From contig CAMHMZ010000001.1 in NCBI GenBank assembly GCA_946186375.1, positions 124,001 through 188,000 on the forward strand: DNA of 64,000 nucleotides, given 5' to 3'. The position numbers and the translations under genes are program-made. Positions within the stretch are counted from its first letter, which is position 1; the number at the start of each line of letters is the position of its first letter. The stretch is from an uncultured Clostridia bacterium (lineage in GTDB: Bacteria; Bacillota; Clostridia; Oscillospirales; Oscillospiraceae). This document shows, one piece after another, positions 1 to 64,000 of this stretch. The notes beneath the pieces are model-generated. The model was not told where the DNA came from. It was given only the letters and a program-made list of their open reading frames with translations, and did not search any database.

Positions 1-28
1 AGACGCTGGAAGGGAAGGGAATAGAAAG

Positions 29-757
29 ATGACTTATGTGATGTCAGATATCCACGGAAACCTGGAGCAGTTCAATTCGATTCTGAAGCAGATCGAGCTC
101 AAGCCGGAAGACACGCTGTACATCGCAGGCGACGTCATTGACCGGCATCCGGACGGGATCAAGATCCTGAAGAAGATCATGAAGATGCCGAATGCAAAAA
201 TGCTTCTGGGAAATCACGAGTACATGATGATCAACGCGATTTACCCAGGAACACTTCCGTGGGAATACTACAGGAGCTCAGATGATATAAGCATCTGGTA
301 CAGAAATGGCGGAGGTGTCACGAACTACGCTTTCAAAAAGCAGAAGAACGAGGACAAGCAGAAGATTTTCGAGTACCTCCTGTTTCTGCCGACACACTAT
401 GATCTGGAGATTGACGGACAAAAGTGGCAGATCGTCCACTCAGCGCCGGAAGACTGTATGACATGGCGAGATTGGATGAAATACAGCAGCAAGCTCGAGT
501 TCAGTGTTTGGAAGAGGAACTTTGATTTCGATCTGATTCCTGACGGCAGGAAAGTGATCTTCGGTCATATGCCGACATATTTGTACCGGTCAGATCAGAG
601 CGGGCCCTTGTCTATCTGGCGCTGTCCGAACGGGAAGGTGATCGGGATCGATTGCGGCTCTGGCTTCCCGAATCCAGGCGATGCGCAGGACTTTCCTTAT
701 GTGGGTCGTCTTGCCTGCCTGCGTCTGGAAGACATGAAAGAGTTTTATGGGCGCTAG
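29..757 (+). CDS. metallophosphoesterase (Ser/Thr phosphatase-like)
   Basis: SDIHGNLEQF, AGDVIDRHPDG, LLGNHEYMM calcineurin-like motifs. Confidence 0.9.
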   Translation: MTYVMSDIHGNLEQFNSILKQIELKPEDTLYIAGDVIDRHPDGIKILKKIMKMPNAKMLLGNHEYMMINAIYPGTLPWEYYRSSDDISIWYRNGGGVTNYAFKKQKNEDKQKIFEYLLFLPTHYDLEIDGQKWQIVHSAPEDCMTWRDWMKYSSKLEFSVWKRNFDFDLIPDGRKVIFGHMPTYLYRSDQSGPLSIWRCPNGKVIGIDCGSGFPNPGDAQDFPYVGRLACLRLEDMKEFYGR

Positions 758-1148
758 GCCGTTGCGAGTCTTGCAATAGTTGGAACAAATCGAGTTCATA
801 TATGCTGTTTACTTGATCGTTACTTGACTGTATTTTTGGTAATTCACAAATTCGTTCAATAAATCGCGCAAAACATAAAGGCCTGTTCACTTTTGCATTG
901 AAAAAAGTTCCATTTCTAATTTGCCGGCCATTTGCTGGCGTCGACAAAAATCGACACCCAGAAAGCTCCGCTGCAGAAATTTGTAGCGGAGCTTTTGGTA
1001 TATCTGAAATTGCGCGCGAATGCGCAGAAAAAATATGAAGAAATTTGATGTTTGGCCACTTTTAGGGCTGACAAACAGGACTGAATATAGTAAAATAAGA
1101 TATGCAAAAAAGAGCGGCAAAAGGCCGGAAGAGGTGAGAAAACATTTC

Positions 1149-3071
1149 ATGAATCCATACTTGGAAAAACTGAATCCTGAGCAATACGCTGCGGCTACGC
1201 ACATGGATGGGCCGCTGCTGATCATAGCCGGAGCGGGAAGTGGTAAGACGCATACGCTGATTGGACGCGTGATCAACTTGGTCGAGCATGACGTGGCACC
1301 GGAGTCCATCCTTCTGCTTACGTTCACAAACAAGGCGGCAGATGAGATGAAAAGCCGCGCTGTTGCTGCTTCTGATAAGAGATGCGGGAAGATTATGGCA
1401 TGTACGTATCATTCATTCTGTGCGGCCATGCTGCGCCGATATGCAGAACATATCGGATATAAGCGGAACTTCACGATCCTTTCGTCTCCGGAGATGGAAG
1501 ATGCGATCAAGTTCGTGAAAGCGAAAGCCGGAGATAAATACAAGAAACTTAGAGGCTTCCCTCCAACGAAGGCAATTGCGTCTATCATTTCCGGTGCTGT
1601 AAATACCATGCGGACGATACCTGATTATATGAGGGAAACTGCTTCAAAATATGAAGGCTTCTCGTTGGAAGTGGAGCAGATAGCGAAAGGGTACACGGTA
1701 TATAAACGCGAGAGAAACATGATGGACTTCGACGACCTGCTCGTACAGTTTGCCAAGCTATTGGAGACAGACGAGAGGGCGAGAAAGCAAATCTCCGATA
1801 CGTATCGATACATCATGGTAGACGAGTATCAGGACACGAACGCGCTGCAGGAAAAGATCGTTATGCTGCTGAGGAAAGACTGTGACAATCTCGCCGTCGT
1901 TGGAGACGACGCGCAGTCCATTTATGCATTCAGGGGTGCAGATATCAACATCATCCTGAGCTTCAAAGATAAGATGCCAGGATGTGAGACCGTAAACCTC
2001 GTAACGAACTATCGCTCAAACGATGAAATCGTGCAATTGTCGAACCAGAGCATCAACATCCACAAAGTAAAGGGTTTTGATAAGCATATGCACGGCACAT
2101 ATGAGGCAGGCAGAAAGCCGGTTGTGATCAGAACGGACAACGAGAACGAAGAGTCTTCGACAGTTTTCAACATGATCAAGACGTTTCACCGCCAAGGTGT
2201 CGAATTTAGAGATATGGCTGTTATGGCCAGGTCATCGTCGAGCATGTACCGCTTGGAGTCACTGCTGACGGAAGACGGGATCTCATACGAGAAATACGGC
2301 GGACTCAAATTCCTTGAGCATACGTGTATCAGAGACGTACTGGCTTATATTCGTTGTTTAACGAACCCGAGCGATCAGCTTTCTTGGTTTAGGGTCATGA
2401 AGCTTCATCCTGGGATCGGTGATACATACGCCGGAAGGGTGTCGGAAGACTGTGTAACTAGCCGACGCTTCCTGACGGGATCAAAGCACATCAAAAAGTC
2501 ATTCAAAGACGAGCTGCTGCTTCTGTCCAATTTCATGGAAGAAGCGGCTGGCCTGGAATTTAAAGAACAGCTCGATAAAACGATCAAGTTCTACTTGGCG
2601 CTCAGGAAGCGTTGCATCAGCATAGCCGACCTGGAAGACGAAAGCACCAGGACAAACATGGTGCACGAACTGGAGGAGGACAAGCAGACGCTGTCTTTGC
2701 TTCCAACGATCACGGAGAAGTACAAGACGGCCGCAGCATTTCTTGACGCGATCACGCTGGATGTGACCGTCAACCCGAACAGTGGTGGCGCGGATCCGCT
2801 GGTACTCACGACGATTCACTCTGCAAAGGGCTTGGAGTGGAAGATCGTATTTATTTTAAGCTGTATGGACGGCCTATTCCCGCACGAATGCATGCCGGGA
2901 AGCGACGAAGAAGGCGAAGAACTTCGCTGTTTCTATGTGGCTATGACCAGGGCAAAAGAAAACCTGTATATCATGGTTCCGTCCTCGGCGATCATAAACG
3001 GGAAGTATACAAGAGGCTATCAGACGAGGTTCCTCGATGAGTGCGAGGATTTCTACAGGGATCAATATTAA
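1149..3071 (+). CDS. UvrD/PcrA-like ATP-dependent DNA helicase
   Basis: GAGSGKTHTL Walker A, VDEYQDTN, VVGDDAQSIYAFRGAD, TTIHSAKGLEW; ATG at 1149 preceded by GAGGTGAG, so preferred over the ORF-track start 1020. Confidence 0.9.
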   Translation: MNPYLEKLNPEQYAAATHMDGPLLIIAGAGSGKTHTLIGRVINLVEHDVAPESILLLTFTNKAADEMKSRAVAASDKRCGKIMACTYHSFCAAMLRRYAEHIGYKRNFTILSSPEMEDAIKFVKAKAGDKYKKLRGFPPTKAIASIISGAVNTMRTIPDYMRETASKYEGFSLEVEQIAKGYTVYKRERNMMDFDDLLVQFAKLLETDERARKQISDTYRYIMVDEYQDTNALQEKIVMLLRKDCDNLAVVGDDAQSIYAFRGADINIILSFKDKMPGCETVNLVTNYRSNDEIVQLSNQSINIHKVKGFDKHMHGTYEAGRKPVVIRTDNENEESSTVFNMIKTFHRQGVEFRDMAVMARSSSSMYRLESLLTEDGISYEKYGGLKFLEHTCIRDVLAYIRCLTNPSDQLSWFRVMKLHPGIGDTYAGRVSEDCVTSRRFLTGSKHIKKSFKDELLLLSNFMEEAAGLEFKEQLDKTIKFYLALRKRCISIADLEDESTRTNMVHELEEDKQTLSLLPTITEKYKTAAAFLDAITLDVTVNPNSGGADPLVLTTIHSAKGLEWKIVFILSCMDGLFPHECMPGSDEEGEELRCFYVAMTRAKENLYIMVPSSAIINGKYTRGYQTRFLDECEDFYRDQY

Positions 3072-3093
3072 TGTTTTGGAGGTTCAATAAAGA

Positions 3094-4137
3094 ATGGCAG
3101 TTAAAAACAGCAAAAGTGAAGAGAGCAAGAGCGTAAACAAAACCGGTACTATGTCGGAAGAGAAGAAGAAAGCACTGGAATACGCGCTGGCGAAGATCGA
3201 GAAAGACTACGGCAAGGGTACGATCATGCGACTTGGCGATGATATCGCCGTGAATGTAGACGCGCTGTCTACGGGCTCGCTGACGCTGGATATGGCGCTT
3301 GGCATTGGTGGCGTTCCCAAGGGCCGTATCGTGGAGATCTATGGTCCTGAAGCGTCAGGAAAGACGACTCTGGCCCTTCACATCGTAGCTTCTTCTCAGA
3401 GGGGTGGCGGTACTGCTGCGTATATTGATGTGGAACATGCGCTTGAGCCTGCTTATGCGAGAGCTCTTGGCGTAAATATCGACGATCTGCTGATCTCTCA
3501 GCCGGATACTGGTGAACAGGCTTTGGATATCACAGAATCGCTGATCCGGTCTGGAGCAGTGGATGTCGTTGTGGTGGACTCGGTGGCGGCGCTGATTCCG
3601 AGGTCGGAGCTCGATGGTGAGATTGGCGATGCGACAGTAGGTGTGTTGGCGCGGTTGATGAGTCAGGCGATGCGCCGCCTGGCCGGTGCCATCTCCAAGA
3701 ACAACGCCACGGTGATCTTCATCAACCAGCTCCGTCAGAAGATCGGCGTCATGTACGGAAACCCGGAGACCACGCCTGGCGGAATGGCTCTGAAATACTA
3801 CTCGAGCGTGCGCCTTGACGTGCGCAAAGTAGAGACGCTTAAGGTAGGCGGGGAAGTGGTCGGCGCGCACACGCGCGTAAAGGTCGTAAAGAACAAAGTC
3901 GCGCCTCCGTTCAAGGAAGCCGAGTTCGATATCATCTACGGTGAAGGCATCTCGAAGGCCGGCGAGATCGTCGACGCTGCGGTAAAGCTCGGGATCATCG
4001 ACAAAGGCGGTGCCTGGTATACGGTGGAAGGACAGAGGCTTCAGGGAAGAGACGCTGTAAAGCAGTACCTTCTGGATAATCCGGAGATCAGCGACGTTGT
4101 CGAGCAGAAAATTCGGGAGGCTCGCTCTGCAAAGTAA
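3094..4137 (+). CDS. recA: recombinase RecA
   Basis: [13 protein letters not shown], full-length RecA signature [12 protein letters not shown]. Confidence 0.98.
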
Positions 4138-4217
4138 GCCAAAACCGCTTCTTTGCAGCGTCCATATGTTGACAAAAATGCGCCAAAGTTGCAAAACTTC
4201 TTCGTTGATTTGGGAAA

Positions 4218-4544
4218 GTGGTGATGATTTTGACGCAAGCAAAATATACAGAGGCGGTCGGATTACTGAGTAATATCAGCACGAGGAAGACAGGCGGGAA
4301 AGAGATCCTGGATGTTACATTCATTGCTGAAGGCCGCGCTCGATTCGTGAAGGAACCGATAGGCACGAAGAAAGTGCCTGTAAAAATCGGTTCGCTCACA
4401 TTGTGGCACAAGAATGTGCCGATTCTGTCCGGTTTGGAACCAGGAAACAAACTTACGGTGATATACGAAACCGAGAACCCTAAAAACGCGTATATCGCTG
4501 AGAACCGCGAGGTCACCGCTGGAGAGAAAGGCGGCGACAAGTGA
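4218..4544 (+). CDS. hypothetical protein
   Basis: ORF downstream of recA; no family recognised. Confidence 0.55.
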   Translation: MVMILTQAKYTEAVGLLSNISTRKTGGKEILDVTFIAEGRARFVKEPIGTKKVPVKIGSLTLWHKNVPILSGLEPGNKLTVIYETENPKNAYIAENREVTAGEKGGDK

Positions 4545-4640
4545 TGTTCAGAACATTCTTCAGGCGGCAATACTACGTCTGGAACGCGCTGGCGACTAGC
4601 TGGATGGCAAAACAACACTGAAAATCAGGAGGTGGCGTGC

Positions 4641-4934
4641 ATGTTTAAGACCACACAGCTCATAGCGGAGCATTTCAAGGAGAAAAACCTGAAATTTTTC
4701 CTTGGTGAAAGAGACGGCCATTCCGCCGTGGAGATGTATGCCACTACTGAAGTTGGCAGGCGCTTTTTCATCCGCTTCATTACAGACAGAGATGCAGGAG
4801 CAAACATGAATCAGGTTTTGATCAGAGTTTTCGATTTCGCGGACATTGTGCCAAGAAGCAGAGAAATAGCTGTTCTGCGCGCCTGCAACGATATGAACAA
4901 CAGCGCGGCATATCTGCGTTTTTTCGATCAATAA
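4641..4934 (+). CDS. hypothetical protein
   Basis: ORF with GGAGGTG RBS upstream of ATG 4641. Confidence 0.6.
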   Translation: MFKTTQLIAEHFKEKNLKFFLGERDGHSAVEMYATTEVGRRFFIRFITDRDAGANMNQVLIRVFDFADIVPRSREIAVLRACNDMNNSAAYLRFFDQ

Positions 4935-4965
4935 CGATAACGAAGTATATGCTTCCTCGTGGCTT

Positions 4966-5271
4966 TTGGACAACGTTTCGGACGAATCAGTCGGAGAGGC
5001 ATGTTTCGAAATGTTCTGTCGGATTTGTGCGGCAATCGAAGCTGCGATCCCGCGTTTTGCGAGGGCCATATACGGCGAGGATGAGGATGAGCACGCGGAG
5101 GAAGAAGCGGAACTGATGCGCAAGGCGGAAGTTATTCGGATGATCTGCGAATTGCAGAGGAACCCAATCAGGATTGACCTCACCGAATACCCTTCCGATG
5201 AAGACGAAGCGGAACAAGAAGAGCCGGGCGAAACCGAGGATGAAGGATTTCCGGAAGACGATTCAGATTAA
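4966..5271 (+). CDS. hypothetical acidic protein
   Basis: ORF with very acidic C-terminus; followed by hairpin. Confidence 0.5.
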   Translation: MDNVSDESVGEACFEMFCRICAAIEAAIPRFARAIYGEDEDEHAEEEAELMRKAEVIRMICELQRNPIRIDLTEYPSDEDEAEQEEPGETEDEGFPEDDSD

Positions 5272-5299
5272 CAAAACGACCGGTCGTCCGGTTTTGCCT
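5271..5299 (+). terminator. hairpin, possible terminator
   Basis: CAAAACgaCCGG-tcgt-CCGGTTTTG inverted repeat, weak T-tract. Confidence 0.5.
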
Positions 5300-5334
5300 T
5301 TGTTCCGCATAACACAAAGAAAGGATTTTTTGCA

Positions 5335-5955
5335 ATGCGAAATTTTTACATAGCGGATCTGCATATCGGGCATAGCAACGCGATTCGATTCGATCGAAGG
5401 CCGTTTTCTTCTACAGGGGAAATGCAGAACGAGATTGCAAAGCTTTGGAACGAGACGGTACGTGCAGACGACACTGTTTACATCATTGGCGATTTCATCA
5501 TGGCGAAAGAGTCAGAGTGGCCAAGGATCCTGAAAGAGATGTCTCTGAGCGGGAAACTTGTTCTGATCAGAGGAAACCACGACCCGAGAGGCTTCAGTAA
5601 AGAAACGCGTAGTTTCTTCCATGAAATTTCAGACTACAAAGAGATCAAAGATGGTGATAGAACCGTCATCATGAGTCACTACCCGATGCCGTTTCACAAG
5701 CGGGCATACAGTCCGAATGTTTGGATGGTATATGGTCATGTGCATTTGTCGCGGGAGGCCGCGCTCATGGAGCGCCTCAGGAAAGAAATGCGTCACGACC
5801 AGGAACATCCTCATGATAATAGAGGACAGTGGCTGAACGCTGGCTGCATGCTCCCATGGGTAGGCTACAGACCGAGAACACTGGATGAACTGATCGCCGG
5901 AGAAGAGCCGTACATAGAGGCCGGCTTGGATTGGCTAATCAAGCCAAGAGATTGA
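5335..5955 (+). CDS. metallophosphoesterase
   Basis: ADLHIGH, GDFIM, RGNHD, MSHYPMP, YGHVHLS. Confidence 0.9.
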   Translation: MRNFYIADLHIGHSNAIRFDRRPFSSTGEMQNEIAKLWNETVRADDTVYIIGDFIMAKESEWPRILKEMSLSGKLVLIRGNHDPRGFSKETRSFFHEISDYKEIKDGDRTVIMSHYPMPFHKRAYSPNVWMVYGHVHLSREAALMERLRKEMRHDQEHPHDNRGQWLNAGCMLPWVGYRPRTLDELIAGEEPYIEAGLDWLIKPRD

Positions 5956-5970
5956 GAGAAGGAGTATATC

Positions 5971-6525
5971 ATGCCTATGTTGAGCAATAGCAGCAGCATT
6001 AAGCTGCCAATGGAAGAAATCGAACGTATGTTTGAGGTCATGGGCTTTAAGAAAGTCCTTGAAAAAGGTGCGAGCTTAGAAGTTCCACCGGTAAATATGA
6101 AGGGCACGCCAGAAAGCGGCGCGTTTGCAGAATACGACAAGCTGGTTGCAGACCTAAGAGAAAATGCGGAATGGGTGGGAGACAACAACTACGAAGTCCC
6201 AATCATGCTGTACGACAACCTCCTTGCCGCGGCCAACGCTATCGAAAAGCTAAAATCTTTAGCGGAGAATGGAGCCAGCGCGGTGGATACCGGCAAGCGG
6301 CTCTCGTCTGTTGTAGCCTTGGCGGGCCAGATGGCGACAGAGAACGAGGACGCGCTGGAGGCAGCGTGCTCCTGGATAGCCTCGCATTGCGATGAGGAAC
6401 TCTTGGTTTCTGCGTTTGGCAGGCCGACCGTCGGCGAAAGTCGTGTGGATCAGCTAAAACGCGTTTTTGTAAGCAGGGCGAAAGAATGCGCACATAGTGG
6501 TGACAAAGATGGAACAGATTCTTAG
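5971..6525 (+). CDS. hypothetical protein
   Basis: ORF in operon-like array. Confidence 0.55.
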   Translation: MPMLSNSSSIKLPMEEIERMFEVMGFKKVLEKGASLEVPPVNMKGTPESGAFAEYDKLVADLRENAEWVGDNNYEVPIMLYDNLLAAANAIEKLKSLAENGASAVDTGKRLSSVVALAGQMATENEDALEAACSWIASHCDEELLVSAFGRPTVGESRVDQLKRVFVSRAKECAHSGDKDGTDS

Positions 6526-6730
6526 TACAATTCAAGAAGCAGTACATAGCGGGGCGTCATTTCTGATTGGGATGATTGTAGGCTCTGTATTTGCGTGTAT
6601 TCGTATGCTGCATTATAGAGATGATCTGGCTGAAGATGGAATCCGTGTTGGGTTAAGACGGTCTGGCCAAAAGAGACTGGATAGGAAGCACGCACACGAA
6701 AAGCCTGCTCCGCAGCATGTGCAAAAATAA
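6497..6730 (+). CDS. hypothetical small membrane protein
   Basis: one hydrophobic segment FLIGMIVGSVFACI; overlaps the preceding ORF. Confidence 0.45.
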   Translation: MVTKMEQILSTIQEAVHSGASFLIGMIVGSVFACIRMLHYRDDLAEDGIRVGLRRSGQKRLDRKHAHEKPAPQHVQK

Positions 6731-6832
6731 CAGGCTATATCGCCACAGCGATATAGCCTTCATGTTCGGATGGGAACAAACGCCAATTCAAAACGTCATA
6801 AGAAAAAACAAAGTCAAAAGGGAGTGTTTTAC

Positions 6833-8401
6833 ATGAAAAAGCTTATCAGTATTCTGCTTGTAGCAGTTATGGTTTTCTCGCTGGCCGCATGTGGCCACAA
6901 TACCGTTCCAAGTGAAGATCCGCAAGAAGAAGCGGAAGTGGAAACGCCGGCGCCGGAAGTAGATCCGACGGACGAGCCGCAGGAAACCGAAGTAGCGGAA
7001 GAAACCGCCTCGCCTGAGGACGAGAAGGAAGAGGAAACACCTGTTCCTGATGAAAAGGAAAGTGAAAACGAAGAGGTGGAGGAGACGCCCGAACCGTCTT
7101 CAGAGCCGACGCCGACTGTGACCGAAACGCCGGCGCCCACCGCCACTCCGACTCCGGCCGCGACAGAGCAACCGGGAGAAGTAATCATTGAAGATCCTCA
7201 GGAGACAGAAGCTCTGTCAGAAATCGTCAACGCAAAAGATGATTCAGAAGGAAAGACCGTCAAGAAGAAAGCTGGCCTTAACGGTTTCACCGCCTCGACG
7301 CTCAGTGAGATGTTTTCCGGGCTTGGCCAAAAGAACCGCGTCTACTCTCCGATGAACGTATATCTGGCTCTCGCCATGCTTGCCGATGTAACAGACGGCG
7401 AGACCCGCGAACAAATCCTCGACGTTCTTGGTCAGAGTGATATCGATGCGCTGCACAAAGAAGCGAGAAAGCTCATCAAGAACAATACGCTGGAAGCTGA
7501 GGAAAACAGCGACTTTCCGAAAGCTGTCATTCTTCCTGCGGCTTCATTCTGGCTCAGAGATGGAGTGGAATACAACAGCAAGACTCTGAAAAAGCTGGAA
7601 GACAACTATGACGCTTCTGCGTTTTCAGGTAAAATGGGTTCTCCGGAGTATTCACAGCAGCTGCGTGACTGGGTCAATGAAAAGACCAACAAGCTTCTGG
7701 AGAAGCAGGCAAGCGGCTTGGGGTTTGATGCAGATCAGTTAATGGCCCTGGTCACAACGCTTTACTTCAAAGCAAACTGGTCAGAGAGCTTTGCCGAGTC
7801 AGCCACAAATGATGATGTGTTCCATGGCGCTGCTAAGAAAGAGACTGTGCCGTTTATGCACAAGACCGAGAGTGTCCAGTATTATCGTGGAGAGAATTTT
7901 GCTGCGATCTGCATCAACATGAACAGCGGAGCGGATATGTGGTTCTTACTTCCGGATGAAGGAAGCTCCATTGACGATCTGATGAAGTCAGATGAAGCCA
8001 TCAAGCTTCTCACATCGAGCAAGGTACGTGACGACTGCGAGTATAAGCGTGTTAAGATGTCCATTCCGAAGTTTGACGTAGACTCGGACATGGATCTCTG
8101 TGCCATGTTCGCGAAGCTCGGTGTGACGGACGTTTTTGATCCGGCAAAGGCCGATTTCTCTCCGCTCACAGATATTGAAGAGCTCGCCGTAACAGACATC
8201 GAACACGCCGCGCGCGTGAAGATCGACGAAGAAGGCTGCGAAGCTGCGGCTTTCACCGTGATCGCTGTAAAGGCGACCGGCCTGTTCAAACCTGAAGAGC
8301 CTATCGAATTCAACGTCGACCGCCCGTTCTTCTTTGCGGTGACCGGTCCTGAAAGCGATCTACTCTTCACCGGCGCAGTGAATACGATTGCAGGAAAATA
8401 A
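6833..8401 (+). CDS. serpin-family protease inhibitor, predicted lipoprotein
   Basis: signal MKKLISILLVAVMVFSLAACG with lipobox; acidic/Pro-Thr linker; serpin motifs SPMNVYLALAMLAD, TTLYFKANWSESF, hinge EEGCEAAAFTV, FNVDRPFFFAV. Confidence 0.93.
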   Translation: MKKLISILLVAVMVFSLAACGHNTVPSEDPQEEAEVETPAPEVDPTDEPQETEVAEETASPEDEKEEETPVPDEKESENEEVEETPEPSSEPTPTVTETPAPTATPTPAATEQPGEVIIEDPQETEALSEIVNAKDDSEGKTVKKKAGLNGFTASTLSEMFSGLGQKNRVYSPMNVYLALAMLADVTDGETREQILDVLGQSDIDALHKEARKLIKNNTLEAEENSDFPKAVILPAASFWLRDGVEYNSKTLKKLEDNYDASAFSGKMGSPEYSQQLRDWVNEKTNKLLEKQASGLGFDADQLMALVTTLYFKANWSESFAESATNDDVFHGAAKKETVPFMHKTESVQYYRGENFAAICINMNSGADMWFLLPDEGSSIDDLMKSDEAIKLLTSSKVRDDCEYKRVKMSIPKFDVDSDMDLCAMFAKLGVTDVFDPAKADFSPLTDIEELAVTDIEHAARVKIDEEGCEAAAFTVIAVKATGLFKPEEPIEFNVDRPFFFAVTGPESDLLFTGAVNTIAGK

Positions 8402-8408
8402 GCAAAAG

Positions 8409-8438
8409 AAAAAGCTGCTCGTTCAGAGCAGCTTTTTT
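8409..8438 (+). terminator. rho-independent terminator after serpin
   Basis: AAAAAGCTGCTC-gttca-GAGCAGCTTTTTT. Confidence 0.85.
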
Positions 8439-8454
8439 GTTATCAGAGATGAAG

Positions 8455-8484
8455 AAAAAAAGCCGGCTTACTGCCGGCTTTTTT
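8455..8484 (-). terminator. bidirectional-type terminator
   Basis: AAAAAAAGCCGGC-ttact-GCCGGCTTTTTT. Confidence 0.85.
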
Positions 8485-8502
8485 CGCTCCTTTATGGTTC
8501 GC

Positions 8503-9615
8503 TTAGTGGTGCTTTCTCGACACGAACAGCCAAACGCAGAGAGAAAGAAGGGAAGTAACCGTAACAGCACCGATAAGAGTGACGATAACGGTTGCGCGCT
8601 GATGCATCTGCAAAGCTTCGGCATTTGCTTCAATCTGCGGATGAATGATTTCGATTTCGTTCGCCAACTGTTCTTCGACTTCTCTGGCTTCCTGCGCGTC
8701 TTCCGCCTTTCTGGCTTCTTCTTCAAGCTTACGTGCTTCAGCTTCTGCAAGCTCCCGCTCAGCAGCTTCCTTTTCGTGAAGGCGCGCATCGAGTGTTTCG
8801 GCGTACTCGGCGAGACGCAGTGCAAGATCTCCGCTGAAGGAGCCGTGAGCAGGAACATCCTCCGTCATATACGTGACGATGATAGGGTGCTCCGTGTAGA
8901 TGATGCCGGCCGTGTGGTGATACTGTTCGTAGTAGCCCATTTTCTGTGCGACATCATACTTACCCTCCAGCTTGTAGCGAAAATACTGATTAGGCGCCGC
9001 CTGCTTCAGATAATCGAGCATCATGGGGTAATTATCAGAGTTCGAATACAGCTCATAGAAGATCCGAGTCACGAATTTCGGGTTAAAGAAGCTCGTGTTC
9101 TCAAAATTCTTGGGAAGCTCATCCATCTCCATATCAGCCAATGCGGGCCAAAGAAGACGACAATCACGATTCGCAGGCCAGAAATAGTCCATCAGTAGAT
9201 GGGAATACCGGTTATTTGAGACGGTGAGAATGGCTTCTTCCATATCAGTGAGTTTGTATCCTTTAATGGTGTCGTCTTGATCAAGTTCACCTTTGGCAAC
9301 TTTGTTAGACACTAGCATAAGCAAAGGAACTTTGTAAAGGCTGGCACTGTAGAGGGAGATATCGCCATTATAGTACCACTCTTCACCGGTGCCGGTGTAG
9401 AGGAATCCGATCCCGATCTTTTCACGAGGGATGCGGTTTTCTGCGAGATAGTCCTCGATCAAGGCGGAAATTTCGTCTTCATGGATAACTGTGAACCGCT
9501 GTTCGTTCTGGTCGTCAGCTTTTGCGGTCAGAGGCAGGGCGCTGATGAGCAGAGATGTGCAAAGAAGAAGACTGATCAGCGTGCGGCGGAACGTGTGTGT
9601 TTGGTTTTTCAGCAT
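8503..9615 (-). CDS. secreted serine hydrolase (beta-lactamase/penicillin-binding class A fold)
   Basis: signal peptide; SLYK (SxxK) and SNN motif; C-terminal coiled coil and TM helix. Confidence 0.8.
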   Translation of the reverse strand: MLKNQTHTFRRTLISLLLCTSLLISALPLTAKADDQNEQRFTVIHEDEISALIEDYLAENRIPREKIGIGFLYTGTGEEWYYNGDISLYSASLYKVPLLMLVSNKVAKGELDQDDTIKGYKLTDMEEAILTVSNNRYSHLLMDYFWPANRDCRLLWPALADMEMDELPKNFENTSFFNPKFVTRIFYELYSNSDNYPMMLDYLKQAAPNQYFRYKLEGKYDVAQKMGYYEQYHHTAGIIYTEHPIIVTYMTEDVPAHGSFSGDLALRLAEYAETLDARLHEKEAAERELAEAEARKLEEEARKAEDAQEAREVEEQLANEIEIIHPQIEANAEALQMHQRATVIVTLIGAVTVTSLLSLCVWLFVSRKHH

Positions 9616-9778
9616 TGTTAGATCCCCTTATTTATTTTTTTCAGAATGCGAAAAGACGACTCAAAACTGTGTGTGAGCCGTCTTCCTTCTATGTTGTGTC
9701 TATGTTTTACGCAATGTACGACGATGGTCAACTTTTCACCAAAGGATATTCCCATCGAAACGTTATTTTGGAGAAAAG

Positions 9779-9808
9779 CAAAAAGCCGGCTCAATGCCGG
9801 CTTTTTCT
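9779..9808 (-). terminator. terminator of the 9818-10255 gene
   Basis: AAAAAGCCGGC-tcaat-GCCGGCTTTTT. Confidence 0.8.
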
Positions 9809-9817
9809 CTCCTTTCG

Positions 9818-10255
9818 TTAGTGCTTTGCCGTGCGCGCCTCATCGAAGAGCGCGACGGTCACGGCGAGGCAGAAGTCAGCGACCTGATAACGATCGTTCA
9901 GATCGCCGCGGAAGATCTTCTCACTGATCCCGTACGCGCGGGCGATGCGGTTGACGATCGCAGCGTTGGCGATCGCGGCCTCATGCGCGTTGCGGCGCGC
10001 ACGGTCGGCCTCGGCAACGACCTCACGGTACTCCTCGCCTTCACAGCGGAAGCGGGCAACCTTGATTCGGGTTTCGGTCATGTCCACAGTAGAGACATAG
10101 CCATGCCAGGAGTCGGTGGCCTTCTTAATGAAGGCGACATCGTCGATGGCATCCTCGTCGCCAGTCTTGGCGGCGGACGCAGCGGTCTCGATGAGGGCGT
10201 TGTAAGCGTTCAGATTGAACAGCTCCGCTCCGGGAATATTTGTATTCCGATCCAT
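9818..10255 (-). CDS. hypothetical protein (paralogue of 10402-10800; possibly DUF3232-like)
   Basis: ORF with own leader and terminator; shared C-terminal pattern with neighbour (KIFRGDLNDRYQVADFC / KIFTGCIDRNEDVFDFC). Confidence 0.6.
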   Translation of the reverse strand: MDRNTNIPGAELFNLNAYNALIETAASAAKTGDEDAIDDVAFIKKATDSWHGYVSTVDMTETRIKVARFRCEGEEYREVVAEADRARRNAHEAAIANAAIVNRIARAYGISEKIFRGDLNDRYQVADFCLAVTVALFDEARTAKH

Positions 10256-10401
10256 ATTTTTTCTCCTTTTAATTTTTCATAGAAACGCACAAAGATGGCT
10301 CGCAACTATGTACGAGTCGTCTTTCCTTCTATGTAATGTGTTAATATTTTACGCCTATGGCAACGGTGGTCAACTTTCGTATAGTCGATGTGGCAAAGAG
10401 A

Positions 10402-10800
10402 TCACCTAAACCGCGGATCTTTGGCATCATCAAATACGGTGAACATGAGGAACTTGCAAAAATCAAAGACATCCTCATTCCGGTCGATACAGCCTGTAAA
10501 GATCTTGCCGCTTGGGAGGTATTTCTCGGCCATCTTGTTAAGCGTTAGAACGGAAGAAACGGCTTGGCCGACGAGACGCGATTGTGCTGCGTTTATTTCA
10601 GCGGAAGTTGCTCCGAATTTCTCATCGAGCGCAAGCCTGGCATAAGAACGAGGGAACAAGGTACATGTGTCCGTGGCAGTTTTGAAAGCTCGCAGATCGG
10701 CACTGGCTTCTGGCGCACAGCCTCTTGCGGAAGAAGAAACTGCTTTCAGTGTAGAAAGGTAGCAGTCATAATCAAGGACGGAACGTGACATGGCTGGCAT
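10402..10800 (-). CDS. hypothetical protein (paralogue of 9818-10255)
   Basis: shared C-terminal pattern with upstream neighbour. Confidence 0.6.
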   Translation of the reverse strand: MPAMSRSVLDYDCYLSTLKAVSSSARGCAPEASADLRAFKTATDTCTLFPRSYARLALDEKFGATSAEINAAQSRLVGQAVSSVLTLNKMAEKYLPSGKIFTGCIDRNEDVFDFCKFLMFTVFDDAKDPRFR

Positions 10801-10963
10801 TCTCCTTTTCCTGTGTTATGAAAGTCTCAAATCGATGCAAAATGTTGCGGGTTTACAAATCAGTGGGTAAAAAGCAGAAAACGGTACTTTGGGCCTCAGT
10901 ATATTTTGGGGGCGTCTGAAGTATGAGCGGCAAAATTTCATCCTTGGAGGGGAGTGCATTCAA

Positions 10964-12094
10964 ATGCCAAGCTACAACGAATATACACCAAAGGCAACGA
11001 ACTATCAACCGAATTATCGTGATGCGAGGGAAGCAAAACTGAGCAGCTATTTCAGCAAAGGCGGTTTTAACAGCCCGCAGAGAATCGGCTATGTCATCAA
11101 GCTGATCAAAGATCTGCGTCCGCTGACGGCAGAGGAGTGGCGAATCTGGTATATGGAGAACGTGCATAACGCGGCCTATCTGGAAAATATCGCGGGTGAG
11201 ATGTTCAGGTCGATTCCTGTTGATGAAGGCTTGAGCTACAAAGATTGTCTGCGTCACATTTATGATGTGATGTTCAGGAGAACATTCCTGAGTTACAACA
11301 AAGAACAGCGAGCGCTGAATTGGCTGCAAAAAACATTGAACGTGCCACTGCAGGAAGCCTCTGTGGAATGGGTCGGGAAATACTATGTGGATTTCTACTT
11401 CATAGGAGATGACGGCAAGCCGATCGGGATTCAGCTGCGTCCGGATAACTTCTATGGCGAAGGCTCATATAACGCGGCAGCGACAGAGAGGCGACACGCT
11501 ATGTTCACGGAGGCCACGGGCGGTCAGGTATTTGTTCTGAGATACACATATGATGCAGCACACAACCCTGAGATCAGCAGTAAGGACGCGGCGGAACAGT
11601 TTATCAGAGCTGTAAAAGCGGCGCATAAGAAAAAAATCGAGATCCGCTGCGGCTCAAGTTTAAACTTCAAAGCACTCCAGGAATGCATTGAATCGTCAAG
11701 AGATGGCGACCAAAGAGTGTCATTCCCGTTCATTGTGCAGGCCAAGACAGGGCAGAAGTATATTGTTTGGTTCACATACGACATAGACGGCCCAGACGAT
11801 GAAAACACCGTAACTGTGATAGACAGGGTCTTCATGGTATCTCACAACGGGGAAGTGCGTGAGACAGAAGTTGGATTAGAGGCTCCGTTCAATTTCACCG
11901 GGAAGCAAAAGCTTTCATACGGAGAATACCTAATAGCTTTCGCGGAACTGTACAAGAGTTTTTCTGTGAATAAGATGAACAGCCTTCTCTGGGATAAAGG
12001 CTACCGGCCCATTTATGAGGCGTATAAGCAAGTGAGCGCATGGGCGCGTATTGCGGGTATGGTTGAGAAAAAGCCGAAAGAGGAGAGATCGTAA
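10964..12094 (+). CDS. hypothetical protein, possible MjaI-family restriction endonuclease
   Basis: start at MPSYNEYT; TNYQPNYRDA, LRPLTAEEWRIWY, WVGKYYVDFYFIGDDGKPIGIQLRP resemble the MjaI-type PD-(D/E)XK layout. Confidence 0.45.
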   Translation: MPSYNEYTPKATNYQPNYRDAREAKLSSYFSKGGFNSPQRIGYVIKLIKDLRPLTAEEWRIWYMENVHNAAYLENIAGEMFRSIPVDEGLSYKDCLRHIYDVMFRRTFLSYNKEQRALNWLQKTLNVPLQEASVEWVGKYYVDFYFIGDDGKPIGIQLRPDNFYGEGSYNAAATERRHAMFTEATGGQVFVLRYTYDAAHNPEISSKDAAEQFIRAVKAAHKKKIEIRCGSSLNFKALQECIESSRDGDQRVSFPFIVQAKTGQKYIVWFTYDIDGPDDENTVTVIDRVFMVSHNGEVRETEVGLEAPFNFTGKQKLSYGEYLIAFAELYKSFSVNKMNSLLWDKGYRPIYEAYKQVSAWARIAGMVEKKPKEERS

Positions 12095-12120
12095 AAGCCA
12101 AAACTCTTCAAATAACGTAA

Positions 12121-12149
12121 TTGACAATGTGAACATAAAAAAGTAATAA
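12121..12149 (+). promoter_or_regulatory. sigmaA-like promoter
   Basis: TTGACA - 17 nt - TAATAA. Confidence 0.6.
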
Positions 12150-12182
12150 GAAAATACAAATCTTTTAAGGAGGTCTTCCGTA

Positions 12183-12566
12183 TTGAAGAAGATCAAAAGA
12201 AAACCGGATGAATTAAATCTGCATGAGATCGACTCACTGGTAGCACACATGTTGAATTGCGCAAAATGTCTGGAGGGAGCGCAACCGGGAAAATGTAAAA
12301 ACGAGCAAAACTGCGACAAGACCGTGATGGACTCCGTGGTCAAGGCCTTGGATATGGCTGAAGGAATTCAGCAGCGAACGTCAGAAAAGGCGCGCCAAAC
12401 AGTCAGAAGCAAGATGTCGGGTTTTCGATGCCAAAACATTTTGACGAAGGAATACCAGAACAAGGTCGCAAAAGCTCTGGCGGAATCGGCGATGGAGCTA
12501 AGGTACTCTGCGGATGTGATCACTGGCCGTGATATGGACTTACCGACCGTGCCAGAGGATATGTAG
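12183..12566 (+). CDS. hypothetical protein
   Basis: ORF (TTG start) after AAGGAGG. Confidence 0.55.
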   Translation: MKKIKRKPDELNLHEIDSLVAHMLNCAKCLEGAQPGKCKNEQNCDKTVMDSVVKALDMAEGIQQRTSEKARQTVRSKMSGFRCQNILTKEYQNKVAKALAESAMELRYSADVITGRDMDLPTVPEDM

Positions 12567-12581
12567 CTGGTTTGGCTGAAA

Positions 12582-13730
12582 GTGGTGGTTGAGATAAAGA
12601 GGAAGAAAATAAATATAAAGCGCTCCCTTACGGCTGCACTTCTCGCCGCATGTATATCTCTTACGTGTGTTCAGCCGGCGTTTGCGGGGGAGAAGGAATT
12701 GGTGTGCGGGAAGGAAGAGCACGTACACACCCACGAGTGTTTTGACTCAAAGCTTATATGCGGCATCGAAGAGGGCGTAAGTCATAAACACGATGAAAAT
12801 TGTTATGGATATGAAGACGTTCTCGTCTGCAAAAAGAAAGAGTCCAACAAAGAAGGCGGCCATATTCACGACGAGAACTGTTGGAAGAGGAAGCGTGTGT
12901 TGGTGTGCGGCGAAAAAGATACTGGGCCGCATAAACATGACGAAAGTTGCTATAAGCGTGTCGGAAAGGCGAAATGCGGTCTGAAAGAGCACACGCACGA
13001 AGATATTTGCTGGTCTGACCATAGTCTGGACAGATCATCTCCAGAAATATGGGAGAAAGATTTCGAGGGTGTTGAACTCTCGGGGATCTGGAGCGAAGAT
13101 CTGCTGACTATAGCTGAAACGCAGGACGGCAGAGGTGAAAGCAAACGGAACTACCTTCTGGACAGTGCTGGAAACATGAAGGGTTATACGCGCTATTCAG
13201 AGTGGTGGAATGAGCATGTTTATTATAACAAAGATGACGAATATAAAGAGCGTCATCTCTATGATGACTGGTGTGCCAGCTTCATCAGCTTCTGCCTGTA
13301 TTACACAGGAATACCGAGAGAAGTCGTGTGCTGGGAAAACGGATGCACACGCTGGGTGGATGATTTCAAAGACGCCGGATTGTATGAAGACGCCTGGGAA
13401 CAGACATACACGCCGCAGCCGGGCGACATTGTGTTCTTGAATTTCACGAAAGGCGTGAAGGCTGAGCATGTAGCGATCGTGAAATCAGTCGATGTTGAAA
13501 AGCATCGGATTTACACGATAGAGGGCAATAATCACGATATCGTGATGACCGCTTGGTACACATACACATCGAGAAGTGTTCTCGGTTTTTGCAATATACA
13601 CAAGGCGCAAGCACAATATGTGGCTACGCACAATATAGATCTGCCGACAGGAAAAGTGGTGTGGCAGACGCGAATCGCAAGAGATGATGTCATATCGAGA
13701 AAGCGCGTAACAGACACGCTTGATTTGTGA
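12582..13730 (+). CDS. secreted CHAP-domain amidase with Cys/His repeat N-terminus
   Basis: signal peptide; repeated C-x(n)-HxHxxxC(Y/W); WCASFISFCLYYTGI...PGDIVFLNF...HVAIVKSVD...IEGNN. Confidence 0.8.
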   Translation: MVVEIKRKKINIKRSLTAALLAACISLTCVQPAFAGEKELVCGKEEHVHTHECFDSKLICGIEEGVSHKHDENCYGYEDVLVCKKKESNKEGGHIHDENCWKRKRVLVCGEKDTGPHKHDESCYKRVGKAKCGLKEHTHEDICWSDHSLDRSSPEIWEKDFEGVELSGIWSEDLLTIAETQDGRGESKRNYLLDSAGNMKGYTRYSEWWNEHVYYNKDDEYKERHLYDDWCASFISFCLYYTGIPREVVCWENGCTRWVDDFKDAGLYEDAWEQTYTPQPGDIVFLNFTKGVKAEHVAIVKSVDVEKHRIYTIEGNNHDIVMTAWYTYTSRSVLGFCNIHKAQAQYVATHNIDLPTGKVVWQTRIARDDVISRKRVTDTLDL

Positions 13731-13743
13731 AGCGAGGTTAAAC

Positions 13744-14271
13744 ATGGAGTATTTCGATTTATATGACAAAGACCGTCGACCGCTTGGAACAGTAATGGAA
13801 CGCGGGACGCCGGTTCCTAAAAACATGTATAGACTTGTCGTTCATATTTGTGTGTTCGACGGGGAAGCGCGCATGCTCATTCAGAAGAGAGCAGATTGCG
13901 TGGAAAACTGGCCAGGAAGATGGGATCTCACAGCAGGTGGCAGTGTTATCGCCGGAGAGACAAGTTCTCAGGCAGCTGAGAGAGAAATAAGAGAGGAAAT
14001 CGGCCTTGTGCTTGATCTCGGGAACCAGCTTCCGCTGGTAACAGTTTATTTTTCAGAGGGCTTCGACGATATTTACGCGGTGTTTTGCAAGCCAGATAAA
14101 AGTCGTTTGTCTCTGCAGGAAGAGGAGGTTTGTGGCGTGCAGTGGGCGTCCGAGGACGCTATTTGCGCAATGATCGACAACGGTGCTTTCATTCCTTATG
14201 ACAAGAATCTGATTCACCTGCTGTTTTCTCGTTCGTTGAGCAAGCTGCAGGCGGCGGAGGGTAGAGCTTGA
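13744..14271 (+). CDS. NUDIX hydrolase (IDI-like)
   Basis: GGSVIAGETSSQAAEREIREEIGL Nudix box. Confidence 0.93.
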   Translation: MEYFDLYDKDRRPLGTVMERGTPVPKNMYRLVVHICVFDGEARMLIQKRADCVENWPGRWDLTAGGSVIAGETSSQAAEREIREEIGLVLDLGNQLPLVTVYFSEGFDDIYAVFCKPDKSRLSLQEEEVCGVQWASEDAICAMIDNGAFIPYDKNLIHLLFSRSLSKLQAAEGRA

Positions 14272-15071
14272 TGCGAGAAGAATACCTTGCGACTTACTAC
14301 GAAGATTACGACGAGGACGGCCGGCTTGGAAAAGACTTAAACGGACTCGTCGAATTTTCAACGACGATGGAATACATCCATCGATACATCAAAAGCAAGC
14401 CGGCGAAGATTCTGGAAGTTGGCACCGGAACGGGTCGCTATAGTGTTGCTCTTGCAAAAGAGGGGTACGATGTGACTGCGATCGATGTCGTACAGCACAA
14501 TTTGAATATTCTGGTCTCAAAACTGGACGGTACGGAAAAGATCAACGTCATTCAGGGAAATGCGCTGGATCTCAGTCATCTGAATGACGGCGAATTCGAT
14601 GTAACGCTGCTACTGGGACCTATGTACCATTTATTTTTCGAGCACGAGATGGAGCAAGCGTTATCTGAGGCGATCCGGGTAACGAAGCCTAGCGGCTACA
14701 TCATGTCTGCGTATTGTCTCAACGACGCCTCCATGATCCAATACGGGTTCATGCTTGGAAATCTTCCTGAGCTTCTGGAGAAAAATCAGATTGACGACAG
14801 TTGGCACGCCGTCAACCTCACGCCTCCGACTGACATGTTTCATATCGTCAGGACCGAAGAAATCGCGGCATTGGATGCAAAATTCGATGTTAAGCACATC
14901 AAGCTCGTCGCAACAGATGGCGCTGCGAGATACATCAAAGACTATGCTGAATCGTGGGATGAGAAGACGATTCAGTTGTTTCTGTCCTATCATTTGGCCA
15001 CTTGTGAGCGTCAGGATCTGATCGGAGCAACAAACCATTGCCTGGACATTTTGCAAAAACCATATTTGTGA
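14271..15071 (+). CDS. class I SAM-dependent methyltransferase
   Basis: ILEVGTGTGRYSVALAKEGYDVTAID, FDVTLLLGPMYHL. Confidence 0.9.
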   Translation: MREEYLATYYEDYDEDGRLGKDLNGLVEFSTTMEYIHRYIKSKPAKILEVGTGTGRYSVALAKEGYDVTAIDVVQHNLNILVSKLDGTEKINVIQGNALDLSHLNDGEFDVTLLLGPMYHLFFEHEMEQALSEAIRVTKPSGYIMSAYCLNDASMIQYGFMLGNLPELLEKNQIDDSWHAVNLTPPTDMFHIVRTEEIAALDAKFDVKHIKLVATDGAARYIKDYAESWDEKTIQLFLSYHLATCERQDLIGATNHCLDILQKPYL

Positions 15072-15081
15072 GGTGAGCACG

Positions 15082-15459
15082 ATGCGTAAGCTCAAAAAAC
15101 TCATAAAAGAAAAAGAGAATATCCGAATCGTGACAGATGCCATAAGGGCTTGGGATCCGCTTGGGTTTGCCCCGTTCGCGCTTGAGCGGGAATACAAGCC
15201 GGAGATAAGAGATATAGCGTCCGGATTAAGCAAAAGCATGAACGCGACGCAGATCGCAGAGCTGATTGCAGATGTATTCTCACTTCACACATATCCATAT
15301 GTGTTTGAAACGCGTCAGTGCCTCATGCCGGCGTTACAGATCAAAGTGGGACAGTACGAGCGTGGGAGAAGTGCGAAAATCGCTGCAGCAGGATGCAGCT
15401 CGGCGGCTTTGGCCTTGCTCTGTGCTTTCATGTTCAGGAAAGGTCGTGATGCGGCATGA
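15082..15459 (+). CDS. hypothetical protein
   Basis: ORF with GAGGTGAG RBS. Confidence 0.5.
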   Translation: MRKLKKLIKEKENIRIVTDAIRAWDPLGFAPFALEREYKPEIRDIASGLSKSMNATQIAELIADVFSLHTYPYVFETRQCLMPALQIKVGQYERGRSAKIAAAGCSSAALALLCAFMFRKGRDAA

Positions 15460-15821
15460 GTGGGATGATCGTTTTGCTGCTGCTCATCATAGCATCAGCG
15501 TATTTCAATTCTGCACTTGGAAAGCATGCAAAAAGAAACGGTGGAGCGAAGAAAAATTCGCCGTTCGGCGAATTTCGGCCGGACATCACAAAAATATTGC
15601 CGTTCGGCGAAGCTCCGGAACCGGATGAGAAGGTCGGCGAACATTCGCACGACCGGCTGGACGACATTCCGGACGATGATCATGATGCCGAAGAGCACTG
15701 GAAGCAACAGTTAGATGGTTTTTTAAAGGCAGGCTTGATCGACCGCGCTGAGTATAAGGTGCTGTACGAACAGCGTAAAAAGTGTTACTACGCAGACGAG
15801 AACTCTGCGCACAGATATTAA
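15456..15821 (+). CDS. hypothetical protein, N-terminal TM and SHOCT-like C-terminus
   Basis: QLDGFLKAGLIDRAEYKVLYEQRKK resembles SHOCT. Confidence 0.55.
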   Translation: MSGMIVLLLLIIASAYFNSALGKHAKRNGGAKKNSPFGEFRPDITKILPFGEAPEPDEKVGEHSHDRLDDIPDDDHDAEEHWKQQLDGFLKAGLIDRAEYKVLYEQRKKCYYADENSAHRY

Positions 15822-15841
15822 TATTTGGGGGTTTCAAACAT

Positions 15842-16918
15842 ATGAAGCGTTTCAATAAAGTAATGACCGCACTGCTTGTGGTCGTAATGGTATTTTCGCT
15901 GTCGGCATGCGGCAGCAGTGCGAACGGTGCCCGCTCCGCGGATGCTGTTCCGGAGGCGGCATACATGCCGGATACGGCATTGGTATCAAACAACGGTTTC
16001 AGTTATGCCGAGGAAGAAAGTTATGATTTCGAGATGCCGGCGGAAGCTCCGTCGGCAGCGGCTCCTGCTGCAGAGCAATCAGCACCGGAAGGACCGGGCA
16101 TTGCAGAAGACAAATCGATCGACCGTCAAAAGATCATTTACTCGGCGGACGTCACTGTAGAGTCGACGGAATTCGATACTGCAGTCGAGAAGCTTGAGGC
16201 GTTGGTCGATCACTATAAGGGGTTTATTGAGTCAAGCAGATTCAATGGAAACAGATATTACTACTCTTCATACGGCAGCCAGTCGTCGAAATCTGCAGAA
16301 TACAGGATCCGCATCCCGAGCGATGCGTTCAACGATGTGCTGACGGGAATGAACGACATTGGCAATGTACCGTATACGAATACATATTCGGAGAACATCA
16401 CGGCGCAGTATTACGACACGGAAGCTCGCATGAATGCGTACAAGGCGCAGGAGGCAAGGCTGCTTGAGATGGTAGAAGCTGCTGAAACAGTCGAAGACCT
16501 GATCACGATCGAAGACCGTCTGACTTGGATCAGATACGAGATCGAAAGCCTTCAGTCGACGATGAAGAACTGGGACAGACAGGTGAATTACAGCACGATC
16601 AATGTCTCGATCGTAGAAGTGAAAGAATACACGCCGGAAGCTGAGATCAGCTTTGGCGAAGAGTTCAAGATGGCTGTGAAGAGCGGACTTTCAAACGCGG
16701 GAGACTTTGTAAAGCGTACGCTGATCGTGGCTGCAGAGTCGCTGCCGACGCTGCTGATCATTACGCCGTTTGTTGTGCTGGCCATCGTTATTGTTGTGAG
16801 AACCAGGAGAAAGCGCAAAGGTGAGAGAAAGCTTTCTGAAAAGAAGAACCGTGTGGCAGTCAGAATGCCGGCGACGTCTGCTTCTGAAGCTGCAGCAGAA
16901 AGCGAGGGTTCAAAATAA
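15842..16918 (+). CDS. DUF4349-like lipoprotein
   Basis: lipobox SLSACG; IIYSADVTVESTEFDTAVEKLEALVDHYKGFIESS...RIPSDAFNDVL; C-terminal TM. Confidence 0.85.
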   Translation: MKRFNKVMTALLVVVMVFSLSACGSSANGARSADAVPEAAYMPDTALVSNNGFSYAEEESYDFEMPAEAPSAAAPAAEQSAPEGPGIAEDKSIDRQKIIYSADVTVESTEFDTAVEKLEALVDHYKGFIESSRFNGNRYYYSSYGSQSSKSAEYRIRIPSDAFNDVLTGMNDIGNVPYTNTYSENITAQYYDTEARMNAYKAQEARLLEMVEAAETVEDLITIEDRLTWIRYEIESLQSTMKNWDRQVNYSTINVSIVEVKEYTPEAEISFGEEFKMAVKSGLSNAGDFVKRTLIVAAESLPTLLIITPFVVLAIVIVVRTRRKRKGERKLSEKKNRVAVRMPATSASEAAAESEGSK

Positions 16919-17379
16919 TGATCCAGCTCACAGACGCGCATGAAAATCCGGAATTATTTTATCACCACGCAAAGAACTACATAAAAGAACTGAAAAAGAT
17001 CGACAAAACAGTCATATGGGATAACTCCAAATGGGAGCAGGCCCTTGGCCAGTCCAAGTTTATCGAACAAGACGGAGAAGTAGTCGGGTTCGTAACATCA
17101 GAGGTTCAGGACCGGCAGCCATTCAGCCAGGCATGTTTCATTCAAGCGTTCTATGTGCTGCCAAAGCTAAGGAAAAAGCATATTGGTGCACGCGCGGTAG
17201 CGGAACTGCTCAAGGAATGGAAGGGCGATATATACCTGTATGTCCTGAACAAGAACATGGCTGCGAAGTCGTTTTGGGCGAGCATAGAGAGGGACAGTGG
17301 CTGGTATAGAAAAACGCGGAAAGACCTGCAAGAGGAATCGGGGTACGATCTCCGCGTGTACGTAAAAAAGACCGTGTAG
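16918..17379 (+). CDS. GNAT-family acetyltransferase-like protein
   Basis: VVGFVTSEVQDR...ACFIQAFYVLPKLRKKHIGARAVAELL. Confidence 0.7.
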   Translation: MIQLTDAHENPELFYHHAKNYIKELKKIDKTVIWDNSKWEQALGQSKFIEQDGEVVGFVTSEVQDRQPFSQACFIQAFYVLPKLRKKHIGARAVAELLKEWKGDIYLYVLNKNMAAKSFWASIERDSGWYRKTRKDLQEESGYDLRVYVKKTV

Positions 17380-17401
17380 CGGTTCAGAAAGACTAGGAGG
17401 G

Positions 17402-17680
17402 ATGGACATGAGTTTATTGTCGTTTTTGCCGGGCTCTATTATGGCCCTGCTGGTCATTGCTGCAGTCATCCTGATGGTGAGGCTGCTGTTCAAGCCGATC
17501 AAGTGGGCTTTCAAATTACTTATAAACGCGGCGATCGGCTTTGTGCTTTTGTTCGTCGTTAACTTCCTTGGTGCATTCATCGGAATAGAAATTGCGATAA
17601 CGTGGATCACTGCATTAATCGCTGGAATTTTTGGAATTCCTGGCGTGATCGCAATGCTTCTATTCCAGCTCTTTTTCTGA
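17402..17680 (+). CDS. bofA: pro-sigmaK processing inhibitor BofA family protein
   Basis: small membrane protein with KLLINAAIGFVLLFVVNFLG...ITALIAGIFGIPGVI pattern. Confidence 0.7.
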   Translation: MDMSLLSFLPGSIMALLVIAAVILMVRLLFKPIKWAFKLLINAAIGFVLLFVVNFLGAFIGIEIAITWITALIAGIFGIPGVIAMLLFQLFF

Positions 17681-17704
17681 TGTAGGGAGGGGAGCTATGT
17701 CAAT

Positions 17705-18050
17705 AACCCACGACTGAAGTCGCTGGCTTGCGGAAACGTGGCCTACGGCAACGTCGTAGATGCTTCGGCATCTGATTGATTAGCCTTAGCGACTTCTGCA
17801 AGTCCATTAGGAAACTACAGAGGAAAGAGCTACGTTACTTGAGAATATGCGTGGGAGGCACAAGCTGCGCCGTTTGCACCAAGCGTACAGGCACTCCGGG
17901 ATGCTTCACAAGTCCCGCGACACTGCGGCTGTGTTTTAAACATCTCTAAGGGTAGGAGAAGTGAGCACAGCATATAAAACCTCAGGATAACATTGGCGAA
18001 GTGAACCACAGGGGAAACCCTGCATTAGAGATTCAATTCTTTTGAAAGGA
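17705..18050 (+). ncRNA. putative IscB omegaRNA
   Basis: about 350 nt non-coding, hairpin-rich tract immediately 5' of iscB between left end and start codon. Confidence 0.7.
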
Positions 18051-18061
18051 GGCCAAGACAA

Positions 18062-19426
18062 ATGGCTGTGTATGTAATCAGCAAAGATGGCGAACGGCTC
18101 ATGCCAACCACGAGGCTTGGCCATGTGCGTCATCTGCTCAAGGAGAAGAAGGCGCACATCGTAGGAAGGAAGCCGTTCACCATTCAACTGGACTATGAGT
18201 CCACAGCTTATACTCAAGACATTGAGCTTTGCGTAGACACCGGCGCTCAGCACATTGGCGTCTCCGTAAAGAGTGAAAGCAAGGAATACGACAGCATTCA
18301 ATTTGACCTGCTGCCAGACGAGAAGGAGCGCCACGACGATTGTCTTAAGTACCGGCACACTCGCAGGAACCGTAAACGCTATCGCAAGGCTCGTTTCGAT
18401 AATCGTAAACGTCATGCGGAAGTAAAATGGCTTGCGCCGAGCCTTGCCAACAAAGCCGACCGTCATATCGATATCATCAAAAACTTCGTTTCGGTGGCTC
18501 CAATCACGGACGTTTACACAGAGATGGGTCAGTTCGACATCCAAGTTCTAGCGGCCGTACAGGAAGGGAAACCAATCCCGGAAGGATTGGATTACCAATA
18601 CGGGCCGCAGTATGGTATCGACACGCTGCGCGAGGGTGTTTTCCAGCGTGACAAGTACACCTGTCGCTTCTGCGGACGCAGCGCATTGAATCCAAAGGAT
18701 CGTGCGATCCTGCACGTGCACCACGCCTACTTCTGGCGCGGGCAGCATGGGGATAGGCTCGAAGAACTCGCCACCTGCTGCGAGAAGTGCCATACGACGG
18801 CCAACCATCAGAAGGGTGGCAAGCTCTGGGGCTTTGATGAGAAGCTGCCGCGCTACGTTGGCGCGGCCTTTATGAACTCCGTGAAGTGGTACATCTGGGA
18901 GATTCTCAAAAGAGATCTGCCGTGTGATGTCCACATGACATACGGTGCAGTGACCAAGCGTTCACGCTTGAGCCTCGGTTTGGAGAAAAGTCATACGAAC
19001 GACGCCTATGCAATGGGGACGTTTCACCAGGCGATTCGAGCAGATTCTATTGTTCTGCGTAAGCGCCGGAGAAACAACCGAATCCTTGAGAAGTTTTACG
19101 ACGCGAAGGTCATAGACCGGCGCACCGGGAAAAAGGTATCCGGGAAAGATCTCGGTTGCGAGAGAACAAAACGCAAAGAACCCAGAGTGTCTGAGAAGAG
19201 CTTGCGTCAGTTTCGCGAGCAAAAGGTCAAGCGAGGGTATCGTTCCATACGCAAGCAAAGATACGAAATTCAACCAGACGACCTATTGATTTACAACGGG
19301 CAAACGCTTCACGCTAAAGGTGTGCACAGCAAAGGAACTCGTGCCATTATACGCGAAACCAAAAAATCTGTTGCAATCTCACAGGTAAAAATTTTCAAAC
19401 ACGTTGCCGCTTGGGCAACAGCTTAA
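18062..19426 (+). CDS. iscB: IscB RNA-guided nuclease (RuvC + HNH)
   Basis: RuvC-I LCVDTGAQHIGVSV; arginine-rich bridge helix; RuvC-II VYTEMGQFD; HNH CRFCGRS...HVHHAYFW...CCEKCHTTANH; RuvC-III SHTNDAYAMG. Confidence 0.93.
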   Translation: MAVYVISKDGERLMPTTRLGHVRHLLKEKKAHIVGRKPFTIQLDYESTAYTQDIELCVDTGAQHIGVSVKSESKEYDSIQFDLLPDEKERHDDCLKYRHTRRNRKRYRKARFDNRKRHAEVKWLAPSLANKADRHIDIIKNFVSVAPITDVYTEMGQFDIQVLAAVQEGKPIPEGLDYQYGPQYGIDTLREGVFQRDKYTCRFCGRSALNPKDRAILHVHHAYFWRGQHGDRLEELATCCEKCHTTANHQKGGKLWGFDEKLPRYVGAAFMNSVKWYIWEILKRDLPCDVHMTYGAVTKRSRLSLGLEKSHTNDAYAMGTFHQAIRADSIVLRKRRRNNRILEKFYDAKVIDRRTGKKVSGKDLGCERTKRKEPRVSEKSLRQFREQKVKRGYRSIRKQRYEIQPDDLLIYNGQTLHAKGVHSKGTRAIIRETKKSVAISQVKIFKHVAAWATA

Positions 19427-19484
19427 GAGAGGAGGGGCGGCTTCCTCCAACGACTGAAGTCACGGGTCTCCGCCGCCAATTATT

Positions 19485-20414
19485 ATGAAAGGTACTGAAG
19501 GATACGAAAAAGCAAAATGGCTGGCTGTTATTTTCCTGATACTGCTAATCGTCATGCTGACAAGCTGCGCGCGGGGGACAAGAGCGTCTGTTGATCGAAT
19601 AGCCGTGACGCAAGCGCAGCGAACTTTCTGCCAGAAGGAATCCGAAACTGGCAAAGAGAAAAAAGAGTCAACAAATCTTTTTTCCAAGGGTGAGGAGTTT
19701 GTGATCGACACGTCCGATTTAAGCAAGGGCCTCGTCACAGTGTCAGGTGTCGGAAAAGACAGTGAGAGCTATAGATTTATAATGGCACATGGAGATGATG
19801 TGGTGGCACATCGCCTGGACGCGAATGGAGAAGAAGAGGTCTTTCCTCTGATATTTGGTGACGGAGAATACGACTTCAGGATCGTCAGGATGCTTTCAAG
19901 GGGACTTGGAACGCGAATAATGAATGAGCGCGTGAACGTGACAATAAAGGACGAGATGTATCGCTTCGTAAACCCAAACAAATTTGCCAATTACTCACCT
20001 AAGATGGTTAGTATCAGAGCGGCGAATGAGATTAAAGAAATGTACGAAAGCGATAAAGACCAGTTACTGGCCGTGATGAAATACATCGATGAGCGAGTCG
20101 AGTATGACGATGACAAGGCCGAGAGTATAAGCGCACAATCCGTATATGTTCCGAATCCGGAAGAAACGCTTCATGATGAGAAAGGCATTTGCATCGACTA
20201 CGCTTCCTTGGCGGCAAGCATGCTAAGGAGCATTGGTATCCCCACAAAAATCGTTGTGGGAACATACGACTCGAAAGACGGGACGGTGGCTCACGCGTGG
20301 AATGCTGTTTTCCTGAAAGCAGACGGTTGGGTGTATGTGGATCTTTCCGGTTCTGGGACAACATACATTCAAAAAGAGCTTTCCAGTAGATATACGACGA
20401 AAAGATTTTATTAA
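19485..20414 (+). CDS. transglutaminase-like domain lipoprotein
   Basis: GICIDYASLAASMLRSIGIPTKIVVG...HAWNAVFL...YVDLSGSG (C-H-D triad). Confidence 0.88.
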   Translation: MKGTEGYEKAKWLAVIFLILLIVMLTSCARGTRASVDRIAVTQAQRTFCQKESETGKEKKESTNLFSKGEEFVIDTSDLSKGLVTVSGVGKDSESYRFIMAHGDDVVAHRLDANGEEEVFPLIFGDGEYDFRIVRMLSRGLGTRIMNERVNVTIKDEMYRFVNPNKFANYSPKMVSIRAANEIKEMYESDKDQLLAVMKYIDERVEYDDDKAESISAQSVYVPNPEETLHDEKGICIDYASLAASMLRSIGIPTKIVVGTYDSKDGTVAHAWNAVFLKADGWVYVDLSGSGTTYIQKELSSRYTTKRFY

Positions 20415-20437
20415 CGTGTGCGAGGAGGCAAACGAAG

Positions 20438-20869
20438 ATGCCGATGGTGTATATATGGCTTGGCGTGTTTGTGCTGGCTTTGATCGTTGAGGCTGCTGTG
20501 CCGGGATTGATTTCGATTTGGTTTGCTGCTGGCGCGTTAGCGTCTGTGTTTACCGCCGCGTTCGGCGCGCCGGTTGGTGTGCAGATAGCTGCGTTCCTTG
20601 TGGTGAGTATTCTTTCGCTGGTCATTACAAGACCGTTGGCGAGCAAATACGTCAATAGCAGAACGGAACCGACGAACGCTGATCGTTTGGTTGGAAGAAA
20701 AGCTATTGTAACGCAGGAAATTAACAACATCGCAGGAACTGGGCGCATAACGGTCGGCGGCAGCGATTGGGCTGCCCGCGCCGAGGGCGAAGAGGTGATC
20801 ATTCCGGAAGGCACAGAAGTGCAGATCAAGAAGATCGCCGGGGCAACGGCGATCGTATCAAATTTCTGA
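20438..20869 (+). CDS. NfeD-like membrane protein
   Basis: N-terminal TMs and GRKAIVTQEINNIAGTGRITVGGSDWAARAEG OB-fold. Confidence 0.88.
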   Translation: MPMVYIWLGVFVLALIVEAAVPGLISIWFAAGALASVFTAAFGAPVGVQIAAFLVVSILSLVITRPLASKYVNSRTEPTNADRLVGRKAIVTQEINNIAGTGRITVGGSDWAARAEGEEVIIPEGTEVQIKKIAGATAIVSNF

Positions 20870-20886
20870 TTTAGGAGGAAAGAAAA

Positions 20887-21771
20887 ATGGGTTATGTTTT
20901 AGCAGCGCTGCTACTGATCATTGTGGCGATCGTAGTAAGAAACGTTCGAATTGTGCCACAAGCCAAAGCATATGTCGTTGAGCGTCTTGGCGCCTACAGA
21001 ACGACTTGGGGTGTTGGTTTGCACCTTAAGACTCCGTTCATCGAAAAAGTAGCCAAGGTGGTATCTCTGAAAGAGCAGGTTGCGGATTTTCCGCCTCAAC
21101 CTGTTATCACAAAGGATAACGTGACGATGCAGATCGACACGGTCGTGTATTTTGCGATTACAGATCCGAAGCTGTATACTTATGGCATTGAGCAGCCGAT
21201 GGTCGCTATTGAAAACCTGACCGCGACGACGCTTCGTAACATCATTGGCGAACTGGAACTCGACCAGTGTCTGACGAGCCGCGATGTTATCAACACAAAG
21301 ATGCGCGCCATTCTGGACGAGGCGACAGATCCCTGGGGAATCAAGGTCAATCGTGTTGAGTTGAAGAACATCCTGCCGCCAAAAGAGATCCAGATCGCGA
21401 TGGAGAAGCAGATGAAGGCAGAACGTGAGCGCCGCGAAGCCATCCTTCGCGCGGAAGGCGACAAGCGCGCAGCCATTCTGGAGGCGGAAGGCGAGAAAGA
21501 ATCCGCGATCCTGCGTGCCGACGCGAAGAAGCAGCAGCAGATCCTCGAGGCAGAAGGCGAAGCTGAGGCAATCCTGAAGATCCAGCAGGCTACTGCCGAC
21601 GGTATCAAGCTGATCAACGCAGCGGCTCCGTCAGAAGCCGTCCTGCGGATCAAATCTTTGGAGGCATTCACTGCCGCAGCGAATGGACAGGCGACCAAGA
21701 TCATCATCCCGAGCGAGATCCAAGGCCTTGCCGGTTTAGCCGCCGGCGTGAAAGAAGCTGTAAAAGAGTAA
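20887..21771 (+). CDS. SPFH/band-7 (stomatin/QmcA-like) protein
   Basis: YVVERLGAYRTTWGVGLHLKTPFIEKVAKV; coiled-coil REAILRAEGDKRAAILEAEGEKE. Confidence 0.95.
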   Translation: MGYVLAALLLIIVAIVVRNVRIVPQAKAYVVERLGAYRTTWGVGLHLKTPFIEKVAKVVSLKEQVADFPPQPVITKDNVTMQIDTVVYFAITDPKLYTYGIEQPMVAIENLTATTLRNIIGELELDQCLTSRDVINTKMRAILDEATDPWGIKVNRVELKNILPPKEIQIAMEKQMKAERERREAILRAEGDKRAAILEAEGEKESAILRADAKKQQQILEAEGEAEAILKIQQATADGIKLINAAAPSEAVLRIKSLEAFTAAANGQATKIIIPSEIQGLAGLAAGVKEAVKE

Positions 21772-21780
21772 GTAACCAAA

Positions 21781-21818
21781 GGCTAAAGCACTTGCTTTCC
21801 CCCGGCGGTATTTCATGG
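21781..21818. repeat. IS200/IS605-end-like remnant, shared with 61427-61463
   Basis: GGCTAAAG...GGCGGTATTTCAT shared intergenic motif. Confidence 0.55.
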
Positions 21819-21999
21819 TTTCGCCGGTTTAACGCGCATAGAGAGTCGACGCACTTTGATGGTGTGTCGGCTCTCTTGCTTTCCGGAAGCTTGGTGTTTT
21901 ATTGACATAAATCCTGTCTGTCGGTAACACCAATGTGGACGACTGTGGTTTTTTGCTCAAAGAACATAGTTGTAAAAGTCAAAAAAGGAGTGAATGGAT

Positions 22000-23496
22000 A
22001 TGAAAAGAGTATTGAGTTTCGTTCTGTGCCTTTTAACGGTTTTCTCGATCATGGCTATGCCGATGTCTGCATTCGCGGCCGGGAAACAGGCGGCGCCAAA
22101 GATCAAAGTCGTTCTGAACACAACTTCGGATGGTTTCACAATTTCGTGGAACAAAGTGGCTAAGGCTAATAAATACCGTGTATATAGAAGCACAGATCAA
22201 AAAACATGGGCGACAGTGGCGACAACGAGCAATCTGAGCTGTGTCGACACAAAGGTGGAAAGCGGAAAGACCTATTATTACAAGGCCAAGACGCTTGCCG
22301 CAAACAGTTTGAGCGTGAGCAATAACAGCAATATCGTCAAGAAAGAATACGCTGCCAGACCGTACATGGGTCGAATTATCGTCATGAAGAAGGGTTGTGC
22401 CAGAGTAAACTGGTATCCTGTAGTTGGCGCCAAGTACTACGAGGTGCAGAGAAAAGGTCCGGATGGCAAGTGGACAAAGCTTGGCGTGGCAACAGGCACG
22501 ACTTATAACGACAAGAAGGCGACAGGTTATCCTGACACGAAATATCAGTACCGCATCCGTTGCTTGGCTGCGGACAAGGCGACCTACATCAGTGGCTTCA
22601 GCATCGCAACAGACATCTATACTTGCGTGGCCGTCAATACCGCAGCTTGCCGCGAAAAGGCGGACAATTCTTCCAAGAAGTTGGCAACATTCAAAAGCAA
22701 CGACAAAATCGCTGTGATCGGAAAGAGTGGAAACTACTACAAGTGCGTAACACCGGCCGGTAAAATTGGGTATGTAGCGAAAAACAATATGAGCCTGAGC
22801 GGTGAAATAGCGAGTGTAAAGCGTGCTAATGGTGAAACGTGGTCGAATCCGTATGCCGTAGATCTGCGTGCATATCTGCCGGATGCTGAATTCAGCATTA
22901 CGTTCGCAAACGCGTCTGCGAAGCATAACCCTGCGAAAGAATCTCTGTATGCTCCTGTGCCTCTGCTCACGACAGAGACAGCCAAAAAGTTGAAAGTAGC
23001 CTACGAGATTTTTGAGGAAAAAGGATACAGAATGAAGATCTATGACGCGTACAGGCCGCTCCAGGCGCAGTACGACCTCTGGGAAGCTCTGACGAAGACA
23101 CACAACTGGAAGCGCTTATCCCAATTTTTGGCTGATCCGCAGAAAGGCGGTTCCTTTCATCAGGGCGGCTGGGCCGTCGACATGTCTTTGATCGACAAGG
23201 CGACCGGCAAAGAATTGAAGATGCCAACGGACATGCATGAGTTCGGGAAGAATATGGATGATCCAATTCTCAACCATGTTGGATATGCAAAACACTTCAG
23301 CGTAAATCCTAATTGGACAAGCGAGGAAGCGAAGAATGTGGCCTTGATGAGCGAAGTTATGCAAGAAGCCGGATTCGAGCTTCTGCAAACAGAGTGGTGG
23401 CATTTCCAGGTGCCTACAAGATACAGGGGAAGCGCGATGCAGAATACTGAAGCAGTAAAACAGGATCTCATGCTCGACACGGTAAAATACAAGTAA
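22000..23496 (+). CDS. secreted D-Ala-D-Ala dipeptidase (VanX/M15D) with FN3 and SH3-like domains
   Basis: signal peptide; FN3 FTISWNKVAKANKYRVYRS; SFHQGGWAVDMSL and EWWHF zinc site. Confidence 0.88.
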   Translation: MKRVLSFVLCLLTVFSIMAMPMSAFAAGKQAAPKIKVVLNTTSDGFTISWNKVAKANKYRVYRSTDQKTWATVATTSNLSCVDTKVESGKTYYYKAKTLAANSLSVSNNSNIVKKEYAARPYMGRIIVMKKGCARVNWYPVVGAKYYEVQRKGPDGKWTKLGVATGTTYNDKKATGYPDTKYQYRIRCLAADKATYISGFSIATDIYTCVAVNTAACREKADNSSKKLATFKSNDKIAVIGKSGNYYKCVTPAGKIGYVAKNNMSLSGEIASVKRANGETWSNPYAVDLRAYLPDAEFSITFANASAKHNPAKESLYAPVPLLTTETAKKLKVAYEIFEEKGYRMKIYDAYRPLQAQYDLWEALTKTHNWKRLSQFLADPQKGGSFHQGGWAVDMSLIDKATGKELKMPTDMHEFGKNMDDPILNHVGYAKHFSVNPNWTSEEAKNVALMSEVMQEAGFELLQTEWWHFQVPTRYRGSAMQNTEAVKQDLMLDTVKYK

Positions 23497-23636
23497 TTTT
23501 CACAGAAACGACCAAGCTTTTACCGGCCTGGCCGTTTTTTGTGTGTTCGGAGCGTTGACAGAACCCTTTGATTTGCGTAAAAACCTCGAGAACGAGAAAC
23601 AAGCGAAACTTTATACCGCGGAAGGAGATATGGAAA

Positions 23637-24659
23637 ATGGCTGATTGCAGCAAGAAAAAAGTTGATAAAACTGCGATTTTTCTGGTGATCGGCATGCTTT
23701 TTCTTCTGCTGTTTGTTGCTGTTCTTCTAAACATGCTGAAAGATATCTACAACCAACAGCAAGAGCTTATTGACCTGCAGGAGCAATTGATGTCCTCATC
23801 AGGGCAGACGGAAGTAGTTGCTGAGCCAGAAGCGAGCCAGCCGGTGGCGCTTGGCAATCCTGTTGTAGAAAAAGAACAGATCGTGGCCGAAACAGAGTTG
23901 TACACGTGCGTGGCCAGAAGGGAAGCCCGGTGCTATTCAGAGCCGGACACAGCCTCGGCACTTATTAAGAAATACAGCAGCGCCGATAAAGTCGAAGTGA
24001 TCTCGCTGGAAGGGAACTTTTACAAAGTTAAAGCAGACGACTATACGCTCGGGTACGTCGAGAAGCGATACCTAAGCCAGGGCGGAGCCCTTGTGAACGT
24101 TCCGAACGCTGTTGATCTGCGCGCGTATCTGCCGAACGCGGAGTACGAAATGCTGTTCGCAAGTCCTTACAATATAACAGGGCATGCCATGTATCCCGCT
24201 GTGCCTATCCTTGAGGAGAGTACTGCCGAGATGCTGATGGAAGCTTATGAGATCTTCGACAGAGACGGATATATCATCAAGATCTATGATGCTTACCGTC
24301 CGAAATCCGCTCAAATCGAGCTTTGGGAGATCGTCAGAAACAGTGCTTATATTGCGAACCCGAACACTGGCGGTTCCTGGCACCAGCGGGGGAGAGCGGT
24401 GGATATGTCATTGGTAAACAAGGAAACAGGGGAAGAACTTGAGATGCCGACCCCGATGCACACGTTCGATCCGAAAGCCGGAAGATACAAGAGTTCCTTG
24501 TGGTCGGCAGAGGCTAAAGCAAATTCCGATTACATGACCGAGGTCATGACAAGTGTTGGCTTCAAGACCATCACGACAGAGTGGTGGCATTTTGAGAACA
24601 CGAAATCCGGGAATATGCTGCCGAACGACATTGATCTCGGCTCGGCGGAATACCGGTAA
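23637..24659 (+). CDS. membrane-anchored D-Ala-D-Ala dipeptidase (VanX/M15D) with SH3-like domain
   Basis: N-terminal TM; SWHQRGRAVDMSL, EWWHF. Confidence 0.88.
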   Translation: MADCSKKKVDKTAIFLVIGMLFLLLFVAVLLNMLKDIYNQQQELIDLQEQLMSSSGQTEVVAEPEASQPVALGNPVVEKEQIVAETELYTCVARREARCYSEPDTASALIKKYSSADKVEVISLEGNFYKVKADDYTLGYVEKRYLSQGGALVNVPNAVDLRAYLPNAEYEMLFASPYNITGHAMYPAVPILEESTAEMLMEAYEIFDRDGYIIKIYDAYRPKSAQIELWEIVRNSAYIANPNTGGSWHQRGRAVDMSLVNKETGEELEMPTPMHTFDPKAGRYKSSLWSAEAKANSDYMTEVMTSVGFKTITTEWWHFENTKSGNMLPNDIDLGSAEYR

Positions 24660-24730
24660 ACCTAAGGCTGTTGCAAAAGATTGACATCCAGAAAATCAGT
24701 CGGTAAATACATAGAGACAAAACTCGCTTA

Positions 24731-25609
24731 ATGGGAGGTCGTCAAGTGTCACGACGCAGAAATAAGCAAAAAACAAACGTAAACATCACACCGCAGTTAG
24801 CGAAAAACGAACAGGCGCTGAACGATTCGAGTGAAGACGCTGTGGAGCAGGATGCTGGTGATCAGATCGCTGCAGAGCAGTGCCCGATCGAGTCCGGTTC
24901 TTCGGAAGCCTGTCTCGAAAGTGTGACAAGTGAACAGGAGCGCGAGCCGACAACGGTTGAAGCAGTGGATGAAAAGCCGGCCGATGGGTCTCTCGACGAA
25001 GTAAAAACCGAAGATGCTGTCCAGGCTACAGATAATGCGGCCGATGAGTCTTTGGGAGCGTCTGAAGAAAAAAACGCGGATGCCGCGACGGAAGTGAAGC
25101 CGAAGAAAAAGAAGCTTCCGAAGTGGCTGCGGAGGTTGATCAAGCTGCTGATAAAACTGGCTGTTTTGGCCGGAGCAGGCTTTGTCTTGTGGCAATATGT
25201 TGGAAACGTGTATATCACTCACAGCAACAATATGTATCCGCACATAAAAGACGGCGATCTGGTTGTGACATACAAGCTGAAGGGTTATTACAGCGATAAT
25301 GTAGTCCTGTATAACACGGAAAGCGGTCTTCGAGTCGGACGAATCGTCGCAAGAGGCGGAGATGAAGTGCTGATGACGGAGGATGGTCTGTACACGGTAA
25401 ACGGAAGCATACCTTACGAGAACGTGTTTGAGCAGACACTTCCGGCCAAGGATGGCGGTATCGAATATCCGTATGTCATCCCGGAAGGGACCTACTTCAT
25501 CATGAATGATATGCGCAGCATAGCCGACGACTCCCGAATGAATGGGGCAGTTGACGAATCTGACCTAAGAGGCGTTGTTCAAGTCATAGTGCGGCACAGG
25601 GGAATGTGA
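24731..25609 (+). CDS. signal peptidase I-like protein lacking the catalytic dyad (SipA-like pilus assembly factor)
   Basis: HSNNMYPHIKDGDLVVTYK, VGRIVARGGDEV, YFIMNDMRSIADDSR; SxM serine replaced by Asn and KR lysine replaced by Gly. Confidence 0.8.
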   Translation: MGGRQVSRRRNKQKTNVNITPQLAKNEQALNDSSEDAVEQDAGDQIAAEQCPIESGSSEACLESVTSEQEREPTTVEAVDEKPADGSLDEVKTEDAVQATDNAADESLGASEEKNADAATEVKPKKKKLPKWLRRLIKLLIKLAVLAGAGFVLWQYVGNVYITHSNNMYPHIKDGDLVVTYKLKGYYSDNVVLYNTESGLRVGRIVARGGDEVLMTEDGLYTVNGSIPYENVFEQTLPAKDGGIEYPYVIPEGTYFIMNDMRSIADDSRMNGAVDESDLRGVVQVIVRHRGM

Positions 25610-25776
25610 TCCTGGCGGTGAATGCCGCCGGCATAAGCAGAAGCGTCAGGAAGAGGTGATGAGCCTCTATCCGGACGCCTTGTCCCCGACAGAATATCAG
25701 AAGCAAGAATGTAACGCCGTGCAAGAATGGACGAGCATCCAAACTGCTCAATATTTTTTATGAAGGGAGACCGAAG

Positions 25777-26904
25777 ATGAAAAAGACTGTAAAAAACGTT
25801 TTTTCCACAATGCTTGCAGTAGTGCTGATCGTTGCTTTGTGCGCGGTTCCTGCGCTTGCTGCATTCGCTTACACTCCAATCAACGGCGGAACATTCACGA
25901 TTTATAAAGATCTTGTGATGCCGTCGACAGCAAACGTACCGAGTGGAAGCTTCACATTTACGATTGCCACAGGAACGGCAGTAGCCGGCTCTGCTGGGCA
26001 GGCGCCGATTTCCGCTGGAATCGGCACGCCGACGATCACATCGAGCGTATCGTTCAGCCCGAGCGACACAACCGTTGCTGGTGTCCCCGGCGATTCGACA
26101 GAAACCGGCTCGAAGTATGTCAGAAAGCCGATCACGGTTGACTTCTCTGGTGTTACGTTTGACGAGCCTGGCATTTTCCGTTACGTGATCACAGAAGGCG
26201 GTTCAATCGCTGGTGTTACCAACGATGAGAATCCAACCCGCTATCTGGATGTTTACGTGGTGGACGACGAGAGCACGAACTCTCTGGTGATCGCCAAGTA
26301 TGCGCTCTACACGGTAGAGAACGGCACGCCGACGACGAAGCCAGATGGTTATGTGAATACATATTCCACATTCGACCTGACAATCAGTAAGACCGTAACA
26401 GGCAACCAGGGTTCCCGTGACAAGTACTTCAAATTCCATGTTGAAATTTCCGGACTACCTGAGGGGACGGTGCTTGATATAGATCGCTCAAACTGTGACG
26501 CGACTGTAGCGAGCACGACTGCGACTCTGGCGGCATATATCGGCGAGGATAACCCCGGTTCACTCATTGCGAACGCTTCCGGCGTAGCCGCTGGAGACTT
26601 CTACCTGGCAAGCAGCCAGTCATTCGAGATCATTGGTATTCCTGCCGGTGCGGACTGCGAAGTCACAGAAACTCCGGAGGATTATCTGGCAACCTACACT
26701 GTAGACAGTGGCTCCGTGCAAACTGGAGATTCTGTTTCCGTGGATGACATCGACGCGACAACCGTCGTAGCATTCACAAACCGTCGGAGCGGTACCGTTC
26801 CCACTGGTGTTGCTCTGTCTATCATTCCAGGACTGCTTGTGACACAGGCGGCCATGGGCGCAATGGCGTCAGTCGTTGCTCTTCGCAAGAAAGACGCCGA
26901 GTAA
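25777..26904 (+). CDS. FctA/Spy0128-like pilin with VPTG sorting signal
   Basis: signal peptide; PITVDFSGVTFDEPGIFRYVITE; C-terminus GTVPTGVALSIIPG-TM-RKKDAE. Confidence 0.9.
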   Translation: MKKTVKNVFSTMLAVVLIVALCAVPALAAFAYTPINGGTFTIYKDLVMPSTANVPSGSFTFTIATGTAVAGSAGQAPISAGIGTPTITSSVSFSPSDTTVAGVPGDSTETGSKYVRKPITVDFSGVTFDEPGIFRYVITEGGSIAGVTNDENPTRYLDVYVVDDESTNSLVIAKYALYTVENGTPTTKPDGYVNTYSTFDLTISKTVTGNQGSRDKYFKFHVEISGLPEGTVLDIDRSNCDATVASTTATLAAYIGEDNPGSLIANASGVAAGDFYLASSQSFEIIGIPAGADCEVTETPEDYLATYTVDSGSVQTGDSVSVDDIDATTVVAFTNRRSGTVPTGVALSIIPGLLVTQAAMGAMASVVALRKKDAE

Positions 26905-26991
26905 TTTTTCTGGTATCAACGTGTTCGAACTATTTGGGAAGGTGGCTGGAGCACGAGGATATAAATTCACATCATAGAAAGGACAATGACT

Positions 26992-28413
26992 ATGAAGACG
27001 ATTTCTTTGAAGAAGTCCATGGCAATGGCTCTGGCCATCGTTATGGCACTGGCACTCTGCGTAGTGCCGGCTTTCGCCGCTGATAGCAACTACACTGCCG
27101 TCGCCGGCACGAACACCTCCTTCAACAAGGTGCTCATTATGGACGAGAACGCGAACGTTCCCACGATCGATTTTGAGTTCTCCATCGCCCCCGGCTCTGC
27201 CATCGCGTATGACGTGAATGGTCAGAAGATCGCTGTTTACGCTGGCGACAACGCTGCTGTTTCTGGTGCTCCTACCATGAGCGGCAACGGCGGCGCCAAC
27301 AAGGTTTCCTTCGCTCCTGGTCACGCCACCGTGACATCTCAGGCTGATGCCGATATCGACGCTGGCGAGAAGGCTGCTGTGGAAGCCATCACTGTTGACT
27401 TCAGTGGTGTCACCTTTGCTGAGCCCGGTATCTACCGCTGGCTCGTAAACGAGACCTCTGCTGATCAGCAGGGCATCAGCTACGACACCCAGGCTGCTCA
27501 GGCTGGTTCCAAGCAGCGCGTTCTGGACGTGTACGTTGTTGATAACAACGGTGCTCTGGAAGTTGCTAGCTACGTTCTGCATGAGAGCGTAAGCGAGCCT
27601 CCTATGGGTGCCGACTTCGGTTCCGGCGAAGTCGACGCTGCTGGCGATGCTGTGGAAGACAAGTCCAGCTGCTTCGTCAACGAGTTGCAGACTTACGACA
27701 TCGACCTGAGCAAGGCCGTTTCCGGCAACCAGGCTTCTAAGGACAAGTACTTCGCGTTCCAGGTTGCTATTACCAACGCTGGCCCGAATGCTGACCTCGA
27801 AGTCATCGTGACCGAGAATGCTAAGGACCCCGTGAAGTCCGTTGCTACAGTTTACGCTGCTGCCGACATGAAGGCTGCCAACGAAGCTGATGACGACGCG
27901 AACGTCACTGGTCAGCAGTGGAAGACCGACGCCAACGGCGACGTGACCAAGACTGTTTACCTGAAGCACGGTCAGAACATCCAGATCAAGGGCCTTACTG
28001 CTGGTGCTCAGTACACCATCACCGAAACTCCTGAGGACTACAAACCCAGCTCCGTCCAGCAGAAGGGCGAGGACATTGCTGCTGTTGCTGCCACCGAGTG
28101 GTACGTTGACGGCAACGAGTCCGCTCCGTTTAATTCCGAAGCAGAAGCCCTCGAGGCCGCTGAAAACGACGCTTCCCGCGTCAGCGATAACGGCGTTGCA
28201 GCTGTTACCGCTACCCGTGTGAACGGCACAACGGCTGTTGTTGCTGAGAGCACTGGTATGGATGCCGACCACGACATCGACTACACCAATACTCGTAACG
28301 GTAACGTTCCGACTGGCGTAATGCTGTCCGTAATCCCCGGCGTTGCTCTTCTGGGCATTGGTGGCGGTGCCATCTTTGCTGCTTCCCGCAAGAAGAAGGA
28401 GGACGAGGAGTAA
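26992..28413 (+). CDS. major pilin-like FctA/Spy0128-family protein, VPTG sorting signal
   Basis: AITVDFSGVTFAEPGIYRWLVNE; GNVPTGVMLSVIPG-TM-SRKKKEDEE; highly biased codon usage. Confidence 0.92.
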   Translation: MKTISLKKSMAMALAIVMALALCVVPAFAADSNYTAVAGTNTSFNKVLIMDENANVPTIDFEFSIAPGSAIAYDVNGQKIAVYAGDNAAVSGAPTMSGNGGANKVSFAPGHATVTSQADADIDAGEKAAVEAITVDFSGVTFAEPGIYRWLVNETSADQQGISYDTQAAQAGSKQRVLDVYVVDNNGALEVASYVLHESVSEPPMGADFGSGEVDAAGDAVEDKSSCFVNELQTYDIDLSKAVSGNQASKDKYFAFQVAITNAGPNADLEVIVTENAKDPVKSVATVYAAADMKAANEADDDANVTGQQWKTDANGDVTKTVYLKHGQNIQIKGLTAGAQYTITETPEDYKPSSVQQKGEDIAAVAATEWYVDGNESAPFNSEAEALEAAENDASRVSDNGVAAVTATRVNGTTAVVAESTGMDADHDIDYTNTRNGNVPTGVMLSVIPGVALLGIGGGAIFAASRKKKEDEE

Positions 28414-28446
28414 TATATAACTCCGAGCCCGGTTAAAAAATAAGTA

Positions 28447-28480
28447 GGGCCGCCATCGTAATGGTGGCGGCCCGTTTTTT
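28447..28480 (+). terminator. rho-independent terminator between pilin and sortase
   Basis: GGGCCGCCATcgtaATGGTGGCGGCCCGTTTTTT. Confidence 0.92.
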
Positions 28481-28500
28481 CGTGTAAAGGGTTTAATGCT

Positions 28501-29214
28501 ATGGTCGCATACAAAATCATTCGTTTTGTCGACAATTTAATAGATAAGATCATCATAGTGGTATTTTTAGTCGTGTTTTTGTTTGGATGCTACTTTGTGG
28601 TCGACAGCGTTTATGTGTTTTACAACGCGTCATCGGGCGGAGTAAAAGGCCGCAGACAAGAGCAGACGGTAGAGGAGATCATGAAAGAATTGTCATCGGA
28701 CGCCGTCGGGTGGATCAGAATGGACGATTCAAAAATAGATTACCCTATCATGCAAACAAACAACAACACAAAGTATCTAAACATTGATCCGTATGGCGAT
28801 TACAACATTGCTGGATCGATTTTTCTGGATTTCAGAAACGCGTCAGATTTTTCTGATCAATACAACATTTTATATGGGCACCACATGGAGAACAATTACA
28901 TGTTCGGCGCTTTGGATCTGTGGGAAGACAAAGAGTATTTTGACACGCACAGAGACGGCGTCCTCATTTTGGACGGCGTGGAATACAAGTTGAACGCGTT
29001 TGCGTTCGTGGTGGTCAAAGCTTCTGCTGAAGAGGTGTTTGACCCTGAATTCGCGAAAACCGCGAGGACTTTTATACAGTCGCACGCGCAAATATATTAT
29101 GAACCTGGTGACGGCCGGATCTTAATGCTGTCGACCTGCAGAAATGCGGGCGCGACAGAAAGGACTCTGGTTTACACAGAAATACTGGATTCGCAGGGAG
29201 GGGGAGCCAATTGA
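28501..29214 (+). CDS. class B sortase
   Basis: VGWIRMDDSKIDYPIMQTNNNTKYLN, ILYGHHM (cat. His), LMLSTCRN (cat. Cys/Arg nearby). Confidence 0.95.
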   Translation: MVAYKIIRFVDNLIDKIIIVVFLVVFLFGCYFVVDSVYVFYNASSGGVKGRRQEQTVEEIMKELSSDAVGWIRMDDSKIDYPIMQTNNNTKYLNIDPYGDYNIAGSIFLDFRNASDFSDQYNILYGHHMENNYMFGALDLWEDKEYFDTHRDGVLILDGVEYKLNAFAFVVVKASAEEVFDPEFAKTARTFIQSHAQIYYEPGDGRILMLSTCRNAGATERTLVYTEILDSQGGGAN

Positions 29215-29789
29215 AAGAAGTTTTCAAAAGATGTGTGACGGTCTTGATGACGGTCGTTTTGTTTGCGGCGCTGTTGGTTCCGGCGAATGCTGCTGAATAC
29301 TATCAGCAGGTAAACGCCTCGCTGACAATAGAAGGCTGCGGATCATACACATTAGAGGGGGTGGCCCCCGATTGGTATCACAACACTGTGACGGTCACGA
29401 CCGATAAAAACGATAAGGGGACGTTCTCCCTAAATTTCACAGAGCCTGGGCAGTATGGTTTCAAACTCTACAGTCAGAATCCTGAAGAGACTGCTGTTTG
29501 GAATGTGTTCGTAGATGTCGTTGTAGATGAGACTGACAGCCTTGTTGCGATCGTGACATGCATCAACCCAGAGACCGGTGAAAAGCCTATGAAGATTACA
29601 TATCTGACGGAAGAGCCGGAACCAACTCCGACACCAACACCTGTGCCAACGCCGCGTCCACCTGGGCCGTCGGTAAAAACCGGTGACACAAACAACATTC
29701 TGTCATATGTGGCTGGCGGAGTGGCTTCGTGCTTAGTAGCAATGATCATCCTGACGATTTACAAGAAAAACGAGAAAGAAGAGGTATAA
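29211..29789 (+). CDS. FctB-like minor pilin/anchor
   Basis: signal peptide; FTEPGQYGFKLYS; PTPTPTPVPTPRPPGPS linker, VKTGD + TM + KKNEKEE tail. Confidence 0.85.
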   Translation: MKEVFKRCVTVLMTVVLFAALLVPANAAEYYQQVNASLTIEGCGSYTLEGVAPDWYHNTVTVTTDKNDKGTFSLNFTEPGQYGFKLYSQNPEETAVWNVFVDVVVDETDSLVAIVTCINPETGEKPMKITYLTEEPEPTPTPTPVPTPRPPGPSVKTGDTNNILSYVAGGVASCLVAMIILTIYKKNEKEEV

Positions 29790-29790
29790 A

Positions 29791-30537
29791 ATGTTCTCAA
29801 ATCGCATTAGAAGGTTCGCACTTATTATCCTACTCGCAGGAATTCTTATGTCATTGTGCGCATGCACTGCTCCGGACCGGCCATCGCCGCTGGATGTTTC
29901 AACGACTGTTGACGTTGTCGGCGACGAAGACACGCAGCCGACAGAAGCACCTGCGGTGCAGGATAATAGAGAGACTGAGAATCCGTCTGAAAGCATTGCC
30001 GATGAAGAAGCCGAAGCTGTCGACCTGAACTGGTTGAGAGACAAGTATGCGCAGGCAGATATGAGTGCATACGAAAACATCGGAGATAGTGTGGATGGTG
30101 CGCATTTCGTAGAGATGACAACGGGAGAGTTCCTGGAGGAGCGCAAAGCAGAGAAAACATTTGTCGTTGTGTTCAGTCATGCTGGATGCCCACAGTGCCA
30201 GGGAGCGATCCCGGTACTTGGACAGTTTGCAAAAGAGAATGATCTGACTGTAGCCTATATAGATACGCGTAAGAATCCGGAATGGAGATCCAATAAAGAC
30301 ATCGACAATTATGATGAAATTGCGTATGAATTAGGCTACTACTTCGCAAAAGACGAGGACGGAAGTCCTCATATGTATGTACCCCACGTGTTCTTCATTA
30401 AAGACGGAGAGGTTGTGTTCGAGCATTTAGGCGCTGGTGCAACTTATGATGGCTCTGGAAACCCGCTTAACGAAGAGCAAATCAAGCAGCAGTTCGACCT
30501 CTATTTGAGCGGTGTAGAAGCAATGCTGCAGCCATAA
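29791..30537 (+). CDS. thioredoxin-fold lipoprotein (CxxC)
   Basis: lipobox MSLCACT; VVVFSHAGCPQCQGAIPVL; VPHVFFIKDGEVV. Confidence 0.85.
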   Translation: MFSNRIRRFALIILLAGILMSLCACTAPDRPSPLDVSTTVDVVGDEDTQPTEAPAVQDNRETENPSESIADEEAEAVDLNWLRDKYAQADMSAYENIGDSVDGAHFVEMTTGEFLEERKAEKTFVVVFSHAGCPQCQGAIPVLGQFAKENDLTVAYIDTRKNPEWRSNKDIDNYDEIAYELGYYFAKDEDGSPHMYVPHVFFIKDGEVVFEHLGAGATYDGSGNPLNEEQIKQQFDLYLSGVEAMLQP

Positions 30538-30549
30538 AAGAAATGTCAG

Positions 30550-30580
30550 CAAGAGCCTGGGTGGATCCCAGGCTCTTGTT
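30550..30580 (+). terminator. terminator-like hairpin
   Basis: CAAGAGCCTGGG-tggat-CCCAGGCTCTTG. Confidence 0.75.
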
Positions 30581-30710
30581 GTACCAACATACAACTTGTG
30601 GATGACGGGAAACTCTCACATTGATTGACATTATGGCGGTGCAGCGTAATAAACTAAAAGGTTTATGATTGCGTGAGCGCGAAATCTATATTTTTTAAGG
30701 AGGAATACTT

Positions 30711-33239
30711 ATGAAAAAACTCAAGCGAATTCTAGCTGCACTACTGGTGTGCATCACAATTTTCGGCATGATTCCGTCAGCCTTCGCGGAACAAAGCGGA
30801 GTAGATGTCGTAAACCACGCCCCGTCGTGGTACAAAGCAAAAAGCGAAAGTAACCCAAAATGGTTTCTGACAGAGAGCAATTATTGCCAATTCATGGCGG
30901 ACGTAAAAGCGTGGCGCGATGATAAGGACACGCCTTCTTCTGCGAAAGGAACTGTTAAGACAATCAGTTCTCCGAACTATATGGTTTATCTTCCGCCGAA
31001 CTATCAAACAAACGAAAATAAGGAACCTCTTGCGTATGACCTAGTGATTACAGTGGCCAGATTGAATGACACGGCCGCAGACACGGTGACTCGTACCATT
31101 GGAACAATTGGCGGTGTCAACTACGGTGTCCAATACAGAGATGTATACGATTACATGATATCGAACGGGCTCTGCAGACCGTTTATCTTAGCGGCGATTT
31201 CAGACGGCAATGCGGCTAATGTTAAATCAAATTTCGCAAACGTGGCAAAGGATGTCACAGAGCACTACAAAACCTACCAGCATTATTACAATGAACATAA
31301 AGGAGAATCAGATATCGGGTGCGCGAAAGATTACAGATCACATCAAATGATAAGCGCAAGTTCAAAGGGTTCGATAATCATGTCGAATTGGGGTTCAGCG
31401 AATTCAAGCGGAACACGAGACTCAGCGAACTACGCATTAAACGGTTGGCCGGAATCGGATGATTTCGCATATTATTCAAGATATGTTGCCACAGCTCCTG
31501 GGGCAACGTATGCAACTAGCGATTTGTGGAGACAAAGGACGAAGAGCGCCACGCCTGAAAAGGCTTGGACATGGGGAATGCACAGTGATAACTATTTCCA
31601 GATGCTGCAAATGCTTAGTGTTAGCATCATGGATGTTCATCATGATTCCGGGGAATGCGAATGTCATATCGGTAATTTGATCTCATTCAAAACAGCTTCA
31701 GCGAACACAAACACAACGAACGGGAATACTGCGTACTCGCTTAAGGGTGCGAAATTCGGTTTGTATTCCAAGGCTGCGTGCACTGAAGCCTCTCTGTTGG
31801 AAACTATGGTATCTGACGCGAATGGCAAAGTGGCGACGGCAAAGAGATATGAAGCCGGCACATACTACATCAAGGAAATCGCGGCGTCATCTGGATATGA
31901 GTTGGATTCTGCTGTGCACAAAGTCGTTCTTTCTGCGAACGGAACGCTATCTGGCGATGTGACGTTCAAAAAAACGCCTATTGTTGGGCAAATCAAGATC
32001 ACAATGAAGTCGAGTTCTCCTGATGTTACTGATGGAAATAGTTATTATAAATACAACGCCACTTATGGGGTATATGCAGATGCTGAATGTGAAGACTTAG
32101 TCAAATCGGTAAAGTTGGCGGCAGGGACGAATAAAGGTTCGGCAACAGTTGGCGGACTGCCGATCGGAAGGACATATTATGTGAAAGAGATCATTAATTC
32201 ACAAAACTTCACTTTGAGTGAAGCCGTGTCCGGCGGTATTAAATTGACGAGCAAGGCACCAGCAAAGTCTGTCACGATGAAGGTCAACCCTGTAACTGTC
32301 AAACTGAACATCACGATGGAGTCATCTAATACTTCAGTTACGAATAAAAATGATGCCTACAAATACAATGCTGTATATGGAGTCTACTCCGACTCTGATT
32401 GCGCAAATCTTGTTCAGTCCGTTACGCTGAGCGATTCTGGAGTCGGGGCAATCGCGAATTTGCCGATCATGGCGAAATATTTTGTAAAGGAAAAAGAAGC
32501 GCCGACAGGATTCGCTTTGAGCTCCACGGTTAAGTCTCAAGTGTTCACTTATGCATTCCATACGATTCGTAGCGCCGATTTAACGGTAGGGACGCTGTCA
32601 TACGCTGGAAAGAACACGTCAAATTCAAAGCGCTTACGCACAGGTTTTATTTACCTTGACGCCGGAACATATTATTTGAAGCGTAATAATGCTAACCTTC
32701 AATCTATGCGTTATGAATATGATGAGAACAAGTCTTTGGTTGTAAAGCAGTCAGCCTGGCATGGTGCAGATGGAATAGATTATTTCACACTGGCGAAGCC
32801 TGGGTATGTTCGCTTCATTTTCAGAAAGAGCGATAACAGCGTGATCGCTACGTCCGACTTTGCGCAAGCGGAAGGTATTCGTTCTTTCCAGAGCAACATG
32901 GAGATGACAAACGCGCCTAAGACCGGGAAAATCACAATCACAAAGAAGTCGAGCAACCCAGACGTAAGTGATGGGAACTCAGCTTATAAATACAACGCAG
33001 TATATGGTGTTTATGCCGACAATGAGTGTACACAACTTGTGAAAAAAGTTACCTTGACAAACGGCACAAACAAAGGCAAGGCAACAGTTTCCGGCCTTCC
33101 GCTCGGCATTTATTTTGTAAAAGAAATCTCCACTTCAAGTGGGTTTGCGCTCAACTCGAAGGCTTCAGCAGGAATCAGAATCACAAATACAGATCTGGCA
33201 AGATCTGTTACTATGTTAGGTACGCCTAACGCGAAATAA
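30711..33239 (+). CDS. secreted mosaic protein: esterase-like domain + Cna-B repeats + jelly-roll-like domain, no sorting signal
   Basis: signal peptide; NYMVYLPPNYQ...ISASSKGSIIMSNWG; repeats KITITKKSSNPDVSDGNSAYKYNAVYGVYAD; ends GTPNAK. Confidence 0.85.
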   Translation: MKKLKRILAALLVCITIFGMIPSAFAEQSGVDVVNHAPSWYKAKSESNPKWFLTESNYCQFMADVKAWRDDKDTPSSAKGTVKTISSPNYMVYLPPNYQTNENKEPLAYDLVITVARLNDTAADTVTRTIGTIGGVNYGVQYRDVYDYMISNGLCRPFILAAISDGNAANVKSNFANVAKDVTEHYKTYQHYYNEHKGESDIGCAKDYRSHQMISASSKGSIIMSNWGSANSSGTRDSANYALNGWPESDDFAYYSRYVATAPGATYATSDLWRQRTKSATPEKAWTWGMHSDNYFQMLQMLSVSIMDVHHDSGECECHIGNLISFKTASANTNTTNGNTAYSLKGAKFGLYSKAACTEASLLETMVSDANGKVATAKRYEAGTYYIKEIAASSGYELDSAVHKVVLSANGTLSGDVTFKKTPIVGQIKITMKSSSPDVTDGNSYYKYNATYGVYADAECEDLVKSVKLAAGTNKGSATVGGLPIGRTYYVKEIINSQNFTLSEAVSGGIKLTSKAPAKSVTMKVNPVTVKLNITMESSNTSVTNKNDAYKYNAVYGVYSDSDCANLVQSVTLSDSGVGAIANLPIMAKYFVKEKEAPTGFALSSTVKSQVFTYAFHTIRSADLTVGTLSYAGKNTSNSKRLRTGFIYLDAGTYYLKRNNANLQSMRYEYDENKSLVVKQSAWHGADGIDYFTLAKPGYVRFIFRKSDNSVIATSDFAQAEGIRSFQSNMEMTNAPKTGKITITKKSSNPDVSDGNSAYKYNAVYGVYADNECTQLVKKVTLTNGTNKGKATVSGLPLGIYFVKEISTSSGFALNSKASAGIRITNTDLARSVTMLGTPNAK

Positions 33240-33305
33240 ACCAGAGTTATGCAGACGCGTTATAGATAATGCTGCAGAACATAGAGATAAGCAATATACC
33301 GTTGG

Positions 33306-33340
33306 TAAGGGCCGCTTCATCCGAAGCGGCTCTTATTTTG
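33306..33340 (+). terminator. terminator
   Basis: AAGGGCCGCTTC-atcc-GAAGCGGCTCTTATTTT. Confidence 0.75.
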
Positions 33341-33474
33341 CGTTATTGCGGATATTGCAATCATCTTGTCTCAGCGTTGACAGCTAGCGGATTTGCCAGT
33401 AAAAAATCAGAGCGAGAACTATGCAAATTACAGCAAAGGAGGTCGCGCGGGTAGTGCCGTTGCGAAATATTGCC

Positions 33475-36400
33475 ATGGAAAAATTCAAAAGAATTATAGC
33501 AACACTTTTGTTGTGCTTATCTATATTTGATATGATCCCGTCAGCCTACGCTGATAAAGATGGCGGACCAAAGTCATCCGGTGGAGATAATACGAGAGAG
33601 GCTGCCCAAGTTCTGGACAGTCTATTAGGCGTGCAATCGGATGATGATGTGCCCGTTTCAAGTATTATAGATGCGTCGGACGTCGGCGATATTCTGTTTC
33701 CCGAGCAAGGTGCAGATGTGAAGCAGAGTGACGACAAGAAGAAATCGCCCACCGACGGAGCAAAAGAAGACGCAGAAGAAGCCGAGAGCAGTGCTGGCGA
33801 TCAGGCTGAGGTACAAGGCGAACAACCAAAAGAGCCAGTTGTTGAAGAAACGCCAACGCCAGAACAGCCGGAAGTCAAATATCCTAAATTTGCGCAAACG
33901 CAAACAAAGGACGGCGTTGTCATAAGTGTGACAGCCGCGAAGGGCGTCTTCCCCGAAGGATCATCTTTGCTGGTAAAAAGTGTATCAAAGAAGAACGCAA
34001 AGAAAGTGGAAAAAGCGGTTCAGGAAGAACGCTCTGACGACGTGAATGTCGTGTCTTCCTATGTGTTTGACATTTCGGTTTTAGACAAAGACGGGAACGA
34101 GATTCAGCCGAAGGACGGCAAACTTGTGAACGTGTCGTTCACGCTGGAAGACGTATTAAACAAAAACCTCGATGCACAGATCTACCATGTGCAAGAAAGC
34201 GCTGATGGTTTAAGTGCAGAAAAGCTGGCTACAAAAGAGAGCGAGGATACAGTTTCTGCTAAAACAGATGGCTTTTCATTTTACCAGGTAGAATTCACAT
34301 ATGGGAGCAAGCAATATGTGCTTCATGGTGGCGCGTCTGTGCCGCTCAAAACGATCCTTGAAGAGATTGGCTTGTCTGGCGATGTTGAAACTGTTACAAG
34401 CAGCGCGCCAGATCTCTTCTCCGTCGAAAAGAGAGATGGGGAGTGGATGGTTAGCGCAAACGAAGCATTTTCAACGACAGAATCGCTGCTCGTGACAATT
34501 GACGGGGTTGAATACTCTATTGTCGTGACAGACGCGCAAGATGCCAATGGTGTGGACTACGTGAATCATCCACCGTCATATTACAAAGCACGAGCTGCAA
34601 GTTGGTTCAGAACAGAGGCAAATTTCTGTGCATTCATGCAAGACGTTGCGGCGTGGCGTGATGACAGTGACACTCCTTCATCGGCAAAAGGCACAACAAC
34701 AACACGATCTTCTCCTGGGTCGGGTTACATGGTCTATCTCCCGCCGGACTATAAATCTAATGATACGACGGCTCCTTTCGCGTACGAGTTGATTGTCACG
34801 GTGGCGAGGTTGAACGACACTGCTGCTGACACGATAACAAGAGCAATAGGTACTGTGGACGGCGTTGCATATAACGTAAAATTCAGAGACGTATATGACT
34901 ATATGATCACGCACGAACTTTGTAGGCCGTTCATAGTGGTATCAATACCAGATATGGCTGACGGCGGTAAAATAAGGAGTAATTTCGACACCGTAATGGA
35001 TGACGTTCACACGCGGTACAAGACATTCCAGCACTATTATGAGCATATTAGCGAGACAAACTGCGCATGTGCTGCTGCTTATCGCCTACACCAGATGATT
35101 TATGCGGGTTCGAAAAGTTCAATAATAATGACGGATTGGGGCGCCACCCCATCAAGCGGTTCAAACGACTCGCAAAACTATCCGGTTACTGGTTGGAAAA
35201 GTTCTGCCGATTATGCGTATTATCTCAGATATGTTGCTACAGCTCCTGGGGCAACGTATGCAACTAGTGATTTATGGAAACGAGAAACAAAGAATGGAGC
35301 ACCGACAAAAGAGTGGGTGTGGTCAAAGCACGGCGACAATTTCCTTGAGATGTTGCAAATCATAACATCAGGAATTATAGACGTTCACAAAGATGTCCCA
35401 GAATGTCCATGCCAAGGTCCTTTGTCTTTAGCAAAGAAGTCATCGAGCACGAGTGTGACAAGCGGGAATAGCAATTATTCGTTGTCTGGGGCAAAATACG
35501 CCATATATGCGTCAAAAGCAAATGCAAACGCCGACACAAATCGTATAGAGACAATAACAACTGATGCAAACGGAAACGCGACGACGACGAAAGATTACAC
35601 GTATGGGAAAAATTATTTCATTAAAGAGGTTACGGCATCAAAAGGGTACCAATTGGATGATACCGTTCACACAGTGTCCCTAGACAAGAACGGAAACATG
35701 ACTGGCGATACGTCATTCAAAGAAGTTCCGATTACCGGTAAGATCACAATCACAAAAGTATCGGACACGCCCGCTATTTCTGACGATAATACAAATTACA
35801 AATACACAGCCACTTACGGCGTATATTCGGACGCTGCTTGTACAACTCTGGTTAAGTCCATAAAATTGACTGCTGGTACGAACAAAGGCACAGGCACTGT
35901 TACGGGCTTGCCGCTTGGGACGTATTACATCAAGGAAATCTACAACCCGCTCGGATTTAAGATAGATACGTCAGCGACATCTGGAATTTCAATTACGGCC
36001 ACAGCGACAAGTAAGTCCAAAACAGTTGAAGAAGTACCGGTCTCAATAAAGATCAAAATCACAAAAAAGTCTTCAAACGAGACGGTTACATCTGGCAACG
36101 ACAATTACAAATACAATGCGGTGTACGGCGTTTATTCGGACGCTGAATGCACGACATTGGTAAAGCGAATAACGCTTAATGCAACGACAGGCGAGGGGAC
36201 AGTTGCAAACTTGCCTATTGCTGACAACTATTGGGTCAAAGAAATCACGGCGCCGGAAGGGTTTACACTTAGTACGGCCATAAAGAAGCTGTCGTTTGCG
36301 TATGTATTTGACACTGTGACAGCATCAGGACTAACGGTTGGAGCTCTCTCAACGACGACAGGTGGTACCGTGTCAAGCTCCACAAGGCTTCGCACTGGAT

Positions 36401-39400
36401 ACATCTATTTAGATGCCGGAACGTACTACCTACAAAGGCAAAATGAGGATCTAGAGGTGCGCCGTTTTGAATATGATAGCAGCAAGACATTTCTCCAAAC
36501 GGAAGACGACTTTGTAGACGACACTGCAAGAAACTACTTCACTTTGGCGAACGATGGTTATGTGCGATTTGTTTTCAAAAAGAAAGATGACTCGGCTATA
36601 ACAACGTCGGATTTTGCGACCACTGAAAATATACGTTCATACCAGACGGCAATTGAAATGACCGACGCACCGAAGACTGGGTCAATTACGATCACGAAGA
36701 CATCAAGCGACACCAGTATTACCAACGGCAATACTGCTTATAAGTATAACGCTGTATATGGCATATATTCCAAGAGCACGTGCACAGCCGCTTCGCTTGT
36801 TCAGCAGGTGACATTGACGAGTGGAACGAACAAAGGTACAGCTACCGTTTCGGGTTTGCCGCTTGGGACGTATTATGTGAAAGAAATCGCCGCGCCGGAT
36901 GGTTTTTCAATCAGCACGGATGTTTCGGCTGGTATCACCTTGACTGCCACAGCATTGACGAAGTCGGTTGGTATGACGGACACGCCGAAGACTGGATCAA
37001 TTACAATTACCAAAGTCTCGAACAGCCCGGCTATCTCTGATGATAACACAAACTACAAATACACGGCAACATACGGAGTCTACTCAGACGCAGATTGCAC
37101 TAATCTTGTCAAGTCAATCAAATTGACAGCAGGAACCAACCAAGGAACGGGCACTGTGACAGGTTTGCCGCTCGGGACGTATTATGTGAAAGAAATATAC
37201 AACCCGACCGGATTTAAGATAAACGCATCTGCAACGTCTGGTATTGCAATAACGGCCGCAGCGACGAGCAAATCAGTCACTGTAAAAGAAGTCCCGGTTA
37301 CAATCAGAATCAAAATTACAAAAAAATCTTCGAATGAGACGGTCACGTTAGGCAACAGCAATTATAAATATAACGCAGTGTATGGGGTCTATGCGGATGC
37401 TGATTGCACAACGCTGGTAAAACAGATAACGTTAAATTCGTCCGGTGTCGGAACAGTTACAGACCTGCCGCTTCTATCAAAATATTATGTAAAAGAAATC
37501 ACGGCCCCAGCCGGTTTTACGTTAAGCACAGCCGTAAAGACTCTGACATTTGCATACACATTCGATACTGTAACTGCATCAGATCTGGCTGTTGGCGCCA
37601 TCTCAACTACGGGATTGAACTTATCAAGCACGAAGAGGCTGCGTACCGGGTACATTTATTTGGACGCGGGGACATATTACCTGCAAAGGCAGAACACAGA
37701 TTTGGAAGTAAGGCGCTACGAATATGATAGCAACAAGGCGTTCATTCAGTCGGAAGACGAGTTCTATGACAACACAGCAAGGAACTACTTCACTTTAGCT
37801 AATGACGGTTATGTCCGTTTCGTTTTCAAAAAGAAAGACGATTCCGATATGACGGCGGCAGATTTCGCAACGAATGAAGCTATACGTTCGTACCAGGATG
37901 CTATTGAGATGACCGACGCGCCGAAGACCGGGTCGATCACAATAACAAAAACATCAAGTGACACAAGTGTCACAGATGGTAACACCGCATACAAGTACAA
38001 TGCTGTTTATGGTATTTACTCCAATCAGGCCTGCACGAATGAGGTTGAGCGGATAACGCTAACAAGTGGAACCAATAAGGGCACCGGGACAGTGTCCGGA
38101 TTACCGCTTGGTACGTACTACGTAAAGGAGATCACTGCCCCGGCCGGCTTCAACATAAGCACTGCTGTGTCCGCTGGCATTTCAATCACGAACGCAAATG
38201 CTGGCACAACTCAAACCGTTGGGATGACAGATTCTCCAAAAACAGGTTCTATTACGATTACGAAGGTGTCAAGTGATCCTTCCGTATCCGATGGAAACAG
38301 CGCTTATCAATACACAGCGAAATACGGTGTGTACTCGGATAGCGCGTGCACGCAGCTGGTGAAAGACATTACGCTGACGAACGGCACGAACAAAGGTACT
38401 GGAACTGTGACCGGACTGCCTCTGGGTAAGACCTACTATGTGAAGGAAATCACTGCGCCAACTGGTTTCTCAATCAGTACAGAGGTTTCCGCCGGACTAG
38501 CCTTGTCGGTATCTGCGCCAACCAAGTCGGTGACGATGACGGATACACCAAAGACGGGCAAGATCACGATCACGAAGACTTCGAGTGATCCAAGCGTGAC
38601 TGATGGAAACTCGAACTATATGTACAACGCGAAGTATGGTGTATATTCCAGCAGTTCGTGCACCGCAGCGTCACTTGTGAAAGAGATCACACTGACAAAT
38701 AACGCGAGCGCAAATAAGGGCACGGGTACTGTAAGCGGCCTGCCTTTGGGAACTTACTACATCAAAGAGATCACCGCGCCTGCCGGGTTCAATATCAGCA
38801 CGACCGTGTCGGCTGGAATTGAGATAACATCCACGACAGCAAAAACCTACGCCACAACCGATGTACCGAAGACTGGGTCTATCACGATCACAAAAAAATC
38901 TGCTCAGCCGTCAATTTCAGACGGAGACACTTATTACAATTACACTGCAACGTATGGGGTATATTCCGACAGTGCGTGCACGCAGCTCGTAGACCAAATC
39001 ACATTAACAAACGATAAGCCCAACAACAGAGGCACAGGGACCGTTACGGGCTTGCCTCTTGGAACGTATTACGTAAAAGAGATTAAAGCGCCGGGTGGCT
39101 TCTTTATCAGCACAACGACGTCAGCCGGGATCAGCGTAACAAGTTCGTCGCTGACAAAATCGGTCACGATGACTGACGAGCCGATACTGATTACGATCAG
39201 GATCAAAAAGACGTCGACCAATCATGGAATCAGCGATGGAAACACAGCGTACAAGTACAACGCCGTGTATGGAATTTACAATGATGCGGATTGTACAGAT
39301 TTGGTACGCTCAGTAACCCTTGATTCTGAAACGAACATGGGCTATGCAATCGTAAGGGATCTGCCATTGTGGAACAGATACTACGTGAAAGAAATCACGG

Positions 39401-41880
39401 CGCCTGCGGGTTTTGAACTCAGCACGCAAAAGAAATATCAAGCATTCAACCACGTAGAGAAAGCGATTACGAGCGCAGACCTTGTGCAGGGTGGCATTTC
39501 AACGTCAACAGGTGGAAACGCGACGAGCGCAAATGCTATCCGAACGGATTACATCCCAGTTGAGGAAGGCACTTTCCGTTTGGTGACACACAACAGCGAT
39601 CTGGTGTATTGGCGCTTTGTTTATGACACAAACAAAACATTGGTCAGCAAGTCAAGTGGTTGGCTAACAGAAAGCACCGCTGGATATATTTATTTCAATG
39701 TGGACGAGCCGGGATACATTCGTTTCGCGTGGAAAAAGGCCGCCGGCGGAGCGTTAACTCCAGCTGAGTTTACTGAGACAGAAAATTTGACGTCGTTTGA
39801 AGAAACATTCAATATGACGGACGCACCTAAAACTGCGAAAATAAAGGTAAAGAAAACGTCCGCCAACACGAGTGTAACGACACCCGCCGCTGGAAACCCG
39901 AACCTGCTAACGAACTGGTCGTTCACGCCCGGTGTTATAAACTCGAATGGGCAGACGACATATACAGGCAACGCCACCGAATGCGTGGATGATTGGATCA
40001 TACGTGGTGATATGCCTGTTACGGTCACAAATAAGGGTCTCAAAATTGATGCATCAACAACCTTACGTGGTATATTCCAGGTTGTAGACGAAGATCTATC
40101 CAAGTGGGCCGGCAAGACGGTTGTTTTGTCAGCATTGATTTCGGAATTTTCCGGAACCGGTGCGGCAAGAATTGGTATTGCCAACGGCACAACAAATACA
40201 GCCATAGGGTCACTGTTGAGATATAAAAACTTCAGTGGCGCGGGGCTGGTCGCAACGGCCGCATACACGTTCCCTGCAGACATCACCGGCAATTATTTGA
40301 ACATTGCTATATATGTACCGGCAAGCGAGAGTAATAATTGCTCATTCACTGTCTCTGCCATCAAGTTTGAAGAAGCAAGCAGCCAGACTCTGGCAGTTCA
40401 GGAAGACGGTGTGTGGGTGATTCCATACGAGTACAACGCAAAGTACGGAATTTACACAGATGCCGCTTGTACGAACAGAGTGAAGACGGTAACGCTGACT
40501 GATATGCAAACATACGGCATTGGGGAAGTTGAGGGTTTGCCAATCGGCACCAAGTACTACATCAAAGAAATGACGGCGCCGCATGGTTTCGAACTCAACA
40601 ACACGGTTTACGGACCTTATACAACAAGCGCGACAAGCACGGTGACCGTGAATGCAAAAGATACTCCTGTCGGACAAACGGAGTTCCCGATTTCCATCAA
40701 AAAGGAAAGCGCCAACGAGGCTGCAACAGACGGCAATCCTCTGTATTCGCTGGCTGGAGCAGTTTACGGAATATACAGCAGCAGTTCCTGCACAAGCGCA
40801 TCTTTGCTTGAGCAGATAACAACGTCTGGTGATGGCGATGCTTCTTCTGAGAACAACTATGAGGCTGGCACATACTACATCAAGGAGATCACGCCGTCGG
40901 CAGGATATCTGCTGGATACAACGGTGCATACGATCACATTAGGCGACGACGGCGAGATAACAGGAAACACAACCTTCTTAGAGATTCCGACGAATGACCC
41001 GGATCGAATTGTGATACGAAAAGCCACAAATGCTGGCGTTAATCTAATCACGAGCTCTTCAGCTCGATTCAAGGTAGAGTATTTTGCGAACAACAACTGG
41101 AGCGGGACACCAGATGCGACATGGTATTATAAGACGATCAACGGCATCTGCCGCATTGGTGACGAGAATTATCTCGACACGTCAAAAACCAGCTCTGCGC
41201 GATTCCGTCAAGACGGCGAAGTTATCATCCCGCTCGGCACGTTAAGAATCACAGAGGACAAGGCGCCTACTGGGTACCAGGCGGCGGGCATTGTTATGGA
41301 AGCTCGGGTTTCGCAAGACAGCGTCGGTGCCCAGGGCACATGGCACTGGGTGACAACGTCTGGAAGTGTGTTCAGTTACACGGCAACAGAAGCTACGCTG
41401 GAAAACGAAAGCGTGAAAACAACGCTGACGATAAGCAAGACCGTGGCTGGAAACCTTGGCGATAAGTCGAAGGAGTTTACGTTCACTCTTCATCTGGAAG
41501 ATGAGTTTGGTAACCCAGTAACAGGCAATCTACCGTACACAGGAACAAAGAGTGGAACTCTTGAGATGAACACGTCCGGTAACGGAACCTTCACTCTGCA
41601 GCACGATGATGAGATCACGATCTCAAATGTGCCTGTTGGTGCGTCCTACACGTTCACTGAGAACAACTACGCAGCGGACGGCTACACGACGACGTCGACT
41701 AATGCAAGCGGCACCGCCACCGCGGCTGGAAAAACAACGCAATTTACAAACAGAAGTTCAACGACAGTACCTACAGGTATTGCGGTTGGACTTCGAGAGA
41801 ACATTCTCTTCGCTTCGGCGTTTGGAATCCTGCTGACTGTAGCGTTCCTGCTCACAAAGAAGAGAAGAAAACACGAATAA
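33475..41880 (+). CDS. giant wall-anchored mosaic adhesin (about 2800 aa): esterase-like domain, a dozen or so Cna-B/SpaA-type repeats, three inserted jelly-roll-like domains, FctA-like C-terminus
   Basis: signal MEKFKRIIATLLLCLSIFDMIPSAYA; repeated KTGSITITK(x)SS...LPLGTYYVKEI(T)AP.GF; C-terminus STTVPTGIAVG-TM-KKRRKHE. Confidence 0.93.
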   Translation: MEKFKRIIATLLLCLSIFDMIPSAYADKDGGPKSSGGDNTREAAQVLDSLLGVQSDDDVPVSSIIDASDVGDILFPEQGADVKQSDDKKKSPTDGAKEDAEEAESSAGDQAEVQGEQPKEPVVEETPTPEQPEVKYPKFAQTQTKDGVVISVTAAKGVFPEGSSLLVKSVSKKNAKKVEKAVQEERSDDVNVVSSYVFDISVLDKDGNEIQPKDGKLVNVSFTLEDVLNKNLDAQIYHVQESADGLSAEKLATKESEDTVSAKTDGFSFYQVEFTYGSKQYVLHGGASVPLKTILEEIGLSGDVETVTSSAPDLFSVEKRDGEWMVSANEAFSTTESLLVTIDGVEYSIVVTDAQDANGVDYVNHPPSYYKARAASWFRTEANFCAFMQDVAAWRDDSDTPSSAKGTTTTRSSPGSGYMVYLPPDYKSNDTTAPFAYELIVTVARLNDTAADTITRAIGTVDGVAYNVKFRDVYDYMITHELCRPFIVVSIPDMADGGKIRSNFDTVMDDVHTRYKTFQHYYEHISETNCACAAAYRLHQMIYAGSKSSIIMTDWGATPSSGSNDSQNYPVTGWKSSADYAYYLRYVATAPGATYATSDLWKRETKNGAPTKEWVWSKHGDNFLEMLQIITSGIIDVHKDVPECPCQGPLSLAKKSSSTSVTSGNSNYSLSGAKYAIYASKANANADTNRIETITTDANGNATTTKDYTYGKNYFIKEVTASKGYQLDDTVHTVSLDKNGNMTGDTSFKEVPITGKITITKVSDTPAISDDNTNYKYTATYGVYSDAACTTLVKSIKLTAGTNKGTGTVTGLPLGTYYIKEIYNPLGFKIDTSATSGISITATATSKSKTVEEVPVSIKIKITKKSSNETVTSGNDNYKYNAVYGVYSDAECTTLVKRITLNATTGEGTVANLPIADNYWVKEITAPEGFTLSTAIKKLSFAYVFDTVTASGLTVGALSTTTGGTVSSSTRLRTGYIYLDAGTYYLQRQNEDLEVRRFEYDSSKTFLQTEDDFVDDTARNYFTLANDGYVRFVFKKKDDSAITTSDFATTENIRSYQTAIEMTDAPKTGSITITKTSSDTSITNGNTAYKYNAVYGIYSKSTCTAASLVQQVTLTSGTNKGTATVSGLPLGTYYVKEIAAPDGFSISTDVSAGITLTATALTKSVGMTDTPKTGSITITKVSNSPAISDDNTNYKYTATYGVYSDADCTNLVKSIKLTAGTNQGTGTVTGLPLGTYYVKEIYNPTGFKINASATSGIAITAAATSKSVTVKEVPVTIRIKITKKSSNETVTLGNSNYKYNAVYGVYADADCTTLVKQITLNSSGVGTVTDLPLLSKYYVKEITAPAGFTLSTAVKTLTFAYTFDTVTASDLAVGAISTTGLNLSSTKRLRTGYIYLDAGTYYLQRQNTDLEVRRYEYDSNKAFIQSEDEFYDNTARNYFTLANDGYVRFVFKKKDDSDMTAADFATNEAIRSYQDAIEMTDAPKTGSITITKTSSDTSVTDGNTAYKYNAVYGIYSNQACTNEVERITLTSGTNKGTGTVSGLPLGTYYVKEITAPAGFNISTAVSAGISITNANAGTTQTVGMTDSPKTGSITITKVSSDPSVSDGNSAYQYTAKYGVYSDSACTQLVKDITLTNGTNKGTGTVTGLPLGKTYYVKEITAPTGFSISTEVSAGLALSVSAPTKSVTMTDTPKTGKITITKTSSDPSVTDGNSNYMYNAKYGVYSSSSCTAASLVKEITLTNNASANKGTGTVSGLPLGTYYIKEITAPAGFNISTTVSAGIEITSTTAKTYATTDVPKTGSITITKKSAQPSISDGDTYYNYTATYGVYSDSACTQLVDQITLTNDKPNNRGTGTVTGLPLGTYYVKEIKAPGGFFISTTTSAGISVTSSSLTKSVTMTDEPILITIRIKKTSTNHGISDGNTAYKYNAVYGIYNDADCTDLVRSVTLDSETNMGYAIVRDLPLWNRYYVKEITAPAGFELSTQKKYQAFNHVEKAITSADLVQGGISTSTGGNATSANAIRTDYIPVEEGTFRLVTHNSDLVYWRFVYDTNKTLVSKSSGWLTESTAGYIYFNVDEPGYIRFAWKKAAGGALTPAEFTETENLTSFEETFNMTDAPKTAKIKVKKTSANTSVTTPAAGNPNLLTNWSFTPGVINSNGQTTYTGNATECVDDWIIRGDMPVTVTNKGLKIDASTTLRGIFQVVDEDLSKWAGKTVVLSALISEFSGTGAARIGIANGTTNTAIGSLLRYKNFSGAGLVATAAYTFPADITGNYLNIAIYVPASESNNCSFTVSAIKFEEASSQTLAVQEDGVWVIPYEYNAKYGIYTDAACTNRVKTVTLTDMQTYGIGEVEGLPIGTKYYIKEMTAPHGFELNNTVYGPYTTSATSTVTVNAKDTPVGQTEFPISIKKESANEAATDGNPLYSLAGAVYGIYSSSSCTSASLLEQITTSGDGDASSENNYEAGTYYIKEITPSAGYLLDTTVHTITLGDDGEITGNTTFLEIPTNDPDRIVIRKATNAGVNLITSSSARFKVEYFANNNWSGTPDATWYYKTINGICRIGDENYLDTSKTSSARFRQDGEVIIPLGTLRITEDKAPTGYQAAGIVMEARVSQDSVGAQGTWHWVTTSGSVFSYTATEATLENESVKTTLTISKTVAGNLGDKSKEFTFTLHLEDEFGNPVTGNLPYTGTKSGTLEMNTSGNGTFTLQHDDEITISNVPVGASYTFTENNYAADGYTTTSTNASGTATAAGKTTQFTNRSSTTVPTGIAVGLRENILFASAFGILLTVAFLLTKKRRKHE
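35740..39200 (+). repeat. tandem array of Cna-B/SpaA-like domain repeats (period about 85-95 codons where not interrupted)
   Basis: recurrent TTGCCGCTTGGGACGTATTAYRTSAARGARATC-type cores and matching protein repeats. Confidence 0.9.
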
Positions 41881-41881
41881 C

Positions 41882-41918
41882 AAAAAAAGCACAGCGCAAT
41901 CAAGCGCTGTGCTTTTTT
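41882..41918 (+). terminator. terminator after giant adhesin
   Basis: AAAAAAAGCACAGCGC-aatcaa-GCGCTGTGCTTTTTT. Confidence 0.92.
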
Positions 41919-41930
41919 GCTGTTTTTGCG

Positions 41931-44126
41931 TTAGGGATCTGTTCCATGCTCAGCGGTGGTTTGCTTTTCTCCGCATTCGCACTCGTAATACTCAAGAACT
42001 TCTTCGTCGAACGCTTCAGCCACAACGACTGTTTCATAATGCCCAACTTCAGGGATTTCCGCATGCGTTACAAGCTCATATTCGGGAGTATAACTATAAC
42101 TGCTGTGGTCTTCGCTCTCCTCTGTAAAGAGGTATGAATCACTGTGGTCAATATAGTCTTGATATGTGGGAAAATCCTTTCCGCACTCGCATGTAAAATG
42201 TTTGGCAATAACGACATACTCGTCCCAGGCCGGAACACCCTCTTGATCGACGATCCACTGCTCCTCCGTCTGCTCTTCATAGTGCATGATTGAATAAACG
42301 GGAACCCAGACATGTACGTGTTCTGCCTCAGTTTCAACAGAGATGGTTTTGCTGAATACGCCAATAACGCCGTCAGAAGTAATGCCTCTGACTTTGTAGT
42401 AGTAGGTCGTGCCGGCATCCGTATCGGAATCCACATAAACGATAACGTCTTTAAGCGTAGCGATGAGGGAGAACGAGTCGTCCTTGCCGGTTGTGGAGCG
42501 ATAGATTTCGTATTTAACAGAGCCGGAGACCGCCTTCCAACTGAGTTTCGGGTGGTTATCGTCCGTCAAAGAAATTGTGAGAGATGGTGCGGCGGGAGCG
42601 GGGGTGGTCGCCTTGGAAGAAACGACGTTACTGAAAGAACTCTTAGTATCAAAGGCGGAGACAGATCTCACCTTGTAGTAATAGGTTTTCCCGTATGCCG
42701 CGCCATCATCGGATAATGTGCAAGCGGTGACCGTGGAAAGGAGAGAGAAAGAACTATCTTTGCCTGTAGTAGAGCGATAGACTTCGTACTTAGACGCTCC
42801 AGTAACCTTACCCCACGAAACGACGGGTTTACCGTTAGCGCTCAGCTTAACAGAAATAGTCGGAGCAAGAATTCCGGCAACGGCTTTTTTGACCGCGCTG
42901 AAGGTGCCTTTTGTATCATCCGCGGCGACAGCGCGCACTTTGTAGTAGTGGGTAGACCCGGCAGCAACAGAAGCGTCTGTGTAACTTGCGGTGGTACAAG
43001 TGGCGATGACGGAAAAGCTGCCATCGGCTCCAGTTTTAGAACGAAGAACTTGGAATTTAGCAGACCCGTTGACGCTTGACCAGCTCAGCGTCGGCTTGCC
43101 TGCATCAGTGTAAGAAACAGTGACTTTAGGTGCTGCTGGCCGACTTGTTTTAGATACAACCAGACTATAGGCGCTTTTCACGCCATTTGCGGATACGGCG
43201 CGGACTTTGTAATAGAGGAGTTTACCGTTGGCGGCTTTTGCGTCAGTGAAGCTTTTGTTCGTGATGGTCGTCTGGAGTTTAAAAGTGCCTGCCTCGCCGC
43301 TGTTGCTGCGCCAGATCTGATATTTTTCTGCGCCCTTCACGGTTTTCCAGGAGAGGGTGGGCTTTCCTTCAGAAGATAGTTTGATGCTGACATTTGGCGC
43401 CTTCGGTGCCCATACAGCATAGAGAGTCGTAGATTTATCAAGTTTGTATTTGGCGCCGACTTTGTATTTGGCTGAAGACGCAGTTTTGGTAGCTGCCCAT
43501 CCGAGAAACTCGTATCCGCTGCGAGTCGGCACATCCGTGCTGAGTCTAACAGTTTCGCCGTCAGCTTTGACGAAAGAACTGGGAGCGTTCTTTCCGCCGT
43601 TGGCGTTGTACTTGACTGTATAGAGCGTATGGAAGGGGACCCATTTCAGTTTGCCGCCATAGTTGGATCGTGCAGCTTTCTGCCAACCAGCGTCGGCGGC
43701 GTAGTAGATCTTGGCCGTCACGTTTTTAAAGCTCTTACTACCAATAGTGGCCGGTCTGCCGCGGAACTTCACGAGCTCGAGGCCTGTGCACCCGGAAAAG
43801 GCGGAAGCGCCGATCTTGGTGATGTTCTTGGGGATGTTGACGTTTGTGAGAGCTGTGCATTTCAGAAAGGCGTTTTTACCGATGCTTGTGACGCCGCTCT
43901 TGAATGTGATGGAGGTGATCGATGTGCCCCACGGCGCCGGCTTACTGCTGCTGTAGTTATACATATCCCCCTTGCCGCTGATCGTCAGAGTAGTACCATT
44001 CAGTGTCCAGGTGAGTTTATCACCGCACTTGCCGGAATCGGATGCGGCGAAAGCAGCCGGCAGAACGCTGAGCACGAGAAGAAGAGCAAGCGCAAAGCAG
44101 AGGATGCGTTTGAAGTTTTTGTTCAT
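41931..44126 (-). CDS. secreted BspA-type LRR + InlB-like repeat + multiple FN3 surface protein
   Basis: signal MNKNFKRILCFALALLLVLSVLPAAFA; ITFKSGVTSIGKNAFLKCTALTNVNIP; repeated PTLSWKTVKGAEKYQIWRS. Confidence 0.88.
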   Translation of the reverse strand: MNKNFKRILCFALALLLVLSVLPAAFAASDSGKCGDKLTWTLNGTTLTISGKGDMYNYSSSKPAPWGTSITSITFKSGVTSIGKNAFLKCTALTNVNIPKNITKIGASAFSGCTGLELVKFRGRPATIGSKSFKNVTAKIYYAADAGWQKAARSNYGGKLKWVPFHTLYTVKYNANGGKNAPSSFVKADGETVRLSTDVPTRSGYEFLGWAATKTASSAKYKVGAKYKLDKSTTLYAVWAPKAPNVSIKLSSEGKPTLSWKTVKGAEKYQIWRSNSGEAGTFKLQTTITNKSFTDAKAANGKLLYYKVRAVSANGVKSAYSLVVSKTSRPAAPKVTVSYTDAGKPTLSWSSVNGSAKFQVLRSKTGADGSFSVIATCTTASYTDASVAAGSTHYYKVRAVAADDTKGTFSAVKKAVAGILAPTISVKLSANGKPVVSWGKVTGASKYEVYRSTTGKDSSFSLLSTVTACTLSDDGAAYGKTYYYKVRSVSAFDTKSSFSNVVSSKATTPAPAAPSLTISLTDDNHPKLSWKAVSGSVKYEIYRSTTGKDDSFSLIATLKDVIVYVDSDTDAGTTYYYKVRGITSDGVIGVFSKTISVETEAEHVHVWVPVYSIMHYEEQTEEQWIVDQEGVPAWDEYVVIAKHFTCECGKDFPTYQDYIDHSDSYLFTEESEDHSSYSYTPEYELVTHAEIPEVGHYETVVVAEAFDEEVLEYYECECGEKQTTAEHGTDP

Positions 44127-44205
44127 AAGAGCCTCCAAAATATTACTTTTCATAGTTTGATTATAAGCTATTGGCACCAAACTGTCAAACAGATTTACGG
44201 CTCAA

Positions 44206-44234
44206 TTGACAACGCGAGAAAGTGAAAGTAATAA
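44206..44234 (+). promoter_or_regulatory. sigmaA-like promoter
   Basis: TTGACA - 17 nt - TAATAA. Confidence 0.65.
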
Positions 44235-44285
44235 AAAACAGCACGATATGGGCATCAAGCGATAAGAAAAAAAGGAGGGAGAAAG

Positions 44286-45983
44286 ATGAAAAAGACGTTA
44301 TGTTTTCTTATGAGTTTGGTGATGACGTTTTCCTTGTTCATTGTTCCTTTTTCTGGAGCAGCCTCGGCGAATGAAATGGATGGGGAAGAGAACGGCATTC
44401 AAATGGTCGACAATGCGTCGGCACTCAATGCGCCGGTAATGAAATCTTTATCTGTTGATAAAGATTCCGGAGACATGATCGTATCTTGGAAGGCAGTAAC
44501 TGGTCTCAAGAGCGGCGACGTATATCGCGTGTATAAGCGAGTGGGCAGCAACTCATTCAAAAAGCTTGCGGACACGAAGGACACAAGCATAACGGATGAC
44601 GTGTTAAGCAACGGGAAAGAATACGCCTACAAGGTGAGAGTGGTCGCAAAAGATGGCCGTTTTAAGAGCCCGTTTTCGGAAATCAAGACACTGAAATATG
44701 CTCCCGCACCATATATGAGCCAGTTGATTATGATTCAGGGCGATGGCGGCCGCAAAATAGCGTCTGGGGTAAAAAAGACGGATGACGGTTATATTGCGAA
44801 CAGGAAAGCTGCTGCAGAAACAGCAACGGTGAAAGTTCAGTGGTACCCTGTTGACGGTGTAAGTTATTATTCTGTGTATCGCCGTGAAGGTACGAAAGCG
44901 TGGCAAAGGATCGTTGAAAAGACGAAGAAGCTGTCTGTGACAGATAAACCGGATGGATATCCTGACACCAAAAAGTATGATTACGCTGTTCGCTGCCTGG
45001 ATGAAGACGGGACGCCGATCAGTAAGCTGAGTGTAAGTGCAAATAAGACGAGGATCTTTACCTGCATCGCTGTAAAATCTTCAAAGTGCTATGAATCCGC
45101 AAAAACAAGCAGTGCAAAACTCTGCGACTTTGCCGGAGGCGACAAGGTGACGGTGATTGGCAAAACGGGTGATTTTTACAAGGTTATGACGCCGTCGGGG
45201 AAAGCTGGCTACATGCTCAAGTCAGCGCTTAGTGAAACCGGTAAGGTTGTTGGCGGTCAAAACCAACGTGGAGATGACGAGAAGTTTGTGGCATACGATC
45301 TTAGAGCGTATCTGCCAGATGCCGAATTCAGCATTACGTTCGCAAACGCCTCAGCTGAACACAATCCGACAGGAAAAGCATTGTACAAAGCCGTGCCGAT
45401 TCTCGAGGAGGGGACTGCCAAAAAGCTTAAAAAGGCCTGCGAGCAGTTCGAAAAAGACGGATACAGAGTAAAGATCTATGAAGCGTATCGTCCGTCTGGC
45501 GCACAAGAAGCGCTTTACAGTGCAGTAAAAGACCCGTCATTAGTTGCACCGCCTGTTTCGTATGGTGGGTCAGGATCTTACCACCAGCTTGGAATTGCTA
45601 TCGACATGTCTATCATTGATAAGAGCACAGGCGAAGAAATACGTATGCCTTCCGCGATGCACGAATTCGACAAGAACCAAAAGGGCATCATTGGCTACGG
45701 ACACGTGTCTTCAGCACAGCCAAAGTCTTGGTTTTACACAAGATACCACCTGTGCGCGTTAAACAGTGCGTGGGATAGTCAACTAAAAGCTAATGTGAAC
45801 TACATGGCTTCGGTTATGGCTGACAATGGTTTTGAGTTACTGCAAACCGAATGGTGGCATTTCCAAAACACAGTGAACAACCAATACAGCGGTAGCGTGT
45901 CAACAAACAAGCTTCAGAATCCAGTGAGTTCCGTGTATGATATCATGCTGAACAAACTGGAATACGCGCCAAACGCATATTAA
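44286..45983 (+). CDS. secreted D-Ala-D-Ala dipeptidase (VanX/M15D) with FN3 and SH3-like domains
   Basis: signal peptide; DAEFSITFANASAEHNP; SYHQLGIAIDMSI; EWWHFQN. Confidence 0.88.
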   Translation: MKKTLCFLMSLVMTFSLFIVPFSGAASANEMDGEENGIQMVDNASALNAPVMKSLSVDKDSGDMIVSWKAVTGLKSGDVYRVYKRVGSNSFKKLADTKDTSITDDVLSNGKEYAYKVRVVAKDGRFKSPFSEIKTLKYAPAPYMSQLIMIQGDGGRKIASGVKKTDDGYIANRKAAAETATVKVQWYPVDGVSYYSVYRREGTKAWQRIVEKTKKLSVTDKPDGYPDTKKYDYAVRCLDEDGTPISKLSVSANKTRIFTCIAVKSSKCYESAKTSSAKLCDFAGGDKVTVIGKTGDFYKVMTPSGKAGYMLKSALSETGKVVGGQNQRGDDEKFVAYDLRAYLPDAEFSITFANASAEHNPTGKALYKAVPILEEGTAKKLKKACEQFEKDGYRVKIYEAYRPSGAQEALYSAVKDPSLVAPPVSYGGSGSYHQLGIAIDMSIIDKSTGEEIRMPSAMHEFDKNQKGIIGYGHVSSAQPKSWFYTRYHLCALNSAWDSQLKANVNYMASVMADNGFELLQTEWWHFQNTVNNQYSGSVSTNKLQNPVSSVYDIMLNKLEYAPNAY

Positions 45984-46000
45984 CATCAATTATTGTTGGA

Positions 46001-46039
46001 AAGGAAACACAGCACGCAATAGCGCACTGTGTTTCCTTT
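46001..46039 (+). terminator. terminator
   Basis: AAGGAAACACAG...CTGTGTTTCCTT. Confidence 0.8.
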
Positions 46040-46113
46040 CTGTTCAGTTCAGACGTAGTTTAATATGGCAGATTGCGATGCGCTTGATTGGCGCCCTAAT
46101 AGATTTTGGCAAA

Positions 46114-46142
46114 TTGACAATGACTGATAGTGAAAGTAATAA
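46114..46142 (+). promoter_or_regulatory. sigmaA-like promoter
   Basis: TTGACA - 17 nt - TAATAA. Confidence 0.65.
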
Positions 46143-46194
46143 AAAATAGCAACAAATGAAATGTTGTAAATTTATACAAGGAGATGAATCAAAA

Positions 46195-47136
46195 ATGAAA
46201 AGAATCATCAGCATGCTTTTGTGCATGATCCTTCTGGTTTCCATGGCCGTTCCGGCAATGGCCGCGGTTTCGAAGAAGCCTGCAATCGTTGAACAGCCTC
46301 AGAATATGTCCGTGGTTGCCGGGAAAGAATTCAAGGTTGCTGTCAAAGCTTCCGGAAACGATCTCACTTATCAATGGCAGGTCATGAAAGACGGAACGTC
46401 AAAGTGGGTGAATCTCGCTGGAAAGGCAGCTAAGACAGCGACATACGCAGGCGCTTTTGGAAGTGCCTATGATGGCGCGAAGATGCGCTGCGTGATCAAA
46501 AACAGCGCCGGGAAATGCACTTCCAACGCCATTCAGATCAGAGTATATGCGCTCGAGGCGCCAAAGGTACAGTCGCTGTCCAGAAACGCCAGCAACGTGA
46601 CGATCAAGTGGACGGGCGTACAGCTTATCAACAACACAACCGGTGAAAAGTCAATGTTTGCTGTATACCGCAAAGTCAGCGGTGGAAAATGGGCAAAAAT
46701 CGGTGAGACTGATTCTTTGTCTTTTGTAGACAAGAAGGCGGCATCTGGGACGAAGTACTTCTATGCTGTGAAGGCTATTTCTAAAGATGAAAAAGCGCTT
46801 AGCGTTATGAGCGCGAGCAAGAGTATCATGTTTATTGCTGCTCCTCAGATCAAGAAAATCGAGCTCTCTCCGCTAAAGAACGCGCCAAAGGCTCTGGAAA
46901 TCACCTGGAGTGCTGTAGAAGGAGCAGAAAAGTATGAGGTTCAGAAGAAGAACGATGCGGGAAAATGGGTCAGCATTGGAAAAACGACCAAAACAAGTTT
47001 CCATGACACAAGCAAAGATGTCGTCATTGGCGAGTCCTACTCATACCGTGTTCGTTGCGTGTCAGCGGACGGGAAAACTGTGATGAGTGCGAACAGCGCT
47101 GTCAGGGCGATGCAGTGGTTTCTGGTGAAGAACTAA
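46195..47136 (+). CDS. secreted Ig-like/FN3 surface protein
   Basis: signal peptide; PQNMSVVAGKEFKVAVKASGNDLTYQWQV; FN3 ALEITWSAVEGAEKYEVQKK. Confidence 0.8.
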   Translation: MKRIISMLLCMILLVSMAVPAMAAVSKKPAIVEQPQNMSVVAGKEFKVAVKASGNDLTYQWQVMKDGTSKWVNLAGKAAKTATYAGAFGSAYDGAKMRCVIKNSAGKCTSNAIQIRVYALEAPKVQSLSRNASNVTIKWTGVQLINNTTGEKSMFAVYRKVSGGKWAKIGETDSLSFVDKKAASGTKYFYAVKAISKDEKALSVMSASKSIMFIAAPQIKKIELSPLKNAPKALEITWSAVEGAEKYEVQKKNDAGKWVSIGKTTKTSFHDTSKDVVIGESYSYRVRCVSADGKTVMSANSAVRAMQWFLVKN

Positions 47137-47153
47137 ACTGGAGGCGTTGAATC

Positions 47154-47582
47154 ATGGCAAAACGGATAATTAGTTTGCTGCTGTGCCTGGTAATGGCTGT
47201 ATCGGTATTTGCGCCGGCATACGCCATTGATGATGCAGCAGAAACGCATCTATCCAAAGATCCGTTTGACGGATACAACGTGCTCGGATCCGTTCCCGCT
47301 AAAAAGCAAGGAACAATTAAGACATATACTTTCAAAGCCGCGAATGGTTCGGCTGCGCAGGCAGGCTTATATCTGCCATACAACTATGACGCGAATGATA
47401 AAAACACGGTATACGATGTGCTGATTTATTTACAAGGGAAAGAACCGAACAATCAGATCACACCACTTAATCTATTTCAAAGAAGCAAAGGCAAGCATGT
47501 GCTTGACTATGCCATTTACAAAGGCGTAATCAAGCCGCTTATCGTTTTCAGCGTGCCGGAGCATATAGTTGCTGGAAAATAA
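47154..47582 (+). pseudogene. truncated secreted esterase (N-terminal part only)
   Basis: aligns by eye with the start of the esterase-like domains (YLPYNYDANDKNTVYDVLIYLQG...VIKPLIVFSVP) then stops before the nucleophile. Confidence 0.6.
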
Positions 47583-47604
47583 TGCATACGAAGAGGAAAG
47601 AAAA

Positions 47605-49173
47605 ATGAAAAAGCTACTTAGTTTGATATGCTCGGTGCTGATGACAATTTCGCTTTTCGTATCGTTGTCAATAGCGAATGCGGCATCGCAAGCGAATGCG
47701 ACTGTGCCGATCCAGTTGAAATCAAGCAGCACGGCCGTAGATACGAGCCAATCGGAATACTCACTCAAAGGTGCAGTATTCACATTTTACGCAGACCAGA
47801 ACAAAAAGACCGTTCTCGGGACTGCAAAAACGGATGCGTCAGGAGTAGCGTCGTTTAGCAAGAACCTCAAATATCCTACAGCTTCCGAAAAGACGAAGGC
47901 GATCTATATGGAAGAGACAAAAGCACCGAATCACTACGTGCGCGATTCAGGTCTCCACAAGATCACCCTAAAAAGCGACAAGGGCTTGGTGTTTGATGGG
48001 AAGACGGTGAAAAATGGCGCGCGTATATCAGTCTGTAATACTCCGATGCGCAGAATTGTGATCAGCTTGACAACCGAAAATCCGGTTGGATGGAGTGCAC
48101 GAAATGGTCTTAAAGCGAGTATCTATCAAGACAAAAATAGGACAAAGCTTTTAGAAAGCATTACGACAGATAGCAACGGAAAAGCGCAAACGAAGAAATA
48201 TTACACGCAAGGCACATATTATCTCACGATAGATAAGTGCCCTGATAATGTAAAGCCGGAATATAAGAAGTACAAAATCAATGTGACAAAGGACGGTTTT
48301 TCACAGAACGGCAAATGCAATCCGCGTTATTTCTTCATTGAATACACGTCGCAGCCGATCTTCTTGAACTCAGGCCTTCCTAAGGACTTTGTGGCCGGAG
48401 AATCATCTGCTGGTAAGGTAACTTTCCACGATGTTGGAAAGGGAATGTATGTGTATACGCCGTACGGATATAACAAAAACACAAAATATAATGTCATCAT
48501 AATGGCTCATGGCCAGGGTGGGCATGCGAGAGAATTCATGGACACAAAGTCGAAACATGATGTGGTAGTGAATGGCGCCGTTCAAAAAGTTGCGATCCCG
48601 CAGATTTGGGATTACATGATAGAAAAGAAGCTTATGAATCCGCTGATCGTGGTCGGCTATGAGTACCCTCTCGTGCAATACAATACTGCGAATCTGGATA
48701 CCCACGCAAAATACATCAAAGAAACGATACTGCCGTATGTCATCAAGAATTACTCAACATATGCCAGTTCCAGCTCTCCTGCTGCGATAAGAAAAGCGCG
48801 TGACCACTTTGCTATGGGTGGTTTTAGTCTCGGCTCCATGTACACGTTCAGTGTTGGTATGGAACGGTTGCTTCCGTACTTCAGCAGCTTCGTGGGACTT
48901 TCCGGAGTGCAGCAAAGCGGAAACGTAGTGAAAGCTTTGAAGTCCGACGAATACAAAGATTATGACATCAACTATATGTGCATTTATGCCGGCACGAGTG
49001 ATGCCGGAAGAAGAGGCTGCAGCAATGGATTCAATGAGTTCGTAAAGACAAACAAGTTGACCAAAAATCAGAACGCGTTTTATATTGAGGCTGAAAAGGG
49101 CGGGCACAATTGGCAAAACTGGAGCACAGGTGTCTTCGACACGATGCAGCGTCTTTTTGCTGGCCAAGATTAA
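47605..49173 (+). CDS. secreted esterase with two N-terminal prealbumin/Cna-B-like domains
   Basis: YVYTPYGYNKNTKYNVIIMAHGQGGH; GGFSLGSM nucleophile elbow; KGGHNWQNW. Confidence 0.85.
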   Translation: MKKLLSLICSVLMTISLFVSLSIANAASQANATVPIQLKSSSTAVDTSQSEYSLKGAVFTFYADQNKKTVLGTAKTDASGVASFSKNLKYPTASEKTKAIYMEETKAPNHYVRDSGLHKITLKSDKGLVFDGKTVKNGARISVCNTPMRRIVISLTTENPVGWSARNGLKASIYQDKNRTKLLESITTDSNGKAQTKKYYTQGTYYLTIDKCPDNVKPEYKKYKINVTKDGFSQNGKCNPRYFFIEYTSQPIFLNSGLPKDFVAGESSAGKVTFHDVGKGMYVYTPYGYNKNTKYNVIIMAHGQGGHAREFMDTKSKHDVVVNGAVQKVAIPQIWDYMIEKKLMNPLIVVGYEYPLVQYNTANLDTHAKYIKETILPYVIKNYSTYASSSSPAAIRKARDHFAMGGFSLGSMYTFSVGMERLLPYFSSFVGLSGVQQSGNVVKALKSDEYKDYDINYMCIYAGTSDAGRRGCSNGFNEFVKTNKLTKNQNAFYIEAEKGGHNWQNWSTGVFDTMQRLFAGQD

Positions 49174-49176
49174 CAA

Positions 49177-49899
49177 AGTTATACCATGGAAAAAGCCGCG
49201 GGTGTACCGCGGCTATGCCTATGACAGCGAGACAGAGCTGTATTACCTTAAGAGCCGCTACTACGATCCCAAACTGAGGCGCTTCCTCTCGTCAGACAGC
49301 TATGCTCAGACCTACGAGAGCGCTGTTGGGGCCGACATGTTCGCGTATTGCCTCAACAATCCTTGCAATTATATTGATTCAAATGGTAATATGGCCGGGA
49401 GAACCGAGACTTATGTTTGTGCAGACTACTCGAAAGTGTTCAAGCTTTTTGACAGTATAGAAGACGCTGCTCGTAGTTTTGGAAAACAGTATTATCAAAA
49501 AGCAATGTATGAACGGAAGGCGCAGAAATAATAGCAACTCTCCATGGAGGTGAAATCAAGTATTATTTATCTAGCACTGTCTCCGGCAGCAATACGGAAG
49601 TCAATCTCGGAACTGGGTCTCTGCCAACAGGTTTTGCTGGCAGTGTTCATATTCATGTTCTTGGGAATGCGAATGATGGGGAACACTTTTCTAAACCAGA
49701 TGCGAAATTGATTAAACAGATATTCGCTGACGATCCAACTGCCCCATTTGAATTTTACCTGATTCTCCCCAATCGCGTAATTCTAGGTTATGGTTTTTTA
49801 GATGATGGCACATATGGCGAGACTCCTGTCGGAAACCTCATCGGCGCGGTTTTGGGAGGTGGACACATAGATTACAACAAAACGGTTACCATGTATTGA
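49177..49899 (+). pseudogene. orphan RHS C-terminal tip with JAMM-like toxin domain, broken by a frameshift
   Basis: RVYRGYAYDSETELYYLKSRYYDPKLRRFLSSD then, in another frame, GGEIKYYLSSTVSG...SVHIHVLGNANDGEHFSKPD. Confidence 0.7.
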
Positions 49900-49917
49900 T
49901 CAGGGAGGTGATCCTGT

Positions 49918-50952
49918 TTGCAAAACCATTTCCTCAAGTTGATTCTGACATTCATAACGATCTTAATGATAACGTCTCCTGTGACGCTATACACTGATAC
50001 ACCATTAAAGGCACCCGATGAAGATTTGGAAATTGATACCGTTCTTCCTTATGTTGAATTTCCGCCTTGGCCATCTGACTTGATCTATAAAGAATGGCAA
50101 ATACCAACAGAAACAAAAGTTTGCGGCGATCTCCAGTTGCAGGAAAATGATGGTCACGCAATTACTACTATAGAAGGAATATCTGATTTGGCCTATAAAA
50201 TCGCGCCCATGTTGAGTGATTTGATCGAGGACTCCCCGCCAGAGTGGTTCCCGATGTACGCCACGCTGTATGATTACAGCGTGTGGCTCGTGCGGTATAT
50301 GGACAGGCTTGAGTACGCTGAAAAGATTGAAAGCGAAATCTACATATCAAACGATCTGCTCACTCTTCCCGATTATGTAACTTTAGTTTATATATCCGCC
50401 TGCGACGGGCACATCATTGATGTAACGGATCGATTCGGAAACAGTATTTGTGTGCAAGCCACGTATTTGTCGAGAGAACCTGGCTCGATTCCTCCTCCCT
50501 ATCCCACATTAACCCGCATGGTTCAAAAAGGAGACTCTCTGTTAGAAGAATTGAACAGGTATGATAAAACCTTCCCGGAATATAGCGTAGGAATTGAAAT
50601 AGACGCTTTTTTTGAGGACGAGGCGCTTCAAACGCAATGTCTCTCGTATGTGACCGAGCATACACTTTCTACCCCTGACGACATTTGCAAATATTCCATG
50701 GTGATAGATGCCGCTCTGAAGAGCACCGGTCACCTTGAGGAAAAATGGAAGCCCACGGTACAGGTTATTTATTCGGATGGATATGCTATGACAACGTTTT
50801 GCCAGCTGTCAAACAGACCCGCGCTTCGTGGAGAGCGCTATCAAATTTATTTTTCTCTGGATGATGGGCACATCATTGCGATTCGACACATCAGAAACGG
50901 ATGGCAATGGGACGATGGAACCGAGGACGCTGTTGTGCACTGTATATTGTGA
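49918..50952 (+). CDS. hypothetical exported/membrane protein, candidate immunity or cassette protein
   Basis: N-terminal hydrophobic segment LILTFITILMITSPVTLY; immediately follows toxin tip. Confidence 0.55.
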   Translation: MQNHFLKLILTFITILMITSPVTLYTDTPLKAPDEDLEIDTVLPYVEFPPWPSDLIYKEWQIPTETKVCGDLQLQENDGHAITTIEGISDLAYKIAPMLSDLIEDSPPEWFPMYATLYDYSVWLVRYMDRLEYAEKIESEIYISNDLLTLPDYVTLVYISACDGHIIDVTDRFGNSICVQATYLSREPGSIPPPYPTLTRMVQKGDSLLEELNRYDKTFPEYSVGIEIDAFFEDEALQTQCLSYVTEHTLSTPDDICKYSMVIDAALKSTGHLEEKWKPTVQVIYSDGYAMTTFCQLSNRPALRGERYQIYFSLDDGHIIAIRHIRNGWQWDDGTEDAVVHCIL

Positions 50953-50995
50953 AGGATTCGGCGACGGGACTTTTGTCCTTACCCTTATCTTTTAT

Positions 50996-51465
50996 ACCAC
51001 CACCTATGAGTATGACGCCCGGAACCAACGGGCTTTGATGGCGCATCCTATACCTGGCAGGGCGGGCATCAGCTGGTCAAAACCGTGAAGGACGGCACGA
51101 CGGTTACCTATACCTACAACGACGCGGGGTTGCGCACCCAGAAGAATGTGGGCAGCGACACCTATACTTACTATTACCGCGGCGGGAAGCTGATTGCGGA
51201 GATCGGACCGGACTTTACGCTGTATTTCCACTATAACAAGGCCGGGGAACCGGTCGGCGTCACACGGCGAAACAGCACCACGAACGCCAACTTCGCCTAC
51301 ATCAAGAACCAGCAGGGCGATATCTTGGGCCTCCTGAACAACAACGGCGACGTTGTCGCGGCCTATACCTATGACGCCTGGGGTAAGCCTCTAAGTATCG
51401 GCCCCAGCTCGTCCCTCATCGCGACGCACCCCCCCCTGCGCTACGCACGCGGCTTTTGTTCGTGC
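50996..51465 (+). pseudogene. RHS-repeat core fragment (frameshifted, 3' truncated)
   Basis: YEYDARNQR | FDGASYTWQGGHQLVKTVKDGTTVTYTYNDAGLRTQKNV...FAYIKNQQGDILGLLNNNGDVVAAYTYDAWGKPL. Confidence 0.8.
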
Positions 51466-51583
51466 AAAGGTACGTTTTTGCTTTGGTGCTGACAGAATCA
51501 GATTCCGCAAGTAATAAACAAATGATAATCACATTTTTGTCGATATTGCGGGAGGTGGTTTTATCAAAGGGCTTAGGGCAAGG

Positions 51584-52957
51584 GTGTTACGGCACATCAT
51601 TAGCCGTGAATTTGAGAAAATGTTCGGACAGAATTGGTGGAAAGAAGAGCTGCTGCCACACATGCGTGATGCTTCCATGAAACGTGCCGATGCTTCCGGA
51701 GAAAAATACGCGGTGGCGCTCAAAAAATACGGAAGAGCAATTAATTTTGATGATCTGGACACAACGGTATGCTGTTCGATCATTCTGTATGATTCTTACT
51801 ACAAATTTGGGAACAAAGCTGTTCCTTTTACGAATTACGAAATAGGCTTGACGCGGCAGTTGCACGCGCTAAGAAACAAGATGAGCCATGATGAGTCTTC
51901 TGAAGATTTATCAGACGAGTCAGAAAGAAAAACCTTGCGGTTATTGTACGGCGCTGTTTCTGATTTGGATCTCGTGGAAAACGAGCCGGATTTGGCGCGA
52001 GACATACTCTCCGCGTATTCGAATTTCTTTGCCGGTGCAGATTTAAGTCTGGATCAAAAAACGTTCCTGGATGATTCTGAGCGCTTTGAGCGGGCAGAGG
52101 ACTTATACAAATGGGAAGCAGAGAAAGCTTTACCGCTATATAAGGGACTGGCTGACAATGGCTTCCTGGCAGCACAAAAAAGGCTTCTTGAGATCTATAC
52201 GCATACTGTTCGTTTCTTCGACTTAAATGAGGCTGCGAAGATCGCCGACCGTTTCAAAACGATATGTTCAGAAGGAGAGAGGGAAAAGATTCATTATCTA
52301 AATATGCTGATGCCGCATGCCATATGGGGCACTCCGGAAGTAGTCGATTTGTTTTTGCGGGAGTTGAAGGCTGGTTCTCTCGTTCAAAATGGAGAGCTCG
52401 AACAGTATCTTACGTGGATCCGTTCTGTGTTCCCATATGGGATGCTATCGCTTTTGGAAGAAGGGGACGCGTTTGCTGCAGAAGCGGCAAAGAAAGTCCC
52501 AAACTTACAGTCGTTGAGCAGAATACCCGAATCAGATTTGTGTAGAGAAAAAGCGTTCAAGCGTTTTCTCGTTCAATGCGCGAGTGACAAATCGTTCAAA
52601 CGTGCGAACGCAGAACGCGCCTTGACAAATATTGCTCTGACGCCGGGTGGTAGGACCCTTGCTCGTCATTTTGCTGCGCTGGACAACACGTTCGGTGGGA
52701 AAAGCGCAACTGAATGGTCATCTATTGCTGGCCTGGGGCAAGCCGCACCCACACCCAAAAGCAGCCAAGATTCGGGTTTCAACAATGGTAATGAAGAAAT
52801 GCCGATCAATAACATAGCGAACGCCGGCAGAGACGATGTTTCCGCCTATAAAGCCGAAACGGAAGCATTAAGGCGACAGTTGCGTCTCATGAAATATTTG
52901 GCGATTGCTGAAGGCGTTGCATTGGCAGCGCTTAGCATAGCGGCAATCGTTCATTAG
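51584..52957 (+). CDS. HEPN (Swt1-like) domain protein with C-terminal TM helix
   Basis: REFEKMFGQNWWKEEL...YEIGLTRQLHALRNKMSHDE (R-x4-H); SEL1/TPR-like middle; C-terminal hydrophobic helix. Start codon uncertain. Confidence 0.6.
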   Translation: MLRHIISREFEKMFGQNWWKEELLPHMRDASMKRADASGEKYAVALKKYGRAINFDDLDTTVCCSIILYDSYYKFGNKAVPFTNYEIGLTRQLHALRNKMSHDESSEDLSDESERKTLRLLYGAVSDLDLVENEPDLARDILSAYSNFFAGADLSLDQKTFLDDSERFERAEDLYKWEAEKALPLYKGLADNGFLAAQKRLLEIYTHTVRFFDLNEAAKIADRFKTICSEGEREKIHYLNMLMPHAIWGTPEVVDLFLRELKAGSLVQNGELEQYLTWIRSVFPYGMLSLLEEGDAFAAEAAKKVPNLQSLSRIPESDLCREKAFKRFLVQCASDKSFKRANAERALTNIALTPGGRTLARHFAALDNTFGGKSATEWSSIAGLGQAAPTPKSSQDSGFNNGNEEMPINNIANAGRDDVSAYKAETEALRRQLRLMKYLAIAEGVALAALSIAAIVH

Positions 52958-53188
52958 GGGAGTGCGAAGCTTTTTCGCACTTCTTTTTTGCCATAGTCAC
53001 AGTAAAAATGATGACATTCTTCCGAGATGGCGTAAAACATGTATAACAAAATAGAAGATTCCGACACCGACGGCAATAAGCCGTTTGGTGTCGTTCATCA
53101 TATTTGGACGAACTGCATCGCGCCTCACAGCAGGGGTGGTGCAGACATAGAGAGGTTCGGCCTGTTTGTCGGCCGGAAAGGAGAAATA

Positions 53189-53458
53189 ATGAATGCATGG
53201 ACTCTGCTGGCCATCGCGGTCAGGAACAATGTGCTGACCTGGGAGAACGCGCTGAACGCGCTGATCCTTGCGGTCAGCTTCGTTGGCACAATTTCGCTGA
53301 TCGCGGTGATCGTGTGGAGCTGGATTTATTACATCCGGCTCCCAAAGGAAAAGAAGGCTTCCGAGTTATGGGAAACGGTCCTGTTTTCTCTGATTTCTTC
53401 TCTTCCCATGGCAATCTGCCTGCCGATTTTTATCGGCATGGCGCACAAGATGTTCTAA
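53189..53458 (+). CDS. small membrane protein
   Basis: AAGGAG RBS; two hydrophobic helices. Confidence 0.55.
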   Translation: MNAWTLLAIAVRNNVLTWENALNALILAVSFVGTISLIAVIVWSWIYYIRLPKEKKASELWETVLFSLISSLPMAICLPIFIGMAHKMF

Positions 53459-53466
53459 TGCGGAAA

Positions 53467-53506
53467 GCTTGTCCGGCACCAGTTTTGGCGCCGGGCAAGT
53501 TTTTTC
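53467..53506 (+). terminator. terminator
   Basis: CTTGTCCGGC...GCCGGGCAAGTTTTTT. Confidence 0.85.
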
Positions 53507-53517
53507 GTTTCCACCTG

Positions 53518-53546
53518 TTGACAAATGAAAAATGACGAGGTAATAC
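53518..53546 (+). promoter_or_regulatory. strong sigmaA promoter for putative ncRNA
   Basis: TTGACA - 17 nt - TAATAC. Confidence 0.75.
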
Positions 53547-53552
53547 CTCATC

Positions 53553-53920
53553 ACTGGCGGGCGGAATAACCCGCGGTGAGTCGGCACCTTAACCCGCAGA
53601 GCGATTGACCAAGTTACTTCGCGGCCGGCAAGGGCATAAAACTTGCACGTCGAGTGGGCGACAATAAAACCGACCATAGGATGCAGACGGATGATGATCG
53701 CGACATCGCAGGCTGTATCATCATGCGCGGCGAGCATAAGTTTGGCGGCGCCTTCACGGTGCGTTCATATCGCCGCGCATAAACATCGGGAAGATCCTGC
53801 TGATGGGTTGCCCAGCACGTCATACCGATTTGGTACGACGATACCGCTCCTTTTGGAGCAATCATATTTTTTGAGACGCAGCTGATGGTGTCCTCGCGGA
53901 CGGCTTAGCTGCGTTTTTTT
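53553..53920 (+). ncRNA. putative long structured ncRNA
   Basis: promoter at 53518, no convincing ORF, several hairpins (GCTCC-tttt-GGAGC; TACC-gattt-GGTA), intrinsic terminator at 53876. Confidence 0.5.
53876..53920 (+). terminator. intrinsic terminator of putative ncRNA
   Basis: ACGCAGCT...AGCTGCGTTTTTTT. Confidence 0.85.
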
Positions 53921-53974
53921 GTAGTAAATAGCCGAAAAACGAGGCTAAGTGGTCAAAAACAGGCGCTTTTATAT

Positions 53975-54003
53975 TTGTCAAACATGGTAGAAAGTAGTAA
54001 AAT
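53975..54003 (+). promoter_or_regulatory. sigmaA-like promoter
   Basis: TTGTCA - 17 nt - TAAAAT. Confidence 0.65.
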
Positions 54004-54026
54004 AGTATCAGACGATAACCGTCGAT

Positions 54027-54138
54027 GCCCGAACCTTTTCGGGGTGACCCGGCGACACACTGATGCTGACCGCCTGTAATTGATTACTTCCCTCACTTAT
54101 AGGGAGACATGCACGCCCGACAATGTCGGGCGTTTTTT
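54027..54138 (+). ncRNA. structured element A upstream of cas3 (small RNA or regulatory leader)
   Basis: CCCGAACCTTTTCGGGGTGACCC ... CCCTCACTTATAGGGAGAC followed by terminator CGCCCGACAATGTCGGGCGTTTTTT. Confidence 0.5.
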
Positions 54139-54318
54139 GTGCCCTAAAGCAATCTGTTTTGATGACAAAATGCCCCAAAAAGAAGAAAACCAAGAATGTA
54201 TGTGGAAGGTCATTTCATATTGCACCAGAAACGCATCCGATGCTGTCAAAGCGCTGTTGGCTGTTGATTCTGGGTGTGCCCATGACAATGTAAAAGCCTT
54301 CGCCTGAATATTTTTTCC

Positions 54319-54407
54319 GCCCCAAACTCTGCACGTTTGGGGGTGACCCAGTGATACCCATAACGGCACACTGAACGTTCACATGATCCCTGCGTTGTAG
54401 GGAGACC
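54319..54407 (+). ncRNA. structured element B upstream of cas3 (homologue of element A)
   Basis: CCCCAAACTCTGCACGTTTGGGGGTGACCC ... CCCTGCGTTGTAGGGAGAC, same spacing as element A. Confidence 0.5.
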
Positions 54408-54524
54408 GGCATTCAGACAAGAAGAAAGGAGAAAAACACATGCTTTGGCACGTTGGATCAGTGCGGTCGAAACAAGATAGCAGCTGATTGCTTGCTGCTC
54501 TGTGCGCCACGAGATACTGTTTTC

Positions 54525-54567
54525 AGAAATACTCGGCCAGCTTTGTGCTTGCCGGGTATTTCTTTTT
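54525..54567 (+). terminator. terminator before cas operon
   Basis: AGAAATACtCGGC...GCCGgGTATTTCTTTTT. Confidence 0.8.
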
Positions 54568-54602
54568 GCGAGTACAATAGTGGCAGATGCGTACGTCGAA
54601 TA

Positions 54603-54631
54603 TTGTCAAAACGGGCGAGAAATAGTAATAT
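54603..54631 (+). promoter_or_regulatory. promoter of cas operon
   Basis: TTGTCA - 17 nt - TAATAT, about 100 nt before cas3 start. Confidence 0.6.
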
Positions 54632-54736
54632 CTGATTTGTAAATCGAAGGCGGATTCAATCGGGAGAAATCTCGGTTGATTTTTTATGTCGATTTTCAGA
54701 GAGTCAGAACAAGAAAAGAAAAAAGAAAGGAGCTTT

Positions 54737-57424
54737 ATGGTCGTACAAGACTTATTGGCAAAGTTCCCAGATAAGGAAGGGAAAGGGAAGTACCAAAGCC
54801 TGGTGACGCACATGGTTGTTGCCGGCATTGCCGCGCAGGGCGTCTTCGACAAAGTGATTTCGGCGGGAGAGAAAAAGCTGCTTGGGAGGCTGCTTCACCT
54901 CACGATGCCGGAACTACGGAAGTTCGTGGGATATCTTGTCGCGGTGCACGATGTCGGTAAAGCCGAGATCACGTTCCAGAGCTATGACCTTCTCACGGCG
55001 GCCCAAATCAAGGAGCAGGCCGACCTGATCGATGTGGAGCTCGATAGAGTACGACACGAAATCACGTCCGCTGCGTACTTGAACTACATCTGGCGCAAAG
55101 AGAAGGAACATCGTCGCCCGGCAAAAACATTTTCCGACATTGAGGGTGCTCATCATCAGGGGAAAACTGGTGTTGGCAACTTCACAGAGCAGCCTGGCTG
55201 GCTGGAGCTTCAGATGGAATGTGACTATCTGATGCGGAAAGTCTTTCTTGGCAGGACTAAGGTGGACCTGCCGAACTTTAAGCGGGAAGACCAGGGTACG
55301 ATCGCGGCTTTGCTGCTCGGGATCGTTGTTTGGTCGGACTGGATCGCTTCCAGTAAGCGCTTTGAGAGCGTGGACAGCAAAGTGCTCGGCATCAGCGAGG
55401 CTGACGGAGTTGTTAGGGCTCGGACGAAAACGCGAATTCGGAAGATGGTACTCAGCTTTATCAAAGACTGTGGTCTTACGCACGAGAGGGTTGAATGGCC
55501 GGATACATTTTGTGGTATCTGGAAGAACTTTTCTCGCTCCGGAAGACGCCAGTTACAGATAGATGTTGAGGACATCATGAAAAAGGCGTCGAAAAAGCGC
55601 AAAAAAATCTCTCTTATGCTTATCGAAGCACCTCCCGGCGAAGGGAAGACAGAAGCTGGTCTCTACGTTGCCGCGCAGATGGCAAAGCAGTGGAACAAAA
55701 ACGGGTTTTACATGGCTATGCCTACATCCGCGACGGCCACGCAGAACATCAAGCGAATGCGCACGATGGTGGATCTGAAGAAGATCCCGGCATATGTGCG
55801 TCTTATGCATTCTACGGCCGCGATCGATGCCCCTGATCAGGATCTGACGGGAAAGGATGAGGTGGCAAAATTTCTGCAGCCTAATCGCAGGGGAATGATG
55901 TCTCAGTTCGGTGCCGGAACAATTGACCAGGCGATGCTGGCGGCTACGATTGCCAACTACAGTTGCATTCGTCTGCTCGGCTTGTCGAACAAGGCTCTGA
56001 TCGTCGATGAGGTCCATTCCTATGACGCATACATGGACAAGATCATTGTCCGCCTTCTCGAATGGTGCAAGGCATTGGAGATTCCTGTGGTGCTCATGAG
56101 CGCGACGCTGCCTCCGCACCTGAAGGAACGGCTTCTTGCGCCGTATACGAGTCAGAAGCTTTCCGGTGCATACCCGCTGATCACGACCATCGACCATCGC
56201 GGAAAAGTTGAAGAGAGTGTGATATCCAAGACTTCGCACAAACTTTGCGTTCGCATTGAAACCGCGCCAATCCTTGCGGACAAAATGCAGATCGCAAAGG
56301 CTGCGGTTCAGATGGTTCAAAACGGCGGATGCATCTGCGTCATGATGAACACCGTTCGCGAGGCTCAGGAGGTCTATCGGTATATCAAATCCATCTATGA
56401 TGGCGACTTGAGGATCTTTCACTCGAAGTTCCTGCAGATGTTCAGACACGCGCGCGAAGAAGAGTGCGTGAAAGCGTATGGGAAAGACAAGAGCGCACGG
56501 CCGAAACAGTCGATCCTTGTGGCCACTCAAGTAATTGAGCAGGCTATGGATCTGGATTTTGACCACATGCTCATTTCTTTAGCGCCTGCCGACCTGATCA
56601 TTCAGAGAATTGGCCGTCTTCATCGTCACGAGGAAACTGTAAGGCCAGAGCATCTGAAAGAGCCTGCTGTTACCGTCATGGTACCGGGAAGCGATCCGCG
56701 TGAATGGTCCGTGGAACTTTGTCCTTTCATGGGTACGGTTTATCCGCGCCCGCTTCTGATCCGTGCAAAGCACGTGTTTGAGCGTCGGGATTACATCCGC
56801 ATGCCTGAGGACATCGCTAAGGTCGTAGCCGACGGTTACGACAAGTCCAAGTGCACGAAAAAAGAGCTGAAGGCTTGGGAAGAGTTTGAAGAAAAGGAAG
56901 CAGAAATCGCTTCCAAGTGCGCCGATCAGATCATTGACGAGCCGGCGAAGGAATACACACCGCTCATTAGGAAGGCAGATGTGCCTGATGATGACAATGG
57001 GAGCAAGATCCTCGCGAAGACAAGAAATAGTGATCCCTCTGTTAAGATCGCGTTTCTGACCAAAGACGAGATCGAGACCGTTATCGATGCATGCCTGAAC
57101 CGAGATGAGATCCTGGAACAGCGTACGAACCCAGTGTTCGAGGGCAAAGTGATAGTCCCGCCGAAAGCGGTGCTGGGTCGCCAGAAAATGGCAAAGTATG
57201 TCATGGACAGAACGGTGGATGTTCGACTGAAAGACATCGAGGGCTACGGAGATAATTTCGTTCCAAAAGCTGTTCAGAAGATGACTGCGCTCGATGGCGC
57301 GTGGCTGATTGGTGGCACAAAGATCGTTGAATTCGACGGGAAGTCGTTTCAATTCCCGTGCGAAAACATAATGATCATCGACCCGGAAATCGGCTGCGAA
57401 ATTATAAAGAAAAAGAAACGATAA
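54737..57424 (+). CDS. cas3: CRISPR-associated helicase/nuclease Cas3 (type I-E)
   Basis: HD region YLVAVHDVGKAEITFQ; Walker A APPGEGKTEAG; DEVH; SATLPPHLKERLL; QRIGRLHRH. ATG 54737 has AAGGAG RBS. Confidence 0.95.
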   Translation: MVVQDLLAKFPDKEGKGKYQSLVTHMVVAGIAAQGVFDKVISAGEKKLLGRLLHLTMPELRKFVGYLVAVHDVGKAEITFQSYDLLTAAQIKEQADLIDVELDRVRHEITSAAYLNYIWRKEKEHRRPAKTFSDIEGAHHQGKTGVGNFTEQPGWLELQMECDYLMRKVFLGRTKVDLPNFKREDQGTIAALLLGIVVWSDWIASSKRFESVDSKVLGISEADGVVRARTKTRIRKMVLSFIKDCGLTHERVEWPDTFCGIWKNFSRSGRRQLQIDVEDIMKKASKKRKKISLMLIEAPPGEGKTEAGLYVAAQMAKQWNKNGFYMAMPTSATATQNIKRMRTMVDLKKIPAYVRLMHSTAAIDAPDQDLTGKDEVAKFLQPNRRGMMSQFGAGTIDQAMLAATIANYSCIRLLGLSNKALIVDEVHSYDAYMDKIIVRLLEWCKALEIPVVLMSATLPPHLKERLLAPYTSQKLSGAYPLITTIDHRGKVEESVISKTSHKLCVRIETAPILADKMQIAKAAVQMVQNGGCICVMMNTVREAQEVYRYIKSIYDGDLRIFHSKFLQMFRHAREEECVKAYGKDKSARPKQSILVATQVIEQAMDLDFDHMLISLAPADLIIQRIGRLHRHEETVRPEHLKEPAVTVMVPGSDPREWSVELCPFMGTVYPRPLLIRAKHVFERRDYIRMPEDIAKVVADGYDKSKCTKKELKAWEEFEEKEAEIASKCADQIIDEPAKEYTPLIRKADVPDDDNGSKILAKTRNSDPSVKIAFLTKDEIETVIDACLNRDEILEQRTNPVFEGKVIVPPKAVLGRQKMAKYVMDRTVDVRLKDIEGYGDNFVPKAVQKMTALDGAWLIGGTKIVEFDGKSFQFPCENIMIIDPEIGCEIIKKKKR

Positions 57425-57433
57425 GGAGGTAAA

Positions 57434-58876
57434 ATGTTCGACATTTTGAACGACCCCTGGATCCCCGTCTTTTACAAGACGGGGAAGATGGCCAAGGTCG
57501 GACTCCTGGCGGCGTTGCGAGACGCTCCGGAAATAATCGGAGTATTCGACGTAAACCCACTTGTTGAGTTTTCGACTTACAGGTTCTTACAGACATTCCT
57601 CATGGACGCACTGAAGCCGTATGACACGATCGATCTGGAAGATATGATGGATGAAGAAGCTTTTGATATGGCAGCAATTGATGATTATATCAAAACATGC
57701 CAGAAAGAGGGCGTCTCGTTTGATCTATTCGACCAGGACAGACCGTTTCTTCAGGCTCAATGCGCAGAGGAAAAAGGAGACAAGTTAAAACCCGCAACAA
57801 TGCTGGACTTTGCAAGAGCAAATGGTCAGAACCACACATTCTTCGACCATCCGAATTCCCGCGAAGACGGATACATGCCAGACGAAGCGTTTCGGTTTCT
57901 TTTGCCGAGTTACATCTTCGCTGTTATGGACGGCGTCGGCTACAAATTCGGGATCAACGGCGTTCCTCCGCTGTTTGTGTGGATCACGGGAGACAATCTG
58001 TTCGAAACGCTGGTGAACAACATGTTCCCGGTACCGAGTGATTACTTCGACGATCCACCAGCAATGTGGAGAAGAAAAGACGGGATCAAAAAGTCCACAG
58101 ATAAACCGCACTCTTCCGTTTTGGAGGGGATGGTTTTCCCGGCGCGAAGGATCAGGCTCATTCAGGATGAAGACGGAAGAGTCCGTCAGATACTGAGAGG
58201 CCCTGGAGAATCGTGCAGTTCCGGAAACGGTTTTCGCGACCCGAATGTCATTGTCAAAGAGGATGGGCGTACGCTCAGACCGAGCCACACAGTTCCTCTT
58301 TGGGAAAACATTGGGTTCGTGATGGACGTGTTTTCCGGCCGCTGCCCGACAGTGATGTCGGTGTATGACTCGATTCACAGAGACAGGAAAGACCTTCACG
58401 TTTCTCTTTACGGTGCAACGACAAATCAGGCCAAATTTCTGACCGCGTTCAAACGCGACTACACGCTTCCGCAGGACGCGCACAAGGACCGGGCAAGAAT
58501 AACCGTACTTCTTGATAGCGCTGCAGGCATGCGCGAAGTTGCAAAATGTCTCAGTAAAAACCTTCAGAACCTTCCGTTCATGAAGGGCAAAGACGAAAAG
58601 AAGGACGGTGTTCTGAAAGAGACCGTATCGTTGTTCTATGACAGCTGTTGGACGCATTATTGCGATTTATTGTCTACGCAGATCAGGAACGAGACTGTAA
58701 CGGAGGTACGGGACAATTTCCGCTGGCAGATACTTAAAGAGGCGAGACGTCACTACGACGGACTTCTATTGACGGTAAACGTGCCGATCGGAAAAATCGT
58801 GGACGTAGAACGCGCCCGCGCCGCATTTTACAAGAACTTAAGCAAGTTTTACCCAAAGGAGGAACAGTATGCTTAA
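57434..58876 (+). CDS. casA: Cascade large subunit Cse1/CasA (Cas8e)
   Basis: FDILNDPWIPVFYKTG...LLAALRDAPEI; operon position. Confidence 0.93.
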   Translation: MFDILNDPWIPVFYKTGKMAKVGLLAALRDAPEIIGVFDVNPLVEFSTYRFLQTFLMDALKPYDTIDLEDMMDEEAFDMAAIDDYIKTCQKEGVSFDLFDQDRPFLQAQCAEEKGDKLKPATMLDFARANGQNHTFFDHPNSREDGYMPDEAFRFLLPSYIFAVMDGVGYKFGINGVPPLFVWITGDNLFETLVNNMFPVPSDYFDDPPAMWRRKDGIKKSTDKPHSSVLEGMVFPARRIRLIQDEDGRVRQILRGPGESCSSGNGFRDPNVIVKEDGRTLRPSHTVPLWENIGFVMDVFSGRCPTVMSVYDSIHRDRKDLHVSLYGATTNQAKFLTAFKRDYTLPQDAHKDRARITVLLDSAAGMREVAKCLSKNLQNLPFMKGKDEKKDGVLKETVSLFYDSCWTHYCDLLSTQIRNETVTEVRDNFRWQILKEARRHYDGLLLTVNVPIGKIVDVERARAAFYKNLSKFYPKEEQYA

Positions 58877-59396
58877 TTCCAAGCGCGAGGACATGGAGAT
58901 GTTCCTGCGCAATATCGACAACCTCGACATTGCACACAAGGCCGCGCTAAAGCGCGCGTTTGGTACGCCGCTAAGCACGGCTGGAGTTCACGCCAAGGTA
59001 ACTTTCTATCACTGCCTTCCGTATGATCTTGGTGATCATACTACAGCGGAGAAGTGGTTTATGGTTGCCTGTGCCCGCTGCCGGCTTGGCCGAGAAAGCA
59101 GCGGTAGCACACCTCTCGAGCAGGTGATTCGGCAGATGAATGTGAACGAAACGCTGTCGCCAACCACTATGCGTAATGTGGAGATCTTGATCGGGAGCCG
59201 CTGGGATACCAGCGGGTGGACGATGAAGAAATTTTGCGGTTTGATCAAGCGCCTGGAGGGCGAAGAGAACTGCTGCTTCGATTACGTGTGTCTGCTCGAG
59301 GATCTTGAGCGATGGGACGACAGAAGTTGCCGTATCAAGGAACGTTGGGCCAAAGCAATTTTCGGCTTTGGCGCCGGAACTGGCTTCACAGACTAA
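58869..59396 (+). CDS. casB: Cascade small subunit Cse2/CasB
   Basis: AALKRAFG; position between casA and cas7. Confidence 0.88.
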   Translation: MLNSKREDMEMFLRNIDNLDIAHKAALKRAFGTPLSTAGVHAKVTFYHCLPYDLGDHTTAEKWFMVACARCRLGRESSGSTPLEQVIRQMNVNETLSPTTMRNVEILIGSRWDTSGWTMKKFCGLIKRLEGEENCCFDYVCLLEDLERWDDRSCRIKERWAKAIFGFGAGTGFTD

Positions 59397-59419
59397 AAAA
59401 GATAAGGAGAAAAACAATA

Positions 59420-60763
59420 ATGATTTACGAAATTCATATGATCAAATCCTTCCCCCCGTCGAACCTGAACAGCGGCGAGGACCGCGCTCCGAAGACTTCT
59501 CAGTATGGTGGGTATCTTCGCAGCAACATCAGTTCTTTCTGCGTAAAAAAGACGCTGAAGGGCGGCGGCAGCCTCGACAGGCTGAAAAAGAGCCTGTCTG
59601 TCGAGCGCGGGAATTTCTCCAGGCAGATGCCTTCGGAGGTTGCGAAGCTCTTCGCGGCTGAGGGCTATCCGCAGGAAATCTGCGATGCTGTGGCCGTACT
59701 GACGGCCAAGATCGGCAAGAAGGACGACGACCCCGCCCAGAAGGCAAAAGGGAAGGAAGATGCGCGTGTCCAGTCGAAGCAGATGATCTTCTTTGGTGAC
59801 TCTGATGTGCGGGCTATTGCCGACGCTGTTAAGGAATGCATTGCCATCAACATGCATCCTGAGATCAGTGCGAAAGAGTCTGCTAATGAGAACTCTGCTG
59901 CAGAGAAGAAGCGCCCGACGAAAAAGCAGCTGCGCGAAGCCAAGGGCGCCCGCCAGACGAAGCTTGACGCTGCGCTGTCCTGTATGCTGGAGGAGATCAC
60001 CGCGATGGATGATGAATCCATCGAGAATCTGGCTGGTGCGATAAAGGGGATCGAAGCCAAGAAGGTCGAGGCGTGTGTGAAGGACACTGATACGCGCCCG
60101 ATTCCGCTCGAGGTTGCGCTGTTTGGGCGAATGACCACGAGCGATTGCATTCGCGATGTTGAGGCCGCTGTTCAGGTGGGCCTTACGATGTCCACGAACG
60201 AAGTTGTCCCGGAGACGATGGTTGTCGCCGCGGTTGATGATCTGCTGACGAGTGGAAAGCTTTCCGATAAGGGGGCTGGAAATCTCACGACGTTAGACTT
60301 CAACGCGAGCTGCTACTATTTCTATACATCTCTGGATACTGACGTTCTTCGTGAGAATCTGCGTTACAACGACAACGCAGATGAGATCCTGCCTCTGGCG
60401 GTCGAAGCGTTCATCCGCGACATGGCGAAAGAAAACCCGAAGGCGCATCAGTCCAACTTGGCGGCGCCTGTCATGCCTGCGGCGATGCTGATCGAGTGCA
60501 AGGACATCAAGAGCCCTATGACCCTTGCGACCGCCTTTGAAACGCCTGTAAATCCGATCAACCCGGCGCTTGGAAGCATCAAGAGGCTTGTGCGTGAGAT
60601 CGACGAAGCCAGCCGCGAGTTCAGCCTTGAGGCTGAGAGCCGGCTGTGGTTTGTTCGTGGGAAGTATTCGGACGGCACGTCTGAGTGTGTACCTGCCTGT
60701 GCGACCGCTACATTCGATACCTTTGAGCAGCTTGTCAAGGCTGCCAGTGCGGCCTTACATTGA
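59420..60763 (+). CDS. cas7e: Cascade backbone Cas7e (Cse4/CasC)
   Basis: IHMIKSFPPSNLNSGEDRAPKTSQYGGYLRSNISSFCVKK; operon position; ATG 59420 after AAGGAG. Confidence 0.95.
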   Translation: MIYEIHMIKSFPPSNLNSGEDRAPKTSQYGGYLRSNISSFCVKKTLKGGGSLDRLKKSLSVERGNFSRQMPSEVAKLFAAEGYPQEICDAVAVLTAKIGKKDDDPAQKAKGKEDARVQSKQMIFFGDSDVRAIADAVKECIAINMHPEISAKESANENSAAEKKRPTKKQLREAKGARQTKLDAALSCMLEEITAMDDESIENLAGAIKGIEAKKVEACVKDTDTRPIPLEVALFGRMTTSDCIRDVEAAVQVGLTMSTNEVVPETMVVAAVDDLLTSGKLSDKGAGNLTTLDFNASCYYFYTSLDTDVLRENLRYNDNADEILPLAVEAFIRDMAKENPKAHQSNLAAPVMPAAMLIECKDIKSPMTLATAFETPVNPINPALGSIKRLVREIDEASREFSLEAESRLWFVRGKYSDGTSECVPACATATFDTFEQLVKAASAALH

Positions 60764-60772
60764 GGTGGAACG

Positions 60773-61432
60773 ATGGCCGAGAAGAAAGATCTTCTTGTTT
60801 TTCGTTTCACAGGCCCGCTCCAGGCGTGGGGCGAATATGTCATCGGGGATGTCCGCTCAACAGCGGACTTCCCGACGAAGTCCGGCGTGGTCGGTCTGAT
60901 CTCCTGTGCAATGGGTTTGCGTCGTGAAGATCCTTTGATCGCTGAGCTGTCTAAAGCGATCGAGGTTGCTTTTCGAGCGGATCGAAAGGGAAGGATCGTC
61001 AGTGACTTTCACACGATCACAGAATCTATGCAGGCAAACGGACAGCGGCGTGAATCTTCGATACTTGCTCCGCTGAAGTTCATTGAAGATGGTTGTTTTA
61101 CCGTCTTTGTGTCCGCGGAGGAAGAGTGGCTGGAACGGATCGATGCGGCGATGAAGCGCCCGGTCTGGAGAGTATATCTTGGCCGGGTTTCATGCCCGCC
61201 TGCTGAGCCGGTCTACAGGGGAAGGACGTCTGAATACAAAGATATGCTGGACGCAATCATGCGTTACCCCCTGGCAAGGCGTTCGGCCATGCGCATTGAG
61301 TACGAAATGCCTCGGCCTATACCTGGCGCCACTACGCAGTCCCGCCAGGATGCGCGGATGCCTGGAAAGAGAAATTTCGCATCTCGCCTGGCCTGGCGCT
61401 CAAGCTTCATGGCGTCAGCGCCCCGAGGCTAA
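60773..61432 (+). CDS. cas5e: Cas5e (CasD), C-terminus possibly altered
   Basis: FRFTGPLQAWGEYVIGDVRSTADFPTKSGVVGLISCAMG. Confidence 0.93.
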   Translation: MAEKKDLLVFRFTGPLQAWGEYVIGDVRSTADFPTKSGVVGLISCAMGLRREDPLIAELSKAIEVAFRADRKGRIVSDFHTITESMQANGQRRESSILAPLKFIEDGCFTVFVSAEEEWLERIDAAMKRPVWRVYLGRVSCPPAEPVYRGRTSEYKDMLDAIMRYPLARRSAMRIEYEMPRPIPGATTQSRQDARMPGKRNFASRLAWRSSFMASAPRG

Positions 61433-61463
61433 AGTGCCTGGGTTTTCCCGGCGGTATTTCATA
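61427..61463. repeat. IS200/IS605-end-like remnant, shared with 21781-21818
   Basis: GGCTAAAGTGCCTGGGTTTTCCCGGCGGTATTTCATAG versus GGCTAAAGCACTTGCTTTCCCCCGGCGGTATTTCATGG. Confidence 0.55.
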
Positions 61464-61515
61464 GAAAAGCGGAGGCGCTGTCAAACGTGCGCCCCCGCAA
61501 TATTAAGGAGAGACT

Positions 61516-62130
61516 ATGCTGTATATTTCGAAAATCAGAATGCCGTTAAACTGCAAGACAGTTTGCGACGCAGTGTACGATCAGCAGAAACTTCACAGAC
61601 TGCTGACAGGTCTTTACGACTGCAAGCGCGAAGAAGCAAACCTTCTGTATAACGCGGTGCTGACAGATTCTGAATTTCAGGTCAACATGTACGCGAACCA
61701 GGCAATGGATCGCTCGAAGCTGTTTGACTTTATGAATCTTGTCGGAGAGCGCAACATCACAGAGTGGCTGGAGTCGTTATCGAATGGCGACGTTTTTAAA
61801 TTCATGTTAAAAACGATGCCGACGAAGCACGGAAAGAACGCAAATGGCAAAGTATATCGGAAGCCTCTGGCGGAGCCGGATGAGAGGACCAATTGGGTGA
61901 AATCGAAGCTTCTGGCCGCTGGTTGTGAGGCACATCGCATTATCGAGTGTCGTGCGCCTGAGGTGTACGTTGGCCATTCCAGTGAGAGAGGCGGCAACAT
62001 GTCGCTTCGCCCGTGCAACTACGTTGGTGTGCTGCAGGTGGACGACGCAGATAAACTCCGTGCCGCGCTTGCCAATGGGATCGGGCCGAACAAGGCTTAT
62101 GGCCTTGGCATGCTGATTCTGAACAGCTGA
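61516..62130 (+). CDS. cas6e: Cas6e (CasE) crRNA endoribonuclease
   Basis: YISKIRMPLNCKTVCDAVYDQQKLHRLLTGLYD; C-terminal GIGPNKAYGLGMLIL. Confidence 0.94.
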   Translation: MLYISKIRMPLNCKTVCDAVYDQQKLHRLLTGLYDCKREEANLLYNAVLTDSEFQVNMYANQAMDRSKLFDFMNLVGERNITEWLESLSNGDVFKFMLKTMPTKHGKNANGKVYRKPLAEPDERTNWVKSKLLAAGCEAHRIIECRAPEVYVGHSSERGGNMSLRPCNYVGVLQVDDADKLRAALANGIGPNKAYGLGMLILNS

Positions 62131-62138
62131 CATTTTGA

Positions 62139-62178
62139 GAGCTGGGTGTGTTCTTGCGACACGCCCAGCTTTTTTGTT
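62139..62178 (+). terminator. terminator of cas operon
   Basis: AGCTGGGTGTGttcttgcgaCACGCCCAGCTTTTTT. Confidence 0.9.
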
Positions 62179-62233
62179 TTGGCGAATTACTACAGCGGAC
62201 CATGCTTGTGATGGGCAAAATCAGAAACTATAG

Positions 62234-62262
62234 TTTACAAAACTAAGCTTTTAGCGTATAAT
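62234..62262 (+). promoter_or_regulatory. sigmaA consensus-like promoter of decayed Rpn gene
   Basis: TTTACA - 17 nt - TATAAT. Confidence 0.7.
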
Positions 62263-62284
62263 TAACATAAAACCAGAGAGGAAA

Positions 62285-62447
62285 ATGTACAATGGTGTGT
62301 TTATTAGCTTGTTCAGCAGGGCGAAGTATCGCTTACAGCTATACAGAGAGCTTCAAAGCCAAGGCCGCTGAGTATGGGAGAACGCAGGAGGCTGTTCTTG
62401 AAACAATCGATTCGTGCATAGCCGCGGACGTGTTGCGGGATGCATAA
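62285..62447 (+). pseudogene. 5' remnant of Rpn-family (PDDEXK) recombination-promoting nuclease
   Basis: MYNGVFISLFSRAKYRLQLYRELQ (N-terminal Rpn-like) then, in another frame, KAAEYGRTQEAVLETIDSCIAADVLRD (C-terminal Rpn-like). Confidence 0.6.
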
Positions 62448-62494
62448 AATCTAAGGATGATACAACAAACTTTTAAAGGGAAGGGGGTCTGACG

Positions 62495-63616
62495 ATGAAT
62501 CGCAAGCATGGGCTACGCGTGAGGATTTATCCGAACGCAAAGCAAGCGACGAAAATTGATATGACGATCAACGCATGCCGTTTTTTGTATAACAAAATGA
62601 TCGAAGTGCAGCAGAAGGTGTACAAGCGTCGTGGTGAGCATCTTTCAACGTATGAAATGCAAAAGCTGCTTACAAAGATGAAGCAGCAGTATCCATGGCT
62701 GCGATGCGTGGATAGTAAAGCGCTCCAATCGGTATGTGTTGCTGTGTCCAACGCATATGACGGTTTCTTCCGCAGGGTGAAGCAAGGTACGAAGCCCGGC
62801 TTCCCTAAATTCAAAAGTCGGAAGACCGCCAAGATGAGCTACACGTCGACCAATGGATCGGCCATGTATATAGACCAGGGGAGAGTGAAAATTCCGATTC
62901 TCGGTTGGGTCAAGGCCTCTGTGCCGCGCATCCCGGACGGTACGATCTGCAGGGTGACGATCACGAAGACAAGCACAGGGAAATACTACGCAAGCTTCAT
63001 TGTAGAAGAAGAAATTGCGGAGCTTCCGCCCGTATCCAGCGAAGTTGGCATTGACGTGGGCATCAAATGCTACGCTGCTGACAGTAATGGCAATACGTAT
63101 GAAAATCCAAAGTTCCTTCGGAAGGCAGAAAAGAAACTGAAGCGCGAACAGCGAAGGCTGTCTCGCAAGCAGAAGGGTTCTTCCAATAGAAAGAAGCAAC
63201 AGAAACGTGTGGCGAGAGCACACGAAAAAGTTGCGAACCAGAGAAAAGATTACCTGCACAAGTTGAGCACGACAATTGTTCGCGAGAACCAAGTGATCTG
63301 TGTCGAAGATCTCAATGTACAGGGCATGATGAAGAACCATCACTTGGCTAAATCAATAGCCGATGCCGGCTGGGCCTCCTTCATAGGTATGCTGGAGTAC
63401 AAGTGCCAGTGGTACGGCAGGGATCTGGTGAAGGTGCCAAGGTTCTTTGCGAGCTCACAAACCTGCTCCTGCTGTGGGGCCGTGGATCGCGATCTAAAAA
63501 AGTTGAGCATTCGCTCCTGGACGTGTCCAGAGTGCGGCGCACAACACGATCGCGATATCAACGCAGCGAAAAATATTCTTTTGAAAGGAAAGGGTATATT
63601 GCCTCAAGCGGCGTAG
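62495..63616 (+). CDS. tnpB: TnpB RNA-guided nuclease (OrfB)
   Basis: Ruv[24 protein letters not shown], zinc finger CSCCG...[19 protein letters not shown]. Confidence 0.96.
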
Positions 63617-63795
63617 ACCTTTTGACTTTGGTACCGTGTGGTACACGGGAACCGCCGAAAGGCAAACGCTTGTGGAAATCGTGTAAGACCAAAGGAGTCT
63701 TCGACTCTGGAGGCAACGGTTGTTGAAGCAAGAACTAAAGGGCGTTGTGGGATGGTCGGAAGCCAGTCCAACTGGCTCATCCCCCTCAGATTTTA
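63560..63795 (+). ncRNA. putative TnpB omegaRNA/right-end RNA
   Basis: non-coding structured tract at the 3' end of tnpB up to the right end (...ACGGTTGTTGAAGCAAGAAC...CATCCCC). Confidence 0.6.
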
Positions 63796-63803
63796 GATAC
63801 CCC

Positions 63804-64000
63804 GTGTTGCGAGATTACCTCACGGAGCAAAGGAGCGAAGTTATGAGCATCATGAAAACGCTGTATGACAAGGACTACCTGCACGAGCTCTACGGCGCTT
63901 CGAAACAAGAAGAAGGTCGCCAGGAGGGTCGCCAGGAAAACGCTGAAGCCGTATATCAGCGGGCAATCCACGAATTTGGCTTGTCCGAAGCAGACGCGCG
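63804..64000 (+). pseudogene. 3' remnant of Rpn-family nuclease (continues beyond window)
   Basis: VLRDYLTEQRSEVMSIMKTLYDKDYLHELYGASKQEEGRQEGRQE, Rpn-type C-terminus. Confidence 0.65.

What the first reader, a model, noticed from the sequence alone, without database searches (positions are those of the whole stretch)
17700..19480. Intact IscB with its own omegaRNA-like leader
All RuvC and HNH catalytic motifs read through (D in CVDTG, E in YTEMG, HVHH/CEKCH, SHTND). An uninterrupted ~350 nt hairpin-rich non-coding tract sits exactly where IscB omegaRNAs lie, and GACTGAAGTC-type ends flank the unit. No tnpA is present, so it looks mobilised in trans or domesticated. By analogy with known IscB systems the guide would be the roughly 16 nt just before the left end (near ...AGGGAGGGGAGCTATG), giving a directly testable target.
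Basis: partly seen in the sequence, partly recalled or inferred. Interest (0 to 1): 0.72.

Follow-up and report, generated by a model that had tools for sequence, protein, structure and literature searches.

The report
Start-codon IscB element carrying ribosome site
The stretch is a genuine IscB jumping element (an RNA-guided relative of Cas9) that landed exactly between a gene's ribosome-binding site and its start codon, and its right end, like those of many related elements, carries a substitute ribosome-binding site plus a hairpin that would let the invaded gene still be translated.

Summary
Confirmed: window 17699-19484 is an IscB/HEARO (omega-RNA) insertion element. The omega-RNA passes its Rfam cut-off (94.3 bits against 83) and IscB passes NCBIfam (257 against 175). 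It has no tnpA. The HNH domain is not fully canonical: its Asn is Glu235, shared with only one of 109 IscBs compared.

Beyond the finding: the TAM at the right end (ATGA, 19485) is the start codon of a transglutaminase-lipoprotein gene. The displaced Shine-Dalgarno (SD) sits in the left flank, so the element split a translation start without altering the ORF. In relatives whose boundaries are fixed by divergence, 15 of 21 insertions lie within 20 nt of an ORF start (4.1 expected). Elements with an RTG TAM carry an SD-like AGAAAGGAGG just before the right-end hairpin, with the start codon about 7 nt after it (31/38, against 1/21 with NTAA-type TAMs; held-out set 15/17). The motif appears in different reading frames, outside the ORF, and in IscB-less elements. 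Likely function, not shown: restoring translation of the invaded gene. I found no report of it, but the founding HEARO/ISC/OMEGA papers were unavailable.

The parts
17402..17680 (+). upstream neighbour, BofA-family gene (host)
   Evidence: Pfam PF07441, 82.6 bits
17683..17698 (+). guide-encoding left flank TAGGGAGGGGAGCTAT; it also holds the displaced Shine-Dalgarno AGGGAGGGG of the downstream gene
   Evidence: 16 nt 5' of the GTCA left end; unique in the genome apart from two other places with 3 mismatches
17699..18011 (+). omega-RNA (HEARO) scaffold; its first base is the left end of the element
   Evidence: RF02033 94.3 bits, model 1-211/211; GTCA left end shared by nearly all relatives
18044..18052 (+). 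Shine-Dalgarno GAAAGGAGG of iscB
   Evidence: sequence
18062..19426 (+). iscB, 454 aa; RuvC D59/E154/H311/D314, HNH H220/H221, HNH Asn replaced by Glu235
19426..19435 (+). SD-like motif AGAGAGGAGG directly before the right-end hairpin
   Evidence: anti-SD duplex -15.8 kcal/mol, better than every window tested in its own ORF; conserved in relatives
19436..19477 (+). right-end hairpin: 6-bp outer stem GGCGGC/GCCGCC, 5x5 internal loop, inner hairpin
   Evidence: same architecture in relatives
19478..19484 (+). 7-nt spacer AATTATT, last bases of the element
   Evidence: spacing of about 7 nt recurs in relatives
19485..19488 (+). inferred TAM ATGA, which is also the start codon of the next gene
   Evidence: right ends of elements at two sites diverge just after RTGA/RTGG; IsrB TAM NTGA in PMC9581776
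19485..20414 (+). invaded gene: transglutaminase-domain lipoprotein starting MKGTEGYEKAKWLAVIFLILLIVMLTSC
   Evidence: PF01841 77.9 bits; lipoprotein-type N-terminus supports this ATG as the real start

Best explanation
Window 17699-19484 is an IscB insertion element without its own transposase. Shown: it sits between the Shine-Dalgarno and the ATG of a lipoprotein gene, its right flank begins with ATGA, and its right end has the order SD-like motif, hairpin, 7 nt, ATG. Inferred: the omega-RNA carries the 16 nt of left flank as guide; IscB uses it to cut or nick uninterrupted alleles (TAGGGAGGGGAGCTAT next to TAM ATGA), which favours keeping or copying the element; a TnpA acting in trans moves it. 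Inferred, and the new part: because the TAM is itself a start codon (or lies within the translation start region), insertion separates a gene from its SD, and the element pays for this by supplying its own SD. Once the right-end hairpin folds, that SD lies about 7-10 nt from the preserved ATG, so the invaded gene can still be translated. Estimated separately: element identity about 0.97, insertion between SD and ATG about 0.9, translation-restoring role of the right end about 0.6.
For: HEARO and IscB models. Rejoined flanks read TAGGGAGGGGAGCTAT|ATGAAAGG, a normal SD-to-ATG spacing. Boundaries fixed by divergence of copies: 11/21 with the TAM as start codon of an ORF (expected 3.1), 15/21 within 20 nt (expected 4.1). 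PHROG matches starting at about profile position 1 confirm the TAM ATG as the real start in L233, L237 and L229, and the gene at the right end is a baseplate-wedge gene in L243 and a late sigma-factor gene in L223. SD-like motif in the top 5% of ORF windows for 24/42 right ends (2.1 expected); 31/38 RTG-TAM against 1/21 NTAA-TAM, Fisher 5.5e-9; held-out loci 15/17. The motif lies after the stop codon, or inside iscB in different frames, or in elements lacking iscB. Only 4 of 31 SD motifs have any start codon within 13 nt downstream. The window's RTG+SD clade is nested among NTAA/no-SD IscBs.
Against: No expression or cleavage data. The TAM class changes only about 4 times on the tree, so the SD-TAM association has few independent events; a paired test cannot reach significance. 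The window's right-end RNA fold is no more stable than shuffles (z 0.95). Start-codon enrichment may follow simply from an ATGA TAM plus loss of gene-breaking insertions. A cruder test using ORF length alone was not significant (12/32 against 8.8 expected); adding the upstream-stop criterion gave 10/26 against 4.2, p 0.005. Some RTG elements lack the SD (L092, L102, L202, L224, and L111/L120/L125). HNH Glu235 may weaken target cleavage. No empty-site allele was found.
Confidence: 0.65

Rival explanations
1. The purine motif before the right-end hairpin is a DNA signal for transposition (read by TnpA or paired with the hairpin loop), not a ribosome-binding site.
For: It sits within a few nt of the hairpin foot (median 3), and RTG-type right ends also have TTCCTC in the hairpin loop whereas NTAA-type have TTCATC, so GGAGG could pair with CCTCC.
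Against: The four RTG elements without GGAGG still keep TTCCTC (L092, L102, L202, L224), and the one NTAA element with GGAGG (L095) has no CCTCC loop. The best matches extend to AGAAAGGAGG(TGA), the full complement of the 16S tail. In predicted RNA folds the motif is mostly outside the hairpin. In IS608 the recognised guide tetranucleotides lie on the 5' side of each hairpin next to the cleavage site (own knowledge), which here is the other side of the hairpin.
Confidence: 0.2
2. The SD-like motif is a relic, or a still-used SD, of a lost tnpA or small gene downstream of iscB.
For: Some relatives carry tnpA directly after iscB (L095, L162, L163, L167, L177).
Against: In those tnpA-bearing elements the right-end hairpin follows tnpA and, except L095, has no SD before it. 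The motif is kept over deeply separated clades, usually has no start codon at usable linear distance, and persists in 338-391-nt elements with no gene.
Confidence: 0.08
3. Start-codon position is a passive by-product: the TAM happens to contain ATG, and insertions inside genes are purged; nothing restores translation.
For: The TAM RTGA naturally occurs at starts; many IS survive best between genes; some elements lie elsewhere.
Against: It does not explain the SD-like motif, its absence with non-start TAMs, or insertions at starts of phage genes such as a late sigma factor, a baseplate wedge and a virion structural protein that presumably must still be made.
Confidence: 0.25
4. The copy is a decaying or domesticated IscB: loss of the HNH Asn makes it a nickase or dead guide protein.
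For: Glu235 in place of Asn found only here and in L173 among 109 IscBs; in SpCas9 the equivalent Asn863 is needed for HNH cutting (own knowledge).
Against: The ORF, RuvC residues, omega-RNA and right end are all intact; Glu can be a metal ligand; the change is shared with a 57%-identical relative, so it has been kept through substantial divergence rather than appearing in a dying copy.
Confidence: 0.2

Closest known systems
IscB / OMEGA systems of ISC (IS200/IS605-type) elements, e.g. OgeuIscB (7XHT) and OrufIscB
   Same: RuvC plus HNH protein, upstream HEARO/omega-RNA, guide from the left flank, TAM on the right side, frequently no tnpA (PMC9755519; PMC13180657)
   Different: Inferred TAM ATGA instead of NTAAA (OrufIscB); HNH Asn to Glu; start-codon insertion and right-end SD-hairpin, which I did not find described
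HEARO nucleases MG35 (PMC9755519)
   Same: Compact IscB with an RF02033 RNA in the 5' UTR; only a few next to TnpA
   Different: Right-end translation features not discussed in the passages I read
DtIsrB (PMC9581776)
   Same: NTGA TAM matching the RTGA right flanks seen here; the SD of the nuclease gene lies in the last omega-RNA hairpin
   Different: Nickase without an HNH domain; that SD is for the nuclease gene, not for the invaded gene
IStrons (group I intron plus IS605 elements; own knowledge)
   Same: A TnpA/TnpB-type element that lessens harm to the invaded gene
   Different: They splice out of the mRNA; here the proposed rescue is at translation initiation

Membership tests
IscB (RNA-guided nuclease) | family profile match | tested here: met
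   NF040563 256.9 bits, cut-off 175
IscB (RNA-guided nuclease) | RuvC catalytic residues | tested here: met
   D59, E154, H311, D314 conserved in 107-109 of 109
IscB (RNA-guided nuclease) | complete HNH motif | tested here: inconclusive
   H220/H221 and the C/H zinc ligands are present, but the motif Asn is Glu235
HEARO / omega-RNA | covariance-model match upstream of the nuclease gene | tested here: met
   RF02033 at 17699-18011, 94.3 bits against 83
OMEGA system | guide taken from the element flank and used for cleavage next to a TAM | not testable with these tools
   Position of the guide fixed by the GTCA end; cleavage not tested
OMEGA system | TAM on the right flank of the element | tested here: met
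   Right ends of relatives at different sites diverge after RTGA/RTGG; sequence inference only
IS200/IS605-type (ISC) transposon | subterminal hairpin end, no target duplication | tested here: met
   Right-end hairpin of shared architecture; rejoined flanks give a sensible site
IS200/IS605-type (ISC) transposon | own tnpA | tested here: not met
   None in the element; Y1 transposase elsewhere in the MAG. Common for IscB elements (PMC9755519), so it lowers only the claim of an autonomous transposon

The most novel reading that the evidence does not exclude
A large part of the IscB/HEARO elements are start-codon specialists: their TAM is the start codon or translation-start region of the target gene, and their right end is a portable translation-start module (extended Shine-Dalgarno, hairpin, 7 nt, preserved ATG) selected to keep invaded genes, including essential phage genes, translated.
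Probability: 0.55. Interest if true: 0.8.

Novelty: new variant of a known kind. Interest (0 to 1): 0.68.

Why it matters
IscB is the ancestor of Cas9, and how its elements persist without transposases or host benefit is open. If their ends carry a translation-rescue module, they can sit in essential genes at low cost, which would help explain their spread in phages and plasmids. It would also explain the ATGA/GTGA insertion motif and link TAM choice to host-gene anatomy. The claim is testable with simple reporters. It also predicts that guides of such elements are mostly ribosome-binding-site sequences.

Tried and rejected
Terminal inverted repeats from the two CGACTGAAGTCG copies: rejected, they are hairpin stems. 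Empty-site alleles: element DNA in 149 relatives (none besides own genome); homologues of the invaded gene too distant; joined Finegoldia flanks in plasmids (only the occupied halves); an exact phage junction (0 hits). Close relatives of the window IscB: none in viral contigs with a single-sequence query, one in genome contigs (L038). Leader ORF after the SD motif: rejected, start codons within 13 nt in only 4/31. SD pairing with the hairpin loop: not supported by co-variation. ORF-length-only test of start-codon position without the upstream criterion: not significant. Paired phylogenetic test: too few TAM changes. Founding papers on HEARO, ISC and OMEGA elements are not held in the library, so novelty rests on a partial search.

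Full report
WHAT IS THERE. The ORF 18062-19426 (+, 454 aa) matches NCBIfam guided_IscB with 256.9 bits against a cut-off of 175. Directly upstream, 17699-18011 matches the HEARO RNA family RF02033 over its full length (94.3 bits, gathering score 83). The neighbours are host genes in the same direction: a GNAT gene, a BofA-family gene (17402-17680), then after the element a transglutaminase-domain lipoprotein (19485-20414), NfeD and an SPFH protein. The same MAG (3.29 Mb, 83.9% complete) carries two more IscB/HEARO elements on the same contig. They are 36-37% identical to this IscB but 97% identical to each other over 1.68 kb at two different sites. A Y1 transposase gene lies on another contig.

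EXACT ENDS AND GUIDE. I collected IscB/HEARO loci from genomes, plasmids, phages and viral contigs. Almost every left end is GTCAnnnACC at the first base of the HEARO model. Comparing copies inserted at different places shows the right ends diverging just after RTGA or RTGG. For the window this gives an element of 1786 bp, 17699-19484, left flank TAGGGAGGGGAGCTAT (17683-17698, the predicted guide) and right flank ATGAAAGG. In the MAG the guide has no other site with fewer than 3 mismatches.

CATALYTIC RESIDUES. RuvC D59, E154, H311 and D314 and the HNH His pair are kept. The HNH Asn is Glu235; among 109 aligned IscBs it is Asn in 107 and Glu only here and in the nearest relative, L173. The alignment to OgeuIscB shows the same (LEN against LEE). 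By analogy with Asn863 of SpCas9 (own knowledge) this could weaken HNH cutting; that is inference.

INSERTION AT A START CODON. Rejoining the flanks gives TAGGGAGGGGAGCTAT|ATGAAAGG: a Shine-Dalgarno, a normal spacer, and the ATG of the lipoprotein gene, whose product starts with a lipoprotein signal peptide. The element thus sits between SD and start codon. In relatives with boundaries fixed by divergence, 11 of 21 have the TAM as the start codon of an ORF of at least 50 codons with a short upstream extension (3.1 expected from RTGR sites in the same flanks), and 15 of 21 have such a start within 20 nt (4.1 expected). A larger set, partly delimited by eye, gives 34 and 45 of 68 (8.9 and 12.4 expected). 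A fully automatic set gives 10 of 26 (4.2 expected, p 0.005). Using ORF length alone the automatic set is not significant. In three phage loci the protein starting at the TAM matches a PHROG profile from about position 1; the genes hit include a virion structural protein, a late sigma factor and a baseplate wedge. In Cetobacterium (L168) the annotated coordinates fit a TAM that is an overlapping stop-start ATGA.

A SHINE-DALGARNO BEFORE THE RIGHT-END HAIRPIN. The right end is a hairpin of about 42-60 nt (outer stem, 5x5 internal loop, inner hairpin), then about 7 nt, then the TAM. Just 5' of the hairpin lies a strong anti-SD complement; in the window AGAGAGGAGG, in many relatives AGAAAGGAGG(T). 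In 24 of 42 non-redundant right ends it is in the top 5% of windows of the same ORF (2.1 expected). Split by TAM: 31 of 38 RTG-TAM elements have it against 1 of 21 NTAA-type elements (Fisher 5.5e-9). In loci fetched afterwards and scored automatically, 15 of 17 have it. The motif can lie after the iscB stop (window, L038, L137, L073, L172), inside iscB as Glu-Arg-Arg codons (L165, L207, L220) or in another frame (Lys-Glu-Val in L084, L197), and in elements without iscB (L087, L093, L101; a weaker form in L118-L122). So it is kept as a nucleotide signal, not as protein. Only 4 of 31 have any start codon within 13 nt, so its only plausible partner is the ATG about 7 nt beyond the hairpin.

HOW IT MOST LIKELY WORKS. 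Shown: the anatomy and its conservation. Inferred from known OMEGA biology: guide use, target cutting, TnpA in trans. Inferred here: an ATGA TAM puts the element between a gene's SD and its ATG; the right-end SD, brought near the ATG by the folded hairpin, restores translation. The window clade (window, L173, L038, L176) is RTG-TAM with SD and is nested among NTAA-type, SD-less IscBs, consistent with the SD being gained along with the start-codon TAM. The number of independent changes (about 4) is too small for a phylogenetic test.

RIVALS. A DNA signal for TnpA, a tnpA relic, a passive by-product of the TAM, and decay of the copy were weighed (see rival explanations). The first is the most serious for the new claim: TTCCTC against TTCATC in the hairpin loop also follows the TAM class. 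But loop and SD come apart in the exceptions (L092, L102, L202, L224 keep the loop without the SD; L095 has GGAGG without the loop).

LIMITS. No expression or cleavage data; no empty-site allele; some viral boundaries chosen by eye; the window hairpin is not unusually stable as RNA; key older papers could not be read.

VERDICT. The element is a new member of the IscB/HEARO kind. The start-codon insertion with a resupplied Shine-Dalgarno appears to be an undescribed feature of a large part of that kind, strongly supported as a sequence pattern and moderately supported as a function.

Noticed in passing
window 18764-18766 (IscB residue 235): The HNH-motif Asn is Glu in the window IscB and in its nearest relative L173, Asn in 107 of 109 others; possibly a natural nickase lineage.
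   Followed up: partly
L118, L119, L121, L122 (genome G510): Four copies, about 95% identical, of a roughly 338-bp HEARO element without any iscB, at different sites and with TAM GTGG: MITE-like omega-RNA-only elements.
   Followed up: partly
L128 (G739:C3:472657): A parA-like N-terminus (ATGATTGTARTAATTTCAAGC) is present on both sides of the IscB element, the right copy heading the full gene; either a rearrangement between two parA copies or a re-supplied 5' coding end.
   Followed up: no
G000 contig C1, 141699-143484, about 253361 and 282477 onward: All three IscB elements found in this 3.29-Mb MAG lie on one 378-kb contig.
   Followed up: no
right-end hairpins of L073, L082, L137 and others against L083, L085, L162 and others: The hairpin internal loop reads TTCCTC with RTG TAMs and TTCATC/TACATC with NTAA-type TAMs; possibly the transposase-side determinant of target choice.
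   Followed up: partly
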